This document shows positions 1 through 63,460 of a stretch of DNA of 63,460 bases, piece after piece (positions within the stretch are counted from its first letter, which is position 1; every line of letters begins with the position of its first letter). The translations under genes were made by a program, and so were the position numbers. The notes under the pieces are model-generated. The model worked only from the letters and a program-made list of their open reading frames with translations. It had not been told where the DNA came from and made no database searches. Source of the stretch: an uncultured Bacteroidia bacterium (lineage in GTDB: Bacteria; Bacteroidota; Bacteroidia; Bacteroidales; UBA932); NCBI GenBank assembly GCA_902801885.1, contig CADCJX010000013.1, forward strand, positions 1-63,460. Reading direction: 5' to 3'.

Positions 1-254
1 AGTCCTACGACCTCAACGGTGACGGTACCATGGACATCAACGTCTACAACAAGGCCGACGGCAACGGCGGCAGGGCCGGTACTCCGGTCATGATCAGCAA
101 CGCCAACGGAGGCTGGACACTCGAGAACGGTGACCATGGCAGGCTGATGTACAACCTGGAACGTAAGTTCACCGAGCAGAGGTACCTCCATCCTATCCCT
201 GCAGCTGCTATCGTTCTTAACCCGAACCTTGAGCAGAACGCCGCTTGGAAGTAA
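1..254 (+). CDS. RagB/SusD family protein, C-terminal end (partial)
   Basis: The frame runs in from the window edge with its first full codon at base 3; 83 residues remain before TAA. The last stretch (RKFTEQRYLHPIPAAAI, then NPNLEQNAAWK) has the form of SusD C-termini, which end in a Pro-Ile-Pro segment followed by NPNLxQNPGW-like residues. SusD proteins are outer-membrane lipoproteins that bind glycans beside a SusC TonB receptor, so a susC gene is expected to the left, outside the window. A terminator follows directly. The call rests only on this tail. Confidence 0.75.
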   Translation, partial: SYDLNGDGTMDINVYNKADGNGGRAGTPVMISNANGGWTLENGDHGRLMYNLERKFTEQRYLHPIPAAAIVLNPNLEQNAAWK

Positions 255-276
255 TCTTCCTATTGAATATCCTTCC

Positions 277-311
277 GAGGGCTGGTCACCATGGCCGGCC
301 CTCTTTTTTTG
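277..311 (+). terminator. Rho-independent terminator of the SusD gene
   Basis: A GAGGGC/GCCCTC stem (277-282 and 298-303), with further internal GG/CC pairing, is followed by seven T. It lies 22 bases after the SusD stop codon. Confidence 0.75.
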
Positions 312-322
312 TCCGGGTCCTG

Positions 323-354
323 TTTCCGATTATTGGGAATAATTGCTATTTTTG
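323..354 (+). promoter_or_regulatory. Bacteroidota-type promoter of the GH109-like gene
   Basis: TTTC (323-326), 20 bases, then TATTTTTG (347-354), against the consensus TTTG-N19-21-TAnnTTTG. Transcription would start near 361, giving a leader of about 26 bases before the ATG at 387. Confidence 0.6.
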
Positions 355-386
355 AAAAATACGACAAACCAACACCTATCATAATC

Positions 387-1772
387 ATGAAGATCAAGCA
401 TCTGCTCATAGCATCGCTGGCCATCCTGGCTGCAGCCTGCTCGACAAACAAAACCACCGGTCCTATCAAGGTAAACGTACCTGCAAGACCGGCCGGACAG
501 GAGAATGTCATCGCTCTCACAGTCCCGGCGATGGATACGGTAAGGGTAGGATTCGTAGGACTTGGAATGAGGGGGTCAGGGGCCGTTCCGCGCTTTACCT
601 ACATCCCCGGAGTCAAGATTGTCGCTCTTTGTGACGTCCTTCCCGAAAATGTAGAAAGGTCACAGAAGACTCTGGAAGACAGGGGATTCCCGAGAGCTGC
701 CGAATATTCAGGAGACACAGAAGCCTACAAGCAGCTCTGCGAAAGGGACGACATCGACCTCGTCTACATCTGCACAGACTGGGTACACCACGTCCCCGTG
801 GCCCTCTACGCCATGGAGCATGGAAAGAACGTAGCCTGCGAAGTTCCGATGGCAGCTTCCCTGGAGGACATCTGGGCCGTCATCAACACCTCAGAAAGGA
901 CCCGAAAGCATTGCATGATGCTCGAGAACTGCTGCTACGACTTTTTCGAACTGTCATGCCTCTCAATGGCCCAGGCCGGAGTCTTCGGCGAGATCCTGCA
1001 TGCTGAGGGCTCCTATCTCCATAACCTCGATCCTTTCTGGGATGAGTATTGGAACAACTGGAGACTCGACTTCAACGAGAAGCACAAGGGTGACGTCTAT
1101 CCAACCCACGGCTTAGGCCCGGTTGCCCAGGTACTGAACATTCACAGGGGAGACCGCTTCAAGACCCTTGTAGCAATGGAAACCAAGGCTGTAAACGGCC
1201 CCCGCAACGTCGAGAGACGTCACGGACGGAAGAGCGAGAACTTCCAGAACGGAGACGAGACCACCACTCTGATCAGCACCGAGAACGGAAAGACCATCCT
1301 CATCGAGCATGATGTCATGACTCCCAGACCATATAGCAGGATGTATCAGCTCGTCGGTACAGAAGGCTATGCCGGAAAATATCCTGTCCAGCAGATCGTA
1401 CTGCGTGGTGACCAGTTCAAGGAGACTCCAAGCATCGAAGACTTCAACACCGAGAAGCACCTCACAAAGGAGCAGATCGCTGAATATCAAGAGAAATACC
1501 GCAACCCTATCCTGACACCGGAGCTTGAGGCCCTGGCCAAGGAAGTCGGAGGACACGGTGGAATGGATTTCATTATGGACTACCGCCTGGTCTATTGCCT
1601 ACGCAACGGCCTTCCTCTTGACATGGATGTCTATGACATGGCCGAATGGTGCTGTCTCGCCGAACTCGGGAAGATTTCGATCGAGAACGGCAACATGCCC
1701 GTCGAGGTTCCGGACTTCACCCGTGGCGCCTGGAACCAGCTCAAGGGCTTCTCCTACGCTTTCGCCAAGTAG
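387..1772 (+). CDS. Gfo/Idh/MocA family lipoprotein, GH109-like glycosidase
   Basis: 461 residues. I chose the ATG at 387 because it gives a lipoprotein signal (MKIKHLLIASLAILAAAC) and lies below a good promoter; an open frame from 291 would place the terminator of the previous gene in the coding region. After the signal comes a Rossmann fold with VGFVGLGMRGSG and VALCD, then GKNVACEVP, the pattern of NAD-dependent oxidoreductase-fold proteins. Family GH109 uses this fold with tightly bound NAD+ to hydrolyse glycosides such as alpha-N-acetylgalactosaminides. The length, Cys anchor and glycan-use neighbour fit GH109; the substrate cannot be read from sequence. A plain sugar dehydrogenase is the alternative. 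Confidence 0.8.
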   Translation: MKIKHLLIASLAILAAACSTNKTTGPIKVNVPARPAGQENVIALTVPAMDTVRVGFVGLGMRGSGAVPRFTYIPGVKIVALCDVLPENVERSQKTLEDRGFPRAAEYSGDTEAYKQLCERDDIDLVYICTDWVHHVPVALYAMEHGKNVACEVPMAASLEDIWAVINTSERTRKHCMMLENCCYDFFELSCLSMAQAGVFGEILHAEGSYLHNLDPFWDEYWNNWRLDFNEKHKGDVYPTHGLGPVAQVLNIHRGDRFKTLVAMETKAVNGPRNVERRHGRKSENFQNGDETTTLISTENGKTILIEHDVMTPRPYSRMYQLVGTEGYAGKYPVQQIVLRGDQFKETPSIEDFNTEKHLTKEQIAEYQEKYRNPILTPELEALAKEVGGHGGMDFIMDYRLVYCLRNGLPLDMDVYDMAEWCCLAELGKISIENGNMPVEVPDFTRGAWNQLKGFSYAFAK

Positions 1773-1782
1773 CAACAATTAA

Positions 1783-1941
1783 AAAGGAGGCTGTCGCCCC
1801 CCGAACCGCCGCTTCGCGGCCCCTCCCAATCTTCGAAGAAGGGAAGAAAACCTTAGTTTTCTTCCCTTCTTCCTCATCTTGGGCCCCTCCCTCTTAACGA
1901 GCCGAGGGTGGCAGTGGTTCATGGGGGCGACAGCCTCCTTT
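1783..1941. repeat. Long palindromic element between convergent genes (MITE- or REP-like)
   Basis: A perfect 19-base inverted repeat (AAAGGAGGCTGTCGCCCCC at 1783-1801, its complement at 1923-1941) encloses a second perfect 17-base inverted repeat (1835-1851 and 1856-1872, loop of 4). The whole 159-base unit fills the gap between the GH109-like gene and galM. It could fold as a cruciform or act as a two-way terminator. Its size and terminal repeats resemble a non-autonomous element. No flanking target duplication was identified. Confidence 0.75.
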
Positions 1942-1951
1942 GATTAGAAAG

Positions 1952-3091
1952 CTACTTCGTCGAGAAGGCGAAGCGGCAGAAGCTGTGGTAGGTCTCGCCG
2001 GGCTTGAGAAGGGCTGTAGGCCACTCAGGCTTGTTGGGTGTGTCCGGATAGTGCTGGGTCTCCAGGCAGACAGCGGTGCGGAAATTGTAAGTCACGCCGC
2101 GCTTGCCGGTGTTGGTACCATCAAGGAAGTTGCCCACATAGACCTGGACACCAGGCTCGTTGGTATATTCCTTCAGCACGATTCCGCTTTCAGGACAGTA
2201 GAGTTCAGCTGCAAGGGCAGTCTGGTCGCCCTTTGTATCAAGAACCCAGTTGTGGTCGTAACCCTTGCCGTTGTGAAGCTGGTCGTAGTCGGCATTGATG
2301 TCCTGGCCGATCTTCTTAGCAGTACGGAAATCCATGGGAGTGCCCTCGACAGGAACGATCTCGCCGGTGGTCATGAAGGTGTCGTCGACAGGGGTGAAGT
2401 TCGAAGCGTTGATGTAAAGCTCGTTGCCCTCGATGCTGTTGTTGCCGTCACCTGAGAGGTTGAAATAGGAATGGTTGGTCATGTTGATGACCGTGGTCTT
2501 GTCGGTGGTAGCCTCGTAGTTGATGTCGATGGCATTGTCCTCGGTGAGGGTGAAGGTCACGAAAGCTGTCACGTGACCAGGGAAGTTGGCCTCGCCGTCG
2601 GGAGAGTCGAACTTGAGTTTTACATGGCTGCCGTCAGACTCGACTACCTCTGCAACCTTGTACTGCCAGCCATTGGGGCCTCCGTGGAGGCAGTGGCCGT
2701 AGTTGTTCTGGGGAAGCTGGTACTCTACACCGTCGACAGTGATCTTGCCCTGGTTGATACGGTTGGCGTAACGACCGATGGTTGCACCGAAATCAGTCTT
2801 GTGGTTCTCAGGGAAATAATCCTGGACAGTGCTGAATCCGTGGACGACATCTTTGAATTCGCCGTTACGGTCAGGAACCATGATGGAGACAATGCGCCCA
2901 CCGAAATTGGTAATGCAGACCTCCATCCCGGCCTTGTTGGTCAGAGTGTAGAGAGCGGTCGTGGCACCGTCCCTCTCGGCGTTGAAGTCTTCCGGATTCA
3001 GCCCGGACTTTGTGAGCGTCGTGGCGCTCTTCTGGCCGCATCCCACTATCATGGCAGCGGCCGCGCAGATTGTAATAAGTTTCTTTGTCAT
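1952..3091 (-). CDS. galM: Aldose 1-epimerase (mutarotase), lipoprotein
   Basis: 379 residues. It begins with a lipoprotein signal (MTKKLITICAAAAMIVGC), so the enzyme is probably anchored in the envelope. The body is the GalM beta-sandwich: FGGRIVSIMVPDRNG, the GRYANRI segment, HCLHGGPNGW with the histidine pair region, NMTNHSYFNLSGDG carrying the conserved histidine, and EPGVQVYVGNFLDGT near the C-terminus. GalM interconverts alpha and beta anomers of hexoses. Secreted mutarotases are common in Bacteroidales. The gene follows the DUF1015 gene by 12 bases on the same strand, so it may be the last gene of the serC run, although its job is unrelated to serine. Confidence 0.92.
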   Translation of the reverse strand: MTKKLITICAAAAMIVGCGQKSATTLTKSGLNPEDFNAERDGATTALYTLTNKAGMEVCITNFGGRIVSIMVPDRNGEFKDVVHGFSTVQDYFPENHKTDFGATIGRYANRINQGKITVDGVEYQLPQNNYGHCLHGGPNGWQYKVAEVVESDGSHVKLKFDSPDGEANFPGHVTAFVTFTLTEDNAIDINYEATTDKTTVINMTNHSYFNLSGDGNNSIEGNELYINASNFTPVDDTFMTTGEIVPVEGTPMDFRTAKKIGQDINADYDQLHNGKGYDHNWVLDTKGDQTALAAELYCPESGIVLKEYTNEPGVQVYVGNFLDGTNTGKRGVTYNFRTAVCLETQHYPDTPNKPEWPTALLKPGETYHSFCRFAFSTK

Positions 3092-3103
3092 CGTATCTAT
3101 TTA

Positions 3104-4345
3104 TTAGTCCAGCGAATGAATAAAGAGTCCGGAACGGAGCTTAGGCTCGAACCAGGTTGTCTTGGGGGGCATGATATTGCCGGTGTCGGCAATGTCGATC
3201 AACTGCTGCATCGAAACCGGATAGAGGGCGAAGGCGACCTTCATCTCACCGGAATCTACCCTGCGTGAGAGCTCGCCCAGTCCGCGGATACCTCCGACGA
3301 AGTCGATCCTCTTGTCTGTCCTGAGGTCCTTGATGCCTAGGATAGCATCGAGGACAAGGTTGGAGAGGATGGTCACGTCAAGGACACCGATTGGATCCTT
3401 GTCGTCATATCTCCCGGGAAGGGCCTCCAGGGAATACCACATTCCGTCAAGGTACATCGAGAAGTTGTGAAGGTGGTCCGGATGATATATCTCAGCACCC
3501 ATCTCCTTGACAGTGAAATCCTTTGCAAGAGCCTCGAGGAACTGTTCCTTTGAAAGGCCATTCAGATCCTTGACCACACGGTTGTAATCCAGGATCTTGA
3601 GCTGGCTCTCAGGGAAGCAAACTGCCATGAAGAAGTTGTACTCCTCGTCTCCGGTATGGTTGGGGTTCTGCTCCCTCTTCTCGGCGCCGACACGAGCCGC
3701 AGCTGCTGTACGGTGGTGACCGTCAGCAACATAGAAAGCTTCTACGTCACCGCAGAAGAGACGGGTGATCTGGTCGATGGTCTTGTCGTCGTCGATGACC
3801 CAGAACTTGTGGCCGAAGTTGTTCTCGTCGATGAAATCATATTCGGGCTCACGGGCAACGGTCTGGGCGACTATCTTATTCAGGATGTCGTTGTCCTTGT
3901 AGGCGAAGAAGACCGGCTCTATGTTGGCGTTCTGGATGCGGACGTGGACCATACGGTCATCCTCCTTGTCCTTGCGGGTGAGCTCGTGCTTCTTGATCTT
4001 ACCGGTGGCGTAGTCATCAGTGTGGGCGCAGAGCACAAGGCCGTACTGGGTTCGACCTTCCATGGTCTGGGCATAGACATAATAGCATTCCTTGCCGTCA
4101 CGCCTGAGCCATCCCTTGGCCTGCCAGTTCTTGAAGTTCTCGACTGCCTTGTCATAGACCCTCTGGTCATGGTCCTCGAGCATGGGATCGAAATCGATCT
4201 CAGGCTTTGTGATGTGGAGGAGGGATTTCTCTCCGGCCATCTCCTTGGCCTCAGCTGAATTCAGCACGTCATACGGCGGGGCAGCCACCTCAGTGACAAT
4301 ATCTTTGGGCGGACGGATTGCCGCGAAAGGTTTTACTCGTACCAT
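3104..4345 (-). CDS. DUF1015 family protein in the serine operon
   Basis: 413 residues, the full length usual for DUF1015. The N-terminus (VRVKPFAAIRPP, then AAPPYDVL) and the central FYVADGHHRTAAAARVG segment are the family hallmarks. The DGHHR motif resembles the motif of ParB/Srx-fold proteins, some of which (SbnI, SerK) phosphorylate free serine. No function is established to my knowledge for this group. It is the third gene of a serC-serA-DUF1015 run, the gap to serA being wholly filled by a repeat. No serB-like phosphoserine phosphatase is visible nearby. A role in the phosphoserine/serine step is therefore an inference from position and fold resemblance. Confidence 0.9.
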   Translation of the reverse strand: MVRVKPFAAIRPPKDIVTEVAAPPYDVLNSAEAKEMAGEKSLLHITKPEIDFDPMLEDHDQRVYDKAVENFKNWQAKGWLRRDGKECYYVYAQTMEGRTQYGLVLCAHTDDYATGKIKKHELTRKDKEDDRMVHVRIQNANIEPVFFAYKDNDILNKIVAQTVAREPEYDFIDENNFGHKFWVIDDDKTIDQITRLFCGDVEAFYVADGHHRTAAAARVGAEKREQNPNHTGDEEYNFFMAVCFPESQLKILDYNRVVKDLNGLSKEQFLEALAKDFTVKEMGAEIYHPDHLHNFSMYLDGMWYSLEALPGRYDDKDPIGVLDVTILSNLVLDAILGIKDLRTDKRIDFVGGIRGLGELSRRVDSGEMKVAFALYPVSMQQLIDIADTGNIMPPKTTWFEPKLRSGLFIHSLD

Positions 4346-4373
4346 AGATTCTTCACTTCGTTCAGAATGACAC
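4346..4373. repeat. Half copy of the palindromic repeat found in the MBL gene
   Basis: AGATTCTTCACTTCGTTCAG and the following ATGACAC match the arm of the repeat at 25919-25977 with few changes. It fills the whole gap between the serA stop codon and the DUF1015 start codon. Confidence 0.7.
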
Positions 4374-5293
4374 TATTTGTTGACCTGGAAGCGGGTGTTG
4401 CCTGTGGCGAAGAAGTCACAGATCTGACGGGCGGCTGCAAGGCCGGCGTTCATGTTGGCCTCTGCGGTCTGTGCTCCCATCTTCTTGGGTGTAGCGAAGA
4501 CGCGGAGTCCGAACTTCTCGCGGAGAGTCTCGTAGTTATCGGGCATGACATCGGTGACGTACTTGAGGTCAGGACGCTCCTCGAGGGCTTTCTCCAGACC
4601 TTCCTCGTCAATGACCTCCTTTCGGGCGGTGTTAACCAGGATCGCTCCCTTCGGCATCTTGGTGATCAGGTCGTAACCGATGCTCTTGATGGTGGAAGGA
4701 AGGGCGGGAATATGGATGGAGACATAGTCCGAGCCTGAATAGAGTTCATCGAGATTGAAGACGGGTTTCGCGCCGCCGGCCTCAATCTGCTCAGGAGTGA
4801 GGAACGGGTCGAGAGCGAGGATTTCCATGCCGAGAGCCTTTGCCTTTGCACCGACCAGACGGCCCACATTGCCGAAAGCCTGAATTCCGAGGCGCTTGCC
4901 CTGGACTTCGCTTCCGGTGGCAGGGGTGAACTGGGTACGGGCCATGAATATCATCATGGCAACTGCCAGTTCCGCCACGGCGTTGGAGTTCTGACCGGGA
5001 GTGTTCATCACGACCACCTTGTGGGCGGTAGCGGCAGCGAGGTCGACATTGTCGAAACCTGCACCGGCACGGACGACTATCTTGAGGTTCTTGGCAGCAT
5101 CGAGCACCTCGGCTGTCACCTTGTCTGAACGGATGATGAGGGCGTCGACGTCAGCGACTGCGGCGATAAGCTCGCTTGCATCGGCATATTTCTCGAGAGT
5201 GGCAAACTCATGTCCGGCGCCGGTAACGATCTCCTTGATCCCTGCGACAGCTGCCGCGGAGAAAGGCTTCTGTGTTGCAACCAATATTTTCAT
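4373..5293 (-). CDS. serA: D-3-phosphoglycerate dehydrogenase, short form
   Basis: 306 residues, without the C-terminal ACT or ASB regulatory domains of long SerA. It would oxidise 3-phosphoglycerate to 3-phosphohydroxypyruvate with NAD+, the first step of serine synthesis. The N-terminal substrate domain has IIRSDKVTAEVLDAAKNLK and VVRAGAGFDNVD; the NAD domain has the glycine motif FGNVGRLVG; the catalytic Arg is in VNTARKEVIDEEGL. Oddly, the usual DVFPxEP and PHxGxxT segments read DVMPDNY and TPKKMGAQT, so the canonical catalytic Glu and His are not where expected. The context (6 bases after serC) makes the assignment firm despite this. Absence of ACT suggests no allosteric control by serine. 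Confidence 0.9.
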   Translation of the reverse strand: MKILVATQKPFSAAAVAGIKEIVTGAGHEFATLEKYADASELIAAVADVDALIIRSDKVTAEVLDAAKNLKIVVRAGAGFDNVDLAAATAHKVVVMNTPGQNSNAVAELAVAMMIFMARTQFTPATGSEVQGKRLGIQAFGNVGRLVGAKAKALGMEILALDPFLTPEQIEAGGAKPVFNLDELYSGSDYVSIHIPALPSTIKSIGYDLITKMPKGAILVNTARKEVIDEEGLEKALEERPDLKYVTDVMPDNYETLREKFGLRVFATPKKMGAQTAEANMNAGLAAARQICDFFATGNTRFQVNK

Positions 5294-5299
5294 ATCCAG

Positions 5300-6373
5300 T
5301 TACTTTTTAAGGGTTTCGAATTCCTTCATGCAGTCTACGAGAGCCTGGACGTCCTCGACGGTGCAGGCATTGTACAGGGAAGCCCTGAATCCACCGACAG
5401 AACGATGACCCTTGATACCGATCATGCCGCGCTCCTTGGCGAAGGCGAAGAACTCATCCTGGAGAGTCTCATAGCCGGGAGCCATGACGAAGCAGACGTT
5501 CATGATGGAACGGTCTTCCTTGGCGGCTGTTCCGACGAACAGGGAGTTGCGGTCGATCTCATTGTAGAGGAGGTTGGCCTTCTCGGTGTCGATCTTGTGG
5601 ATAGCCTCGACTCCACCGATGCCCTTGAGCCACTTCAGGGTCTCATTCATCATGAAGATGGAGAACACGGGAGGGGTGTTGAACATTGAAAGCTTGTCAA
5701 TGTGGGTGCGGTAGTCAAGCATCGTAGGGATGTACCTGGAGACCCTTCCGAGAGAATCCTTCTTGATAATGGCGAAGATTACACCGGCAGGACCGACATT
5801 CTTCTGGGCGCCACCGTAGATGAGGTCGTACTTGCTGACGTCCACTGGACGGCTCATGATATCGGAGCTCATGTCAGCGATGAGGGGAACGGGGCAGTCG
5901 ATGTCTTCCTTGATCTCGGTACCGTAGATGGTGTTGTTGGTAGTGATGTGGAAGTAGTCGATGTCGGTCGGGATCTCATAGCCCTTGGGGATATAGGAAT
6001 AGTTCTTGTCGGCTGAGCTGGCGAGGGCGTAGGCCTCTCCGATGCCCTTTGCCTCCTTGAGAGCCTTCTTGGCCCAGACACCGGTCTCGAGGTAGGCAGC
6101 CTTTTTCTCAAGGTAGTTCATTGCTACATAGAGGAACTGCAGTGAAGCACCGCCCCCGAGGAACACGACCTCATGGGTGTCAGGAATGTGGAGAAGTTCC
6201 CTCCACAGGGCACGGCACTCATCCATTGTCTCGTCCCACTCCTTGGTACGGTGGGAAATGCTGAGTACGGAAACACCTGTGCCTTTGAAGTCTTTCAAAG
6301 CCTCAATGGCATTGTCGATGGCTACCTGCGGCAGAAGGCAGGGGCCAGCATTGAAAACATGAACCTTTTTCAT
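5300..6373 (-). CDS. serC: Phosphoserine aminotransferase
   Basis: 357 residues, usual length. This fold-type I PLP enzyme converts 3-phosphohydroxypyruvate and glutamate to phosphoserine, and it can also serve pyridoxal phosphate synthesis. Visible marks are [16 protein letters not shown] at the N-terminus, [11 protein letters not shown], the PLP-phosphate region GGGASLQF, the aspartate region [20 protein letters not shown] and the PLP lysine in [12 protein letters not shown]; the C-terminal half has [19 protein letters not shown]. It is the first gene of the serC-serA-DUF1015 run, with a 108-base AT-rich gap upstream that probably carries the promoter. Confidence 0.96.
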
Positions 6374-6481
6374 TTTAGATATTTTAATTTATAACTATTA
6401 GTAATTAGGATGATTCCAAATTAAAACCTTAACGGCCGTAAAGTTACTTATATTTAAAGTAATAAACTAATTTATTTCGAA

Positions 6482-7387
6482 TTATCTGAAGCCGAGCAAA
6501 TAGGAGATGATGGCCATCCTGACGTACATTCCACCTCCTGCCTGCTGGAAGTAATAAGCGTAAGGAGTGTCGTCTACGTCCGTGGCTATTTCGTTTACCC
6601 TGGGCAGGGGATGCATGATCTTCATGCCCGGCTTCACGCCATCAAGCATGGATGCGGTAAGCCGGTAGACATCCTTGACTTTGTTGTATTCATCCATGTC
6701 AGGGAATCTCTCCTGTTGGACGCGGGTCATGTAGAGGATGTCGCAGGTGTCGAGTCCGTCCTCTATCCTGTCGACCTGCCTGTAAGGGATCCCGTCATTG
6801 TCGAGCATCTCCAGGTACTTCTTCGGCATGTTCAGTTCTTCGGGGGAAGTGAAGGTGAATTTAGGGCTGAAATGCCTCAATGCTTCCACCAAAGAGTGGA
6901 CGGCACGGCCGTACTTCAGGTCTCCTACCATGTCTATCTCAAGTCCTTCCAATCTTCCCTGGGTCTTCTTGATCGAATAAAGGTCAAGGAGGGTCTGGGT
7001 CGGATGCTGGTTGGCTCCGTCACCGGCATTGATCACGGGTACCGAAGCCACGGACGCCGCGATGTCGGCGGCACCGGCCATGGGATGTCTCATCACGATC
7101 ATGTCCACATAGTTGGAAACTATCTTGATGGTGTCTTCGAGGGTCTCCCCTTTTGTCTGGCTCGTGTTACGGTTGTCAGGGAAACCTATCACCCTGGCAC
7201 CCAACCTGTTGACTGCCGCTTCAAAGGAAAGGCGGGTCCTGGTGGACGGTTCGAAGAACAAGCAGGCGACAACTTTTCCTGCAAGGAAATTCTGCTCGCG
7301 GTTGGCCTCGAACTCCTGAGCGACGTCGAGGATGTGGAGTATCTCGTCTTTCGAGAAATCCTGGATTGAAATCAGACTCTTAGGCAT
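6482..7387 (-). CDS. pyrB: Aspartate carbamoyltransferase, catalytic subunit
   Basis: 301 residues. It joins carbamoyl phosphate and aspartate to carbamoyl aspartate in pyrimidine synthesis. The carbamoyl-phosphate site STRTRLSFEAA, the HPTQTLLDLYSI segment and the C-terminal MHPLPRVNEI loop are all present. In many Bacteroidales pyrB is followed by pyrI, the regulatory subunit; here the next gene downstream is serC, after 108 bases, and no pyrI is in the window. The gene starts 15 bases after the YigZ-type gene and is probably cotranscribed with it. Confidence 0.96.
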   Translation of the reverse strand: MPKSLISIQDFSKDEILHILDVAQEFEANREQNFLAGKVVACLFFEPSTRTRLSFEAAVNRLGARVIGFPDNRNTSQTKGETLEDTIKIVSNYVDMIVMRHPMAGAADIAASVASVPVINAGDGANQHPTQTLLDLYSIKKTQGRLEGLEIDMVGDLKYGRAVHSLVEALRHFSPKFTFTSPEELNMPKKYLEMLDNDGIPYRQVDRIEDGLDTCDILYMTRVQQERFPDMDEYNKVKDVYRLTASMLDGVKPGMKIMHPLPRVNEIATDVDDTPYAYYFQQAGGGMYVRMAIISYLLGFR

Positions 7388-7402
7388 TTTGTTATGTTGT
7401 TA

Positions 7403-8023
7403 TTAAATAATTTCAGCCAAGCAACCTTCCACCCCTGAAAGCCTTTTCAGGAAATCCTCCCTGGCAGACAGCCTGGCCCAGGCCTTCAGGGTACACTCGT
7501 TTCCGAAATCCTGGTCCTTTTGGCGCAGGTCCATGTCTTTGAGGATCTTCATCACAGCATTCATCCCGGAATAGCCGAAACTGATCCTGTACCAGTTGCC
7601 GGCGATCTTTTCAACCGCTCCCGCCTTGTCGAGCGCCTCGGCCGTAGACGTCTTGTAAGCCCTGATCAAGCCCGGAATGCCCAGCTTTATACCACCGAAA
7701 TACCTTACCACCACGACCAAGGTGTCACTGAGTCCCCGTGAATCGATCTGACCGAGGATAGGCCGCCCTGCAGATGAAGAAGGTTCCCCATCGTCATTAG
7801 CCCTGAAACGGTCTCCGAGATAACCCAGTCGATAGGCGTAGCAATGGTGCCGCGCATCGTGGTATTTCTTTTTCAATTCAGCCACGATTTCCTTTATCTC
7901 CTCCTCTGTTTCAACGGGATAGGCAAATGAGAGAAAACGACTGCCGTTATCCTTGAACAGTCCCTCCGAAGGGCAGGGAATGCTCTTGTAGGAGTCACGG
8001 ATGATGTTTTCGGATGCGTTCAT
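7403..8023 (-). CDS. YigZ/IMPACT family protein
   Basis: 206 residues. The N-terminal IMPACT domain is clear: GSRFLSFAYPVETEEEI, then HHCYAYRLG, DDGEPSSSAGRPIL and VVVVRYFGGIKLGIPGLIRAYKTS. A shorter C-terminal domain of the DUF1949 type follows. Members are linked to translation or stress control through the yeast and mammalian IMPACT proteins, but the bacterial role is not settled. It opens a two-gene run with pyrB. Its start faces the pRiA4b-like gene across 83 bases that contain promoters for both directions. Confidence 0.92.
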   Translation of the reverse strand: MNASENIIRDSYKSIPCPSEGLFKDNGSRFLSFAYPVETEEEIKEIVAELKKKYHDARHHCYAYRLGYLGDRFRANDDGEPSSSAGRPILGQIDSRGLSDTLVVVVRYFGGIKLGIPGLIRAYKTSTAEALDKAGAVEKIAGNWYRISFGYSGMNAVMKILKDMDLRQKDQDFGNECTLKAWARLSAREDFLKRLSGVEGCLAEII

Positions 8024-8033
8024 TCTCAGTTTA

Positions 8034-8064
8034 CGAAATTAGCGTTTTTCACATTATTTTGCAA
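8034..8064 (-). promoter_or_regulatory. Possible promoter of the YigZ-pyrB run
   Basis: Read on the minus strand, GTTG at 8062-8065 region, about 20 bases, then TAATTTCG (8041-8034), one base off TAnnTTTG. It overlaps the rightward promoter at 8058-8089. Confidence 0.35.
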
Positions 8065-8089
8065 CGCAGCAGGATTTTTTGTACTTTTG
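8058..8089 (+). promoter_or_regulatory. Promoter of the pRiA4b-like gene and miaA
   Basis: A perfect match to the Bacteroidota pattern: TTTG (8058-8061), 20 bases, TACTTTTG (8082-8089). The predicted start near 8096 leaves a leader of about 11 bases before the ATG at 8107. Confidence 0.75.
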
Positions 8090-8106
8090 AATAACTTTTG
8101 AGTTTT

Positions 8107-8694
8107 ATGGTTTATCAGTTCAGAGTCACACTTGCAGGAATCAAAGGATTCTTCAGGGTTTACCAGATGGACGGCAGCACTACCCTCTACTCTTTCCACA
8201 AGCAGATGCGTGCCGACATGGAGTTTCCACAGGACCAGCTAATTATGTTCAAGGCTCTTTCGGCCGACGGAAACGTGGTTGCACGTTACGGCCTGTTCGA
8301 CCTCGGAGCGGGGACAGTTGACAAGGTCACGGTCCAGGATGCCGTCGAAGCTGGAGTTTCCTCATTCATATATTTCTACGACGTTCCCAACAAGAAGAGC
8401 GTCATCATTACCTTCGAGGGTATCGAGGATAGGCCGGGGACCGCTCCTGCGGTCATCGAGTCCAAAGGCCCCAACCCCATCGAGTTCGAGAACGGCTATG
8501 TAGCCTTCGAGGACCTTCCCGATTCCCAGCGTCATCTCCCCGGACAGAAACCGGACTGGGGAGCGGCGATCGGTACAGCTTCTTCCGACAGTGCCGACGG
8601 CGACGATGATGACCAGGATGATGACGAGGAAGAAGAGGATGACGACGAGGACGGAAAGATAGTTTTCGACGGTACTGAAGATCTCGACTTCTAG
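8107..8694 (+). CDS. Plasmid pRiA4b ORF-3-like protein with acidic tail
   Basis: 195 residues. I use the ATG at 8107 (MVYQFRVTLAG); a TTG at 8098 would sit on the predicted transcription start. The first ~110 residues form the pRiA4b ORF-3-like (IS1096 TnpR-like) domain, seen here in FRVTLAGIKGFFRVYQM and FYDVPNKKSVIITFEGI. Residues ~165-185 are almost all Asp and Glu. Such proteins with acidic tails are common in Bacteroidales chromosomes and are often next to miaA, as here (4 bases apart). Despite the family name there is no sign of a transposon. Function is unknown. Confidence 0.85.
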   Translation: MVYQFRVTLAGIKGFFRVYQMDGSTTLYSFHKQMRADMEFPQDQLIMFKALSADGNVVARYGLFDLGAGTVDKVTVQDAVEAGVSSFIYFYDVPNKKSVIITFEGIEDRPGTAPAVIESKGPNPIEFENGYVAFEDLPDSQRHLPGQKPDWGAAIGTASSDSADGDDDDQDDDEEEEDDDEDGKIVFDGTEDLDF

Positions 8695-8697
8695 ATC

Positions 8698-9558
8698 ATG
8701 CCCCGCCGGCTCGAAATAATCCTTGGGCCGACTGCTGTAGGAAAGACTGACTACAGCATCTGCAGAGCCTTGGAATATGGCTCGCCGGTGATCTCATGCG
8801 ATTCGAGGCAGATCTATAAGGAAATGACGATAGGGACTGCAGTCCCGGATGCTTCACAGCTTGCAGCCGTGAAGCATTACTTCATCCAGACCATACCTGT
8901 AACCAGCGCCTATACTGCCGGAGACTACGAGCAGGACGCCCTTGCATTGATCAGAGACCTGTTCAACCAAGGTCACGAAACCCTTGTGATGACTGGTGGT
9001 TCGATGTTCTACATAGATGCCGTCTGCAACGGACTTGACGACCTCCCCGACGGGGACCGGGAAGTACGGGACCAGCTTTGGAAACGCCTCGAAGAGGAGG
9101 GCATCGAAAGCCTTGCCGGCGAACTCAAGGCAAGGGATCCGGAGACATATTCATCAATCGACACGCGCAACAGCCAGAGGGTCATACGTGCCCTTGAGGT
9201 TTATCAGGTCTCGGGTCAGCCTCTGTCCTCATTCAAGACGGGGAGACGGAAGAAAAGGGATTTCGAGATAGTGAAAATCGGCCTTGAACGCCCCAGGGAA
9301 GAACTGTATGAACGGATAGACCGTAGGGTGCTCGCAATGATGGACGCCGGATTGGTGGAGGAAGTCCGGTCCCTGCTTCCCTACCGCAGCTGCCAGGCCC
9401 TCCAGACTGTCGGCTACAAGGAAATCTTTGAATATCTTGACGGCAAGATTCCCCTCTCCGAGGCAATCCGCCTCATACAAAGAAACACGCGCCACTATGC
9501 CAAGAAACAACTGACATGGTGGCGGCGTGATCAAACAATCGAATGGGTCAGCCTTTAG
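8698..9558 (+). CDS. miaA: tRNA dimethylallyltransferase
   Basis: 286 residues, slightly shorter than the usual ~300. It transfers a dimethylallyl group to A37 of tRNAs that read codons starting with U. The P-loop LGPTAVGKTDYSI, the DSRQIYKEMTIGTA segment, the GGSMFYIDA loop and the basic RNTRHYAKKQLTWWRR near the end are all present. It follows the pRiA4b-like gene by 3 bases, so both use the promoter at 8058. Its TAG stop overlaps the TAA stop of the convergent DUF3127 gene by three bases, so the two coding regions share 4 bp. Confidence 0.96.
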   Translation: MPRRLEIILGPTAVGKTDYSICRALEYGSPVISCDSRQIYKEMTIGTAVPDASQLAAVKHYFIQTIPVTSAYTAGDYEQDALALIRDLFNQGHETLVMTGGSMFYIDAVCNGLDDLPDGDREVRDQLWKRLEEEGIESLAGELKARDPETYSSIDTRNSQRVIRALEVYQVSGQPLSSFKTGRRKKRDFEIVKIGLERPREELYERIDRRVLAMMDAGLVEEVRSLLPYRSCQALQTVGYKEIFEYLDGKIPLSEAIRLIQRNTRHYAKKQLTWWRRDQTIEWVSL

Positions 9559-9947
9559 AACGGAAGGTCGTTGGAATCGTCCTCGGCAGGCATGTCGTCA
9601 ATTGACGGAGCCGGTGCCTGAGGTGCCTGAGGTGCGGAATACGGCTGAGGCTGAGATGCCGCCTGGCCGGCAGGGCTAAGGCGCCATACTCGTACATCAT
9701 TATACCAGCGGCCGTTATATTCCCTGGCCCTGAGGTTGAAAGAGACTTTCACCTCGTCTCCGACCTGGAACCTGTCCAACTCGGCAACCTTGTCGGTGCC
9801 GAAGGAAGTGAAACAGACCTGAGCCGGGAAGGATCCGTCCTGATATTCAAGGATGAAATCCTGCTTGGTCCATGCTCCCCTGGTACTCTGGCCGTTCTGT
9901 TTGGGGAACTTCTGGGAGATCCTGCCCTCTATTTCAAGTGCTGCCAT
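9555..9947 (-). CDS. DUF3127 domain protein
   Basis: 130 residues. The first ~95 residues form one small domain (LEIEGRISQKFP, RGAWTKQDFILEYQDG, VGDEVKVSFNLRAREYNGRW) that fits DUF3127, an OB-fold-like domain restricted largely to Bacteroidota. A Pro/Ala/Gln-rich linker follows, then an acidic tail ending in DDSNDLPF, which resembles the C-terminal tip of single-strand-binding proteins. The function is not known; the tail suggests binding to a partner in DNA metabolism, which is inference. It starts 6 bases after the FKBP gene and is probably cotranscribed with it. Confidence 0.88.
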   Translation of the reverse strand: MAALEIEGRISQKFPKQNGQSTRGAWTKQDFILEYQDGSFPAQVCFTSFGTDKVAELDRFQVGDEVKVSFNLRAREYNGRWYNDVRVWRLSPAGQAASQPQPYSAPQAPQAPAPSIDDMPAEDDSNDLPF

Positions 9948-9953
9948 CGTGGA

Positions 9954-10751
9954 TTACTCAACAGGGACGAAACGCTTGATGGAATCGAGCTGAATGTCGA
10001 ACACCAGCGGAGTGTTGGGCTCGATGGCGTTGGAACCACGCTCACCGTAACCAAGCTCTGCAGGAACATAAAGGGTAGCCTTACCACCTTTGCCGATAAG
10101 CTGGAGACCCTCGGTCCATCCGGGGATGACCCTGTCGAGAGTCAGCTTAACTGAAGGCTGGTCTTCAGTAACTTCCTCGATGACAGAACCGTCCTTGAGG
10201 GAAAGCTTGTAGTGTACAAAGACAGTGTCCTGTGCTCCGGGTTTCTCGTTCTCATCGCCTGCCTCCTTGATAAGATAGGCAAGTCCGGAAGGAGAAGACT
10301 GGACGCCTGCCTTCTTCTTGACCTCGTCGAAGAACTTGGCCTGGGCTTCCTTGTTGACAGCTGCAGTGTAGGCGTTCCTCTTCTCGATGAAAGCCTGCAG
10401 GATGTTGTTCATCTCCTCAGGATTGACCTTGAACTGCTTTACGAAATCAGGGCTGGTCTGGTTGCCCTTTGCGTTGATGAAATCATTGATACCCTTCTTG
10501 ATCTCATTGTAATTGAGGTCTCCAAGGTTGTAACCCTTTATGAAAGAGCCGAAGTTGATTCCGACAAGATAGCTGACGGTGTCTATTTCGGATTTGGAAG
10601 GGAGGAGTCCCTTTGCTGAAACAACATTCTCTACGACTGGAGCGACAGCTGTACTGTCGGCACCGGCGCCATTTCCTGCCGGCTTGTTGGAACTGCATGC
10701 TACGGCTGCGAGGAGCATTGCCGAGGCTGCAAACAGATTGATTGTCTTCAT
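9954..10751 (-). CDS. FKBP-type peptidyl-prolyl isomerase, Mip-like lipoprotein
   Basis: 265 residues. A lipoprotein signal (MKTINLFAASAMLLAAVAC) places it in the envelope. Residues ~50-155 are helical, like the dimerisation domain of Mip/FkpA, and the FKBP domain follows (DTVFVHYKLSLKDGSVIE, VIPGWTEGLQLIGKGGKATLYVPAELGYGERG). It should catalyse cis-trans isomerisation of prolyl bonds and help fold exported proteins. The conserved GW and YG positions of active FKBPs are kept. The 163 bases between it and recQ form a divergent promoter region. Confidence 0.93.
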   Translation of the reverse strand: MKTINLFAASAMLLAAVACSSNKPAGNGAGADSTAVAPVVENVVSAKGLLPSKSEIDTVSYLVGINFGSFIKGYNLGDLNYNEIKKGINDFINAKGNQTSPDFVKQFKVNPEEMNNILQAFIEKRNAYTAAVNKEAQAKFFDEVKKKAGVQSSPSGLAYLIKEAGDENEKPGAQDTVFVHYKLSLKDGSVIEEVTEDQPSVKLTLDRVIPGWTEGLQLIGKGGKATLYVPAELGYGERGSNAIEPNTPLVFDIQLDSIKRFVPVE

Positions 10752-10863
10752 AATTATAACATTTTACTTGTATTCAATCACTTTCAAGCATAGCTGAATG
10801 CTTGTAAGTCAAGCGCAAATATCGCAAAAAATATTCAGATTGAGATTTTTTAAATCCATTTAG

Positions 10864-10895
10864 TTTGCTTATACGGATTTTTATGACTAAATTTC
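10864..10895 (+). promoter_or_regulatory. Promoter of recQ
   Basis: TTTG (10864-10867), 20 bases, TAAATTTC (10888-10895), one base off the Bacteroidota pattern. The start would lie near 10902, 13 bases before the ATG. Confidence 0.6.
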
Positions 10896-10914
10896 AAGAT
10901 AAATAATACCAATC

Positions 10915-13125
10915 ATGGAGATAGATTCCACCGTCCTCAACTCCAAACTGAAAGAATTCTTCGGATTTGACTCCTTCAAGGGGGATCAAGAAGCCATTAT
11001 CCGCAACCTTCTGGAAGGGAAAGACACGTTTGTGCTCATGCCCACAGGCGGTGGAAAGTCTCTTTGCTTCCAGCTGCCAGCCCTCGTCATGCCCGGTACC
11101 GCGATCGTCATCTCCCCCTTGATCGCACTGATGAAGAACCAGGTCGACGTGATCAGGGGATTCGTGGAAGAGCAGAACGGAATAGCCCACTTCCTCAATT
11201 CATCCCTTGGCAAGGCCCAGATCCAGGAGGTCCGGAAGGACGTGCTCTCAGGAGTCACAAAGCTTCTGTACGTTGCCCCTGAATCCCTCACCAAGGAAGA
11301 AAATGTCGATCTCCTGAGAGAGGTCAACATCTCCTTCTACGCCATAGACGAGGCTCATTGCATCTCAGAGTGGGGTCACGATTTCAGGCCGGAATACAGG
11401 CGGATAAGGAGCATGATCCAGAGCATAGGCAAGGCTCCGGTCATAGCCCTCACTGCCACAGCCACACCTAAGGTACAGAACGACATCCAGAAGAATCTGG
11501 GGATCATGGATGCCACCGTCTTCAAGTCGTCCTTCAACAGGCCGAACCTGTACTATGAAGTCAGGGACAAGGTGGATCCGGAAAAGGACGTCATACGTTA
11601 CATAAAGCAGAATCCCGGGAAGTCCGGCATCATCTACTGCCTAAGTCGTAAAAGAGTGGAGGAGATGGCCAACCTGCTGACAATAAACGGGATCAAGGCT
11701 CTCCCCTATCATGCCGGACTGGACGCCAAGACCAGGGCGGAGAACCAGGACCGCTTCCTGATGGAAGATGTAGACGTCATTGTCGCCACCATAGCCTTCG
11801 GAATGGGGATAGACAAGCCTGACGTAAGGTTCGTAATCCATTTCGATATTCCCAAGAGCATCGAGGGATATTACCAGGAGACCGGAAGGGCAGGCAGGGA
11901 CGGTGAACCGTCCGACTGCATCACCTTCTACAGCTACAAGGACATCCAGAAACTGGAGAAATTCATGCTTGGGAAGCCCATCTCCGAACAGGAGATCGGA
12001 CGTCAGCTCCTCATGGAGACGGTAGCCTATGCCGAGACCAACCAGTGCCGCAGGAAGATGCTCCTGAATTATTTCGGGGAGGACTATCCCAAGGACAACT
12101 GCGGAGTCTGCGACAACTGCATCAATCCCAAGCCCACCTTTGACGGCAGGAAGGAAATGTGCCTGGTGATCAGGCTGATCAAGTCCCTCCCGGAACATTT
12201 CAAGATAGAGCACCTGGCACTTATCCTTTCTGGAAAGTCCAATGCGATGGTGAAGTCCTACAAGCACGACACCTTGCCTCTGTTCGGCTCAGGCAGCAAC
12301 CACAGCGAGAAATTCTGGAGTTCAGTGATCCACCAGGGACTTCAGATCCATCTGCTTGAGAAGGAGATAGAGACCTACGGCCTGATCTATGTGACCGCAA
12401 AGGGAGAGACGTTCTTCGCCAACCCTTACGAAATCCGCCTGGTCGAAGACAGGATCTTCCTTGGGAAGGACTATGTCGACGATGATGACGAAGACGCGGT
12501 GAAGGACCGTACCGCCCAGAAAGGTGGCGGTGGTGACCAGACTCTCCTGTCAATGCTTAAAGGGCTCCGGAAGGACATGGGCAAGAGACTGAAGTTGCAG
12601 CCATGGATCATTTTCGGCGATCCAGCCCTCGAAGACATGTCCATCCTCTATCCAATCACCTTCGAGGAGCTCCATGCCTGCCAGGGCGTCGGAGAAGGCA
12701 AGGCCAGGAAGTACGGCCGCGAATTCATCGAACTCATCAAGAACTATGTAGAAGAGAACGACATCATACGGCCAAATGATTTCGTGGTCAAATCCGCTCC
12801 TACCAGGTCATCCGACAAGATCTACATCATCCAGAGCGTGGACCGGAAACTGCCCCTGGAGGACATAGCCCAGGCTAAAGGCCTTGAAATGGACGAACTG
12901 CTCACGGAAATAGAAGCCATTGTCTCAACCGGGACCAAACTGGATATCAACTACTACATCCGCCAGATGGTGGATGACGACATAGTAGACGAAATCTTTG
13001 ATTATTTCAGAAACGAAGCAACTTCAGACTCCTTGGAAGAAGCCAAGGAAGAACTGGGTGCCGATTACGACGACCTTGAGATACGTCTGGTCAGGATTAA
13101 ATTCCTTTGCGAAGTCGCCTCTTAG
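10915..13125 (+). CDS. recQ: ATP-dependent DNA helicase RecQ
   Basis: 736 residues, longer than E. coli RecQ (~610). It unwinds DNA 3' to 5' in recombination and repair. Helicase domains: FKGDQEAIIRNLL, Walker A MPTGGGKSLCFQLPA, DEAHCISEWGHDFRPEY, LTATATP, and motif VI around QETGRAGRDGEPS. A zinc site follows (CRRKMLLNYFGE, CGVCDNC), then a winged-helix RQC region with FFANPYEIRLVED, an HRDC-like domain (LYPITFEELHACQGVGEGKARKYG) and a C-terminal extension of ~130 residues that is usual for Bacteroidota RecQ. The stop overlaps the stop of the convergent PHP gene by 4 bases. Confidence 0.96.
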   Translation: MEIDSTVLNSKLKEFFGFDSFKGDQEAIIRNLLEGKDTFVLMPTGGGKSLCFQLPALVMPGTAIVISPLIALMKNQVDVIRGFVEEQNGIAHFLNSSLGKAQIQEVRKDVLSGVTKLLYVAPESLTKEENVDLLREVNISFYAIDEAHCISEWGHDFRPEYRRIRSMIQSIGKAPVIALTATATPKVQNDIQKNLGIMDATVFKSSFNRPNLYYEVRDKVDPEKDVIRYIKQNPGKSGIIYCLSRKRVEEMANLLTINGIKALPYHAGLDAKTRAENQDRFLMEDVDVIVATIAFGMGIDKPDVRFVIHFDIPKSIEGYYQETGRAGRDGEPSDCITFYSYKDIQKLEKFMLGKPISEQEIGRQLLMETVAYAETNQCRRKMLLNYFGEDYPKDNCGVCDNCINPKPTFDGRKEMCLVIRLIKSLPEHFKIEHLALILSGKSNAMVKSYKHDTLPLFGSGSNHSEKFWSSVIHQGLQIHLLEKEIETYGLIYVTAKGETFFANPYEIRLVEDRIFLGKDYVDDDDEDAVKDRTAQKGGGGDQTLLSMLKGLRKDMGKRLKLQPWIIFGDPALEDMSILYPITFEELHACQGVGEGKARKYGREFIELIKNYVEENDIIRPNDFVVKSAPTRSSDKIYIIQSVDRKLPLEDIAQAKGLEMDELLTEIEAIVSTGTKLDINYYIRQMVDDDIVDEIFDYFRNEATSDSLEEAKEELGADYDDLEIRLVRIKFLCEVAS

Positions 13126-13973
13126 ATAGTGACCATCTTCAGCTTGCGGCCTTCGAAATGGCCCAGGCGCCGGAATCCGAACATCTTTATGTACTGGGCG
13201 AAATAGTCAAACTTCGCTCCAACTTGTTCGGCCTTGTGTGAATCGGATCCGAGGCAGATGACCTCTCCCCCTAATTCCATGTAGCGGATCAGGATGTCAC
13301 GGTCCAGCTGAGGGGTCCTGAGCCCATAAGCCCTATAGGTCTTGGTGTTGATTTCCAGACCTTTCCCGTTTTCGATCAGATATTTGAGGATCTCATCGAT
13401 CAGGCCAGGGAAATCCCTGTAGAGGATGCTTTCCTTGGGATATGGAGCATAACGGACGATGTAATCGAAATGCCCCATTACATCAAAGTCCTCCAGACGC
13501 TTCATCTCCCTCAGCAAGGTCTCGAGATAACGTCCGTAAGCCTCTTTCCAGTTCTTTCCTTTATAATAAGGTCCGAAATATGGGTCCGTGTCCTCAAGAT
13601 AATGCACCGAAGCAATGACCTGGTCGAAATGCTGCGCGGCCAGGAGGTTGCGGTTAAGTTCCCTGCTGTGCTCGTCAAGACCGACTTCTATTCCTTTCAG
13701 AACCTTGAATTTCTTTGCAGCAGCCCTCCCGAAAGCACCTTCAGCCACCATGGCGCTGACACGGTCGATCTCAGCCTGCTGGGCTCCTACATCGAAGACT
13801 TCGCAGACAATAGGCTCGAACTGTGCTTTCATTTCCGGGACATAATAATCACAGTGGTCGGTAAAACATATTCCTCCGAAACCTTTATCCACTGCGGCTC
13901 TTACACTTTTCTCTACGGTTGTTGCCCCTCCGTCAAACGAGAACTGGCTGTGATTGTGAGTGTCGAAAAACAT
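13122..13973 (-). CDS. PHP-domain phosphatase, HisJ (histidinol-phosphatase) type
   Basis: 283 residues from the ATG at 13973 (MFFDTHNHSQFSFDGG); the frame is open further upstream but that part is AT-rich and does not read like protein. Metal-binding motifs of the PHP family are present in order: DTHNHSQFSFDG, GICFTDHCDYY, KGIEVGLDEHSRE, IASVHYLEDTDPYFG, GHFDYIVRYAPY and CLGSDSHKAEQVG. The arrangement matches HisK/HisJ histidinol-phosphate phosphatases. No other his gene is nearby, so histidine synthesis is likely but not proved; other phosphate esters are possible substrates. Confidence 0.85.
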   Translation of the reverse strand: MFFDTHNHSQFSFDGGATTVEKSVRAAVDKGFGGICFTDHCDYYVPEMKAQFEPIVCEVFDVGAQQAEIDRVSAMVAEGAFGRAAAKKFKVLKGIEVGLDEHSRELNRNLLAAQHFDQVIASVHYLEDTDPYFGPYYKGKNWKEAYGRYLETLLREMKRLEDFDVMGHFDYIVRYAPYPKESILYRDFPGLIDEILKYLIENGKGLEINTKTYRAYGLRTPQLDRDILIRYMELGGEVICLGSDSHKAEQVGAKFDYFAQYIKMFGFRRLGHFEGRKLKMVTI

Positions 13974-13974
13974 A

Positions 13975-14005
13975 TTTACGAATATAGCAATTTTTATTAA
14001 ATTTG
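13975..14005 (+). promoter_or_regulatory. Promoter of the DUF308-dnaG pair
   Basis: TTTA (13975-13978), 19 bases, then a perfect TAAATTTG (13998-14005). The start would be near 14012, 17 bases before the ATG at 14029. Confidence 0.6.
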
Positions 14006-14028
14006 TAATTCTAACAGTCAAATCTGAA

Positions 14029-14694
14029 ATGTTCACAATAGGTTACAAAACTAAGTTTGACAGCATCACAAGGGCTATAGCTGCCATTGGTATAGGTATA
14101 GTCATGATCTTTGGCAGCAACGCCCCGACCCTGGTCGTCAAGATCATTGCCATCCTGCTCATAGCTGCCGGACTGGCTTCACTTGTTTACGGAATTATCA
14201 AGAGGAAGGAGCAGGGTATGTACCAGCTCCTGATCGTCAATGCAGGTCTGGACCTTATCCTTGGTCTGCTCCTGTTTTTCAACCCCCAGTGGATCGCTGG
14301 GTTCATCGTCTACCTGATAGGCATGGTCCTCATCCTGTTCGGCGCCCTTCAGCTCATCGTGCTGGCCGGAGCCATGTCCCTGCTCGGAGCAGGCTTTTCT
14401 TCACTGATCCTCTCGATCTGCGCAATCGCAGGTGGAGCTTTCCTGCTTTTCAATCCTTTCACCATCAACGTGATGAGCATAATTGCAGGCTGCTTCCTCA
14501 CCATCTATGGAATCTCCGAACTGATCTCGACATGGAGGGTTTGCAGGGCCAGGGAAGAATACGAGATCCGCAGGAACCCTGCGCCATCGAGCACGGCTTC
14601 TCCTGAGACCGGGAAGATTGACGCTTCAGGCATTGCGGATGCCCGTGAGGTTGAATATGAAAGGATTGACGATCCGGACGACCTCGACGAATAA
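14029..14694 (+). CDS. DUF308 (HdeD-like) membrane protein
   Basis: 221 residues from the ATG at 14029, which lies below a matching promoter. Six hydrophobic segments fill residues ~15-165, in three hairpins of the DUF308 type (AIAAIGIGIVMIFGSNAP, LIVNAGLDLILGLLLFFNP, MSIIAGCFLTIYGISELIS). The last ~50 residues are a charged cytoplasmic tail with no domain that I recognise. HdeD of E. coli is tied to acid resistance, but the function of the wider family is unknown. dnaG follows after 3 bases, so the two are cotranscribed. Confidence 0.85.
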   Translation: MFTIGYKTKFDSITRAIAAIGIGIVMIFGSNAPTLVVKIIAILLIAAGLASLVYGIIKRKEQGMYQLLIVNAGLDLILGLLLFFNPQWIAGFIVYLIGMVLILFGALQLIVLAGAMSLLGAGFSSLILSICAIAGGAFLLFNPFTINVMSIIAGCFLTIYGISELISTWRVCRAREEYEIRRNPAPSSTASPETGKIDASGIADAREVEYERIDDPDDLDE

Positions 14695-14697
14695 ACC

Positions 14698-16779
14698 ATG
14701 ATCCCCCAGGAAACCGTACAGAAGATCCTCGATACCGCCCAGATCGAAGAGGTGGTAGGCGACTTCGTGTCCCTCAGGAAGCGAGGGGCCGAATGGTGGG
14801 GATGCTGTCCTTTCCACAATGAAAAGACACCTTCGTTTCACGTCGTTCCAGCCAAGGGTATATACTACTGCTTCGGCTGCCACAAGGGTGGCTCGGCCGT
14901 AGGCTTCGTCATGGAGCATGAACACATGTCCTACCCGGACGCCCTGCGGTACCTCGCCAAGAAGTACAACATCGAAGTTGTCGAAGAGGAAGAAAGTGCA
15001 GAGGACATCGCTGCCCGACAGCGGAACGAGAGCCTGATCCTGGTCTCCGAATATGCAGGGAACTTCTTCAGGGAACAGCTTAAATCCGGCGAAGGCAAGG
15101 CAGTGGGTCTTAACTATTTCCACACCCGCGGCCTGGAAGATGCGACCATAGAGAAATACGGACTGGGCTGGGCCCCTTCTGACAGGCATTCCTTTACCGA
15201 TGCTGCCAAGGAGAAGGGTTTCAAGGATGAATATCTCCTCGAGACAGGTCTCTGTGCGCAATATGACGGGAGCGAAAACCTTCACGACAGGTTCGTAGAG
15301 AGGGTCATCTTCCCCATCCACTCTGTGAGCGGCAGGGTGATTGCTTTCGGAGCAAGGACCCTGAAATCCAAGGAAGACGGGAAGCCCTACGCAAAGTACG
15401 TCAATTCGAAAGAAAGCTCCATCTATGTCAAGAACCAGTCCCTTTACGGAATCTGGTTCGCAAAGACAGAGATGGCCAAGAAGGATAAGTGCTATCTCGT
15501 CGAAGGCTATCTGGACGTCCTGTCGATGCACCAGCTGGGCATTACCAATGTGGTAGCCTCCAGCGGCACGGCATTGACTGAAGGCCAGATCAGGTTGATC
15601 GGCCGCTTCACCAGGAACGTCACCATCATGTATGACGGCGACCCAGCAGGAGTCAAGGCCGCACTCAGGGGAATAGACATGTTCCTTAGGCAGGGTATGG
15701 ATGTCAAGGTGGTCCTCCTTCCGGACGGAGACGATCCGGATTCATATTCAAGGAAGCATACCCTTGAAGAAGTCGAGGACTTCCTCTCCGGTGCCGAGCA
15801 GGATTTCGTGGATTTCAAGAGCTCGCTCCTTATGGAAGATGCGGCTGGAGATCCGCTGAAAAGGGCTGCCGTGATAAATGACATCGCCGACACGGTGGCT
15901 GACATTCCCGACGCTGTCAAGAGAGAGACTTACATCGACTTCCTGAGCCGGAAGTTCGACATCCGGCGCGATGCCTTGGAGGAACGTGTCGGCTCCACAA
16001 GGTCTAAAAACATCATCGCAGAACGTAAGGCGGCTGAACGTCGTTCGGTCGATGTCAACGTCGGACCTGATGGCGGAGTTAACGCCGGATTGCCGTCCGG
16101 GCTCGGCCGAGTCCATCCTCGCTCCGCTGCGGCTGAGTACGGCCTAAGCCCGGCGGCAACTCCGGCCGAAAATTCGACTGTAGACAATAGTCTGTCGAGG
16201 TTAGAAGAGAACAGAATCATGGCCAAGGCCGAGCGCGACCTCCTCAACTTCATCCTTACCTACGGCACCACAACGCTTGAATTCCAGAGCGATTCAGACT
16301 TCTACACAGAAACTGAAGAAGATAGGGAGACAGTCTTTGACTTCATCGACCAGGCCCTGGCCGGAGACGAAGCCGGTTTCGCCAACTCAGCCTACCGCAA
16401 GACTTACGAAGCATATTCACAAGGCTACTACGACGGCTTCTCACAGGACGAGATAGTCAAGCACATGCTGGACGGAGCGGACAGGACCGTGGCCTACGTG
16501 ACCGCTCAGCTCTCGACCGACGAGCAATACGATCTCTCCATAAAGAACCTGCGTGACGCCATGATGTCCAAGGGATCGTGGCTCACCAAATATGTTCCGA
16601 AAGCGATCCTGGTGTTCCAGGCCTGCCGCCTTGAGGATCAGGAGTATTCCCTGAAGGAAGAACTGAGGAAGGCCCAGACCGTTTCAGACGCAGACAGTGA
16701 ACTCCGGATCATGCAGGACCTTGTCTGCATCCGAAAGGCCATCAAGACCGTCAAGGTCCGCCTTGGCCGTGAGAAGTAG
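14698..16779 (+). CDS. dnaG: DNA primase DnaG
   Basis: 693 residues. It makes RNA primers at the replication fork. The N-terminal zinc domain (CCPFHNEKTPSFHV, YCFGCHKGGSAV) is followed by the RNA polymerase/Toprim core (FPIHSVSGRVIAFGARTL, LVEGYLDVLSMHQLG, MYDGDPAGVKAALRG) and the C-terminal helicase-binding region. Residues ~460-490, between core and C-terminal domain, are encoded by a palindromic repeat that keeps the frame open; the same repeat family is found in metG. Without that insertion the length is normal. The stop codon lies 2 bases from the end of the convergent gene. Confidence 0.97.
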   Translation: MIPQETVQKILDTAQIEEVVGDFVSLRKRGAEWWGCCPFHNEKTPSFHVVPAKGIYYCFGCHKGGSAVGFVMEHEHMSYPDALRYLAKKYNIEVVEEEESAEDIAARQRNESLILVSEYAGNFFREQLKSGEGKAVGLNYFHTRGLEDATIEKYGLGWAPSDRHSFTDAAKEKGFKDEYLLETGLCAQYDGSENLHDRFVERVIFPIHSVSGRVIAFGARTLKSKEDGKPYAKYVNSKESSIYVKNQSLYGIWFAKTEMAKKDKCYLVEGYLDVLSMHQLGITNVVASSGTALTEGQIRLIGRFTRNVTIMYDGDPAGVKAALRGIDMFLRQGMDVKVVLLPDGDDPDSYSRKHTLEEVEDFLSGAEQDFVDFKSSLLMEDAAGDPLKRAAVINDIADTVADIPDAVKRETYIDFLSRKFDIRRDALEERVGSTRSKNIIAERKAAERRSVDVNVGPDGGVNAGLPSGLGRVHPRSAAAEYGLSPAATPAENSTVDNSLSRLEENRIMAKAERDLLNFILTYGTTTLEFQSDSDFYTETEEDRETVFDFIDQALAGDEAGFANSAYRKTYEAYSQGYYDGFSQDEIVKHMLDGADRTVAYVTAQLSTDEQYDLSIKNLRDAMMSKGSWLTKYVPKAILVFQACRLEDQEYSLKEELRKAQTVSDADSELRIMQDLVCIRKAIKTVKVRLGREK
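16084..16166. repeat. In-frame palindromic repeat inside dnaG
   Basis: The left arm (16084-16109, starting GCCGGATTGCCGTCCGGGCT) and right arm (16140-16166, ending CCCGGCGGCAACTCCGGC) are imperfect inverted copies around ~30 bases. The right arm shares CCCGGCGGCAACTCC with the repeat in metG. It encodes an Ala/Gly/Pro-rich segment ending in GLSPAATPAE, located in the linker before the helicase-binding domain. Confidence 0.8.
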
Positions 16780-16781
16780 CG

Positions 16782-17519
16782 TCAGAATCTGTAGGAGAGG
16801 CCGGCGGTCATGGAGAAGAACCATCGGAGGGGCTTGGTGTCCGTAACTGCATTCCTCTCTGTCTTGTAAAGATAGTTGTTGGTCAGATTGTAGTGCACGG
16901 CAGGGCTTAACTTGAGGTCGAAACGCCAGATCCTGAAATTGGCGCAGGCGCCGGCATCAAGAGTCAACAGGAAACGACCGTTCAGCTCGGTCCAGGAACT
17001 CTCCTGGTTCTCAAACGACTGCCCCCAGTAGGCAGTGGAAACTGTCGAACTCTCTCCGGCAATGTAACCTGGAGTGACACCGGCGAAAAACTCCGCCTGA
17101 CTGAACAGGTTGGCGATAAAACTGGCCAGGGCTCCCCTGAGAGGATCCGGGTATCCCATAACCACATCATAGCCGAAGGTCTCCCCGGCGGCAATAGCCC
17201 CTCTTCTCACCCTTCCTTCCGTGGAGAGAGCCTTTGTCCGGTAGGCGAAAGCAACCGGTAGACCGATGGCATTGTCTATCTCCGCCACTCTCGACATTAT
17301 CTGGACACCGGCCCTGTAACCAAGACCGTTATAATTGAAATGACCGTAGGTGATGCCATAGGTAACCTCAGCTTCCTGCCCTTTCGTGGGTGCCACATAG
17401 ACTCCGGCATAGAAGCCCAGGTCGTCGGAAAGATTTCTAAAGTCTGCAGGTTTCGTCTGGGAAAAAGCACAGACTGAAAAGGCCATAAGGACACATGCTA
17501 AAGACAGGCGTAATTTCAT
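16782..17519 (-). CDS. Outer-membrane beta-barrel-like protein, unknown function
   Basis: 245 residues from the ATG at 17519; a second ATG lies 9 bases upstream. There is a cleavable signal (MKLRLSLACVLMAFSVCAFSQ). The rest alternates polar and hydrophobic residues in many short strands (YGITYGHFNYNGLGYRAG, FDLKLSPAVHYNLTNNYLY) and ends in SMTAGLSYRF, with the terminal Phe typical of barrels inserted by the BAM complex. I do not recognise a family. It is convergent with dnaG and divergent from metG, and so appears to be a single-gene unit. Confidence 0.7.
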   Translation of the reverse strand: MKLRLSLACVLMAFSVCAFSQTKPADFRNLSDDLGFYAGVYVAPTKGQEAEVTYGITYGHFNYNGLGYRAGVQIMSRVAEIDNAIGLPVAFAYRTKALSTEGRVRRGAIAAGETFGYDVVMGYPDPLRGALASFIANLFSQAEFFAGVTPGYIAGESSTVSTAYWGQSFENQESSWTELNGRFLLTLDAGACANFRIWRFDLKLSPAVHYNLTNNYLYKTERNAVTDTKPLRWFFSMTAGLSYRF

Positions 17520-17590
17520 TATACACACATTTTATAAGGATGCAAATCCTACAAATAACATTCCTTGTGGAAACATCCGGCGGAATTTGC

Positions 17591-17598
17591 TACCTTTG
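17591..17598 (+). promoter_or_regulatory. -7 element of the metG promoter
   Basis: TACCTTTG matches TAnnTTTG exactly and lies 21 bases before the metG ATG. No clear TTTG is at the proper distance upstream. Confidence 0.5.
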
Positions 17599-17618
17599 CA
17601 GGTTGAACACAATCATTT

Positions 17619-19832
17619 ATGGAAAAGAATTTCAAGAGAACGCTTGTGACATGTGCGCTGCCGTACGCCAACGGTCCAGTGCACATAGGCCATCTGGCCG
17701 GAGTCTATGTGCCCGCTGACATATTCGTAAGATACAAGAGGATGAGGGGCGAGGACGTCCTGTTCATCTGCGGCTCGGATGAGCACGGAGTGCCGATCAC
17801 GATCAAGGCCAGGAACAACGGAGTAACTCCACAGGACATAGTGGACAAGTATCACGGCATCATCAAGGATTCCTTCACAAGGCTCGGAATCAATTTTGAC
17901 ATATATTCCCGCACCACCTCCAAGGTGCATGAGAAGAATGCTTCGGAGTTCTTCCGTGAGCTCTACGACAAGGGTAAATTCATCACCAAGGAGAGCGAGC
18001 AGTACTACGATCCCGAGGCCAAGACCTTCCTGGCAGACCGCTACATAGTCGGCACCTGCCCCAAGTGCGGCAATCCGAACGCCTACGGCGACCAGTGCGA
18101 GAAATGCGGAAGCACCCTCAGCCCTGAGGAACTGCTGAATCCGAAGTCGAAACTCAGCGGTGCCGAACCCATAAAGAAGAAGACCACCCACTGGTACCTT
18201 CCACTTGACCAGTACGAGCCCTGGCTCAGGGACTGGATCCTCGAGAACCACAAGGAGTGGAGGTCCAACGTCTACGGCCAGTGCAAATCCTGGCTGGACG
18301 GAGGCCTTCAGCCCAGGGCAGTCAGCCGCGACCTTGACTGGGGCGTGCCCGTGCCCGTGGAAGGTGCTGAGGGCAAGGTCCTCTACGTCTGGTTCGACGC
18401 CCCCATCGGTTACATTTCCAACACCCAGGAACTCCTGCCGGAGAGCTGGGAGAAATGGTGGAAGGACGATGAAACCCGCCTGGTGCATTTCATCGGAAAG
18501 GACAACATCGTCTTCCACTGCATTGTGTTCCCGTCGATGCTCAAGGCCCGTGGAGGCTATATCCTCCCGGACAATGTCCCTTCCAACGAGTTCCTGAACC
18601 TCGAGGGCGACAAGATCTCCACTTCACGCAATTGGGCCGTCTGGCTCAATGAATATGTGGACGAGTTCCCCGGCCAGGAGGATGTCCTGCGCTACGTACT
18701 CTGCGCCAACGCTCCGGAGACAAAGGACAACGACTTCACCTGGAAGGACTTCCAGCAGCGCAATAACAGCGAACTGGTGGCTATCCTGGGCAACTTTGTC
18801 AACAGGGCTGTCGTCCTGACCCAGAAGTATTTCGGCGGCAAGGTGCCTGCAAACCTGAAGCCTGAGGCCATAGATGCTGAGACCCTGGCCCAGATTCCGG
18901 AGCTGCGCCGCAGCCTTGAGGCCAATCTCGATGGATTCCACTTCAGGGAAGCCCTGAAGGATGCCATGAGCATAGCCCGCGTGGGCAACAAGTATATCTC
19001 CGACACGGAGCCGTGGAAGGTGGCCAAGACCGATATGGACAGGACCGCTTCCATCCTCTACACTTCCCTCCAGATCTGCGCCAACCTGGCCATCGCTTTC
19101 GAGCCTTTCACCCCGTTCTCTGCAGAGAAGCTTCGCGGGATCCTGAAGGTGGGCCTGGATGCCGGATTCGACCATCGCGCCGGCGAGGGCGAGCCTACGA
19201 TCAATTTCTTCAAGCCCGGCGAAAGCCGTGCACTCCACACCATAGCCGGAGTGCCGTCCGAGACCGGCCTTAACCCGGCGGCAACTCCCTCAGATAAACC
19301 TGTGTTCTGCTGGGACGATCTGGGAAAGGCGGACCTGCTGCCGGTGGGACACGAGCTCGGAGAAGCCGTACTGCTCTTTGCCAAGGTCGAGGACAGCGTG
19401 GTTGAAGCCCAGGTTGCCAAACTGAATGCCACGAAGGCCGCCAACGAGGCTGCAGCCAAGGAAGCTGCTGCCAAAGAAGCAGCATCCAAGGTCGAACCCC
19501 AGAAGCCCGAAGTCACATTCGAAGACTTCGGAGCAATGGACATCCGTACTGCAACCGTCCTTGAGGCGGAAAGGGTCCCCAAGACCGACAAGCTCCTCAA
19601 GCTCACGATCGACACAGGCATCGACAAGAGAACGATCGTTTCCGGAATCGCTGAATATTATTCCCCTGAGGACATGCTCGGCAAGCAGATCTGCATCCTT
19701 GCGAACCTCAAGCCAAGGAGCATCCGCGGCATCGAGTCCAAGGGAATGATCCTTATGGCAAAGCAGGGCGACGGAACAATGCGTTTCATCACCCCGCAGG
19801 AGGTCGTAACAAATGGCGCCGTCATAGGTTAA
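17619..19832 (+). CDS. metG: Methionyl-tRNA synthetase with C-terminal tRNA-binding domain
   Basis: 737 residues. It charges tRNA-Met. The class I signature is [16 protein letters not shown] with HIGH at ~20; the second signature is the KISTS form ([11 protein letters not shown]); a zinc knuckle is at [18 protein letters not shown]. An anticodon-binding helical domain spans ~380-540. Residues ~620-737 are an EMAP/Arc1p-like tRNA-binding domain ([36 protein letters not shown]) reached through an Ala/Lys-rich helix. Between the two lies an in-frame palindromic repeat coding for [17 protein letters not shown]. The stop codon lies in a hairpin that ends the gene. Confidence 0.97.
19245..19289. 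repeat. In-frame palindromic repeat inside metG
   Basis: A compact member of the family seen in dnaG: left arm GCCGGAGTGCCGTCCGAGAC at 19245-19264, right arm ending CCCGGCGGCAACTCCC at 19289. It encodes [15 protein letters not shown] in the linker after the anticodon-binding domain. Confidence 0.75.
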
Positions 19833-19841
19833 CGGCGCCAT
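19813..19841. terminator. Hairpin at the metG/GH106 convergent ends
   Basis: A perfect 9-base stem, ATGGCGCCG (19813-19821) and CGGCGCCAT (19833-19841), spans the metG stop codon. There is no strong T run, but its place between convergent genes suggests termination in both directions. Confidence 0.55.
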
Positions 19842-19854
19842 CCATATTCATCAA

Positions 19855-22800
19855 TCAACGTCCGACACAGACTTTGACCGGGCCGAGAAGGCCTGAGTCA
19901 TGCAGTGGTGCATCCGCCGCGGGACCTGCTATGGTCCACGTCTTACGGAGCGCTTCATCCTGCCCGGCATCGTAGACCAGGCGGTTGTACCATGTACCGG
20001 TCACATCCACGGTAAGGGTGTTCTCGCCCTCATGTACAAGGTCCCCGATCCGGAGAGTGTAAGGCGCAGTCCAGCATACACCTGCCTGCTCGCCGTTGAT
20101 TTTGACATCAGCTATGAAATCCACCTTGCCGAGATCGAGGACAAGGTCCTTACCGACAGATCCCGAAGGGACATTGAAAGTAGTTGAATATGTGGCAGTT
20201 CCAGAGAAAGCCCTGCCTTCCTCACCAAGGTCAAGATCCTTCCAAGGCTTCAGGGCATCAAGACGGACTGGATCTTTCGGAGCTCCCCACCCTTCAGGGA
20301 AGCTCACCGACCAGTTCGTGACACTGATTTCATGCTTACCAGGTACCGAGACTTTCCCTTTGGAAGCGGCGCCATCCTTACGGAAGACAATGAATCCTCC
20401 TTCAGCCTGTGCAAGATCGAGGTGTATCTTCCTGTACCGGCCCCAACCACGGGCCTTTAGATCATGTATACTTCCGTCGACAGGATTCCACCACTGGGCC
20501 TTCCCCTTGGCACGAACCTTCACTGTACCATGGAATTCTCCCTGAGGAGGTGAGGCTACGAAGAACCATGTCGCCCCATCCTCTTCTCTCTCAGTCCAAA
20601 TCAGATCCTTTTCTTCACAAACAAGGCGAGGACGCATTCCGAAAGCCTTCAGTGCTTCGTCCAGAGACATGCTCACAGCAATTGCTCCCTTCCCCATCCT
20701 GTTGATACGGCCAGGTTCAAGATCGCCCCAGAGGGATATCACCTCATCATCGAAACGCAGCAGCATCTCTTCGCCGCCGGACAGGGTGGCGACATCATTG
20801 GGCGCATTGCCCACGACCTTTGCTCCGGCAAGAACCAGTTCACGGATCTTCGCCACCGTCTCAGGAAGCATCCTCTCATTCTCAGGAATCCAAAGGACTT
20901 CGTAAGCGATGCCCTCCGGGGTCACTATCTTCCCATCTTTCACGGTGAGGCGGCCCAGAAGGACGTCAGGATTGCAGTAGTCGTACTTGTAACCGTCAGG
21001 GAAACGGATGTTCCCTTCCTGGCGCTTTCCGTTGCCGGTGTACTGGGATGGCCTGTGTCCAACCTCGTCTCCAAGGTACCAGAGGACATCCACTACAGGC
21101 AGTCCCCTCTCGAGGAGATAGCTTTGCCTGGCAAGGAATCCGGTGAAATACGACATGTATTTCCACCAGGTCTGGCCTCTCAGGAAGGGCGTACCGATGT
21201 TCCTGGCGAAACTGGTACCCGGCGGCAGGAAACCTATCTGTGGATTATGGGTATAGGTGTGGAACACATTGTGAGTGACTCCCTCACCCATGTTGAAGTT
21301 TGCGACGTCACGGAGCATCTGCCAGTGTTCATCCCAGGTCAGGGAGAAACTTGTGAAGCTCTCCGCCGCAACCCTTGGTTTACCATATATGTGCGCAGCA
21401 GATGCCGTCGGCTTGATCGGCTTGAAATCAAGGTCACCGACGTAACCCTCGGAGAAGGGCTGCCAGAATTCACACATGGGGACATCAGCGTACTTGAAAT
21501 ACTCCATGGGATCCATGACCACTACGTCGCCACCAGCTGTCTCGTACTGGACCTTCATGCCCTTGCCATGGGCAAGATCAGTCATCTTCTTGAAAAAGTT
21601 CTCGCAATAGAGGTCGTTCACGGTACGTCTCCAGTCGATCAGGAATTTGCTTGTCAGTTCCTGTCCGTCAAGTACGTATCCCATAAGAGCAGGGAGATGT
21701 CCGCGAAGCTTGTAACCGGCTGATTTCTCGAAGGTTTCTTCCATTCCAGGAGTCCATGTCTGAGTGTGACACTCCCAGCTGTCCATGAGCATTCCGGAGG
21801 CTTTCCCTCCCAACGGCCCGTCCTGGAGCATTCCGACATAGTTGGCAAACTGGATTTCTGCGCCACGGGGATCGAATTTGCTGCATTCCCATCCAGTTGC
21901 CTCAGGAGGAGCCGGAGAATTCCTACGACCGGAATTGACGTGTCCTATGCGCAGCACGGTCCATTTACCTTCCGGGAAATCTCCTACGGGTGCCGTCCAG
22001 TCAAGTCTGCCGGAAGCATCCATCTTGTCCGTAATGTCGATGATGTCTTTTGAATTTACGTAGGACAAGGGATTCTGTTCAGGACGTTCCTGACTCAATT
22101 CCTTGGCAATAAGGGTCCATCCAGCTTCACCTCTCCAACTGTTCTTGCGGGCCGCCGATAGGAACCTGACGAACCTGACGGTAGCCGGATGGGCGTTGGT
22201 AAGGGTGAATGAATATGTTTTTGCATCTTCCACCTCGTTGCAGGCAAAGACCATGTCGTAGGGATTGCCATCCTGCCAGTTGCTCATCGGAAGGTCGGCA
22301 TCCACGAGGGTCTTCTCTTCCCCGGAAGCTGTCTTGGCAGTAAGCTTGACATGAATCCCGGGATCGTAGCAGAAATTGTGTGAGAAAGCACCTACCGGGG
22401 GCAGTTCAAGAGTCCGGACCACACTGCCTTCAGGGAGGGTGAAGGTGACAGTGTTGGAAGAAGCTTCCTTGAGAGAAAGGCCCTTTCCATCCCTCCCTTC
22501 GACAAGGGCTTTCCATGAATCGTCAGCGGCTTCGATAACTGAAGGCTGGAGAGGTGTCCCGGTGTCTCCCAAAGGTGTGGGGAAAGCCAGGACCGCAATG
22601 TCATGGTAGTCTCTCCAGGGCTCATCCGGAGAAACAGCCTTTTCAAGAAGGGAAGAGAACTTATTGCCGGCAGGGACATCAGTCCTTGTCCAGACAATCT
22701 CACGCATTGCATTCTCTGGGGTTATCCAAGGTCCTCCGGCCATGGACCAACCTGGGCAGGTCTGCACAGTCAGCCTCAACCCCAGACTGTCTGCCTTGCG

Positions 22801-23160
22801 ACCAAGGTACCCGACCATGTCTTCCCACTCCGGGCTCAAGGTTGTCAGCTGGTGGCCGGTCGCAGGCCATGGGCCTCCGAAATAGCCGTGGAACCACTGG
22901 ATTCCTGAAAGGCCGGCATCATGGATTGCCTGCAGGTCGGCATCGATACCCTCCTTCGAGACATTGCCACCGATGAAGTGGAACCAAGTCTCCGGATAGA
23001 AGATCTTGTCAGGTTTGCGGAACCGTTCTTCATCCTGGGAAGAGAAAGGAGCGCGGAGCAAGGCTGCATCAGGCACGATGTCCACCGTCTGGGCGGCGGT
23101 GGACATCTGCGAAAGGATAAGTGCCGCCAATAGGACGGCGGACATTGAATGGAACTTCAT
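19855..23160 (-). CDS. GH106-type alpha-L-rhamnosidase, exported
   Basis: 1101 residues with a signal peptide (MKFHSMSAVLLAALILSQMSTAAQ). The order matches GH106: an N-terminal barrel region with FYPETWFHFIGGNVSKEGI, LQAIHDAGLSGIQWFHGY and LTVQTCPGWSMAGGPWI; a beta-rich insert at ~230-350; barrel parts with MDSWECHTQTWTPGM, YETAGGD and AESFTSF; and a C-terminal galactose-binding-like domain (DLGKVDFIADVKINGEQAG). GH106 enzymes remove L-rhamnose from pectin (rhamnogalacturonan) or other glycans. The start codon directly abuts the stop of the TlpA-like gene, so it ends a five-gene run. The exact glycan is unknown. A second rhamnosidase, of GH78 type, lies at 42426. Confidence 0.88.
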   Translation of the reverse strand: MKFHSMSAVLLAALILSQMSTAAQTVDIVPDAALLRAPFSSQDEERFRKPDKIFYPETWFHFIGGNVSKEGIDADLQAIHDAGLSGIQWFHGYFGGPWPATGHQLTTLSPEWEDMVGYLGRKADSLGLRLTVQTCPGWSMAGGPWITPENAMREIVWTRTDVPAGNKFSSLLEKAVSPDEPWRDYHDIAVLAFPTPLGDTGTPLQPSVIEAADDSWKALVEGRDGKGLSLKEASSNTVTFTLPEGSVVRTLELPPVGAFSHNFCYDPGIHVKLTAKTASGEEKTLVDADLPMSNWQDGNPYDMVFACNEVEDAKTYSFTLTNAHPATVRFVRFLSAARKNSWRGEAGWTLIAKELSQERPEQNPLSYVNSKDIIDITDKMDASGRLDWTAPVGDFPEGKWTVLRIGHVNSGRRNSPAPPEATGWECSKFDPRGAEIQFANYVGMLQDGPLGGKASGMLMDSWECHTQTWTPGMEETFEKSAGYKLRGHLPALMGYVLDGQELTSKFLIDWRRTVNDLYCENFFKKMTDLAHGKGMKVQYETAGGDVVVMDPMEYFKYADVPMCEFWQPFSEGYVGDLDFKPIKPTASAAHIYGKPRVAAESFTSFSLTWDEHWQMLRDVANFNMGEGVTHNVFHTYTHNPQIGFLPPGTSFARNIGTPFLRGQTWWKYMSYFTGFLARQSYLLERGLPVVDVLWYLGDEVGHRPSQYTGNGKRQEGNIRFPDGYKYDYCNPDVLLGRLTVKDGKIVTPEGIAYEVLWIPENERMLPETVAKIRELVLAGAKVVGNAPNDVATLSGGEEMLLRFDDEVISLWGDLEPGRINRMGKGAIAVSMSLDEALKAFGMRPRLVCEEKDLIWTEREEDGATWFFVASPPQGEFHGTVKVRAKGKAQWWNPVDGSIHDLKARGWGRYRKIHLDLAQAEGGFIVFRKDGAASKGKVSVPGKHEISVTNWSVSFPEGWGAPKDPVRLDALKPWKDLDLGEEGRAFSGTATYSTTFNVPSGSVGKDLVLDLGKVDFIADVKINGEQAGVCWTAPYTLRIGDLVHEGENTLTVDVTGTWYNRLVYDAGQDEALRKTWTIAGPAADAPLHDSGLLGPVKVCVGR

Positions 23161-24303
23161 CTACTTTTTGATGAGGGACTTGACGTAGGAATAGAATTCA
23201 GGATCCTCGCCGACGATGGTCTTGTTGATGGTTCCGTCAGGGTTGAGGATAAGTTTCGTAGGATAACCCTGGATCGCATAGGTAACTGCGACGTCAGTCT
23301 TCTCATCACCAGGATTGTAGACATGGAGCCAAGGAAGTTCATGCTCCTTGATAGCGTTCTTCCAGACCTCCTCGGTGTCATTGCAGTCGATGCTGAGTAT
23401 CTCGATCTTGCCCTTGGCATCCTTATAGAGCTGCTTCATGTCAGGAATGCCCTTCTTGCACCAGTAGCACCACTCACCCCAGAAATCGAGGATGATGTAC
23501 TTGCCCTGGTTGTAGATTGAAGAGAGCGTGAAGTCCTCGCCCTTCTCGTTCTTGAGGGTGAAGTCAGGAGCCTGCATGCCGTCCTTTACCTTCTCGGCAG
23601 CCTCTGATCTTGCCTTTGTCTTCTGTGCACTTGTCCTAGTCCTGTCGATCAGTGGTTTGAGGTAGCCGTTCTGAACTGTCTCAGGAATGATGCCGAGAAC
23701 CTCGAGGGCATCCTTACCGTCCTCACCTATGAGACGGCTGACAAGGGTCGCACCATAGAGGCTGGCAGGATTGTTTTTTATGAAATCCTTAGTCAGGGAA
23801 CTCACATGGGCAGAGACCTCATTGTAGACATTCATGATGGAATCGGACTTGGCCTCATCGTCGGTAGCGCGATACTCCTCAACGATCTCGGCCATTCTCT
23901 TCTGATCAGGCTTCACAAGTTCTGTGTAAGCTTTCTGGTCCTTGAAGAACTGGGAGCCGTCGACCACGAGAGAGTCGAGCCTTCCGCTCAACTTGGCATA
24001 TTCTCCGGGAACGAAAGTGATGGAAGCTACTCCATGCTCACGTCCTCTCTCATCACCGGGCGTGTAGATAATGATTCCGCGGACTGTTGTATCGGTAAAA
24101 GGAATGGTGAAATCACCGTTGACAGCAGGGATGACAGTGGAAGAGAGAGGTGTCCTGGCATTGAGTACGTCAACGACCTCAACCTGGAGGGAATCAGCAG
24201 TCAGGCCATCGAAGTGGCCGGTGATGACATTCTTCTTTTCAGCGCAAGAAGACAGCGCAAGCAGCGTCAGGGCTGCAACTGAATAGAAAAAGATCTTTTT
24301 CAT
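23161..24303 (-). CDS. TlpA-like thiol-disulfide oxidoreductase with DUF4369 domain
   Basis: 380 residues. A lipoprotein signal (MKKIFFYSVAALTLLALSSC) is followed by a beta-rich DUF4369 domain (VITGHFDGLTADSLQVEV), a helical middle part, and a C-terminal thioredoxin fold (~230-380) with active site WGEWCYWCKKGIPDM. Such proteins act on periplasmic disulfides. The CYWC motif has two Cys in the CxxC arrangement, so it should be redox active. It sits between the kinases and the GH106 gene in one run with gaps of 21 and 0 bases. No functional link to either neighbour is obvious. Confidence 0.93.
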   Translation of the reverse strand: MKKIFFYSVAALTLLALSSCAEKKNVITGHFDGLTADSLQVEVVDVLNARTPLSSTVIPAVNGDFTIPFTDTTVRGIIIYTPGDERGREHGVASITFVPGEYAKLSGRLDSLVVDGSQFFKDQKAYTELVKPDQKRMAEIVEEYRATDDEAKSDSIMNVYNEVSAHVSSLTKDFIKNNPASLYGATLVSRLIGEDGKDALEVLGIIPETVQNGYLKPLIDRTRTSAQKTKARSEAAEKVKDGMQAPDFTLKNEKGEDFTLSSIYNQGKYIILDFWGEWCYWCKKGIPDMKQLYKDAKGKIEILSIDCNDTEEVWKNAIKEHELPWLHVYNPGDEKTDVAVTYAIQGYPTKLILNPDGTINKTIVGEDPEFYSYVKSLIKK

Positions 24304-24324
24304 ATTACTGGAATTTAATAATTG

Positions 24325-24960
24325 CTATTCATCTATCTGTTTCACCTCGGGGAACAGGCCGAACAGCTCGGCATCGATCCTGTCAGTGATCTTCTGGAAA
24401 TCCTCAGGTTTGTTCTCGAACTTGATCTCGTCCACGTTGACGATCAGCAGATGCCCGTCATATTCCTTGATCCAGTCCTCATAACGTTTGTTGAGGCCGG
24501 TCAGATAGTCGATCCTGATGCTGCTCTCATACTCGCGTCCCCTCTTCTGGATCTGTGCGACCAGGTTGGGAATGGATGAGCGCAGGTAGATGAGGAGATC
24601 CGGCTTGCTCACAAGGGACATCATCAGGTCGAAGAGATCCGAATAGTTCTCAAAGTCACGGGTGCTCATCAGGCCCATCGAGTGGAGGTTGGGAGCAAAG
24701 ATGCGGGCATCCTCGTAGATGGTCCTGTCCTGGATGATGATGTCACTGCAGCGGGAGATGTCCACCACATCCTTGAACCTCTTGTTGAGGAAATAGATCT
24801 GGAGGTTGAAGGACCAACGCTCCATGTCAGCATAGAAATCGGCCAGGTAAGGATTGAAGTCGACTGACTCGAACTTGGGAGTCCAGCCGTAATGGGCGGC
24901 CAGCATCTTCGTGAGAGTGGTCTTGCCGCTGCCTATGTTTCCTGCTATCGCGATGTGCAT
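24325..24960 (-). CDS. Deoxynucleoside kinase, second of a tandem pair
   Basis: 211 residues. The P-loop is AIAGNIGSGKTTLTKML; the base-recognition and catalytic DRx motif is IIQDRTIYEDARIFA; the lid is RGREYESSIRIDYL. This is the dCK/dGK/dAK-type fold that phosphorylates deoxynucleosides for salvage. It is closely similar over its whole length to the gene at 24972, with long identical DNA at the P-loop, so the pair arose by tandem duplication. In lactobacilli, adjacent kinases of this family form a dAK/dGK heterodimer; a similar pairing is possible here. Which base each prefers cannot be read from sequence. Confidence 0.88.
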   Translation of the reverse strand: MHIAIAGNIGSGKTTLTKMLAAHYGWTPKFESVDFNPYLADFYADMERWSFNLQIYFLNKRFKDVVDISRCSDIIIQDRTIYEDARIFAPNLHSMGLMSTRDFENYSDLFDLMMSLVSKPDLLIYLRSSIPNLVAQIQKRGREYESSIRIDYLTGLNKRYEDWIKEYDGHLLIVNVDEIKFENKPEDFQKITDRIDAELFGLFPEVKQIDE

Positions 24961-24971
24961 ATCCTTGAATG

Positions 24972-25601
24972 TTAAATGTTATTGTCAATCGGGAAAAGTC
25001 CGTAAAGCTCTGCATCGATCCTGTCAGTGATCACAGCGAAATCTTCCGGACGGCTCTCAAAGTCCAGGTCGTCGGTCTCGATGGTAAGCACCCTGCCCTT
25101 GTACTCCGCAATCCACTTCTCGTAACGGTCATTCAGGCCGGCAAGGTAGTCAAGTCCTATGGACTGCTCGTAGTCCCGTCCGCGCTTCTGGATCTGGGCC
25201 ACCAGGTGAGGGATGGAGCATTTGAGGTAGATCAGAAGGTCGGGCATGCCGGCCATCGAGGACATGACGCTGAAGAGGTCCATGTAGGTCTCATAGTCCC
25301 TCTTGCTGAGGTTGCCCATGGCATAGTTGTTCGCGACGAAAATGTACACACCCTCAAAGAGGGTCCTGTCCTGGATGATCACGTCCTTGCTCTTCGAGAT
25401 TTCAAGGACATCCTTGAACCTCTGGGCCAGGAAATATGTCTCCAAGTTATAGGACCAGCGGGGAATGTCCTTGTAATAGTCCTCAAGGTACGGGTTGTAG
25501 GTGACCGACTCGTACTTGGGTGTCCAGCCGTAATGGTTGGCCAGCATCCGTGTAAGGGTGGTCTTGCCGCTGCCTATGTTTCCTGCTATACCTATATGCA
25601 T
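24972..25601 (-). CDS. Deoxynucleoside kinase, first of a tandem pair
   Basis: 209 residues from the ATG at 25601 (MHIGIAGNIGSGKTTL); the frame is open upstream but would overlap the preceding gene. The same marks as in its neighbour are present: P-loop GNIGSGKTTLTRML, DRTLFEGVYIF, lid RGRDYEQSIGLDYL, and a C-terminal YKGRVLTIETDDLDF strand. Loop residues after the DRx motif differ between the two copies (FEGVYIFV here, YEDARIFA there), which may set different substrates. The start lies 14 bases after the MBL gene stop. Confidence 0.88.
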   Translation of the reverse strand: MHIGIAGNIGSGKTTLTRMLANHYGWTPKYESVTYNPYLEDYYKDIPRWSYNLETYFLAQRFKDVLEISKSKDVIIQDRTLFEGVYIFVANNYAMGNLSKRDYETYMDLFSVMSSMAGMPDLLIYLKCSIPHLVAQIQKRGRDYEQSIGLDYLAGLNDRYEKWIAEYKGRVLTIETDDLDFESRPEDFAVITDRIDAELYGLFPIDNNI

Positions 25602-25615
25602 GTTCTCAAAGGGGT

Positions 25616-26347
25616 TCAAATATATTCTTCGGTCTCCCAAGGTTCATTGAAGGGCTGCAGGAAAGGATTGGTCGTCCTCTCTTCCGCTATAGAAGTGGAA
25701 GGGCCGTGGCCAGGATAGACTTCCACGTCGCCCGGAAGAAGCATGAGTTTCTCCATTATTCCTACGATCTCCTTGTCGTAGTCTCCCCCGTCGAGGTCAG
25801 TCCTTCCGATCGCACCGGCGAAAAGAGTGTCTCCTGAGAAGAGGATCTTGTCCTTTTCGCTGTAGAAACACACCCCACCAGGAGTGTGGCCCGGGGTGAC
25901 GATAACGATGAACCCCGGAGATTCTTCACTGTCGTTCAGAATGACACCTTTGTCATCCTGACTGAAGCGAAGGATCTGCCCCTCTACCAGATCCTCAGTC
26001 TTGAACGAGACGTCCGGGGCATGCAGCCCGGCGCCCATGGCATAACCTGGATCCCTCTCAAGGATCATCTTGTCCTCGGAGGACATAAATACTGGAATGG
26101 AATATTCACTGGCGAGTCCTGCGACTCCGAATATATGGTCAAAATGGCCATGGGTCAGCCAGATTGCCTGCGGGGTCAGGCCATGAGTGGAGATGAAAGC
26201 CTTCAGGACTCCGGTCTCGGTTTCATCATAGCATCCAGGATCAATGAACACGCATTCGCCCCCCTCCTCATTCCAAAGGAGATAGCTGTTCTCCCTGAAC
26301 GGATTGAAGCAAAACGACTTGATATTGACCCTGCCGTGGGAACCCAT
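25616..26347 (-). CDS. MBL-fold metallo-hydrolase (glyoxalase II-like) with repeat insertion
   Basis: 243 residues from the ATG at 26347. The metal-binding motif is WLTHGHFDHIFG; later ligands are in VTPGHTPGGVCFY, FSGDTLFAGAIGRTDLDGGD and VYPGHGPSTS. This is the pattern of single-domain glyoxalase II-like hydrolases, which act on thioesters such as S-lactoylglutathione relatives, though the true substrate is not known. Between a strand and the TPGHTPG motif there is an extra segment, FSQDDKGVILNDSEESPG, encoded by a palindromic repeat. It begins a five-gene leftward run that goes on to the kinases. A -7 element lies 26 bases upstream. Confidence 0.9.
   Translation of the reverse strand: MGSHGRVNIKSFCFNPFRENSYLLWNEEGGECVFIDPGCYDETETGVLKAFISTHGLTPQAIWLTHGHFDHIFGVAGLASEYSIPVFMSSEDKMILERDPGYAMGAGLHAPDVSFKTEDLVEGQILRFSQDDKGVILNDSEESPGFIVIVTPGHTPGGVCFYSEKDKILFSGDTLFAGAIGRTDLDGGDYDKEIVGIMEKLMLLPGDVEVYPGHGPSTSIAEERTTNPFLQPFNEPWETEEYI
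25919..25977. repeat. In-frame palindromic repeat inside the MBL gene
   Basis: Two arms (AGATTCTTCACTGTCGTTCA from 25919, and TGACTGAAGCGAAGGATCT ending at 25977) are inverted copies with a few mismatches. A half copy lies at 4346-4373. The minus strand encodes RFSQDDKGVILNDSEES in frame. From memory, peptides of the NDSEES type recur in unrelated proteins of this phylum, as expected of a dispersed repeat. Confidence 0.8.
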
Positions 26348-26365
26348 AAACCTCAATAAATGACT

Positions 26366-26385
26366 ATTCTTACAAATTTAAGAAT
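26366..26385 (-). promoter_or_regulatory. -7 element with inverted repeat before the MBL gene
   Basis: TAAATTTG on the minus strand (26380-26373) matches the Bacteroidota -7 exactly. It is bracketed by a 7-base inverted repeat ATTCTTA/TAAGAAT (26366-26372, 26379-26385), which could be an operator. Confidence 0.45.
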
Positions 26386-26399
26386 AATTCCATGAAACA

Positions 26400-29189
26400 T
26401 CAAAGTACTTCTTTGAGGTAAGGGCCGGTGACTGAGTCGGGATCGGCGGCAAGTTGCTCGGGAGTGCCCTGGGCTACGATCCTTCCACCACCCTGGCCGC
26501 CATCGGGGCCGAGGTCGAAGATATAGTCAACGCTCTTGAGGATATCCAGGTTGTGCTCGATGATGATCACCGTGTTGCCTTGGTCAACCAGTTGCTGGAG
26601 CACTCCGAGAAGGACTTTGATGTCCTCGAAATGAAGCCCGGTAGTGGGTTCGTCAAGGATGTACAGGGTGTTGCCGGTGGCCTTGCGGAACAGTTCGGCA
26701 GCCAGTTTCATCCTCTGGCTCTCGCCTCCGGAAAGGGTCACGGCGCTCTGGCCAAGGTGGACATAACCCAGCCCGACGTCTACGAGAGCCTTAAGTTTGC
26801 GGGCTATGGAAGGGATGGGCTTGAAGAACTCGTAAGCCTCACTTATCGGCATTTCAAGCACGTCGTTGATGTTCTTGCCCTTGTAATGGACAGCGAGGGT
26901 GTCTTCCTTGTAACGGCGTCCGCGACACTCGTCACACACAACATTGACAGAGGGCAGGAAGTTCATCTCGATAACCTTTATCCCCGCTCCGTTGCAAGCC
27001 TCACAGCGTCCGCCGGGAACGTTGAAAGAGAATCTGCCGGCCTTGAATCCGCGCACCTTGGCGTCTGGTGTGTCCTCGAAGAGATTGCGGATGTCGCTCA
27101 TGACTCCGGTAAATGTCGCAGGATTGGATCTGGGAGAACGGCCGATAGGACTTTGGTCGATCTCGATGAGCTTATCGATATTCTTTATCCCTTCTATCGA
27201 ATCAAAGGGCAGCGGGCGCAATTTCGCCCTGTGAAGCTTGTTCTTGAGGATCGGCATCAGGGTCTCGTTGATGAGGGTAGACTTTCCGCTGCCGCTGACT
27301 CCCGCCACACCGATGAAGCATCCAAGAGGGAAGGTCACGTCGAGGTTCTTGAGGTTGTTGCCTCGGGCACCCTTGAGTTTCAGGTAGAAGCCGTTGCCTG
27401 GACGCCTGATCTGAGGAACCGGAATATTCTTGAGGCCTTGAAGATATTCAAGGGTGAGTGAATTTCCGATGATGGTATGCGGCTTGGTTTCCTTGTCGAG
27501 CGGGCCGCCGAGCAGGGCTTTCAGAGGCGCGCTCAGGCAGATCTTCCCTCCGTTCTCCCCAGCGCCCGGACCGACGTCCACAAGCCAGTCCGCGCTCATC
27601 ATGGTTTCCATGTCATGCTCCACAACCATCACTGAGTTGCCTTCGTCCCGGAGTTCCTTGAGCGAGGCTATGAGCTTGCGGTTGTCCCTCTGGTGCAGTC
27701 CTATTGAAGGTTCATCCAAGATGTACAGAACTCCGACAAGCTTCGAACCAATCTGCGTGGCCAGCCGGATCCTCTGGCTCTCGCCTCCGGAAAGGGAGCC
27801 GGTCGGACGATCAAGAGATAGGTAATCAAGGCCGACGTCAAGCATGAACCGGACCCTTTCGTACAGCTCCTTCAGGATGTCCCTGGCAATGTTGTTCTCC
27901 CTTTCGTTGAACTTGGATGGCAGTGATTCAAGCCAGGCCTTCAAGTCCGTCATCTCCATGGCGGCGACTTCTGAAATGGTCTTGCCATCGATCTTGAAGC
28001 ACTTTGTGTTCTCGTTCAGACGGGTGCCATGGCAGACTGGACATTCCACCTTTTCATCGATGTCATCAACTATGCCACCGAAAGAGACCATCTCGGAAAG
28101 GTTGCCCTCACCTACGCGGAACAACTCGTCACTTCCGAATATTATATGTGAAACAGCTTCATCAGGTACCGTGTCGACCGGATCGTAAAGCGAGAAATTA
28201 TATTTCCTGGCAATGGACCTAATGACATCGAATTTCTTGTTCTCGCGGACCTTCCCTAGCGGGACGATTGCACCGTCTGCTATGGAAAGGTGACGGTCAG
28301 GGATGATGGTGTCCATATTGACATCCACTATCATTCCAAGGCCCTTGCAATGAGGGCAGTAGCCTTCCGGAGAATTGAAGGAGAAGGAATGCGGAGCAGG
28401 CTCCTGGAGGGATATTCCCGATTCAGGGTCCACAAGGTGTTTGGAGAAATGGCGGAGGGTGTCCGAGCCGCTCTCGAGCATTGCCACGGAGCCCTTGCCG
28501 AGATTGAGGGCCGTCATGACGGAGTCCCTCACCCTCTTGGTATCCCCCTCGGCTGGCTTCAGCTTGTCGACGACGAGTTCGATGAAATGGCCTTTGTAGC
28601 GGTCCAGGGCATCAATCTCATTGAGAGGATGGATCTCACCGTCCACCCTGACTTCGGTGTAACCACGACGGCGAAGCTGGTCGAAGAGTTCACGGTAATG
28701 ACCCTTTCGTCCACGCACGAGAGGAGCAAGCAAGTAGCACTTCTTACCTTTGTAGCCTTCCATGATGAGGTCCACGATCTGCTCATCAGTGTAGCGGACC
28801 ATCTCCTTGCCTGTCGCCGGGGAATATGCCCTCGAAGCCCGGGCATAGAGAAGGCGCAGGAAGTCGAATATTTCAGTGATGGTGCCAACCGTCGAGCGTG
28901 GATTGTTGCCGGTGGTCTTCTGTTCGATCGCGATTATCGGGCTCAAGCCTTCGATGCTCTCGACCTCTGGCTTTTCCAGGATCCCCATGAAATGCTTGGC
29001 ATAAGTCGAAAGGGTGTCCATGTAGCGCCTCTGGCCCTCGGCGTAGATCGTGTCAAAGGCAAGCGAAGATTTTCCGCTGCCGCTGAGACCTGTCACGACG
29101 ACGAATTCGTCGCGGGGAATGTCCACATTGATCCCTTTCAGGTTGTGCGCCTTCGCACCACGTATCTGGATATATTCCTTGTTCTTCAT
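26400..29189 (-). CDS. uvrA: Excinuclease ABC subunit A
   Basis: 929 residues, a normal UvrA length. It detects bulky lesions in nucleotide excision repair and loads UvrB. Two ABC ATPase modules are seen, with Walker A motifs [17 protein letters not shown] and [15 protein letters not shown], signature motifs [14 protein letters not shown] and [16 protein letters not shown], and Walker B segments [14 protein letters not shown] and [14 protein letters not shown]. Zinc sites are [14 protein letters not shown] and [16 protein letters not shown]. It stands alone: the promoter is upstream and the MBL gene downstream has its own -7 element. Confidence 0.97.
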
Positions 29190-29208
29190 CTGGAACTGCT
29201 GTCGCCTG

Positions 29209-29216
29209 CAAATTTA
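29209..29216 (-). promoter_or_regulatory. -7 element of the uvrA promoter
   Basis: TAAATTTG on the minus strand matches TAnnTTTG exactly and lies 20 bases before the uvrA ATG. No clear TTTG is at the right distance. I see no LexA-type box. Confidence 0.5.
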
Positions 29217-29235
29217 GCGAAAAGAATCCTATCAT

Positions 29236-29270
29236 TAAAAAAGTACCGCTCCCTTAAAGGAAGCGGTACC
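29236..29270 (-). terminator. Rho-independent terminator of the permease-glucokinase pair
   Basis: On the minus strand GTACCGCTTCC, a short loop and GGGAGCGGTAC (29270-29244) are followed by six T. It begins 22 bases after the ROK gene stop. Confidence 0.85.
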
Positions 29271-29291
29271 TTATTATTATAGAATGTCTGA

Positions 29292-30254
29292 CTACCAGGC
29301 AAGGGCGGATGCGCCGAGGATGGCGGCATCGGACTCCTTAAGCGAGGAATAGACAAGCTTGACCTTGCCTCTCCACAAAGGAAGGACGTTTGCATTCATT
29401 GACTTCACTATAGGCTCGGTAAGGAACTCCTTGCTCCTTGCGAGACCGCCGAAGAGAACGATAGCCTCAGGAGCGGAGAACTCGATAAAGTCTGCGAAAG
29501 CCATTCCGAGGAGAGTACCGGTGTAGTCGAAGACCTTGAGGGCGAGGGCGTCACCTTCCTTGGCGGCTTCGTAGACATCCTTGGAAGTGATGGTGTCGAG
29601 CTTACGCAGGAGGGAAGGTTCATCGCTCATCTCAAGCCACTCGCGGGCGGTACGAGCCATTCCTATTGCCGAGCAATAGGTCTCGAGGCAACCGGTCTTA
29701 CCACAGTTGCAGAGACGTCCATTGTTGCGGACAAGGGTCGTGTGGCCGAGCTCGCCGGCAAAGCCGTCGTGGCCGTAGACCATCTCACCGTTGATGACTA
29801 TTCCGCTTCCGACTCCGGTTCCGAGGGTGATCATGATGAAATTCTTCATGCCCCTGGCAGCTCCGTAAGTCATCTCACCCATGGCAGCAGCGTTGGCGTC
29901 ATTTGTGAGAGTGACAGGAATCCCACCCATGGCGTCCTTCAGGAGGGCGGCAAAATGGATGGATCCTGAACGTCCCCATGAAAGGTTGACGGCGTTCTCA
30001 ATGTCACCTGTATAATAGTTGGCATTGGGAGCTCCGACTCCGATACCACGGATCTGTCCTTCTGCTCCGGCCTCTGCAATGAGTTTCTTGAGAGCTTCCG
30101 AAAGATAGGCGATAAAAGGCTCGACGGTGTCGTGATTGTCGGTCCTGATGACAGTCTGGGCAATCACGGTGCCACGGGTGTCAACAATACCGCATTTGGT
30201 GGTCTGGCCGCCTACATCGACGCCGATAACAAGGTTCTGGTCAATATTTTCCAT
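29292..30254 (-). CDS. ROK family glucokinase
   Basis: 320 residues. The ATP motif is VIGVDVGGQTTKCGIVD; the sugar site includes LTNDANAAAMGEMTYGAA and GTGVGSGIVINGEMVYG; the ROK zinc signature is LCNCGKTGCLETYCS, with GHDGFAGELGHT just before it. This set matches catalytic ROK kinases rather than the DNA-binding ROK repressors, as no HTH domain is present. It should phosphorylate glucose or a related hexose at C6. It follows the sugar permease gene by 15 bases, which suggests uptake followed by phosphorylation. Confidence 0.92.
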   Translation of the reverse strand: MENIDQNLVIGVDVGGQTTKCGIVDTRGTVIAQTVIRTDNHDTVEPFIAYLSEALKKLIAEAGAEGQIRGIGVGAPNANYYTGDIENAVNLSWGRSGSIHFAALLKDAMGGIPVTLTNDANAAAMGEMTYGAARGMKNFIMITLGTGVGSGIVINGEMVYGHDGFAGELGHTTLVRNNGRLCNCGKTGCLETYCSAIGMARTAREWLEMSDEPSLLRKLDTITSKDVYEAAKEGDALALKVFDYTGTLLGMAFADFIEFSAPEAIVLFGGLARSKEFLTEPIVKSMNANVLPLWRGKVKLVYSSLKESDAAILGASALAW

Positions 30255-30269
30255 TATTCAGTTTGATTA

Positions 30270-31553
30270 TTAGTCGACAGGGATATCTTTGTTGACATTC
30301 TTGCAACCTACCAGGGCATAGTAAAGGAGGTAGCAGAGCATGGCGATAACAAGCCAGTAGCTGTTCATGTAGCCTGCAGGTCCCTTTGCAATGAGTTCCT
30401 GGATGAAAGGCATGATACCGCCACCGACGACCAGCATCATGAAGATACCGGAAGCGGCCTCGGTGTACTTGCCGAGTCCCTCGACTGCCAGGTTGAAGAT
30501 TGCACCCCACATGACTGATGTGCAAAGTCCGCAGAGGACGAGAAGCAGACAGCTCAGAGGAACCTGGAACATCGCGAATCCATCAGCGGCGCTGTAACCG
30601 GGCATGTTGACAGTGACAGTCTTGGGGATGAAGATGGCGATGAGGACAAGGACGATGGCTACCGTACAGACGGAGATCATCTGGGTCCTGGTGCTGACCT
30701 TACCGGAAATGAAGGTACTGCACATACGACCGACCATCATGAGAAGCCAGTAGATAGCAGCGATTGCACCACCGATGGCTGCTCCGTTGACAGCGATTCC
30801 GGCACCCTTGGATGAAGCGTCGGCAAGGAAGAAGTTGACCTGTGAAGGGATACCGATCTCGATACCTACATAGAAGAAGATAGCAATTGCTCCGAGCACG
30901 AAGTGACGGAAGTTCCATGCGCTGTGCTCGTAGACGGTCGCGTTGCGCTCCTTTGCCGGCTCGGGGATCTTCACGAGAGAGATAATCACGAAAGCGAGAG
31001 CGAAGACACCCATTGCGATGAAGAGAAGGGGAGCCACATCGGACATGGAGGTACTGGCTGTAACGGTTCCGATCAGGGCGCCGACAAGCAGCGGAGTAAG
31101 GGTTCCGGTCAGGGAGTTCAGGGTACCGCCGATCTGGATGTACTGGTTGCCCTTGTTACCACCACCACCGAGGATGTTGAGCATCGGGTTGACGACGGTG
31201 TTGAGCATACAGACGCAGAAACCGCAGACAAATGCTCCAAGGAGGTAGATGTAGATGGCGGAGCCACCGGTCACCTTGCTGGAAATCCACTGGATGACGA
31301 TTCCGACGAAACCGGTTGCAAGGGCGACGAGGGTCGTGTTTTTGTAACCGATCTTCAGGAGCATCTTACCTGCGGGAATACCCATGAAGAGGTAGGCCGC
31401 GAAGTTCATGAGGTTACCGGCCATCTTGGACCAGGGGTACTGGTTGCCCCAGATGTTGCCGAAAGGAGCTGCCATGTTGGTGACGAAGGAAATCATCGCG
31501 AAGATGAAGCACATCGTCACGATGGCCACCATGTTAGATTGTTTCTTTTCCAT
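30270..31553 (-). CDS. MFS sugar permease (FHS/GlcP-like)
   Basis: 427 residues with about 12 membrane segments. The start (MVAIVTMCFIFAMISFVTNM), the NFAAYLFMGIPAGKMLLKIGYK loop and NTVVNPMLNILGGGG are typical of the fucose/glucose-galactose (FHS) branch of MFS proton symporters found in Bacteroidota. The loops GNKGNQYIQIGGTLNSLTG also fit. With the ROK kinase gene downstream it likely imports a hexose. It has its own promoter. The exact sugar is not visible in the sequence. Confidence 0.88.
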   Translation of the reverse strand: MEKKQSNMVAIVTMCFIFAMISFVTNMAAPFGNIWGNQYPWSKMAGNLMNFAAYLFMGIPAGKMLLKIGYKNTTLVALATGFVGIVIQWISSKVTGGSAIYIYLLGAFVCGFCVCMLNTVVNPMLNILGGGGNKGNQYIQIGGTLNSLTGTLTPLLVGALIGTVTASTSMSDVAPLLFIAMGVFALAFVIISLVKIPEPAKERNATVYEHSAWNFRHFVLGAIAIFFYVGIEIGIPSQVNFFLADASSKGAGIAVNGAAIGGAIAAIYWLLMMVGRMCSTFISGKVSTRTQMISVCTVAIVLVLIAIFIPKTVTVNMPGYSAADGFAMFQVPLSCLLLVLCGLCTSVMWGAIFNLAVEGLGKYTEAASGIFMMLVVGGGIMPFIQELIAKGPAGYMNSYWLVIAMLCYLLYYALVGCKNVNKDIPVD

Positions 31554-31606
31554 GCAGAAATGATTTTATTGATAATACTGTTGTGTCAAATCCGTGGCAG
31601 ATTACA

Positions 31607-31636
31607 CAAAGCTACGAAAAAATCATTAAAAACAAA
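31607..31636 (-). promoter_or_regulatory. Promoter of the permease-glucokinase pair
   Basis: On the minus strand TTTG (31636-31633), 18 bases, TAGCTTTG (31614-31607). The leader would be about 47 bases. It lies directly after the terminator that ends the AraC gene. Confidence 0.6.
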
Positions 31637-31669
31637 AAGGAGCCCGGCGCTTTCCCCAAAGCACCGGGC
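31631..31669 (-). terminator. Rho-independent terminator of the AraC regulator gene
   Basis: On the minus strand GCCCGGTGCTTT, loop GGGG, AAAGCGCCGGGC (31669-31642) is followed by TCCTTTTTGTTTTTA. It ends transcription between the regulator gene and the permease gene. Confidence 0.85.
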
Positions 31670-31832
31670 AGTTGTATATAAAACGAACTTAACAAATAGA
31701 CAACAAAAAGAACTTTTGTCTGTCTGGAAGCAAAGGTATCAAGAATTATTTAATTTGCAAATTATTTTAACCAAAAATTAAAACGATTTTTACTAAAATA
31801 TTTTAGTAAAAAATCTAAAATTCGATTAAACA

Positions 31833-32759
31833 TTAAGCAAATCCACCGTTCCTGTACTCGCTTGGAGTCATGCCGGTATGAGCCTTGAAATATTTGTAAA
31901 AGACTGAAGGATTGAGGAAATTGAGTCTAAAGACAATCTCCTTGATGCTGTCGCCGGAATAACGAAGCATGTTCTTGGCTTCAAGGATGACGAAAGAATC
32001 TATCCAGTCTGGAGCCGATCGTCCGCTGTATTGCTTGACTAGTTTGGACAGATATTTCGGAGTAAGACCAAGACGTCCGGCATAGAATGCTACACCTCTC
32101 TCCGAGATGTGGTACTCTGACACCAGTTTCATGAAGCTTTCAAAAAGGAGTTTGAGCCTTATCTGGGAAGAACTCACTACCTCTGGCTGGTAGTTGGATT
32201 CCATCTTGGCCTGGTAAAGGCCGGACAAGACATAGAATATGGAAGAGAACAAAGCACCGAGGGCGCCTTTCTTGCCTGGTATGTCAGTGTCCATGATATC
32301 TTTCATCAGAGACAGATACTTTGACAGGAAACGCCTCTCTTCCCTGTCGATCTCGATACAAGGTGTCTCAGAGAAGAAGTAATGACCGTCCGTGGCCTTC
32401 CTGATGTCAATGTTGATGTCTGTCAGGAAATCCTTGGAAAAAGCCAGGACAAGGAAGCGTCCGTCCCTGGAGTCTTTGTTCAACGGAGTTACCACACGGA
32501 GGATGCTTCCTGGGAGACTGATGAGAAGCATGTCGGAAGAAAGGGAATATGACTTCAGGTTTACTTCAATATCAAGTCCCCCGTTGACACAGTAAACCAA
32601 AAAATATGCATCAGCACGGAAAGGATCATTCATGAATTCCAGATTCTGTCCGCTGTCCACGTCGACAAGGAAAAAGTCTTCTCCAAGCCTAAGCCCTTCA
32701 TAATGAGGTATCAGGCGGGAAACCTGCTTGAGGCCTATGTTCTGCATTTGAGGAGCCAT
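31833..32759 (-). CDS. AraC family transcriptional regulator
   Basis: 308 residues. The C-terminal ~100 residues have the two HTH motifs of AraC proteins: GVAFYAGRLGLTPKYLSKLVK and IKEIVFRLNFLNPSVFYKYFKAHTGMTPSEYR. The N-terminal part is a cupin-like sensor region (VNGGLDIEVNLKSYSLSSDML). AraC proteins of this size in Bacteroidota often sense metabolites or stress. It is divergent from the TolC exporter operon across 183 bases and upstream of the sugar permease pair, separated from the latter by a terminator. Control of the exporter is the simpler guess, made from position only. Confidence 0.92.
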   Translation of the reverse strand: MAPQMQNIGLKQVSRLIPHYEGLRLGEDFFLVDVDSGQNLEFMNDPFRADAYFLVYCVNGGLDIEVNLKSYSLSSDMLLISLPGSILRVVTPLNKDSRDGRFLVLAFSKDFLTDINIDIRKATDGHYFFSETPCIEIDREERRFLSKYLSLMKDIMDTDIPGKKGALGALFSSIFYVLSGLYQAKMESNYQPEVVSSSQIRLKLLFESFMKLVSEYHISERGVAFYAGRLGLTPKYLSKLVKQYSGRSAPDWIDSFVILEAKNMLRYSGDSIKEIVFRLNFLNPSVFYKYFKAHTGMTPSEYRNGGFA

Positions 32760-32942
32760 AAAATAACAAATGTTTTAAAAGATGATGTTCGCATAATATG
32801 AATAAAAAGTGAAATAATTTCCCTGTAAACTCAAAGATTCGACCTTCATTCACAAAATTAACTATTTATTTTGTAAATAATGGTACTTTAGGCAACTTTT
32901 TTGCAGCAGAAAGTTCTCGCTTGAAAAAGAATATAAAACACA

Positions 32943-34484
32943 ATGGACAAGAGAATCTTCTACATCCTCGCCATCATGGCAATGATTCCGGCAGGAGCCG
33001 GAGCCCAGCAGACATTGACACTGGAGCAATGCCGCCGGATGGCAGTCGAAAACGACAAGAACCTGGAGCAGGCCCGTACAAAGGTCGAAATGGCCGGTTA
33101 CGACAGGAAGATCGCATTCGCAAACTATCTTCCCAACGTCTCTGCCACAGGTGCTTACATGTACAATCCAAATGATGTTTCAATAGTCAGCGATGCAACT
33201 TCTGCAACCCTGCAGAACATGGGGACCACGATCCATGGAATCTCGCAGCAGTACCAGCAGCAGGTGATGAACGACATCACCACCTACATACAGCAGCTCG
33301 CAGCCAAAGACCCTGCCAGCGCAATGAAATACATGCAGCTTATGCAGGATCCGCTCTTGCAGACTCTCCTTGGGAAACTGTCATCTACTGACATGAGCGC
33401 CACGATCAATGCCATCGGACAGGACATCGACGATGCACTGCACCCGGACCTGGAAAATATAATGATAGGAACTGTTACGGTGCAGCAGCCAATCTTCATG
33501 GGAGGTAAGATCATCGCCGCCAACAAGATTGCCAAATTGGCAGAAGAGTTGTCAGAAGCTGGCTATGACCAGCAGTACCAGCAGACAATAGTGGATGTCG
33601 ACCAAGCTTACTGGCAGATTGTCTCGATAGCTGCGAAGAAGAAACTCGCCGAATCCTACGCCGACCTGCTTCACAGCATGGAACATGATGTCAACCTTGC
33701 CGTCCAGGAAGGAGTTTCCACCGAATCCGATGCGCTCCAGATCAAAGTCAAGGCCAACGAGGCAGACATGCTGAAGACAAAAGCCGAGAATGGTATCACC
33801 CTTGCCAAGATGCTCCTCTGCAAAAGGATAGGTTTGGATCTGGGAAGCGATATCACACTTGCTGACGAACAGCTGGAGGCTATTCCTGTAGCCCAGATCG
33901 GTACCCGGAAGAGCCTTGAGGAGATCTACGCTGACAGGCCTGAAACCCGCAGCCTTGAGCTGGCCTCCAAGATCTACGACGGGAAGGTGGCCCTCGCAAG
34001 GGCTGACATGCTTCCTAAAGTTGCAGCCATGGGCGGTTACATGATGTCGAACCCTAGCCTGAAAAACGGCTTCGAAAAGCAGTGGAACGGTTACTGGGGT
34101 GTGGGAGTCGTAGTCAACGTCCCTCTGTTCCATGGCTTCGAAGCTCTCAACAAAACCCGCAAAGCCAAGGCAGAAGCGACCCTTTACCGCTCGCAACTTG
34201 AGGATGCGAAGGACCTGATCAACCTGCAGGTCACCCAGCTCCGCAAGCAAGAGTCCGAAGCACTTGAAAAACTCACCATGGCAGAAAGCAACCTCTCAAG
34301 CGCGGAAGAGAACCTGCGCACCGCGACCATCGGCTTCAACGAAGGAGTCATCACTGCCAACACCGCCCTTGCTGCCCAGACAGCCTGGCTCCAGGCTCAT
34401 TCTGAATATATCGACGCAGGCATAGAGCTGCAGATGCTGGCCGCCAACCTCGACAAGGCGGAAGGAAACCACAGAGTCAAATAA
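32943..34484 (+). CDS. TolC family outer-membrane efflux protein
   Basis: 513 residues with a signal peptide (MDKRIFYILAIMAMIPAGAGA). TolC-type repeats are visible: LTLEQCRRMAVENDKNLEQA near the start, a long helical hairpin region, YADRPETRSLELASKIYDGK starting the second half and YWGVGVVVNVPLFHGFEA before the last helices. Trimeric TolC proteins form the outer-membrane and periplasmic duct of exporters. It is the first gene of a four-gene rightward operon with an HlyD adaptor and two ABC-2 permeases. A Gln-rich insert at ~85-150 (QQYQQQVMNDITTYIQQ) is longer than in most TolC proteins. Confidence 0.93.
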   Translation: MDKRIFYILAIMAMIPAGAGAQQTLTLEQCRRMAVENDKNLEQARTKVEMAGYDRKIAFANYLPNVSATGAYMYNPNDVSIVSDATSATLQNMGTTIHGISQQYQQQVMNDITTYIQQLAAKDPASAMKYMQLMQDPLLQTLLGKLSSTDMSATINAIGQDIDDALHPDLENIMIGTVTVQQPIFMGGKIIAANKIAKLAEELSEAGYDQQYQQTIVDVDQAYWQIVSIAAKKKLAESYADLLHSMEHDVNLAVQEGVSTESDALQIKVKANEADMLKTKAENGITLAKMLLCKRIGLDLGSDITLADEQLEAIPVAQIGTRKSLEEIYADRPETRSLELASKIYDGKVALARADMLPKVAAMGGYMMSNPSLKNGFEKQWNGYWGVGVVVNVPLFHGFEALNKTRKAKAEATLYRSQLEDAKDLINLQVTQLRKQESEALEKLTMAESNLSSAEENLRTATIGFNEGVITANTALAAQTAWLQAHSEYIDAGIELQMLAANLDKAEGNHRVK

Positions 34485-34513
34485 TAATAAGGAATTATAA
34501 AAAGCAACATATC

Positions 34514-35503
34514 ATGGAAAAGGAAAAGAACAACTACAACCTGGTGATCGGCATCGCAGCCTTGATCTTGATCATCCTGGCAATTGCAATCATAGGTTAT
34601 TTCGTGTCCAAACCGAAACCGCTGGTGATCCAGGGAGAAGCTGAGGCCAGCGAGTACCGCGTCTCAGGGAAGGTCCCAGGGAGGATTGAGGAATTCTATG
34701 TCAAGGAAGGCCAGCAGGTCCACAAGGGAGACACCATCGCCTTTATCGACTCCCCTGAAGTACGTGCCAAGCTGATCCAGGCAAATGCAGCCAGGAATGC
34801 GGCCACCGCACAGAGCAACAAGGCACGCAAAGGTGCCCGAAGCGAGCAGATCCAGGGAGCCTACCAGCTATGGCAGCAGGCTATTGTCCAGGAAGATGTG
34901 ATGCGCAAGTCCCTTGACAGGGTCCAGAGACTCTACGACCAGAAAGTCATCGCAGCCCAGAAATACGATGAGACCAAGGCAAAGTACGATGCCGCAGTGG
35001 CTCAGACTCTCGCTGCCAAGAGCCAGTACGACATGGCAGTGAGCGGGGCACGCGCAGAAGACAAGGCTGCAGCACAGGCCCTTGTCGAGCAGGCATCAGG
35101 AGCGGTCCAGGAAGTTGAGTCCTATCTCGGAGAACTCTATCTCATATCTCCCGCAGACGGAATAATCTCTGCCACCTATCCAAAGGTTGGAGAACTCGTC
35201 GGCCAGGGCTCCCCGGTTGCTAGCGTCATAGATCTCAATGACATCTGGTTCACCTTCAATGTCCGCGAAGACTACCTTCACGGCATGAAGCAGGGAGACA
35301 AGATCGCGGTCATCATCCCCGCCCTCGACGGCAAGGAGATATCCGCAACCGTCAACTACATCGCAGTCCGTGAGTCCTACGCCACCTGGAAGGCAACCAA
35401 GGAGACCGGAATGTACGATGCCAAGACCTTTGAGGTCAGGGCCGTTCCGGATCAGGCTGTGGAAGGGATCCGTCCCGGCATGTCCGCGATTGTAAAACAG
35501 TAA
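34514..35503 (+). CDS. HlyD family periplasmic adaptor
   Basis: 329 residues. One N-terminal membrane helix (LVIGIAALILIILAIAIIGYF) anchors it in the inner membrane. A lipoyl-like half-motif (KVPGRIEEFYVKEGQQVHKGD) precedes a coiled-coil hairpin (~85-200) rich in Ala, Gln and Lys, then the second half-motif (LYLISPADGIISATYPKVGELV) and a beta-barrel domain ending in RPGMSAIVKQ. It resembles the YhiI/EmrA adaptors that join an inner-membrane transporter to TolC. The gene starts 29 bases after tolC-like and is followed by two permease genes. Confidence 0.93.
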   Translation: MEKEKNNYNLVIGIAALILIILAIAIIGYFVSKPKPLVIQGEAEASEYRVSGKVPGRIEEFYVKEGQQVHKGDTIAFIDSPEVRAKLIQANAARNAATAQSNKARKGARSEQIQGAYQLWQQAIVQEDVMRKSLDRVQRLYDQKVIAAQKYDETKAKYDAAVAQTLAAKSQYDMAVSGARAEDKAAAQALVEQASGAVQEVESYLGELYLISPADGIISATYPKVGELVGQGSPVASVIDLNDIWFTFNVREDYLHGMKQGDKIAVIIPALDGKEISATVNYIAVRESYATWKATKETGMYDAKTFEVRAVPDQAVEGIRPGMSAIVKQ

Positions 35504-35525
35504 GACAAAAGGAGTTGGAAAGATA

Positions 35526-36695
35526 ATGGACAACTGGCAAAGAATACTTCAGGTCGCACGCCGTGAGCACAGGATAATCAGGAACCGTCCTCTTTATTTC
35601 ATGGGCTCGGTGGGAGTGATCGTCTTCTGCGCCATCTTCTTCCTGACCTTCCTGCACGGAGGCCTGCCACACGACATTCCGATCGGCCTCGTCGACGAGG
35701 ACTACTCCACCACTTCACGCAATTTCTGCCAGCAGTTGGATGCAACCCAGCTGGGTGAGGTGATCCACTACGATTCCTTCGCCGCTGCAAGGGAAGACAT
35801 GATCAGCGGGAAGATTTCGGCGGTGTGCGTCATACCGGAAGGGATGAATGAAGACATCCAGGCTTTCAGGCAGCCGAAGATCACGTTCTACATCAATGGA
35901 CTGTACTTCGTGAGTGGTGCACTGGCATGGAAGGACCTGCTGACGATGGTAAACCTTACCAACGGTGCCGTTCAAAGGCAGGTGTTCAGGGCGAAGGGCT
36001 ACAATGACGACCAGATAATGGGCCTTATACGTCCCATCGACATCGACACCCACCAGATAGGCAACGTCACAACCAACTACAACTATTACCTCACCGGAAT
36101 CCTCCTCCCCGGAATCCTGGAAATGATAGTGATTCTGGTGTTCATATATTCATTGGGCGCGGAACTGAAGTTCAGCACCTCAAGGCACCTCCTGGAGACA
36201 TCCGGCAATTCGATTGTCACAGCCCTGTCAGGCAAGCTAATGGTGTGGACGCTGATCTTCTCGGTCATCGGTTTCGCCCTGATAATGCTGCTGTACCATT
36301 GGCTGCATTTCCCGATGAAAGGGATTGTGTTCAACATGTACATCGCAATGTTCCTGATGATCCTGGCAAGTGAGGCCTTGGCAATATTCATAATCGAAAT
36401 GTTGCCGGTGCCAAGACTCGCCCTCAGCATCGGTGCCCTTTACAGCGTACTGGGATTCTCGCTTTCCGGATTCACTCTTCCCATCGAGGCCATGCCCCCG
36501 TACATCCAGGGCCTGGCAGCCGCTTTCCCGCTCAGGCATTATTACCTATTCTATGTGCAGGAAGCCATCTTCGGTGCAGGGTTCGCAGGCTGGTGGAAGG
36601 AAGTGATCTGGCTACTCTGCTTCCTCTTCGTCCCGCTCCTCGGCCTGAAGAGGCTTAAGAATGCCTACATCCACCAGAATTTTCCTAAAGAATAA
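35526..36695 (+). CDS. ABC-2 type exporter permease, first of two
   Basis: 389 residues. One membrane segment near residues 20-42 is followed by a large periplasmic domain (~45-180, with IGLVDEDYSTTSR at its start) and about five membrane segments in the C-terminal half, the layout of YhhJ/YbhS-type ABC-2 permeases. These usually need a separate ATPase. None is encoded in this operon. The stop overlaps the start of the next permease gene by one base (TAATG), which suggests coupled translation and a heterodimer. Confidence 0.9.
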   Translation: MDNWQRILQVARREHRIIRNRPLYFMGSVGVIVFCAIFFLTFLHGGLPHDIPIGLVDEDYSTTSRNFCQQLDATQLGEVIHYDSFAAAREDMISGKISAVCVIPEGMNEDIQAFRQPKITFYINGLYFVSGALAWKDLLTMVNLTNGAVQRQVFRAKGYNDDQIMGLIRPIDIDTHQIGNVTTNYNYYLTGILLPGILEMIVILVFIYSLGAELKFSTSRHLLETSGNSIVTALSGKLMVWTLIFSVIGFALIMLLYHWLHFPMKGIVFNMYIAMFLMILASEALAIFIIEMLPVPRLALSIGALYSVLGFSLSGFTLPIEAMPPYIQGLAAAFPLRHYYLFYVQEAIFGAGFAGWWKEVIWLLCFLFVPLLGLKRLKNAYIHQNFPKE

Positions 36696-37981
36696 TGATC
36701 ATGGCAAACAAAGGATACATAAAGACATGGCTCAGCAACTGGTGGGACGTATTCAGCCACGAACTCAAGGACATCTTCTCAGACGGAGGAGTCTTGCTTA
36801 TCTTCTTCGTGGCGGGACTGGCTTATCCACTTCTTTACAACGTGGTCTACCTCAACGGAATCCTTTCCGAGACCCCAGTTGCAGTAGTCGATGAAGCGGC
36901 ATGCCCAGACAGCCGCCGTTTCATCCGTGAGATCGATGCAACGCGAGAAGTCGAAGTTGCAGCCAAATGCATCAACATGGCGGAAGCCGAGAAACTCATG
37001 CAGGAAAGGAAGGTCAACGGGATAGTTTATTTCCCGAAGGACTTCGGTGAAAAGCTGGCCAGGAACGAGACTGCCAAGCTTTCCCTTTACGCCGACATGA
37101 GCAGCTTCCTTTACTACAAGAATGCAATGATTGCCACTAACTTCGTGATGCTCCACGAAATCGGGCAGATCCAGATGGAAAGATATTCACTGGCTGGAAT
37201 GACCGAACAGGAAGCGTCCCAGGTGGTAAAGCCTTTGGGCTATGAAGACAATAACCCCTACAACAGGGCATTCGACTACAGTTTCTTCCTGATCTCGGCT
37301 ATCCTGATGATCATCATCCAGCAGACCATGTTCTACGGAATGTCACTGCTGGTCGGTACCAGGAAGGAAAGGAACCGCAATTTCTCCTCGCTGCCCGCCC
37401 ACTATGGGAAATATGGTATCATGAGGATCGTCCTCGGACGTGGTGGCGCCTACTGGCTGCTGTACCTCGGCATAGGGATGTACATAGCTTACATAGTCCC
37501 GGCTATCTTCGGTCTCCCCCAGAGAGGACAGTTCATGGACATCCTTGCACTGCTGCTATTCTACATCACTGACTGTGTGTTCTTCAGCATGACATGGTGC
37601 ACCCTTATCACTAGGAGGGAATCGGTTTTCCTGCTGTTCCTGGCGATGTCCCCCATCTGCCTGTTCCTTACAGGCTGCTCCTGGCCTACGGTAGCCTTCC
37701 CGAAATTCTGGAAAGTGTTCTCCTACATCTTCCCCTCAACCTTCGGAGTACAAGGCTATATGAACCTCAGTACAGCCGGTGGAGACATTGCGGCTGCAGG
37801 ATTCCAGATGAGGACGATGGTACTCCAGACCATCATCTACTTCCTGCTTGCCTGTGCCAGCATCAATCTCGAGAACTGGGTCACACGCCACATCGACACC
37901 ATCCGCGACAAGAGGGACGACCTCGCACAAAAAGTGGGCATCGACCGTAAGGAGGATGCCCGCATAATCAAAGGAGCCTGA
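36695..37981 (+). CDS. ABC-2 type exporter permease, second of two
   Basis: 428 residues, or 426 from a second ATG at 36701. The layout is the same as in the preceding protein: one N-terminal membrane segment (GGVLLIFFVAGLAYPLLYNVV), a periplasmic domain starting VAVVDEAACPDSRRFI, and about five C-terminal membrane segments (LISAILMIIIQQTMFYG and others). It ends in a charged cytoplasmic tail. It likely forms a pair with the first permease, joined through the HlyD protein to the TolC duct. The exported substrate is unknown. Confidence 0.9.
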   Translation: MIMANKGYIKTWLSNWWDVFSHELKDIFSDGGVLLIFFVAGLAYPLLYNVVYLNGILSETPVAVVDEAACPDSRRFIREIDATREVEVAAKCINMAEAEKLMQERKVNGIVYFPKDFGEKLARNETAKLSLYADMSSFLYYKNAMIATNFVMLHEIGQIQMERYSLAGMTEQEASQVVKPLGYEDNNPYNRAFDYSFFLISAILMIIIQQTMFYGMSLLVGTRKERNRNFSSLPAHYGKYGIMRIVLGRGGAYWLLYLGIGMYIAYIVPAIFGLPQRGQFMDILALLLFYITDCVFFSMTWCTLITRRESVFLLFLAMSPICLFLTGCSWPTVAFPKFWKVFSYIFPSTFGVQGYMNLSTAGGDIAAAGFQMRTMVLQTIIYFLLACASINLENWVTRHIDTIRDKRDDLAQKVGIDRKEDARIIKGA

Positions 37982-37993
37982 AAGGACTGATTC

Positions 37994-39301
37994 CTATTCA
38001 CCGACATGGAACGCGACTCTGAGATCCTCGATCTCGGAGTCCGTTATCGGTTTGAGGCTGCCCAGAGGGGCTGCCAGGATGAGGGATCTCGCACTGAAAT
38101 CAGCGACCTCAAGCCTGTCGAAGGTGTTGATCAGCTTGTCACCAGTCACGACAACCGAGTCATTCTCCAGCATCACGAAAGGACGCTTGCGGAATTCGTC
38201 GGCCAGGGCGGAGAGGTGCTCGTCGTACTGGCTTCCGAACGGGAAAGTCGGGATGTCCTGAAGGAATATCCAGCTTTCAGGAATGGTCCTGACGTCGAAC
38301 TTTACGCCAGTGGTGCAGAAACCCATGAGGGCCGGCGACTGGGTCAGGATGATCGAATTGACCTTGGGGTTGCGACGGTAGATCTCATAATGCAGGGCAA
38401 CTGAGCGACTAGCCATCTTGCCGGCCTCGACCATTCCGTCCTTGATCTGGACTATGTCCTCGGGATCGATGTCCCAGCGCTGTACATTGGAAGGTGTGAT
38501 CAGGAAATCATTACCCTTCCACCTGACGGAAGCAGTTCCATAGGAGCTGCACATAAGACCCTGGGAGCAAGCCCTGCGGACTATCTGGCAGATCTCTGAG
38601 CGGATCGCCCGTTCGTCCGACGGATGGTCCACATTCATGAAATGCTCGAAGGGTGTGTTGACGGCCATCTCATGCCTTGTGATCTGCTCCTCGGTAAGAT
38701 ACTTTGGTTCTCCAAGAGTCTTGGCGTTGAGGATAGTCCTGGCGCAGAGTTCGAGGGTCTCGAAACGCTGGTAGGCATCCGCTATGTCCTCGCCGTAGAG
38801 CACCACACCATGGTTTTCCATGATGACCGCCTTGTAATCAGGATTCTTCTTGAATTCAGCAACGATCTTCTTGCCAAGGAGTTCACTTCCCGGGAGGGCA
38901 TATTCAGCGAAACCGACCGGCCCACAGACGGCACGGGCCTGAGGGATGATGCTGGTGTCAGGAATCTGGTGGACTACGCTGAAAGTCACCAGTCCCGGAG
39001 GATGGGCGTGGATGACTGAATGTGCCCTGGGATTCATCTTGTAGATGGCCTTGTGGAAAGGATACTCCGATGAAGGCCTGTGGGGGCCGACTATGGTTCC
39101 GTCAGCCTTGACGCACATTATGTCTGAGGGCTTCAAGGAACCCTTGTCGATTCCTGCCGGGGTGATCCACATGTCCCCGTTGCCGTCCATTATGGAAAGG
39201 TTTCCGCCGGAAGTTGTTGTCATTCCGCTGCGGTAGATCCTGCCGATGATGATCGCAATCTGCTCGGCAGGATGCATCAGTTTGATGTCAAGTTGTTTCA
39301 T
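37994..39301 (-). CDS. Tandem class II aldolase/adducin protein with degenerate second domain
   Basis: 435 residues, about twice the usual ~220 for this family. Domain 1 (~1-215) has the complete set: TTTSGGNLSIMD, the zinc ligands in SVIHAHPPG and the AVIMENHGVVLYG loop. Domain 2 (~225-435) keeps the fold (YGTASVRWKGNDFLITPS, FVMLENDSVVVTGD) but has LTQSPAL in place of HAHP and no His in the last loop, so it cannot bind zinc in the usual way. Family members cleave sugar 1-phosphates such as fuculose or rhamnulose phosphate. It lies 6 bases downstream of an aldolase/dehydrogenase fusion and close to a rhamnosidase gene, which points to deoxysugar breakdown. Confidence 0.88.
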   Translation of the reverse strand: MKQLDIKLMHPAEQIAIIIGRIYRSGMTTTSGGNLSIMDGNGDMWITPAGIDKGSLKPSDIMCVKADGTIVGPHRPSSEYPFHKAIYKMNPRAHSVIHAHPPGLVTFSVVHQIPDTSIIPQARAVCGPVGFAEYALPGSELLGKKIVAEFKKNPDYKAVIMENHGVVLYGEDIADAYQRFETLELCARTILNAKTLGEPKYLTEEQITRHEMAVNTPFEHFMNVDHPSDERAIRSEICQIVRRACSQGLMCSSYGTASVRWKGNDFLITPSNVQRWDIDPEDIVQIKDGMVEAGKMASRSVALHYEIYRRNPKVNSIILTQSPALMGFCTTGVKFDVRTIPESWIFLQDIPTFPFGSQYDEHLSALADEFRKRPFVMLENDSVVVTGDKLINTFDRLEVADFSARSLILAAPLGSLKPITDSEIEDLRVAFHVGE

Positions 39302-39307
39302 TGATAA

Positions 39308-41266
39308 TTATGCTAGCATTACCTGGCCTCCTGTCACAGGGATGGCCTGACCGGTCTCTCCGGTCTGTTCGATTGCATAGAGAATCGCCTTGCAGACGTC
39401 TACCGGGTTGCAGCCCTTGCGCATAGGCACTTTGGAGAGATAATATTCCTTCACATCGACCACTGTCTTCGCCCCGGGGGCCTTGCCTGCCTTGAGGTAC
39501 TGGATGAAAAGGCCTTTTTCAGGATCGCTCCAGAGCGGGCCGTCATAGTAGTTGCCAGGGCAGATGGAGTTGACCTTGACACGGAAGGGAGCGAGCTCGA
39601 GGGCGAAGGACTGGGTCAGCCCGATGCCTCCGAACTTGCCGCCGGCGTAGGCAAAGTTTGCCTTGCTTCCTACAAGGCCGCTCTTGGAGTTGATCTGCAC
39701 TATGTCGGCAAAGTATTCGGGGTCGTTGGCGGTCTCTATCTTCATCACGTGACTGGCCACCTTGGCGCAGTAGAAATAAGCCTTGTAGTTGATGTTCGTC
39801 ACAAATTCGAAGTTCTCGGGAGTCATGGCCTCGAGGTCTCCGGCACGCACGACTCCTGCATTGGAGACGAACGCATCCAGGGCGCCGAAATTCACCACTG
39901 TCTCCTTGATAAGGTTATGGAGACTGTCCATGTCGGCCACGTTCGTCTTTACGAATATGGCCTTGTTTGCCTTGGCGATTTCGTTGAACCCGGCGGCCGC
40001 CTTCTGGCCGGTCACCTCGTTCAAATCGGCCACCACAATGTTGGCCCCTTCCCTGATCAGTTCACGGGCGATGCCCTCACCGAATCCCTGGGCAGCTCCA
40101 GTCACGATTATGGTCTTCCCTTCGACGCGTCCCCTCGAAGCAGCTGCAGCAACCTTGCGGCGATAGTTTTCCACCTCCCAGTTGTCAATGAAGGCAATCT
40201 GGCGGGCGGTCATCGGATGCTCGCCACCGAAACTGGCGGCATACCAGGCGACCTTCATGGAATCCATGAATACGTCCGTTACGGTCTGGGCCTCCTTGGC
40301 GTTGGAGCCTACAGCCACAAGGCCGATTCCCTTGATGAGCAGCACCTTCGGAGTGTGTCCACGCTTCTGGATGTAAGCCTCGATCTTCCTTTCAGCCTGC
40401 TTCACAAGATCCTCGGGATCCTTAGGATCAATGAATATGTACTCACTCTTGCAGTAGACAATACCATCTGGAGTGAAGGGCTTAAGGACGGCTGCAGCTG
40501 CATCCTTGCTCTGGATGAAGCTGTCGACTAGCGCATTGTTGGTCACTTTCAAAGTCTTGAGCCCGCGGCCTGAGCGGCTGAGGATCGTCCTGATTGCCGG
40601 GATTGTCTCGCTGACGCATTCGCAGATTGGAGCCTCGCCTTCAGGGACCGGCTTCACCAGCGATTCCAGTTTGGACATGATTCCGTCGTAGATCCTTTCG
40701 ATCTCCTCAACAGTGTCAGCTCCGACGAAGATACCGTGGTTCTGGAGGAATATGACTGCAGGGTCGCATCCGTGCTCCTTCCTGTATTCCTTGATCTTGT
40801 CGTACACCTTCTTGAAAAGGGTGTAGCCGGGATCCGTGTATGGGATGTACAATGCATCCGGGAAGAAATGGGCGCACAAGGTCTCTGCATCCTTGCTGCA
40901 CATCAGGCCATTGACAAGGGTCGGATGGAGATGGACCACGAAGGCCGCTTCCATGCAATTGTGCAGGGAAGTCTCTACTGAAGGACGCCTGTCCTTGGTG
41001 ATGCAAGCTGCTGCGAGGTCGTTCTTGACCTGCTCCTCCCTCTCGGAGGTCTCGCTGCTGTACTTCTTCTCACCCATGGGGTTAAGAAGAGCCCTATCCA
41101 ACACTGCGAATCCATTCTCATCTATGGTGGCAAGGGCATGGCCGCTGGCCTTGACCCAGAGTCTGTCAACAGTCTTGAAAGAGGTGTTTCCGCCTCCAGC
41201 AATCACGAACCTGTCGTCGCTGCCGTATTTGCGCGACACTTCAACCAACTTTTCAATTCCAGACAT
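39308..41266 (-). CDS. Bifunctional class II aldolase / short-chain dehydrogenase (rhamnulose-1-phosphate aldolase/lactaldehyde dehydrogenase-like)
   Basis: 652 residues from the ATG at 41266 (MSGIEKLVEVSRKYG); an ATG at 41278 would overlap the preceding gene by 8 bases and is also possible. Residues ~1-380 are an aldolase domain (VIAGGGNTSFKTVDRLWVKA, FVVHLHPTLVNGLM, IFLQNHGIFVGAD). Residues ~390-652 are a Rossmann SDR domain (IVTGAAQGFGEGIARELI, SNAGVVRAGDLEAM, YAGGKFGGIGLTQ with the catalytic Tyr shifted as YAxxKxG). Fusions of this type (RhaEW) split rhamnulose 1-phosphate and oxidise lactaldehyde in L-rhamnose use. The nearby GH78 gene supports that reading. Confidence 0.88.
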   Translation of the reverse strand: MSGIEKLVEVSRKYGSDDRFVIAGGGNTSFKTVDRLWVKASGHALATIDENGFAVLDRALLNPMGEKKYSSETSEREEQVKNDLAAACITKDRRPSVETSLHNCMEAAFVVHLHPTLVNGLMCSKDAETLCAHFFPDALYIPYTDPGYTLFKKVYDKIKEYRKEHGCDPAVIFLQNHGIFVGADTVEEIERIYDGIMSKLESLVKPVPEGEAPICECVSETIPAIRTILSRSGRGLKTLKVTNNALVDSFIQSKDAAAAVLKPFTPDGIVYCKSEYIFIDPKDPEDLVKQAERKIEAYIQKRGHTPKVLLIKGIGLVAVGSNAKEAQTVTDVFMDSMKVAWYAASFGGEHPMTARQIAFIDNWEVENYRRKVAAAASRGRVEGKTIIVTGAAQGFGEGIARELIREGANIVVADLNEVTGQKAAAGFNEIAKANKAIFVKTNVADMDSLHNLIKETVVNFGALDAFVSNAGVVRAGDLEAMTPENFEFVTNINYKAYFYCAKVASHVMKIETANDPEYFADIVQINSKSGLVGSKANFAYAGGKFGGIGLTQSFALELAPFRVKVNSICPGNYYDGPLWSDPEKGLFIQYLKAGKAPGAKTVVDVKEYYLSKVPMRKGCNPVDVCKAILYAIEQTGETGQAIPVTGGQVMLA

Positions 41267-41270
41267 ATTC

Positions 41271-42371
41271 CTAAGCATTTATCGTATTCATGATTATCTC
41301 CTCTCCGGCATCGGCCGAATCCGTCCCCGCCTGATGGGCTACTACCTTGCAGGCTCCACGGAAATTGATTTCGCGCAACTTCTCGCTGAGCCCTTCGGGA
41401 TGATCGCTCGTCCGGAGCTTTATCGGCTCGAGGGCAGGAGTGTTGTGCTCCGAACCGAAGGTTACGGTGAAGCCCTCGTCCTCAAGGTAGGAAGCATATT
41501 CCTCAAGCACCCTGGTAGTGTTCCTGGTCGTGATGAACTCAGCAGAAGTTATCCCTCTCTTCTTCAATGTGTCGGCAGCCTTCTGGAGGTCCCCTTCGAA
41601 GTCAGTGAATTCTCCCTTGGCATTGTCGGCCAGGAAAGGATAGGTGGGGATGCCACCGGCAGCCATGATAATCTCGCAGACTGCCTCCATCGGAAGGAAT
41701 GCCTTGGGATCCTCCGGCACGAAGGCAGCGCCTCCGGCTTTAAGCAGCCTCGAACGGATCTCGTTCTCGACAGCCGCGGCATTGTCCGGAGAAGCCTTGA
41801 GAGGTACTCCGCCGAATAGTTTTTCGTAGACTGGGACGACATCGATGAAGCGAGCCTCGACTTCCATCCTCACGGCCTTTGCAAGATGCCGCTCGCGGAC
41901 CGATCCTTTGGTCAGATCCTTTACGATCCTCTTGAAATCCAGGTTGAATCCGGCTCCCACAGCATCCAGATGGGCATTGAGCTTGGCACACATCCTCTCG
42001 ACCTGCATGTTGGACTCGTTCCTTATATCTTCAAGTAGCTTCTCCTCCCTTCCCTTCAGGACTATCGGAAAAGAAAGGCCCTTGCCGCTGATGTAGGTAC
42101 GGCCGGGGTTGTTGGGGTCATTGACCCTCAATCCTGCAGCCTGGTCCTCGCTGTTAAGGGAGATGAATTCTATGTTGAACATAGGGCAAAGGTTCCTCGC
42201 CTTGCAGCCGGCACTCCATTCCGAGTACCCCTCAAGACTATAGAAATCGTTAATACCCACCACCTTAACCCCTTCCGAAGCAGCCATATTAAGGGCCTGG
42301 TCCACATCAGCGAAAGCACTGAAAGAATAAGGAGTGTGCATGTGGGCGTTGACGTCGATTAGATTCTTCAT
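41271..42371 (-). CDS. PHP domain protein of the rhamnose-type cluster
   Basis: 366 residues from the ATG at 42371 (MKNLIDVNAHMHTPYSFSAF). The frame stays open upstream into the GH78 gene, but that part is antisense to it. The first PHP metal motif is NAHMHTPYSFS and the second is VVGINDFYSLEGY; FITTRNTTRVLEEYA and VTFGSEHNTP lie towards the end. PHP proteins are metal-dependent phosphoesterases. The substrate is unknown; the position directly upstream of the aldolase/dehydrogenase gene suggests a role in sugar phosphate handling. A -7 element lies 24 bases upstream. Confidence 0.8.
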   Translation of the reverse strand: MKNLIDVNAHMHTPYSFSAFADVDQALNMAASEGVKVVGINDFYSLEGYSEWSAGCKARNLCPMFNIEFISLNSEDQAAGLRVNDPNNPGRTYISGKGLSFPIVLKGREEKLLEDIRNESNMQVERMCAKLNAHLDAVGAGFNLDFKRIVKDLTKGSVRERHLAKAVRMEVEARFIDVVPVYEKLFGGVPLKASPDNAAAVENEIRSRLLKAGGAAFVPEDPKAFLPMEAVCEIIMAAGGIPTYPFLADNAKGEFTDFEGDLQKAADTLKKRGITSAEFITTRNTTRVLEEYASYLEDEGFTVTFGSEHNTPALEPIKLRTSDHPEGLSEKLREINFRGACKVVAHQAGTDSADAGEEIIMNTINA

Positions 42372-42394
42372 TTCAGATTTGGATTTTGCAAGTT

Positions 42395-42402
42395 CAAATT
42401 TA
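42395..42402 (-). promoter_or_regulatory. -7 element of the leftward PHP-aldolase operon
   Basis: TAAATTTG on the minus strand, an exact match to TAnnTTTG, 24 bases before the PHP gene ATG. It lies within the control region of the divergent GH78 gene. Confidence 0.5.
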
Positions 42403-42412
42403 GCAAAAATTA

Positions 42413-42420
42413 TAACTTTG
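42413..42420 (+). promoter_or_regulatory. -7 element of the GH78 gene, close to its start codon
   Basis: TAACTTTG is an exact -7 match. It ends 5 bases before the ATG at 42426, so the transcript would have almost no leader. Confidence 0.5.
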
Positions 42421-42425
42421 TGTTC

Positions 42426-44159
42426 ATGAAAAGACTTACAATCCTCATCGTATGGTGCCTCATCCTTGCAGGAGGAAGCATCGCGGCCCAGGAACGGCCC
42501 GGAGGACAGAGAAAGGAAGCCGAATTCGTCGAAGAATACATCACCCCCACCCGTATCATGAAAGTGACCGGAGATGTAAGGGGGCAGGAACAGCTGCTCA
42601 GACCCTATGTCGGACAGGTTTCCACCACCGAACCCGCTGTGGCTGTGCTCAAGAGCTCCAAGTCCGGCAAGGCCTCCATCTTGTTCGATTTCGGGAAGGA
42701 ACTCCAGGGCGGAGTCCAGATCATCAGGGCGATTTCCTCGGACAAGAAGGCTGCTGTCTTCCACCTGTGTTTCGGTGAATCCGTGACAGAGGCGATGAGC
42801 AGCGTGGACGCTGAAGGTACGACAGCTACCAACGAACATTCAGTCAGGGATTTCGAGACTTCGGTCCCGTGGCTCGGCTCGATGATAACCGGAGAGACAG
42901 GGTTCCGCTTCCTGAGGGTCGATCTGGTCAGCGAAGATGTGGAAGTGCCCCTGGTCGCCGTCAGGGCCGTGTCCCGCTACAGGGACATCCCCTACCTCGG
43001 TTCATTCAAGTGTGACGATGAAAGGATCAACAAGATATGGGAAACCGGAGCCTACACCGTCCACCTCAACATGCAGGACTATCTCTGGGACGGCATCAAG
43101 AGGGACCGCCTCGTATGGATCGGCGACATGCACCCGGAAGTCATGACCGTAGGAACGGTGTTCGGCAACCACGAAGTCGTCCGTAAGAGCCTCGACTATG
43201 TCCGCGATGGCACTCCGGCCACCTCCTGGATGAACGGAATCTGCTCATATTCACTATGGTGGATCATCATCCACCATCACCTATACTGGTACTACGGCGA
43301 CAAGGAATATCTTTCCGCCCAGAAGACCTACCTCACCGAACTCCTGCGGAACGTGATGAAGAACATCGACGGGAACAAGGAGGCCTATAAAAGCGGGCGC
43401 TTCATCGACTGGCCGACCAATGACAATCCCGACGCTATCCATGCCGGCCTTCAGGCACTGACCGTCAGGGCCCTGGAAGCGGGATCCGAACTAGCAGGAT
43501 GGCTCTCCGATCCAGCCCTTGCCAAGGAATGCCGGGACGCCGCGACCAAACTCAGGACCTATGTCCCGGACAACAAAGGCAACAAGGAGGCTGCGGCCCT
43601 GCTCGCAATCGAAGGGATGCTTGACGCCAAGACTGCCCACGACATAATCGTCAAGTACGGAGCAAAGGATTTCACCTCATTCATGGGCTACTACATGCTC
43701 GAGGCCCTCGCCAAGAACGGCAGCTACGCCGACGCCCTCGACCTTATCTCGGAATATTGGGGCAGGATGCTGGACCTGGGTGCCACTACCTTCTGGGAGG
43801 ATTTCAACTACATGGATTCGAAGAATGCAGCCAGGATCGACGAGTTCGTACCGGAAGGGAAATTCGACATCCACGCTGACGGCGGAGCATATTGCTATGT
43901 CGGTCTGCGTCACAGTTTCTGCCACGGCTGGGCTTCAGGTCCGACGGCCTGGCTGAGCCAGCACATCCTGGGAGTCGAACCGGCCTCGCCCGGATTCAAG
44001 ACCGTCAGGATCCGTCCTCATCTTGGTAACCTCGAATGGGTGGAAGGAGACTTCCCCACTCCCTACGGCATAATCCACGTGACCCACAGCAGGAGGCCTG
44101 ACGGCCAGATTTCATCTACTGTGGAACTTCCGGAAGGAGTGGAACTCTCTGCCGAATAA
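42426..44159 (+). CDS. GH78-type alpha-L-rhamnosidase, exported
   Basis: 577 residues from the ATG at 42426, with a signal peptide (MKRLTILIVWCLILAGGSIAA). The N-terminal ~190 residues are beta-rich. The (alpha/alpha)6 barrel follows, with FKCDDERINKIWETGAYTV, then QDYLWDGIKRDRLVWIGDMH, which carries the Asp/Glu cluster typical of GH78, and HSFCHGWASGPTAWLSQHI; a short beta domain closes it. It is shorter than many GH78 enzymes (~700-900) because the extra N-terminal beta domains are missing. It should release terminal L-rhamnose. It is divergent from the PHP-aldolase operon, which could process the freed sugar. Confidence 0.85.
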   Translation: MKRLTILIVWCLILAGGSIAAQERPGGQRKEAEFVEEYITPTRIMKVTGDVRGQEQLLRPYVGQVSTTEPAVAVLKSSKSGKASILFDFGKELQGGVQIIRAISSDKKAAVFHLCFGESVTEAMSSVDAEGTTATNEHSVRDFETSVPWLGSMITGETGFRFLRVDLVSEDVEVPLVAVRAVSRYRDIPYLGSFKCDDERINKIWETGAYTVHLNMQDYLWDGIKRDRLVWIGDMHPEVMTVGTVFGNHEVVRKSLDYVRDGTPATSWMNGICSYSLWWIIIHHHLYWYYGDKEYLSAQKTYLTELLRNVMKNIDGNKEAYKSGRFIDWPTNDNPDAIHAGLQALTVRALEAGSELAGWLSDPALAKECRDAATKLRTYVPDNKGNKEAAALLAIEGMLDAKTAHDIIVKYGAKDFTSFMGYYMLEALAKNGSYADALDLISEYWGRMLDLGATTFWEDFNYMDSKNAARIDEFVPEGKFDIHADGGAYCYVGLRHSFCHGWASGPTAWLSQHILGVEPASPGFKTVRIRPHLGNLEWVEGDFPTPYGIIHVTHSRRPDGQISSTVELPEGVELSAE

Positions 44160-44165
44160 AGGCTT

Positions 44166-44879
44166 TTAAACCAGCGACAAAGCGACGTCCATCATCTGGG
44201 TGAAAGTCTTCTGGCGTTCTTCAGACGTGGTGATTTCACCGGTGAGAAGGTGGTCGGAAATGGTGAGGATGCCGAGTGCGCGGTTGCCGCTGCGGGCCGC
44301 GTTGAAATACAACGCCGCTACTTCCATCTCGACGGCAAGGACGCCCATGGAGATCCAGCGCTCGGTGCGGGGATTCTCGCGGTAGAAAACGTCGGAAGAA
44401 AGGACGTTGCCGACCTTGTAGCGGTAACCCATGCGGTCACAAGCGTCTGCCGCACCACGCAGGAGGTCGAAATCGCCTATGGGAGCGAAAACTCCGCCGA
44501 GTTCATACTGATCGCCGTAGTTGGAATCGGTGCAGGCTCCCTCAGCGATCACAAGGTCGCCGACCCTAAGATCCTTGGTATACGCCCCAGCGCTTCCAAC
44601 CCGGATTATGGTCTTCACCCCATAGAAGTGGAAGAGTTCATAGGTGTACAAGCCGATCGACGGCATGCCCATTCCATGGCCCATCATGCTGACGGGCTTG
44701 CCATTGTAAGTGCCGGTGTATCCCAGCATGCCTCGCACTTCATTGAAGCACACGGGATTCTCCAGGTATTTTTCTGCCATGAACTTGACTCGCAGCGGAT
44801 CTCCCGCCATGATCACTGTCTCGGCTATCTCGCCGCATTTTGCCCCGATGTGGGGTGTGGGGGTATTGCTTGCTTTCAT
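44166..44879 (-). CDS. deoD: Purine-nucleoside phosphorylase, DeoD type
   Basis: 237 residues, the usual size for the hexameric bacterial enzyme. It splits purine (deoxy)nucleosides with phosphate to base and pentose 1-phosphate. Marks: PHIGAKCGEIAETVIMAGDPLR with the phosphate-binding Arg, IIRVGSAGAYTKDLRVGDLVIA, GVLAVEMEVAALYFNA with the ribose-binding Met-Glu, and the catalytic Asp in ISDHLLTGE. It is the last core gene before the first mobile element. It is convergent with the GH78 gene, with 6 bases between the stops. Confidence 0.95.
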   Translation of the reverse strand: MKASNTPTPHIGAKCGEIAETVIMAGDPLRVKFMAEKYLENPVCFNEVRGMLGYTGTYNGKPVSMMGHGMGMPSIGLYTYELFHFYGVKTIIRVGSAGAYTKDLRVGDLVIAEGACTDSNYGDQYELGGVFAPIGDFDLLRGAADACDRMGYRYKVGNVLSSDVFYRENPRTERWISMGVLAVEMEVAALYFNAARSGNRALGILTISDHLLTGEITTSEERQKTFTQMMDVALSLV

Positions 44880-44973
44880 AATAGCTTATCTTGTTTCCGT
44901 AAAGATAGCGATAATATGAATGACATACATCAGTAGAATCATTCGAAATCTCCATCATATCAATTAAAGAGGA

Positions 44974-45011
44974 CAAAAGAAAAACGGCCTCAGAGATCCT
45001 GAAGCCGTTTT
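44974..45011 (-). terminator. Minus-strand terminator beside the left att candidate
   Basis: AAAACGGC-CTCAG and CTGA-GCCGTTTT pair (44981-45011) around a short loop, and on the minus strand the stem runs into TTTTTCTTTTG. It follows the tRNA-like 3' end at 45013-45047 as a tRNA terminator would. Confidence 0.7.
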
Positions 45012-45012
45012 C

Positions 45013-45047
45013 GTGCGGTAGGGTGGAAAACTATCGAACTTTCGTAG
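45013..45047. other. Left attachment-site candidate of element A (tRNA 3'-end-like)
   Basis: GTGCGGTAGGGTGG, then TATCGAACTTTCG, shares TGCGGTAGG, TG and TCGAACT in the same order with 53397-53424 at the right end of element A. Read on the minus strand it looks like the TTCGA loop and acceptor end of a tRNA next to a terminator, but no complete tRNA can be folded here. Confidence 0.45.
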
Positions 45048-45322
45048 AGGACTTCCTCTCGGTTGAGGAATTCTGCCATTGGCTTGAGGAATGGGAGTAA
45101 AATGCTATTGTTTTTCCGCCTCTCCGAATACAATACCTCTAACCAAAAACTCCCTTCCTGCTAATAGCCCTATGTAAGTCAAAAAACTATCTATCCCATA
45201 CACCATGTTTAGAATGGCGGGGTATAGAGGGCTTCATGAATTCTCGGCTGGAAATTGACCAGTTCAAAAACGGGCTCCCTTTCGACAATTATTTCCTTCT
45301 AAAAGCAGGCATGTTGAGGTTC

Positions 45323-45355
45323 CCGGACTAATGCTTGAATAATAATCCGGTTTTT
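45323..45355 (+). terminator. Hairpin with T run without an obvious gene
   Basis: CCGGACTAAT and ATAATCCGG pair imperfectly and are followed by five T. No gene ends just upstream on this strand, so it may end an unseen small RNA or shield the element from outside transcription. The sequence AATAATCCGG also recurs at 61221-61266 in element B. Confidence 0.45.
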
Positions 45356-45404
45356 CTCGTCACTTTCCGGAGTTAGTAAGTATTTATAGTAAAAAAGCAT
45401 TAGT

Positions 45405-45638
45405 ATGGATACAAAGAATTACAAGCGAACCTCCCGCGAGATGCCGGAGTATGTCAAAGCAAAATTGAGAGCCAACGATAACCTCCACAAACCGAAATCA
45501 CCGGAGACCAGGGCGAAAATATCAGCTGGCCAGAAACGGGCATGGGCAGCAATCCCTCCAAAGAATGGGAGGACAGTCGATGCTGGGGGGACTACTATAA
45601 AAGACATAATGTTGGAAAAACCTGAGCACAATGGATAA
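45405..45638 (+). CDS. Small NUMOD3-like DNA-binding protein
   Basis: 77 residues, rich in Lys and Arg. Residues ~28-50 (HKPKSPETRAKISAGQKRAW) resemble the NUMOD3 motif, a short helical DNA-binding module common in homing endonucleases and mobile elements. No nuclease domain is present. It is the first gene of element A. Its end overlaps the start of the DUF6291 gene by 8 bases, which suggests coupled translation. Binding to element DNA is an inference. Confidence 0.55.
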   Translation: MDTKNYKRTSREMPEYVKAKLRANDNLHKPKSPETRAKISAGQKRAWAAIPPKNGRTVDAGGTTIKDIMLEKPEHNG

Positions 45639-46437
45639 GAATAAGCAGAGTTTTGTTATGTACGCCTCGTTCTTGGAGGCGGCGGAAGGACTGGACGGTG
45701 AAGCCTTCAAGGAATGTATCCTCAAATTGAGAGATTACGCCCTATACGGGGAGGATGTCTCCTCCAAAGACCCAATTGTCAATATTATTCTGACGATGGC
45801 AAAGCCCAATATCAAGGCGGCGACGGTGCGCTATATTAATGCGGTTGATCATGGCAATGAAGGGAAAGATCATGGCTGAAAGGGCGGACGGCCGCGTAAA
45901 GGAGAGAGCCGGGAAGCCTACTTGGAGAGGAAAGCCCTCCGGATCGCTCAAAGATTGGCCGAAACCCCTCAAAAACCCCTTAATGAAGATGTAAATGAAG
46001 AAGAGAATGAAAAAAAGAATGATAATGCTGAAGTGATCCAGTCGCCTACGGCGATGGAACCCGCAAGGGGTTCCGGGAGCAGTATTAGTTTTTCTTCTCC
46101 TATTACCGTTGAGAGTATCTTCGAACCCATGCCTTCCAAGGATGATGCTCGTGTAATACTCGACGAACATGCAGGCATGTCAAACCGAGAACTCGAGGAC
46201 CGTTATGAGCAGGTTATTGACAAGATTGCCAAGGCGAGAGCCAACGACGACAGGCACAGACACGAGGCATTGCTGGCAACTGAGGCGGCATTGATATGCT
46301 ATCGCCATGACGGACTACCAACGTTAAAGGATGCGAAGGAGTGTGTTGTCCGTGACATCAACGCCGCAGTCCAACAGGTTCGGGAGAACAAGATCCAGCT
46401 ACGGGTTGAGGATGATGAGAACGACAGGCCGTTTTGA
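45631..46437 (+). pseudogene. DUF6291-like gene split by an in-frame TGA
   Basis: One frame of 269 codons is broken only by TGA at 45877-45879. Before it are 82 residues (FVMYASFLEAAEGLDGEAFK, then PIVNIILTMAKPNIKAATVRY) that fit DUF6291; after it the frame continues at once with KGGRPRKGESREAYLERKAL, the basic GGRP segment that follows the DUF6291 core in relatives. The C-terminal half has an acidic, low-complexity linker and a helical end. A GGA-to-TGA change in the Gly-rich junction explains the break. An ATG at 45922 could restart translation of the second half. DUF6291 proteins are common in phages and mobile elements and may act in replication initiation. Confidence 0.7.
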
Positions 46438-46485
46438 TACGTGCGGCCAATTAAGTCCCGGAAACGAGCCCAGAAAACAAAAGTG

Positions 46486-46526
46486 AAACGAGCACCAGAA
46501 GCCAAAATGCCAAGGTGCTCGTTTTC
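46486..46526 (+). terminator. Terminator of the NUMOD3-DUF6291 pair
   Basis: AAACGAGCACC (46486-46496) and GGTGCTCGTTT (46514-46524) form a perfect 11-base stem ending in a T run. Confidence 0.8.
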
Positions 46527-46613
46527 TGTTATTTGCGTGTTTCACTAATGTGATATGTGAAATAGATTCGTCTTTATGTGCCTATGTTTTTTATTTTAGT
46601 TTATGAGTATCGA

Positions 46614-46646
46614 TTTGTATAGTTTTTTTCAAGCAGGATATCTTCG
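46614..46646 (+). promoter_or_regulatory. Promoter of the TPR-HTH regulator
   Basis: TTTG (46614-46617), 21 bases, TATCTTCG (46639-46646), one base off the consensus. The start would be near 46653, 30 bases before the ATG. Confidence 0.5.
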
Positions 46647-46682
46647 CATGTTTTTTGAAGCAATAAGGCTTGATTTAATGCC

Positions 46683-47621
46683 ATGCGAAATTTCGAGAAT
46701 TACATATTCTGTATCATTCTGGCCTTATGTTTATGGTCATGCGGTTATACTAGCACCGTGCGTCCTATTCTTGATCGTGCGGAAATGTACATGGAGTCAC
46801 ATCCTGATAGTGCTTTTGTCGCCCTTGATTCTTTGGATAGAAGGCTTTTGGACACACCGGAACTTCGTGCCCGGCATGCATTACTCTATTCACAGGCCTT
46901 AGAAAGATGTGGATACGAGATTTACAACGATAGTATTATCCAAATCGCACTGGAGTACTATTCCTCCATAGGGGATAACGAGAATATCCTAAAAGCACGG
47001 GCCTGCTTGGATAGAATCAATGAAAACGCTAGTTTGCTAGCCGCATCAGATACACTCAAGATACAGAACGCCCGTATCATCGAGGAGCGTTACTTGGACA
47101 AAATAACGTTGGTGGAGAAGGACGAACGGATGCGGAACATTATCATCCTTTCCATTCTTGCCCTGGCTGCACTCGCGCTCATCATAAATCACATTGCCAA
47201 GAAACTCCGTTCGAAACCTGACGATAAGGCGATGGCCGTGATCCGTGAGCGGCTTTCCGTGCTGGACAAGATTATCGCTTCCCGCATCTCTTCTGATGAT
47301 AAACTCTACCGCAGCAGTGAGGAGGAACTGGACGTGATGATGGCTGACCGGGAAGAATTCCTGCGCTCCACCAAGATTCTCTTCGAGGAAAACCACCCTA
47401 AGTTCACGGCATATCTGGAGGACAAGGGGCTTACCGATTGGGAAATCGGCTACTGCTGCCTTTATACCCTTGGACTAAAGGGTAAGGACATCGGGGAGTA
47501 CATCCAGAAGAAGCGTCACTACATCATCAGCCACGAGATTCGCCAGAAGCTGGGCCTGGATGAGCATGATACCAACATCAGCATCTATCTCCGGGAGCTT
47601 CTTTTGCAGACGGAGCGCTGA
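46683..47621 (+). CDS. Membrane-spanning TPR-HTH transcription regulator
   Basis: 312 residues. A lipoprotein-like signal (IFCIILALCLWSC) starts the chain. Residues ~25-120 are helical and TPR-like (ERCGYEIYNDSIIQIALEYY). One membrane segment lies near 150-168 (NIIILSILALAALALII), and the C-terminal ~90 residues form a LuxR-like HTH (LTDWEIGYCCLYTLGLKGKD, IGEYIQKKRHYIISHEIRQK). This layout, with sensor outside and DNA-binding domain inside, is a one-component regulator type common in Bacteroidota. It is much shorter than usual (~500-600) because most TPR units are missing. It directly precedes the barrel protein gene that it may control. Confidence 0.8.
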   Translation: MRNFENYIFCIILALCLWSCGYTSTVRPILDRAEMYMESHPDSAFVALDSLDRRLLDTPELRARHALLYSQALERCGYEIYNDSIIQIALEYYSSIGDNENILKARACLDRINENASLLAASDTLKIQNARIIEERYLDKITLVEKDERMRNIIILSILALAALALIINHIAKKLRSKPDDKAMAVIRERLSVLDKIIASRISSDDKLYRSSEEELDVMMADREEFLRSTKILFEENHPKFTAYLEDKGLTDWEIGYCCLYTLGLKGKDIGEYIQKKRHYIISHEIRQKLGLDEHDTNISIYLRELLLQTER

Positions 47622-47735
47622 TGTAAAACTTTTGGAAATCTTACGGGATATAAATCTTTCTACCAACATTGAATATCAGCCCATTACAGGCTGATATTTT
47701 TACATCTTACCAAGGTGTGTAAAACTTTTTCCGGG

Positions 47736-47743
47736 TAATTTTG
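47736..47743 (+). promoter_or_regulatory. -7 element before the TonB-receptor-like gene
   Basis: TAATTTTG is an exact -7 match 25 bases before the ATG. The flanking TGTAAAACTTTT (47718-47729) also occurs at 47622-47633, after the regulator stop, so the two copies may bind a regulator. Confidence 0.5.
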
Positions 47744-47768
47744 TCTTCGACAAAACTTAAAAAACGAA

Positions 47769-49961
47769 ATGAACGCGAAGACAGTTATTCTTACCGCAGC
47801 CACACTGTTTGCCGGCCTTGACGCCATGGCGCAAGACCCGGTGACAGAGCAGCCAGATACCATAGGAAAAGTGGAGCAACTCAAAGAAGCGGCCGTCATA
47901 GCCCGCCGTGAATTGATTACGGCCGATGCCGACAAGCTTACCTATAATGTGGAAGCCGACCCGCTTGCGGCTGGGAGCAATCTCATCGACATTCTCAGGA
48001 ATGTGCCGATGCTAAGCATCAATGGTGACGAGGAGGTGCTACTGAACGGCAGCAAGGATTACAAGGTACTTGTGAATGGACGACCTACCGGTATGCTGGC
48101 AAGGAACTTCAATCAACTCATCAAGTCCATTCCTGCTTCGACCATCAAAGAGATCCAAGTCATAACCAATCCGCCTGTTAAATACGACGCAGAGGGTATC
48201 GGTGGTATCATCAATATCGTGATGGCCAAGCGCATTAAATCCGGTTATAGTGGTTCGTTAGGGGCTAATGGCAACACTATTGGTACTCTTGGTAGCAGCG
48301 GATACATTAGCGCCCGGCTCGGAAAGCTGACACTCAGTGCTAATGCGAATATCAGCGGCACCTGTTTTCCTCCTCCTAAAGCGCACGGTATTACTGACAT
48401 TGAGAACTATACGAGCGAAACCAATCATTTTCAACGGTTAGATTTCGACAATATTCAGACATTTTCCTTGAAAGCATACTCCTTGGAAGCAAGTTACGAA
48501 CCGGACTCATTGAACCTTATTACACTCTCAGGATGGGCCAATCGTCAGAAAATGGGAGGTGAATTCAACATAACAGAGACTTTCTGGAATACTAGCCGTG
48601 AGAAAAGCCTTGAGATGAAGGAGCCCACTGTTCGTGAAGACTTGTACAACACCTTTTCAGGAGAGCTAGCATACCAGCGATCTTTCAGAAACGACGGAGG
48701 TATTTTGACTTTTAGTTATTCTATTGACGGGAATCCAAACAGCACTGATAATAACGTCATAGTAGTACCAGTGTTGAATTATCCTGACTATCACCGACAT
48801 TCTTTCAATACTGAACACACTCTCCAGCAGATTGGACAGATTGACTATTTCGCAACCCTGCATAAAAAACACCTGGTTGAGACCGGAGGTAAATACACAC
48901 TCCGCAGCCATGTAGCGGAGTCCCAAGATGAATTATGGGATTATTCTAAGAATGAGTGGTACATCGACGATTCCAATGTCAATGACCTTGACTACAAACA
49001 ACATATTTTCGCCGCCTACGCCAGCTACGGCTTCAAGTTCAGCGAAATCACATTGAAAGCCGGCACCCGTCTGGAATACACTTTGAACCGAGGGCTTTCC
49101 AAAAGCGCATCCGGGAATATCACTTTCGATAACAACAACTTCAACATCGTCCCATATTTTAATGCTGCGTGGCAAATAACTTCCCAAAAATCGCTCTCGA
49201 TATCATATACACGTAGACTTGGACGCCCTAATGTCAGTTATCTGAACCCTTATATTAGAGAGGAATCACCCTTCAGCAGGATGCATGGTAATCCAGACTT
49301 GAGAACCGTCGTTTCTGACGCTCTCACGCTCACTTTCCGAACCAGAGGCGACAAATGGGACTTGACGGCACGCACCTACGGCAGTCTCACAGGAAACAAG
49401 ATTGAATACCTGTCAGTTGTCACCCCCGATGGAGTCAAAGAATCTACATATGAAAACGCCGTCCATTTCAATCACGTCGATGCCATGGTTAATTTCAACT
49501 GGAATCCGACGAACAAAATCAGTATTCAGACTTCTGGTCAGGCCGGGTATGATTACTATTATGCTCCTGTACTTAATCAGAGGAACAATGGATTCAACTG
49601 GGCAATCAACGCCAGTGGAAATCTCACATTGTGGAGGAGTGCAATGTTCTTTGCTGCTGCTAATGCATCCGGCGGTGAAATCACTCTGCAACGCACTTAC
49701 CATGGCGCAGATTACAATTACTCCCTAGGTCTCAGACAGGGCTTACTTCAAAATCGTCTTATTCTTTCGCTGACTGCTATCATGCCATTCCAAAGTCGCT
49801 ACTGCGGGCCTGTCCGCGACACATACACAGATACGTATTACCAGCACAATGAATCCTGGTATCCACCACGACAACTCATTCTTAGCCTGACATGGCGCTT
49901 CGGTAAAACCAACATAAACATCAAACACGCCAAAAAGACAGAAGTGAGTGATAAGTTGTAA
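47769..49961 (+). CDS. TonB-dependent-receptor-like outer-membrane protein
   Basis: 730 residues with a signal peptide (MNAKTVILTAATLFAGLDAMA). A plug-like domain follows at ~45-150: KLTYNVEADPLAAGSNLIDI, LRNVPMLSINGDEEVLLNGS, IKEIQVITNPPVKYDAEGIG, GIINIVMAK. The rest is a beta-barrel of the OMP_b-brl_3 type (ISYTRRLGRPNVSYLNPYI). The N-terminal carboxypeptidase-regulatory-like domain usual in this family is missing, as is an evident TonB box. It is paired with the membrane regulator upstream. Relatives occur in mobile elements of gut Bacteroidales; the ligand is unknown. Confidence 0.85.
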   Translation: MNAKTVILTAATLFAGLDAMAQDPVTEQPDTIGKVEQLKEAAVIARRELITADADKLTYNVEADPLAAGSNLIDILRNVPMLSINGDEEVLLNGSKDYKVLVNGRPTGMLARNFNQLIKSIPASTIKEIQVITNPPVKYDAEGIGGIINIVMAKRIKSGYSGSLGANGNTIGTLGSSGYISARLGKLTLSANANISGTCFPPPKAHGITDIENYTSETNHFQRLDFDNIQTFSLKAYSLEASYEPDSLNLITLSGWANRQKMGGEFNITETFWNTSREKSLEMKEPTVREDLYNTFSGELAYQRSFRNDGGILTFSYSIDGNPNSTDNNVIVVPVLNYPDYHRHSFNTEHTLQQIGQIDYFATLHKKHLVETGGKYTLRSHVAESQDELWDYSKNEWYIDDSNVNDLDYKQHIFAAYASYGFKFSEITLKAGTRLEYTLNRGLSKSASGNITFDNNNFNIVPYFNAAWQITSQKSLSISYTRRLGRPNVSYLNPYIREESPFSRMHGNPDLRTVVSDALTLTFRTRGDKWDLTARTYGSLTGNKIEYLSVVTPDGVKESTYENAVHFNHVDAMVNFNWNPTNKISIQTSGQAGYDYYYAPVLNQRNNGFNWAINASGNLTLWRSAMFFAAANASGGEITLQRTYHGADYNYSLGLRQGLLQNRLILSLTAIMPFQSRYCGPVRDTYTDTYYQHNESWYPPRQLILSLTWRFGKTNINIKHAKKTEVSDKL

Positions 49962-49966
49962 GGTAT

Positions 49967-50557
49967 TCAGAATTGCAGGCTATCATATACCTCCCCCAAC
50001 TCCTCCTGCCGGAGTCCCAGGTAACGGCGGGTGACCAGCGAGCTGGCGTGGTTGAATATTTCCGAGAGCTTGATGATCGCCATTTCTGCGTCAGACCCAG
50101 CCATGTCCACGACACGGCGGCCGAAAGTCTTGCGAAGGGAGTGCGTGCTGATATTTCGCACCTTGACTTGGTAAACAATCTTGATTTTTTTAAGATGGCG
50201 ATTCACCATCTGCGAGGTTAATACTGTTTCGTATTTGCTGAGGAAGCATGGCTTTGTAAGATCCGGCCTCCCAAGAGCCTGCCAACAGTCGAGGATGTGC
50301 CGTTGGAATCCCTTATTGACTTTAATCTCCCTACGTTTCCCAGTCTTCTTCTCGTTGATAGCGAAGGACCCGGTGTCGGAGAGCACCTGCTCCCAACGGA
50401 GTATCCTTAAATCGGAGAACCTCAACCCAAAGAAGCAGCCACAGCCAATAAGGAGGGACATCCGATAGTCCCCGTCCCGGTACAGCCGACGGACGAGGTT
50501 CATCGCCTCGTCCCATTCAATGTAATCGGCTGTCGTGTATTGATTTCTCAGTGCCAT
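49967..50557 (-). CDS. Stand-alone tyrosine recombinase catalytic domain
   Basis: 196 residues from the ATG at 50557 (MALRNQYTTADYIEW). The catalytic set is complete: Arg in CFFGLRFSDLRILRW, a Lys in INEKKTGKRREI, HxxR in STHSLRKTFG, His in IFNHASSLV and the nucleophile Tyr in TRRYLGL. There is no N-terminal core-binding or arm-binding domain. Such short recombinases either need a partner for DNA contact or act on simple inversion sites. It is the second gene of a leftward pair with the WYL_2 protein, 10 bases apart, and lies inside element A away from its ends, so it may not be the element's integrase. Confidence 0.85.
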   Translation of the reverse strand: MALRNQYTTADYIEWDEAMNLVRRLYRDGDYRMSLLIGCGCFFGLRFSDLRILRWEQVLSDTGSFAINEKKTGKRREIKVNKGFQRHILDCWQALGRPDLTKPCFLSKYETVLTSQMVNRHLKKIKIVYQVKVRNISTHSLRKTFGRRVVDMAGSDAEMAIIKLSEIFNHASSLVTRRYLGLRQEELGEVYDSLQF

Positions 50558-50567
50558 AGCGTTGAGG

Positions 50568-50909
50568 TTAGGATAAAACATCAATGATGTTGGCCCAGCG
50601 GAAAGAACGGAAAGCCCCACGCTCGATGTCAAAGTAGCAGGAGCATCCCCAATTCTCGGGAGACTGCCCCCGTCCGTTGATGTGCTTCCCACAGAGGGAG
50701 GCGTTGAGGGTACCGAACGCTTCCCGGACGGTGCCGTCCTTCTTGACGTACAGGAAATGGCAGGTGCCGGAGCGCATCTGACGCTTGGCTTCTTCTATGA
50801 GAAGTGACTTGGCGATCCCGACATAGGCGGAACCTTTATTGACGGTGACGGATGCGATATGACGGGCAACGAGGGGGTTGTTGGTAGTGGCAGTAATTAC
50901 GGTTTCCAT
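50568..50909 (-). CDS. WYL_2 (DUF2693-like) SH3-barrel protein
   Basis: 113 residues. The C-terminal half (GTCHFLYVKKDGTVREAFGT, NWGCSCYFDIERGAFRSFRW) matches the small WYL_2/DUF2693 domain, an Sm-like or SH3-like barrel found in Bacteroidota mobile elements. WYL domains bind nucleic acid or nucleotide ligands; the function here is unknown. It is transcribed with the stand-alone tyrosine recombinase from a strong promoter that faces the HTH gene, so it might steer that recombinase. That last point is inference. Confidence 0.65.
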   Translation of the reverse strand: METVITATTNNPLVARHIASVTVNKGSAYVGIAKSLLIEEAKRQMRSGTCHFLYVKKDGTVREAFGTLNASLCGKHINGRGQSPENWGCSCYFDIERGAFRSFRWANIIDVLS

Positions 50910-50952
50910 TGATTTACTATTTTTATTGGTTGTTTATCACTTATTTCTAACA

Positions 50953-50983
50953 CAAAGATAGTTACAAAATACTAATTATCAAA
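50953..50983 (-). promoter_or_regulatory. Promoter of the WYL_2-recombinase pair
   Basis: On the minus strand TTTG (50983-50980), 19 bases, TATCTTTG (50960-50953): a perfect match. The leader would be about 37 bases. Confidence 0.7.
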
Positions 50984-51015
50984 ATATTTTGCGTAGTTTT
51001 TTACTTATTTTTATC

Positions 51016-51042
51016 TAATTATTGGTTTTTTTATACCAATTA
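51016..51042. promoter_or_regulatory. Possible operator in the divergent WYL_2/HTH region
   Basis: TAATTATTGGT and ACCAATTA form an imperfect inverted repeat around TTTTTTAT. It lies 31 bases before the HTH gene start, where an autoregulatory site would be expected. Confidence 0.35.
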
Positions 51043-51072
51043 AGTATTTTTACAGCCATAAAACTCGGTAAT

Positions 51073-51633
51073 ATGGAACTAAAAGTTGAGGAAATTCTCA
51101 AGAATAAGGGTATGAGGATGGCAGAGTTGGCTGCTAAACTCAACGTTGATCAATCAAACCTGACTAAAAGTTTGGAGGGGAACCCAAAGCTGTCAAGATT
51201 GAAGGAGGTCGCCTCGGCGCTTGATGTATCTGTCCGGGACCTCTTTCCTGAAGAGGCTCCCAGTCTTGCAGCGGGCGTACTTACAATGGGGAGCCGACAT
51301 TTCGCCCTCGTCCCGGTCGATGTCCCTGAGAACCCTCATTTTTTGAATTCTACGCAGTTCTTCCGCTCCGTTGAGGCATTTATTCTGCGGTGCCTGGAAA
51401 CGCGCGGTAGTATCTCATTTTGCGGCATGTATGAGGGGAAATACCCTTTCGGCTTAATATATGATGGAGAAAGCCGGAAGCTATTCCTATCTTTCAATCC
51501 AGGAGAGGAGGGTTTTCATACTTGGGTTTATCATCCTTACGCAGAGACTTACAAGAGTGGCACCACTTCTAACGATGAGGTAGCCAACTACATCGCAAGG
51601 TATGTAATGAACGATATTCAAGAGAGGGTCTAA
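51073..51633 (+). CDS. HTH (Xre/Cro type) transcriptional regulator
   Basis: 186 residues from the ATG at 51073 (MELKVEEILKNKGMRM). Residues ~1-65 form a Cro/CI-type HTH (MRMAELAAKLNVDQSNLTKS, LKEVASALDVSVRDLFPEE). The C-terminal ~110 residues are a separate alpha/beta domain that I do not recognise. It is divergent from the WYL_2-recombinase pair and upstream of the serine recombinase, so it probably governs recombination functions of element A. Regulators of this layout occur across Bacteroidota mobile elements. Confidence 0.85.
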   Translation: MELKVEEILKNKGMRMAELAAKLNVDQSNLTKSLEGNPKLSRLKEVASALDVSVRDLFPEEAPSLAAGVLTMGSRHFALVPVDVPENPHFLNSTQFFRSVEAFILRCLETRGSISFCGMYEGKYPFGLIYDGESRKLFLSFNPGEEGFHTWVYHPYAETYKSGTTSNDEVANYIARYVMNDIQERV

Positions 51634-51718
51634 CCCCAAAAGATTAAAAACGCATTTGTATATTTGGTTATGTCTTCGGGCAATAATGCCCCTGCGGGGG
51701 AGAAATCAAATAATATAA

Positions 51719-51874
51719 ATGACGACATCTCATGATTATGATGTTTATTTTGATGAAATTGGGATTACTGACGAGGAAGGAAGAAACGTTGTCCTCGGGT
51801 TTATCCGGGAACTGTTTGCGATCGCAATAGACAGTTTGAATAATGAGGTTGAGATGGTGGAGACCTGGGCATGA
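51719..51874 (+). CDS. Small acidic protein coupled to the serine recombinase
   Basis: 51 residues, ATG at 51719, TGA at 51872-51874. It begins MTTSHDYDVYFDEIG and ends NEVEMVETWA, with an amphipathic helix in between. The stop overlaps the recombinase start as ATGA, a sign of coupled translation. The coding-like composition and the overlap support a real gene. It could be a partner such as a directionality factor, but that is only a guess from position. Confidence 0.55.
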   Translation: MTTSHDYDVYFDEIGITDEEGRNVVLGFIRELFAIAIDSLNNEVEMVETWA

Positions 51875-53409
51875 TAAAGTATAGTGAAATCCGAGAAGGA
51901 AGGAATTGCGTCATCTGGACGCGCGTTTCCACCAAATATCAGGAGGAGAACGGCGGAAGCCTCCAAACACAGAGGGAAATCTGTGAAGAATATGCCGACC
52001 GAAATGGCTACATAGTACTGAACCGTTTCGGAGGCAAGCATGAAAGTGCCAAAACACCAGGAACCATGATACAGGAGATGGTGAGGTACGTAAAGCGGGA
52101 CAAATCCGTTAGTACAATCCTTGTGTCAGAGTTTGACCGTTTCTCCCGCGCTGCATGGCAGGCGATAAAAATACTCCATGAAATGCGCGAGTTGGGTATC
52201 GTGGTCATTGCTACCAAATATGGTTTGGACACACGTACCAAGGAAGGCATGATGATGGCGCAGAGCACCCTTAGTTTTGCCGAACTGGATAACCAAAACC
52301 GTACAGATAAATTTGTCTCCGGCAAGGTACAGTGCATTCGGAGCGGTGCTTGGGTATTGAAAGTCCCCCTTGGATACTACAAAACCGGAAAGAGCCGGGA
52401 AACGCACTGCTTCCTCGATGATAAGGGGAAGTTGATAGCCAAGGCTTTCCGGTGGAAACTCCAAGGACTACCCAGCGTGGAAATCGTTGAGAAGTTGAGG
52501 GCTCGGGGCTTCCTGATTTCCGACAAGCGCCTCCACTGGGTCTTAACCAATCCATTTTATGCTGGAAAGATACGTCATGTTGCAACAGGCGGAGAACTGA
52601 TAGACGGGCAAATCGAGCCCGCCGTCTCATACGTTGACTTCCTTCGAGTTCAAGATATTCTTTCAGGCCGTACCGGGAAATATGTCCAGGCCAAACGGAA
52701 GCCGGAACTTCCGCTCACAAAATATATCTTCTGTGCGCTGGACGGAAACGCTTTCACTTCCTATACCAAACGCAAGACAGCTGGGGGCTTAATTCGGGAA
52801 TATGGATATTATAAGTGCAATCATGCCGGGTGTGGAACCAACGTCCCGGCAAAGCGTATACACGAGCGTTTTGAGCGATTGTTGGAGGCATACAACCTCA
52901 ACCCTGATGTTCTCTCACAGTTCGGTAGTCTTGTCCGGGAGACCATGCAAGAATACACAGAGCAGGCAGCACAGGAACGGACAACTATTAAGAAGCATCT
53001 GACAGAAACGGACAACGCGATCGAGAAATTGAAGGTGCGTATGGCCCTCGGGGAAATACCTGGTGACGTGTACGAGGCAGGCATGAGGGAATTGCAGTAT
53101 CGGAAGGACACTTATACGATTGAATTGCAGGGTTGGAACGAGAAATTATCGAACTGCACGAATAGAATAGCCCAAGTAATCGCAACTGCCTCAAACATAA
53201 GTGGTTTATGGAAGCAAGGGAGCCTTGAAATCAAGAGAAGAATTCAAAAACTTGTGTTTCCGGAGGGTTTGTTGTGGGACAAGCGAATTTGCGATTATCG
53301 AACTGAAAAAGTGCATGGATTTTTCGAGATAATGAGCCGATTTTCAGCCACTTATAAAAACGAAAAAGAGACAAGCCCTTGCGAACTTGTCCCCTTGTGC
53401 GGTAGGTGA
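51871..53409 (+). CDS. Large serine recombinase (integrase)
   Basis: 512 residues. The N-terminal resolvase domain (~12-155) has the catalytic Ser in WTRVSTKYQEENGGSLQTQR and the Arg-rich SEFDRFSRAAWQA. A recombinase domain follows (VPLGYYKTGKS, WVLTNPFYAGKIRH), then a zinc-ribbon region with fewer Cys than usual (YIFCALDGNAF, YYKCNHAGCGTNVP) and a coiled coil at ~370-450. Enzymes of this size integrate and excise elements between short att sites without host factors. The gene lies at the right end of element A, and its last codons run into the right att candidate, as is normal for these systems. Confidence 0.92.
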   Translation: MIKYSEIREGRNCVIWTRVSTKYQEENGGSLQTQREICEEYADRNGYIVLNRFGGKHESAKTPGTMIQEMVRYVKRDKSVSTILVSEFDRFSRAAWQAIKILHEMRELGIVVIATKYGLDTRTKEGMMMAQSTLSFAELDNQNRTDKFVSGKVQCIRSGAWVLKVPLGYYKTGKSRETHCFLDDKGKLIAKAFRWKLQGLPSVEIVEKLRARGFLISDKRLHWVLTNPFYAGKIRHVATGGELIDGQIEPAVSYVDFLRVQDILSGRTGKYVQAKRKPELPLTKYIFCALDGNAFTSYTKRKTAGGLIREYGYYKCNHAGCGTNVPAKRIHERFERLLEAYNLNPDVLSQFGSLVRETMQEYTEQAAQERTTIKKHLTETDNAIEKLKVRMALGEIPGDVYEAGMRELQYRKDTYTIELQGWNEKLSNCTNRIAQVIATASNISGLWKQGSLEIKRRIQKLVFPEGLLWDKRICDYRTEKVHGFFEIMSRFSATYKNEKETSPCELVPLCGR

Positions 53410-53424
53410 GAGTCGAACTCTTGA
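53397..53424. other. Right attachment-site candidate of element A (tRNA 3'-end-like)
   Basis: TGCGGTAGGTGAGAGTCGAA and CTCTT mirror the left site at 45013-45047. On the minus strand it is followed by a hairpin with a T run (GACAAG/CTTGTC, then CTCTTTTTCG, at 53365-53395), the same order as at the left site. It overlaps the last codons of the serine recombinase and also borders element B. Confidence 0.45.
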
Positions 53425-53549
53425 ATAATGCGCCTTCAATAGAATTCATTATTCTTATTGTAACTTATTGATATGATGCAATTTGAAAGCACACCTTTAC
53501 TGACGAGGTCAGTCAATTCAAATCAAGAAAAAGCAAAATAAATCAGTTA

Positions 53550-53590
53550 AGTCGCCAAAAAGTCGCCAAAAATTACTAACTTTGGCGAGT
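53550..53590. repeat. Tandem 11-base repeats before the integrase (arm-site-like)
   Basis: AGTCGCCAAAA occurs twice in tandem (53550-53560, 53561-53571), and an inverted partial copy TTTGGCGAGT lies at 53581-53590, on the promoter. The arrangement fits binding sites for the tyrosine integrase or its regulator. Confidence 0.55.
53577..53584 (+). promoter_or_regulatory. -7 element of the integrase promoter
   Basis: TAACTTTG is an exact -7 match 20 bases before the ATG. It overlaps the inverted copy of the 11-base repeat, so binding there could repress the gene. Confidence 0.5.
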
Positions 53591-53604
53591 GATATTGATG
53601 GATT

Positions 53605-54978
53605 ATGGCGACTATTGTTTATTCTCTTTCGGCTAAGAAAGACAAGACTACGGGGAAGCAGGAAATCCTGATGCGCTTCTTCCATGGCCGGCTAAACCAG
53701 CGGGCTAAAACAAATCTTTTCACCATAGCAAAGTATTGGGACGAAAAGAACCAGTGTAACAAGATTCCAAAGATCCGGTTCATGTCCGAGGAAAAGGCTG
53801 TTCTTGTCAAGGGTCTCCAGCAAGTGAATAAGGAATTGGAAGAGATTTCCACCTTCATCCAGGAGGAATTCATTAAAGCTGGCGCCGGAAAGGTTGAGCT
53901 TGTGGATAAGTGGCTTTCTTCTAAACTGCTGGATCGCATCAAGATTCCCAAAGGAGAACGAAAGACTACGGTGCACAATTCGACCATCTCTACATTGGCG
54001 CACTTCATTGAGGTGCACGATATCTCTGAATCCCAGAAGCGACAGTACAAAGTCTTATTTCGGGCGCTCCAGCGATTCACACTTTATACCGGTACAAGCA
54101 TTGAACTGGATGACCTGACGGCTGATACTTTGAGAGCATTCGCCGATTACCTCGCGACCGAACATCAGTTCATCGGCAAGGATAAGGAAGGGAAGCCTAT
54201 CATCATCGACAGCCGCTATCAGGAAGTCTATGAGCAGGTCCCCGAGTGCCGGTTCCCGAAGCCGCGCGGGAAGAATGACATCATCGGAACCATGTCACGC
54301 TTCCGCACCTTTGTCAAATGGGCCAAGAAGAACCACCTAACCTCCAACGAACCTTTCGAGGAATATGAGATCGGACAGCCGATGTACGGGACACCATTCT
54401 ACATTACAAAGGAGGAACGGAACCTTCTGTATGCGGCGAAGTTCCCGAATAATCCGGGGCTTGAAGTCCAGCGTGACATCTTCGTCTTTCACTGCTTTAT
54501 CGGTTGCCGGGTTGGCGACCTTCTCCAGATGAAAAAGAGCAACGTGATAAACGGAGCCATCGAATATGTCCCCCGGAAAACCAAGGAAGGGCGACCTATC
54601 ACGGTCCGGGTTCCATTGGGCCCTACTGCACTGGAGATTCTGGAGCGCTATCCGGACGTTAAAGGAGACCGCCTCCTTCCCTTCATCAGTTCCCAGAAAT
54701 ACAATGACAACATCAAGAAGATGCTGAGGCTTGCCGGAATAGACCGGAAAGTAACGGTCATCAACTCCCTTACCCGAGAAGAAGAGCAACACCCCATCTG
54801 GGAAGTTGCCAGCTCCCATATGGCCCGTCGTGTTCTTGTCGGGAATCTCTACAAGGAACTCAAGGATCCCAACCTCATAGCCAAGATTTCCGGCCATGTC
54901 GAGAACTCCAAAGCTTTCAACCGTTACCGCAGCATTGATGAGGAAATGGCCAAGGAAGTCATTCTCAAGTTAGAGTAA
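53605..54978 (+). CDS. Tyrosine-type site-specific integrase of element B
   Basis: 457 residues. The N-terminal ~100 residues are an arm-type DNA-binding domain (IVYSLSAKKDKTTGKQEILM), then a SAM-like core-binding domain (~110-265, RQYKVLFRALQRFTLYTG), then the catalytic domain: Arg in FIGCRVGDLLQMKK, Lys in VPRKTKEGRPIT, HxxR in SSHMARRVLVGN, His in KISGHVENSKAF and Tyr in FNRYRSI. This three-part layout is that of NBU and conjugative-transposon integrases. It stands at the left end of element B and reads inward. Confidence 0.93.
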   Translation: MATIVYSLSAKKDKTTGKQEILMRFFHGRLNQRAKTNLFTIAKYWDEKNQCNKIPKIRFMSEEKAVLVKGLQQVNKELEEISTFIQEEFIKAGAGKVELVDKWLSSKLLDRIKIPKGERKTTVHNSTISTLAHFIEVHDISESQKRQYKVLFRALQRFTLYTGTSIELDDLTADTLRAFADYLATEHQFIGKDKEGKPIIIDSRYQEVYEQVPECRFPKPRGKNDIIGTMSRFRTFVKWAKKNHLTSNEPFEEYEIGQPMYGTPFYITKEERNLLYAAKFPNNPGLEVQRDIFVFHCFIGCRVGDLLQMKKSNVINGAIEYVPRKTKEGRPITVRVPLGPTALEILERYPDVKGDRLLPFISSQKYNDNIKKMLRLAGIDRKVTVINSLTREEEQHPIWEVASSHMARRVLVGNLYKELKDPNLIAKISGHVENSKAFNRYRSIDEEMAKEVILKLE

Positions 54979-54984
54979 CATTTA

Positions 54985-55016
54985 TTTGAATAAGGAAAGA
55001 GGTTTTTCTAACTTTG
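54985..55016 (+). promoter_or_regulatory. Promoter of the AlbA_2 gene
   Basis: TTTG (54985-54988), 20 bases, TAACTTTG (55009-55016): a perfect match. Transcription would start near 55023, which excludes the in-frame ATG at 54986 and supports the start at 55040. Confidence 0.7.
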
Positions 55017-55039
55017 TAATTATCAACAGACCATGTATT

Positions 55040-56833
55040 ATGGGAAAGATTAATATACCGGATCTTCTTCTTTATGGAGAACGAATGACACTTGAATGCA
55101 AAACAGCCAAAAGCGCTTTGCCCAAATCCGTGTGGGAGACTTATTCATCTTTCTGTAACACAGAAGGAGGAGTAGTGCTTTTAGGCATAGAAGAGAATTT
55201 AGAAGAGTTTAATCGCAGTAAACGATTCAGTGTCTCCGGAGTGAAGAATCCGGCTAAAATGATTAAAGAGCTTTGGGACACAATAAACAGTGATAAAGTC
55301 AATGTCAATTTATTGAGAGACGAAGATGTGTACGAGGAGAGTGTATCCGGTGTATCCGTCGTAGTCATCATTATTCCGCAGGCAGAATACCTTGCCAGAC
55401 CCGTTTTCATTAATGGGAATCCATTCAAGGGGACTTTCAAGAGGAACTTTGAGGGAGATTACCATTGCTCTGAATCCGAAGTAAAAGCCATGTTTCGAGA
55501 TTCCAATGAAGATGGGAATGATGGAACTCTGTTGGAGCATTATACAATAGAAGATATTGATCTTGACGCTCTTCATGGGTATAGAAATCGATTTCAAAGC
55601 CAGAATCCCGATCATGTCTGGAATGCTGACGACGATAAAACATTCCTCCGGAATTTTGGTTGTTTAGGAAAAGATCGGAATACTGGAAAAGAGTGGCTTA
55701 CAATTGCCGGGTTGATGATGTTTGGTAAGGGTCTTTCTGTTCGAGAACGCTTCTCGAATATACGCATGGATTACATCGACCAGACTAATCTTATGCCGGA
55801 TAGTCGCTGGAGTGATCGGCTCACCTACGATGGACGCTGGGAGAATAATCTATACAATTTTTACTCTCTAGTTATCCCAAAGCTTACCTTTGACCTTAAA
55901 CGTCCATTTATTTTAAAAGGGATAGAAAGAGAAGATGATACCCCTGTTCATAAGGCAATACGTGAGGCGTTTACAAATATGATTATTCACTCAGACCTTA
56001 TGATTACGGGGGTGTTGAAAATCATCAAGATGGATCATTGCTTCATTTTTTCTAACCCAGGAACGCTTAAGTTGCCCTTGGAGCGCATATACCATGGAGG
56101 CGCTTCAAAAGCTAGAAATCCGAGACTTCAGAATTTATTGAGGATGATTGGATTGGGAGAGAATCTCGGATCGGGTTTCCCGACGATTCTATCTGCTTGG
56201 AAACAGGAAAAGTGGAAAACGCCCGATTTACGAGAGGACTATGACCTCCGACAAGTTGACTTAAGACTATGGATGGTCTCTCTCTTTCCTAAAGAGGCGA
56301 TAGAAGAGCTTCAAAATCGGTTTGGAAATAGTTTTGATGCGCTTTCTGCTAATGAGCAAGCTGTTCTAGTGACAGCTCTGCTAGAGAGTGAAGTCAATAG
56401 CCCTCGTATTCAGAATCTATTGGATTTGAATATGATAGAAGTTGGAAAGTTATTGTTTCATTTAACGAACACGGGCTATTTAATATCGGCAGGAAGAGGA
56501 CGGGGAACTACTTATAGCGTTTGTCACTCTTCTGCAATTAGTGTTAATCCGCATCATCCAATTAACATTAACGAAGCAGAAATTAACATTAAGGATCCGG
56601 AGATTAACACTAAGGATCGCCAAACCATAGGTTTCTTGCGCGAAAGAGTTCTTGAGTACTGCAAAACACCGCATACTGCAAAAGATATACTCTCTCACAT
56701 AGAAAGATCTTATCAATACCGTAATGTCCAAGTGTTTATCAAAGCATTGGTAGAGCAGGGTAAACTCGTTCCAGAAAATGTTAACATTAAACGTAATGTT
56801 AAATATGTCGTCTCGGATGACTTTAGAGGATAA
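55040..56833 (+). CDS. AlbA_2 (Schlafen-like) putative DNA-binding/ATP-binding protein
   Basis: 597 residues. The N-terminal AlbA_2 domain is clear: ERMTLECKTAKSALPKSVWE, SFCNTEGGVVLLGIEE. A central part at ~250-420 fits the HATPase_c_4-like region of these proteins (VHKAIREAFTNMIIHSDLM, IIKMDHCFIFSNPGTL, RNPRLQNLLRMIGLGENLGS). The C-terminus has winged-helix-like segments joined by a linker of 7-residue repeats. Proteins of this type are widespread, often on mobile elements, and several defence systems use AlbA_2/Schlafen domains. It is AT-rich compared with its chromosome neighbours. It is the first cargo gene of element B and is followed by a KAP NTPase gene. Confidence 0.85.
   Translation: MGKINIPDLLLYGERMTLECKTAKSALPKSVWETYSSFCNTEGGVVLLGIEENLEEFNRSKRFSVSGVKNPAKMIKELWDTINSDKVNVNLLRDEDVYEESVSGVSVVVIIIPQAEYLARPVFINGNPFKGTFKRNFEGDYHCSESEVKAMFRDSNEDGNDGTLLEHYTIEDIDLDALHGYRNRFQSQNPDHVWNADDDKTFLRNFGCLGKDRNTGKEWLTIAGLMMFGKGLSVRERFSNIRMDYIDQTNLMPDSRWSDRLTYDGRWENNLYNFYSLVIPKLTFDLKRPFILKGIEREDDTPVHKAIREAFTNMIIHSDLMITGVLKIIKMDHCFIFSNPGTLKLPLERIYHGGASKARNPRLQNLLRMIGLGENLGSGFPTILSAWKQEKWKTPDLREDYDLRQVDLRLWMVSLFPKEAIEELQNRFGNSFDALSANEQAVLVTALLESEVNSPRIQNLLDLNMIEVGKLLFHLTNTGYLISAGRGRGTTYSVCHSSAISVNPHHPININEAEINIKDPEINTKDRQTIGFLRERVLEYCKTPHTAKDILSHIERSYQYRNVQVFIKALVEQGKLVPENVNIKRNVKYVVSDDFRG
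56561..56613 (+). repeat. 21-base tandem repeats in the AlbA_2 gene linker
   Basis: ATTAACATTAA (56561), ATTAACATTAA (56582) and ATTAACACTAA (56603) recur with a 21-base period and encode INxxxxE heptads. The same motif forms a perfect inverted repeat (TTAACATTA/TAATGTTAA) at 56781-56802 near the gene end. Confidence 0.7.
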
Positions 56834-56884
56834 ATAATTCTATTTTGAAAAAGAGATTGGCGAACGACCATCCTCAGAAGTGAC

Positions 56885-56992
56885 ATGATTGCCACAAAAG
56901 AGACCACTGCAATCAAAAGAGATGGACGCGCAACTACGCCTTCGGAAATAGAAACCATCGGCGAGGCTCGTCTTTTACTTAATCCCGAATAG
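56885..56992 (+). CDS. Possible small protein or gene remnant between AlbA_2 and KAP genes
   Basis: 35 codons from ATG to TAG (begins MIATKETTAIKRDGRATTPS). The composition is less AT-rich than its neighbours, and the frame is open back to 56849. It may be the tail of a lost gene. I see no promoter and recognise no family. The rest of the 196-base gap shows nothing else. Confidence 0.25.
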   Translation: MIATKETTAIKRDGRATTPSEIETIGEARLLLNPE

Positions 56993-57029
56993 AATCATTT
57001 GTGAAATAGAATTGTAATATCATTTTTAT

Positions 57030-60000
57030 ATGAATAAGAGAGCAGAGTTTTTGTCGAATAGGCCTCTTGGAAAAGATCTCTTAGACGGGCAGTCACAGGA
57101 TTATGTCGCACTGGCTATCAAGAGACACATTGAGGAAGTGGATGCTAAGAAGGACGATGAAAATGCCCTTCCGCGTATTATTGGGGTTGAAGGATCCTGG
57201 GGGTCTGGTAAATCCAACATGCTTCTTCAGTTGCAGGAGAAACTGAAGTCAAATTACTATTTTTTCACATATGATGCTTGGGGGAACCAAGAGGATTTAC
57301 AGCGTCGGTCAATCTTGGAGTCGCTCACTGATGAATTGATTCAGAAGGAGATGCTTGTAAAGGACACCCAAATTAAGGTTCTGGATACAGATTTAGATAA
57401 AGAGCCAACAATCATGCGATGCAGTTGGAAGAGGAGGCTCTTTTCACTGGTAGCTCGGAAATCAACAACTCATAATGTGACTATCCCCAAAATGGAGGGC
57501 TCTACCAAGGCGTTCGCCTTAATGCTATTGATCACAGCAATTGTACCAACATTGATGGCCGCAATGAAACCAGCAAATGTACCGTGTTGGTATCCATGGG
57601 CAGTATTGGGAGCAACACTATTTCCATTCTTTGTGTTTTTGATTTGTAAATGGGCAAACAAATGGAAGTGGAGCGTTATGTGGAAAATGTATCAGACAGG
57701 AGGGAAGACCGATACGGCGACCTATTCAATTAGTGAGTTGGAGCCCACGGTGACAGAGTTCAGAGAATGGATGAATGATTTGGCTGATTCTCTTATTTAT
57801 GGACAGCACTTGGTGATTGTTTTCGACAATATGGATCGACTTCCTAGAGAAAAAGTACGTCAGCTCTGGTCTTCCATTCAGACTTTCTTTGCAGGAAAAG
57901 ATTATAATAAGGTTTGGTGCATTATCCCGTTTGATAAAGACCATCTTGCTAATGCTTTTGCAGATGGGGATAGCGATGGTAGTAAAAAGATGCAACTTAC
58001 AAATTATTTCATCGAAAAAACATTCCCTGTCGTATATAGAATTCCTGCTCCCATCATTACTGACTACAGAGGCGTATTTAAAACGTTGTTTGGAAAGTCT
58101 TTTGGTGAAATGGAAGAGCAAGACTTAGTTAATCGATGCTACCGTTTAAAGTATCCAACACCCAATATGAGGGAGATGATTTCATTCATTAATAAATGTG
58201 TATCACAGTGCCATACGTGGGGAGATGAAATACGACTTACAAGCATTGCGTTATTTGAGTTGAATAAAGATATCATTTTCAAAGATAATAACCCGGATGA
58301 AGTCATAATTAATGGTGGGTATATGGGAGAGTTGGGGGGAGTTATTGATAATGATGATGTTTTACCGATAGAGATGTCTTCACTTGTATACGGCGTACCA
58401 AAGAAGAAATCTGCTCAGTTGCCTCTCAAAAACTTGATAGAGAAAACTCTTTCTACCAAAGAGTCATCATTATTTGACCAGTATGCGAACGAACAACTCG
58501 AGTTCTTTGTAATTCTGGATGAGGTGACAAGTAGAATGGATTCTGAATATCTTGATAATGCGGTGAATCATTTAGCTTCAATCAATAGAGAAAAGCTTTC
58601 AGATGAAAACCTTAAGCTACTGGATAAGGTATGGGCACGGTTGGGTCGTGTCTATGTTAAAAAGACTCAGAATGAGACATCTTTTAGAGACGAAGTCCAG
58701 TATTTGATAAAGAATTGCTCAGAGCAAGAGCTTAAGGAGAAGATAGCAACGAAATTTCTTGACTCATTTACAGCAGGAGAGAAAAACAATCATAAAGGGG
58801 AAGAATGGTACATGGTTTACAAAAATTACATGGCCTTTACAAAGGAGGCCGGACTTAATGTACCATTGCCGGAAAGAGTTTTGAATGCGGGAGACTTTTT
58901 TGACTATGTAATAGCAGCCGGGGAAGATTATAAGAATTATCCAATATCAGGAGGAAATGAAGATATTAATGCTACTGCGATAGAAAGGATTTCTCGAGGG
59001 ATTGATATCAAGTTATGGCTACAGCGACTGAAGGAAGATAAGAGGTTTGATTTTTCCGTATTACTTCTAGCTGCTAGAACTATGATTGAAGAAGGAACTG
59101 CTACTGATGGAAACATTGAGGCTGTTCTGCAGGTGTGCAAAGTTCTGTCTGAATCACCGCTGAAATTAAGCGTTAATCAGGCTTTTCTTGATAAATTATC
59201 ACATGAAGGTGGTGCATTATATGATCTCCAGGTATTGAGGGCTTTAGAGGGAAAAGAGATAAGCGGGGAAGATGATTCGTATTATGTAGAGATGGCCAAA
59301 ATTGCCTACTATTATACTGACACATTCGATATTTGGGACAAGACACTCTCATTTGGGACCCAGGTGATCGCAAAGATGATGAAGTGGCTTATTGAGAACA
59401 ACACGCATGTCGGTCAGCCAGATGGGATTAAGGATGTTTTAATCGATATGGCTAACATTGAGATACGTACAGATGTTGAACGTCAATTGCTCATAAGATT
59501 TGTTAATGACTGGGGTAAAGTTTCGCTCAATGATGTAGAGAAGAAAGATGCGATGCAGAGAGTGTTTGACAGTGAGATATGGTGTAAAGTTCTACTTGAG
59601 ACTGATTGCCCTCTCTCTAAAGCTATACTCGATAAGTATTATCGAGAGTTTAACTCCCAACCTCTGTCCTCGTTTATTAATCCAAATAATGCTTGGGTGT
59701 TACAGAATACCAGCTACTGGTTGCGTGTATTGATAGTTCTGATTGATAGCACGGAGTTTAAGCGCGCCTGTTCAGAGAAACTTGTTGAGATTTCAAGCCA
59801 TGTAATCGATGGAATTTGTTCAGGACAAATTACCGAAAGGCATGGTAATCTGGATTTGCAGCATAAACTAATGTCCTGGGCAAAGTTTGATGATGTGTCA
59901 ACTAAGGTAAATGACATGATGAGCAAATTTGGGAACGGACAATTGTCGATAACTGTATTTAAGTTCAAATCTCTTCATCACTATATTGAAAAGACAAGAG

Positions 60001-60239
60001 GGTATGAGACTCAATATCTTAATTATGTGTTAATGCCGATTATCGGAGATGCGGAAGTACAGAGTATTATTTTAGGGAATAAAGGTTTCTACGAATCGTT
60101 AATTCGAGACAATATCGACCAAGCTTCTGAGCTGAGGCTAGAGTTGATAAAACTTTACAAAGAGTCTACTAATGAGGATCTTAAGTCTATGATAGAAAGA
60201 TTAGAGATTCTCCCTTTGCAAAATACTGAAAAAGAGTAA
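57030..60239 (+). CDS. KAP family P-loop NTPase with inserted membrane segments
   Basis: 1069 residues. Walker A is IIGVEGSWGSGKSNMLLQL (~50-68); two membrane segments lie at ~162-212 (ALMLLITAIVPTLMAAM, WAVLGATLFPFFVFLIC); Walker B is LVIVFDNMDRLPREKVRQLW (~262-282), followed by VWCIIPFDKDHLANAF. An NTPase core with a membrane hairpin inserted between Walker A and B defines the KAP family. The remaining ~650 residues are mostly helical and unrecognised. KAP proteins include the F-plasmid PifA phage-exclusion protein and many defence-island genes. It is AT-rich and shares the cargo block with the AlbA_2 gene. A defence role is inference. Confidence 0.88.
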   Translation: MNKRAEFLSNRPLGKDLLDGQSQDYVALAIKRHIEEVDAKKDDENALPRIIGVEGSWGSGKSNMLLQLQEKLKSNYYFFTYDAWGNQEDLQRRSILESLTDELIQKEMLVKDTQIKVLDTDLDKEPTIMRCSWKRRLFSLVARKSTTHNVTIPKMEGSTKAFALMLLITAIVPTLMAAMKPANVPCWYPWAVLGATLFPFFVFLICKWANKWKWSVMWKMYQTGGKTDTATYSISELEPTVTEFREWMNDLADSLIYGQHLVIVFDNMDRLPREKVRQLWSSIQTFFAGKDYNKVWCIIPFDKDHLANAFADGDSDGSKKMQLTNYFIEKTFPVVYRIPAPIITDYRGVFKTLFGKSFGEMEEQDLVNRCYRLKYPTPNMREMISFINKCVSQCHTWGDEIRLTSIALFELNKDIIFKDNNPDEVIINGGYMGELGGVIDNDDVLPIEMSSLVYGVPKKKSAQLPLKNLIEKTLSTKESSLFDQYANEQLEFFVILDEVTSRMDSEYLDNAVNHLASINREKLSDENLKLLDKVWARLGRVYVKKTQNETSFRDEVQYLIKNCSEQELKEKIATKFLDSFTAGEKNNHKGEEWYMVYKNYMAFTKEAGLNVPLPERVLNAGDFFDYVIAAGEDYKNYPISGGNEDINATAIERISRGIDIKLWLQRLKEDKRFDFSVLLLAARTMIEEGTATDGNIEAVLQVCKVLSESPLKLSVNQAFLDKLSHEGGALYDLQVLRALEGKEISGEDDSYYVEMAKIAYYYTDTFDIWDKTLSFGTQVIAKMMKWLIENNTHVGQPDGIKDVLIDMANIEIRTDVERQLLIRFVNDWGKVSLNDVEKKDAMQRVFDSEIWCKVLLETDCPLSKAILDKYYREFNSQPLSSFINPNNAWVLQNTSYWLRVLIVLIDSTEFKRACSEKLVEISSHVIDGICSGQITERHGNLDLQHKLMSWAKFDDVSTKVNDMMSKFGNGQLSITVFKFKSLHHYIEKTRGYETQYLNYVLMPIIGDAEVQSIILGNKGFYESLIRDNIDQASELRLELIKLYKESTNEDLKSMIERLEILPLQNTEKE

Positions 60240-60463
60240 CGAGTCGTTTATATTAAGGAAACCGAACAGAATGAAAACGAATTAACCCAGTTTCTCATGC
60301 GGAAAAGGGATGTTTATCAAAAGTAGATCAAGACAAGAATAAGGGGGACATTTGCAATTATGATCTCAACAGAGGTCCTTAGTCGTAAATAATGCTTATT
60401 ATCTTCAACTAAAGAATAAGGTTTCGCTGTCCGCATAGTAGTTTGTTTTCTTTATTGCTAAAT
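60240..60463. other. Gap after the KAP gene
   Basis: These 224 bases contain no reading frame longer than a few codons, and I see no promoter, hairpin with a T run or repeat in them. Confidence 0.5.
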
Positions 60464-61216
60464 ATGAAAGACCGATCCAGGGCTAAGTTATTTGCTAAGT
60501 ATTATTACCAATGCAAGCTGCCGAAATGGGCAACTGTGTTGGGTGTTGTATTGCTCGCCTTTGGCATCATTGCGGCTGGTGTTACCGCCATCTTCCACGA
60601 TAAGTATTCGTCTATCTTTGGGGCGTGGGAGACCGCACTTACCAATGTTTGGTTCATTGCATTTGTTGCCTTGGTGGGTGTTGGAACATTAATCTCACTC
60701 GGTTATCCTCTTCTGACTGCGATAGGAGCCGGTCTTTGGGTGTTGTTCTCAAAGGAAGAACCGGAAGTGATAACGGAACAGCCCGCTTCTGAAACGCCTA
60801 TGGTCAAGGAAGAGGCTCCTTCCGTCGAAGAGAACGCTCCCGCAACCGAACAGCCAGAGCGAGTCATCATCAACGAGGCCCGCCTTCGTACCATCTTTAA
60901 CTCTGACTTTATGACTAGCTGGTCAGACGAGCCGGGTAAGATGTACGTTGACAAGGTCGTCGAAGACCTGCAATTCGTCCGGGATAATTATAAGCGCGGG
61001 GCCAGGGATAAAGTCCATTTTTCTGATAAAAACATCATCGAGATAGCTGATATCCTTCATAAGAACAGGTACTTTAAGAAGGTTACCAACTCTTTTACTG
61101 AATGGTGTTGCGCGTTGTTCGAATGTCTGTCTATCGACTTGCCCGAGCGTGATAATATCAAGAAACCGCAAGAGTATTCCGACCTCGTCAAGAAGCGTTT
61201 CTACTACCTTCTGTAA
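60464..61216 (+). CDS. Small two-pass membrane protein with cytoplasmic helical domain
   Basis: 250 residues from the ATG at 60464 (MKDRSRAKLFAKYYYQCKLP). Two membrane segments (WATVLGVVLLAFGIIAAGVT and WFIAFVALVGVGTLISLGYP) are followed by a Glu/Pro-rich linker (~105-135) and a helical C-terminal domain of ~110 residues (KMYVDKVVEDLQFVRDNYKR, FTEWCCALFECLSIDLPERD). I do not recognise the family; the C-terminal domain resembles accessory proteins of Bacteroidota mobile elements in general form only. It follows the KAP gene after 224 bases and ends at a strong terminator, so it may be the last cargo gene. Confidence 0.65.
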   Translation: MKDRSRAKLFAKYYYQCKLPKWATVLGVVLLAFGIIAAGVTAIFHDKYSSIFGAWETALTNVWFIAFVALVGVGTLISLGYPLLTAIGAGLWVLFSKEEPEVITEQPASETPMVKEEAPSVEENAPATEQPERVIINEARLRTIFNSDFMTSWSDEPGKMYVDKVVEDLQFVRDNYKRGARDKVHFSDKNIIEIADILHKNRYFKKVTNSFTEWCCALFECLSIDLPERDNIKKPQEYSDLVKKRFYYLL

Positions 61217-61220
61217 GGAA

Positions 61221-61266
61221 GAATAATCCGGAGTTTACCGGGAATAATCCGGAATTATAATCCGGA
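61221..61266. repeat. Direct repeats AATAATCCGGA in element B
   Basis: GAATAATCCGGA occurs at 61221-61232 and 61242-61253, and TATAATCCGGA ends at 61266. They lie between the cargo block and the replication/mobilization genes, where iterons or regulator sites could be. Confidence 0.5.
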
Positions 61267-61269
61267 CTG

Positions 61270-61310
61270 TGCTGGCAATTGATTGATTACCATTCAATTG
61301 CCGGCATTTT
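61270..61310 (+). terminator. Terminator of the cargo block
   Basis: TGCTGGCAATTGA (61270-61282) and TCAATTGCCGGCA (61294-61306) form a 13-base stem with one G-T pair, followed by TTTTCGTTT. Confidence 0.85.
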
Positions 61311-61474
61311 CGTTTAATCCCTTTCTTTGTTCTACCAAAAAATCTAATATATGTTTGTCACGGCCGTTCAGGAGCCGTGAGATTTCCGACCACGTTTTCC
61401 GGAGGCCCGATGCCAAGTGAGATCCCCATCGGAAAGGGGATCAAGAGAGGCAAAATCCATAAATCTTTTGTGTC

Positions 61475-61795
61475 ATGTACGAAAAGACATTGGACTTACT
61501 AGAGCTCCTCCGGGAATTTCCCGAAGCAAACCTGACCGTCCACGCCGGAGACTTGGGCCATTTCGCCCGGGAGCTCCTGGCCGAGGCCCGTCAGGACTTC
61601 GAACGCGAGCGCGCTGCGATCGCGGAGGAAAAGAAGGAGGAGTACTTCACTCCTGAGATGGTCAAGACCCTTCTCAGTATCTCGGAGAGCACGCTCTACC
61701 GAATGGCGAAGGCAAAGATCCTCATCCCTGTGTTTGTAGGCGGACAGAAGCGCTATCGGCGCTCCGACCTCGACAAGATCCTAAGCCCCTCGTAG
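61475..61795 (+). CDS. Excisionase-like HTH protein
   Basis: 106 residues. The N-terminal ~55 residues are a charged helix region (FARELLAEARQDFERERAAI). The C-terminal ~50 residues form a MerR/excisionase-type HTH_17 domain (YFTPEMVKTLLSISESTLYR, VGGQKRYRRSDLDKIL). Such proteins in Bacteroidota mobilizable elements assist excision or control the downstream replication and transfer genes. It is followed after 2 bases by the replication-type HTH gene. Confidence 0.8.
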   Translation: MYEKTLDLLELLREFPEANLTVHAGDLGHFARELLAEARQDFERERAAIAEEKKEEYFTPEMVKTLLSISESTLYRMAKAKILIPVFVGGQKRYRRSDLDKILSPS

Positions 61796-61797
61796 CG

Positions 61798-62253
61798 ATG
61801 CTTTACACGATCATCTATGATTTCATGTGGAAAGACCTGCGGCTCCGGGGCGCAGAGAAAGAAGTCTTTGCCGTAATCTATGGCTTCTGGAAGAAAGGAA
61901 AGGCTACGGTCGAGATCCCGATTCAGACGGTCATGGCGATTACCGGCCTCAGCCGGACATCGGTCATCCTGGCAAAAAGGAGTCTCATCGCCAGGAAGCT
62001 GATCGCCGCCCACGAAGTCAGTGGAAAGCCTTCCCGCTATGTAGTCCTGATTCCGGACCCGTGCGAAAACAAGACGGGTACAGAGTCTGAACGGAAACCC
62101 GTGCAAAAACAGAACGGGTACCGGTATCAAAACAACACGGGTGCAGAGACCGCACCCAAAATAAACAGTAATTATAAAACTAATTCTTATGAACGAAATA
62201 AATCAAATTGTATCAGTTCTTGTGAAGAATTCGATACTCCCGACAAGGAATGA
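61798..62253 (+). CDS. Replication-type HTH protein of element B
   Basis: 151 residues. A winged HTH fills residues ~5-85 (FMWKDLRLRGAEKEVFAVIY, TVMAITGLSRTSVILAKRSL, KLIAAHEVSGKPSRYVVLIP), of the HTH_36-like kind found at the N-terminus of phage and element replication-initiation proteins. The tail is hydrophilic and low in complexity (KPVQKQNGYRYQNNTG). Its last 65 bases overlap the DnaC-like gene in another frame. Together they resemble a DnaA/DnaC-type loading pair in which the HTH protein marks the origin. Confidence 0.75.
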   Translation: MLYTIIYDFMWKDLRLRGAEKEVFAVIYGFWKKGKATVEIPIQTVMAITGLSRTSVILAKRSLIARKLIAAHEVSGKPSRYVVLIPDPCENKTGTESERKPVQKQNGYRYQNNTGAETAPKINSNYKTNSYERNKSNCISSCEEFDTPDKE

Positions 62254-62854
62254 CCTTGTCGCCAAACTTCCGGCTCAAATAGAGGGAATGGAAAAAGAGA
62301 CGCTGGTGGAAGCGCTCAGCCAGATCTACCGCAAGGCCGTCGAGTCCCGCGGCATCGAATTCCAGGATATCACCGGGAAAGAGGTCGGCACCAAGATCCA
62401 GAAGGTCGCCGAATGGATGATGGGCAGCCCCGTCCGTTCGGGTCTGCTCTTCCAGGGAACCACCGGCTCCGGGAAAACCACCCTCATGTACGCGATGTAC
62501 GGGCTCTACAAGCAGCTCGCCTCGCCCGTGATCTACGTCACGGCCGATGATCTGTACTCCCATTTCAAACGCCAGCTGGAGAAAGAGGCTTCCCGCTACG
62601 AGGAGTTCCTCCGGGCGAAGTACCTCTTCCTGGACGAGCTCGGCTCGGAACCGGAGAGATGCCAGAGCTATGGTACGGATTACACACCCGTTCAGAATCT
62701 GATCTCCTACCGCTATGACCGGAAACTTCCGACCATTGTAACTACCAACATTGCCGATGACAAGATCCTGGACCGCTATGGTCCCAGGATGATGGACCGC
62801 ATCAATGAGATGTTCTCCATCCTCCGGTTCAAGGGAGATTCCTATCGGAAGTAA
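62189..62854 (+). CDS. DnaC/IstB-like ATPase
   Basis: 221 residues. Walker A is FQGTTGSGKTTLMYAMYG (~92-109), Walker B is YLFLDELGSEPE, and TIVTTNIADDKILDRYG is the sensor region; the final part (RMMDRINEMFSILRFKGDSY) has the Arg finger position. Such ATPases load replicative helicase at an element origin or help a transposase. Here the neighbours point to replication of element B after excision. The start overlaps the HTH gene by 65 bases; later in-frame starts are possible but would cut conserved N-terminal helices. Confidence 0.85.
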   Translation: MNEINQIVSVLVKNSILPTRNDLVAKLPAQIEGMEKETLVEALSQIYRKAVESRGIEFQDITGKEVGTKIQKVAEWMMGSPVRSGLLFQGTTGSGKTTLMYAMYGLYKQLASPVIYVTADDLYSHFKRQLEKEASRYEEFLRAKYLFLDELGSEPERCQSYGTDYTPVQNLISYRYDRKLPTIVTTNIADDKILDRYGPRMMDRINEMFSILRFKGDSYRK

Positions 62855-62872
62855 TGAATGGCAAACTTGACT

Positions 62873-63012
62873 GTGTTTCGGGGAGAAGCCTTCCCGAAAC
62901 ACTATTCAAGTTGTGCCTATGTCGAACAATTCCGCTGCGCGATTGTCCAACTCCCGGCGGGGAAGCCTGCTCGCAAGCTCGCATCCGTGGCGGAATTCTA
63001 ACACCCTTTATT
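62873..63012. other. Candidate origin of transfer (oriT)
   Basis: The 158-base gap between the DnaC-like and MobC-like genes has no convincing gene. It holds a perfect 10-base inverted repeat, GTGTTTCGGG (62873-62882) and CCCGAAACAC (62893-62902), and a GC-rich stretch with GCTCGCAAGCTCGC. oriT regions usually lie beside mobC and the relaxase gene and carry such repeats. Confidence 0.45.
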
Positions 63013-63390
63013 ATGAAAAAGAAGTTTTTTGATCCCAACAATTTTAAGGTTAACATGACCTGCAGGATGGCCTTCCGTGCCACACAGCAGGACCGGATCG
63101 CCATCCAGGCAAGGGCGCAAGCCTGCGGCAAATCCGTCAGTGAATACATCCGCCAATGCGCCATCGGCCACAAGCCCAAGCTCCGGATGACCCGAAGCCA
63201 GGCCCAGGCTTACATCAGCATCAGCGAAGCCCGGGGCGACCTGATCCATATCAAGAACGCCCTGAAAGCGATGCCGCAGGAAGAACGCCTCCGTTGTTTC
63301 GCCGACCCTTATTTCATGAGGAAATGGATTTCCGGCGCGAACAAGCTTATCAAGCGTTGGAGAGAGATTGAACGAACCTTAACAGAATAA
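63013..63390 (+). CDS. MobC-like mobilization accessory protein
   Basis: 125 residues from the ATG at 63013 (MKKKFFDPNNFKVNMTCRMA); an open frame from 62854 would cover the candidate oriT. The N-terminal third fits a ribbon-helix-helix DNA-binding fold (TCRMAFRATQQDRIAIQARA, CGKSVSEYIRQCAIG), then helices (DLIHIKNALKAMPQEERLRC). MobC-like proteins bind near oriT and open it for the relaxase. The relaxase gene begins 3 bases after the stop, which supports the call. Confidence 0.85.
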   Translation: MKKKFFDPNNFKVNMTCRMAFRATQQDRIAIQARAQACGKSVSEYIRQCAIGHKPKLRMTRSQAQAYISISEARGDLIHIKNALKAMPQEERLRCFADPYFMRKWISGANKLIKRWREIERTLTE

Positions 63391-63393
63391 GCC

Positions 63394-63460
63394 ATGATAG
63401 CAAAAGCCAAATCAATTGCACACGGCGGGGTGTCCCTCGGATACATTACCCGTCAAGGAA
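63394..63460 (+). CDS. Relaxase, N-terminal start (partial)
   Basis: Only 22 codons are inside the window (MIAKAKSIAHGGVSLGYITR, then QG). The pattern MIAKxKSIxHG is the usual start of Bacteroidota MobB/MbpA-type relaxases, which nick oriT through a Tyr. The catalytic motifs lie outside the window. The position after a MobC-like gene makes the call likely. Confidence 0.75.
   Translation, partial: MIAKAKSIAHGGVSLGYITRQG

Follow-up and report, generated by a model that had tools for sequence, protein, structure and literature searches.

Does the long palindrome within the primase gene of this uncultured Bacteroidia bacterium belong to the protein, or is it a piece of DNA that entered the gene? 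A sequence-only reading of the locus had described an inverted repeat of about 83 bases in dnaG. We could place its limits exactly, at positions 16084-16166 of the window (the whole stretch of DNA analyzed, 63,460 nt), where it runs from GCCGGA to TCCGGC and consists of 27-nt arms flanking a 29-nt core. The features of dnaG and its element are as follows.

14698..16779, + strand: dnaG, DNA primase, the host gene, 693 aa (open reading frame; Pfam zinc ribbon, DNAG_N, Toprim and DnaB_bind)
16084..16166, + strand: full-length 83-nt palindromic element (covariance model R1, 95.2 bits, model positions 1-83)
16084..16110, + strand: left arm, 27 nt (fold; family pairing pattern backed by covariation)
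16104..16108, + strand: CGGCC, left copy of a direct repeat spaced 36 nt (repeat-spacing analysis)
16111..16139, + strand: conserved core, 29 nt, GTCCATCCTCGCTCCGCTGCGGCTGAGTA (alignments)
16140..16166, + strand: right arm, 27 nt (fold; covariation of the family pairing)
16140..16144, + strand: CGGCC, right copy of the 36-nt direct repeat (repeat-spacing analysis)

Folded as single-stranded DNA, window positions 16075-16185 reach -30.9 kcal/mol (z = -3.87), and none of 200 dinucleotide shuffles folded as well. The element starts on a dnaG codon boundary, in agreement with the earlier proposal of an in-frame insertion, and together with the next base it encodes DnaG residues 463-490 (28 residues), AGLPSGLGRVHPRSAAAEYGLSPAATPA. 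This insert is located downstream of the Pfam-matched region, which ends at residue 424, and precedes the C-terminal helical part predicted by AlphaFold2 to start at about residue 499. In the same model, computed from 27 aligned sequences taken from the window and from fetched loci, residues 454-497 have a pLDDT below 50, while the three adjoining ten-residue blocks on each side average 76-92. A search of the PDB with the element peptide gave no match.

The earlier reading had also pointed out that metG, further along the window, shares CCCGGCGGCAACTCC with the right arm of the dnaG repeat. The sharing is real: the two sites are the two exact matches to this 15-nt word in the organism's own genome (2.46 Mb, 31 contigs, 99% complete). 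A further nine places match with two mismatches, against six for a reversed-pattern control, and at least two of the nine are true copies of the element (C1:257511 and C6:150476; C numbers denote contigs of the own genome, L numbers fetched loci and G numbers sampled genomes of the genus). As the sole probe for the family, the word was rejected because it barely rises above the control, and the whole element is required. Searching the own genome with the whole element gave 12 places at E <1e-5, including the query, and a covariance model built from 74 sequences (R1) identified 11 full-length copies at E 1.1e-13 or better, so that the proposed search for further copies came out strongly positive. 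All 11 lie within protein genes, encoding DnaG, an HHH_3 protein, RsmF, GH31, GH2, AtpG, a U32 peptidase (two copies), a PmbA/TldD protein, a transglutaminase-like protein and PurH, a count that is by itself no evidence of a preference for genes, as it leaves coding density out of account. In the ten host proteins that were scanned, the open reading frame (ORF) that reads through the element is the one with the Pfam domains. R1 gave three weak matches as well, at C8:13524 (E 0.008; a decayed copy in a ferredoxin-type protein), at C6:109452 (E 0.12) and in metG (E 0.17). Together, these data leave little doubt that a repeat family exists and resides in frame in genes.

The match in metG reaches 19.8 bits (E 0.0043) when only the window is searched, and its alignment to R1 accounts for the word shared with dnaG.

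17619..19832, + strand: metG, methionyl-tRNA synthetase, the second host gene in the window (open reading frame; protein name of L129)
19245..19291, + strand: decayed element with arms retained and 36 nt of the core gone (R1 alignment with a 36-position gap)

The two genes share the word because metG carries a copy of the element after a frame-preserving 36-nt deletion of the core, which has left an in-frame stub of 16 residues. At similar metG flanks, L080, L129 and L145 have intact copies, and both orientations occur among them; the L129 protein, named methionine--tRNA ligase, has its intact element between flanks similar to those of metG. An identical 36-nt core loss, again with the arms retained, is present in the GH2 gene of the sister genome G072. 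The deletion is bounded by direct repeats, CGGCC or a close form, and takes out 12 codons. Of the 167 distinct copies, at least 71 have a CGGCC-type repeat with 36-nt spacing as the longest repeat flanking the core.

Within the genus, at least 19 of 151 genomes (the own genome included) have an R1 match at E 1e-4 or better, with from at least 1 to 28 matches per positive genome; these are lower bounds, as the scan used stricter filters and scored 30 candidates per genome. In an order-wide sample of 295 genomes from 183 genera, with 15 candidates scored per genome, there was no R1 match at 1e-5 in the 294 genomes besides the own one, and one other genome of the genus within this sample was likewise without a match. 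A scan of named species genomes with a core pattern matched at least 114 stretches; among the matches listed, all 114 record titles name a Bacteroidales or Bacteroidia bacterium, and the rumen, omasum or abomasum was the source of many. The dnaG copy had no match among 72,556 plasmid and 50,697 phage records, and the core pattern was not found in viral contigs. The element thus probably represents a dispersed, non-autonomous palindromic repeat family which, as far as sampled, is confined to one Bacteroidales genus.

Across copies the 29-nt core is near-constant; the 74 sequences of the alignment were chosen by a pattern inside the core, and the own-genome copies, which were not so chosen, have the same constant core. 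The arms vary and do so together. Among 122 distinct copies (126 minus two cut by a contig end and two duplicates), the left arms have a mean positional identity of 54%, and the mean local score for arm complementarity is 15.6 with the own partner, compared with 7.7 for the arm of another copy and 6.3 for shuffled sequence. The best-scoring right arm is the true partner in 69 of the 122 copies, and at most two arms score better in 99. In the arm structure, double-change cells number 303, where shuffles average 114, and 80% of cells are paired, compared with 62% in shuffles; none of 500 shuffles reached either value. The paired percentage leans to the commonest subfamily, from which this structure was drawn by hand. 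Less can be drawn from the count of pairs that show a double change at all (21 versus 19.0 shuffled; 14 of 500). Shifting the partners by 1-3 columns clearly lowered the paired cells, the double-change cells and the covariation score, and had little effect on double-change pairs (18-21) or on pair types (54-74 versus 75). The modelled structure has 23 pairs around the 29-nt core, with a core stem of four continuous pairs, and the termini GCCGGA/TCCGGC are common among copies. Run on the mixed alignment, RNAalifold recovered the inner stem only, we think because bulges differ between subfamilies.

Some copies have a small palindrome of 24 nt, like CCCTTCGACTTCGCTCAGGG, nested in their core (L174 and L256). 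R1 matches of 107 nt in G090, G146 and others are copies of this kind, and in the DnaG of G090 the nested palindrome adds, for example, ALRQAQDG.

We next counted reading frames in the fetched loci from L012 on, which hold the 167 copies that are distinct by 150-nt context; ORFs here are longest ORFs, taken without gene prediction. Fully within an ORF of at least 200 aa lie 142 copies, and 25 do not. The 142 are distributed over five frames (65, 39, 26, 6 and 6 copies) with none in the sixth, which is open in only 3 of the 167 because the core holds a TGA in that frame. The 59 copies of the most frequent arm type, GGCCTAAG, leave three frames open (each in 55-58 of them) and have the remaining three closed throughout; the 50 of these copies that lie in ORFs all use the open frames (29, 20 and 1). 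One DNA element is accordingly read as differing peptides depending on frame: RVHPRSAAAEYGLSP, LRPYSAAAERGWTRP, GRTQPQRSEDGLGR, ESILASLRLSTA and AVLSRSEARMDSA. Since several frames are used, conservation is of the DNA and not of the peptide.

The host proteins cluster into 42 families. When 30 host representatives were scanned against NCBIfam, 25 matched at 1e-10, many of them under the curated cut-off; the best matches include FtsK, TruB, beta-galactosidase, TldD, AtpG, a ParC/GyrA-type topoisomerase subunit, AtpB, IspE, MetG, PriA, PurH, KsgA (at two different sites), YgiQ and an ORF with a methionyl-tRNA formyltransferase part. Several of these genes are usually essential. No clear split gene was seen among the 25 copies outside long ORFs, of which L070 is ambiguous and L038 (at 2259) a doubtful match. 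One arm type, CGTCGGCCCCTGCAGGGCACGG (L038, L039, L053, L054 and L055; G020, G083 and G093), occurs outside long ORFs only, among the fetched copies.

Strong covariation of the arms is also what a functional RNA or regulatory structure would leave, with arms and core acting as bidirectional terminators or mRNA-stabilizing hairpins. Four intergenic copies (L078, L085, L140 and L276) are situated as bidirectional terminators would be, with convergent ORFs ending 10-21 nt from them on either side. Most copies that were read, however, lie within ORFs, on either strand and in several frames, and an Rfam scan of five loci gave no family at the gathering threshold, which makes such a role highly improbable.

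Comparison with relatives shows sites with and without the element. Thirty dnaG loci of the genus were fetched, of which 27 were readable (in the other three the ORF was antisense). Five of the 27 DnaG proteins have the element peptide (the own protein, L173, L174, L175 and L177), L176 shows just a short motif, perhaps a remnant, and the other 21 are without it, including the fairly close L178, L180 and L182; the segment is thus absent from most of these relatives, as the in-frame insertion had led one to expect. For AtpG, 4 of 30 loci have an element-like peptide and 25 do not; that of G072 has a probable remnant. Residues 73-103 of the AtpG copy have a pLDDT below 50 (AlphaFold2, 19 sequences). 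In alignments, both insertion places are linkers that vary in length and composition across relatives, so these are not clean empty sites. Such variation is what one would see if the palindrome were a chance feature or an ordinary low-complexity linker, a reading that we dismiss almost entirely: other copies in the own genome, in genes unrelated to each other, match at the DNA level with E values down to 2.8e-30, which refutes it.

In the protein-level comparison of all loci, among the matches listed, many relatives have near-zero extra residues at the site. Examples of filled and empty sites are KsgA in L255 and L116, with flanks 92% and 88% identical at the nucleotide level, and a LytTR-type regulator with the element in G072 and an empty site in G000. 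No near-identical empty site was found at the sites examined, where the edges are fuzzy by several codons, so that neither the precise length of the insertion nor a target duplication can be read from them. As to the classical features of miniature inverted-repeat elements (MITEs), the terminal GCCGGA/TCCGGC is common, and there is no exact empty site from which to read a target duplication.

At about half of the sites shared by several species, the element occurs in both directions. In 143 pairs of copies at orthologous sites, 82 have the same orientation relative to the gene and 61 the opposite one; mean element identity is 0.88 for same-orientation pairs, 0.79 for opposite pairs and 0.71 for random pairs (95th percentile, 0.89). 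Two or more copies are present at each of 30 host sites (101 copies in all), and both orientations occur at 16 of these, open and in frame. Element identity is at least 0.90 in 16 opposite pairs, which fall at 8 sites and are not independent, and at least 0.95 in 8 pairs at 6 sites. In the remaining 45 of the 61 it is below 0.90, with a lowest value of 0.49, and some of the opposite pairs may reflect separate insertions into one permissive loop. The clearest case is PmbA/TldD in L090 and L130, in which the element is identical at 83 of 83 positions yet inverted, in loci that are 92% identical over 2.5 kb. The dnaG element itself is 98% identical between the own genome and its sister G072 after inversion, and in L074 and L151 an inverted element is 96% identical and of an arm type private to the two. 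In the 16 best pairs, 15 to 31 arm positions fit a joint inversion of arms and core, against 0 to 3 that read as uninverted (none in 4 pairs, one to three in 12). Counting from the element end, inversion can first be recognized mostly at 6-8 nt, and in L052 versus L146 at the very end. Mis-assembly is an unlikely source of these orientations, given that usual reads are longer than the element and that both versions keep the frame.

Could the element be flipped by an enzyme? In one reading, a resident REP-associated tyrosine transposase (RAYT) would mobilize it in trans, the flips being excision and reinsertion; inversion nearly to the element ends in the best opposite pairs fits this. Genes of the RAYT type are widespread in the genus: of 61 sampled genomes, 47 have a PF01797 match, 40 of them over the cut-off. 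The own genome has two, and both proteins resemble an NCBIfam REP-associated transposase at scores below its cut-off. All nine element-bearing genomes of this sample have such a gene, compared with 38 of 52 others (Fisher p = 0.10). Against this, in 20 stretches (about 3.6-6.4 kb) around RAYTs from seven element-bearing genomes no copy adjoins a RAYT; the sole copy in them, L256, lies about 2.8 kb away and is interrupted by a 24-nt insert. Beyond these stretches, copies lie 3-4.5 kb from three other RAYTs (G017 C95, G042 C5 and G042 C25). Of eight RAYTs inspected by eye, six are flanked on either side by strong hairpins distinct from the element, whose core they lack. We therefore regard mobilization by a RAYT as unlikely. 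The RAYTs with their own hairpins on both sides are those of L238, L240, L242, L247, L254 and L255; L239 has one on one side, and L241 is unclear.

DNA inversion inside a coding sequence is reportedly a way to vary coding, as in the intragenic invertons of Chanin et al. 2024 (cited in PMC11868660). The inverton arrangement, inverted repeats around a segment found in both orientations, is present here between species, at 16 of the 30 shared sites. In favor of such an inverton, reversible within populations and selected for switching a 28-residue segment of its host, both orientations are open and in frame at shared sites, and the whole unit is inverted in 16 close pairs at 8 sites. But with one assembly per species the inversion is seen between species only; the hosts are mixed, with many housekeeping enzymes; the arms are not one conserved recombination site; and the peptide lies in a low-confidence loop in the two proteins modelled. 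Selected switching is thus very unlikely. Unlike intragenic invertons, the present case is a repeat family. We give somewhat more room, as a long shot, to live in-frame invertons spread across housekeeping enzymes and flipped within populations by an activity specific for the element ends. Were this true, a 28-residue segment of DnaG, MetG, AtpG and others would be swapped between two or more open versions, amounting to reversible, genus-wide protein variation.

The evidence favors instead a model in which the element is probably a non-autonomous DNA hairpin that host proteins tolerate as a disordered linker, and in which replication errors driven by the hairpin reshape it. Insertion would be roughly indifferent to frame and orientation, and selection would purge copies that bring a stop or frameshift, leaving tolerated linker peptides and not a useful peptide; disorder prediction for such linkers covers two proteins, DnaG and AtpG. 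After insertion, the hairpin would be remodelled in place. Strand switching where it meets the replication fork may both homogenize the arms and invert the element, and slippage at the hairpin may produce the 36-nt deletion. For replication errors as the means of remodelling we see the case as evenly balanced: strand switching should place crossovers at varied arm positions, but in most of the best pairs the inversion appears to reach as far as about 6-8 nt from the ends, which would also suit an enzyme acting there.

The best-known in-frame palindromes in coding sequence are those of Rickettsia and Wolbachia, and some other bacteria have intragenic REPs, going by the relevant sections of three articles (PMC10969869, PMC4224334, PMC3733652). 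Rickettsia palindromic elements (RPEs) are described there as short in-frame palindromes in unrelated protein genes (PMC10969869, PMC3733652), and the present family, too, is a palindromic repeat in frame in many unrelated protein genes. RPEs are about 150 bp long and belong to Rickettsia, whereas the present element has 83 nt and occurs in another phylum; each RPE family is characterized by one conserved peptide in the account consulted (PMC10969869), whereas the present family uses five frames. Also unlike RPEs, it has one common core and subfamilies with different covarying arms; opposite orientations at orthologous sites are documented for the present family. We therefore do not file it as an RPE, since it lacks the one-peptide feature, and treat it as a separate Bacteroidales family that works like RPEs, a comparison made by description and not by sequence. 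Wolbachia palindromic elements, in the part of the source dealing with them, are in-frame palindromes in the housekeeping genes addA, addB and priA, nearly all without premature stops (PMC4224334). The present family likewise has a copy in a priA-like gene (L168); the Wolbachia regions are longer, at about 170-840 alignment positions, and their host is unrelated to the present one (PMC4224334).

GTAG and CGTC REPs are palindromic and in part intragenic, in several other species, and CGTC repeats are a class of palindromes in Bacteroidetes other than the present family, according to the portions of PMC3733652 that treat them. CGTC repeats have no linked transposase, and the RAYTs of the same genomes are not flanked by them (PMC3733652); the present element is similarly not found beside the RAYTs of its own genomes, and so differs from GTAG REPs, which flank a RAYT gene, in the 20 stretches described above. 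GTAG and CGTC REPs are 20-40 bp long, with stems of 5-13 bp and a tag, compared with 83 nt and 23 modelled pairs here, and the definition of CGTC REPs given in the same portions (stem 8-9 bp, loop 4-5 nt, CGTC tag and tail; PMC3733652) does not describe the present element, in which the word CGTC occurs in part of the copies only and CGAGTCC in others. In further contrast to these REPs, most copies of the present element that were read lie within ORFs.

In line with the sequence-only reading, which had called such repeats undescribed for this group, a literature search of open-licence articles found nothing on such a family in Bacteroidales; it also found nothing on flipped, both-open orientations or multiple-of-three deletions in such elements. 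That reading was right about the in-frame insertion and had not seen the covarying arms, the five frames, the in-place inversion or the 36-nt core deletion. Sister species of these gut bacteria offer filled, partly decayed and empty sites of a well-sampled family, which allows comparative tests of insertion, protein tolerance and decay. The family is also a warning that a linker peptide can be parasitic DNA and not function.

Finally, we observed an in-frame repeat of another kind, with words like CGAGCGAAGCGAG, which encodes LRSAPPLAPLRSAPVPPLV in RsmF (G000, L291:1772-1934; G072, L310:1692-1854). Over this 163-nt stretch, the G072 version is 93% identical to that of G000 but inverted. About ten further matches occur in G000, G033 and G072, and the PurH gene of G072 (L303) has a similar second repeat where the own genome has the 83-nt element. 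The window also contains a perfect 19-nt inverted repeat, AAAGGAGGCTGTCGCCCCC, at positions 1783-1801 and 1923-1941, its two halves lying 121 nt apart.
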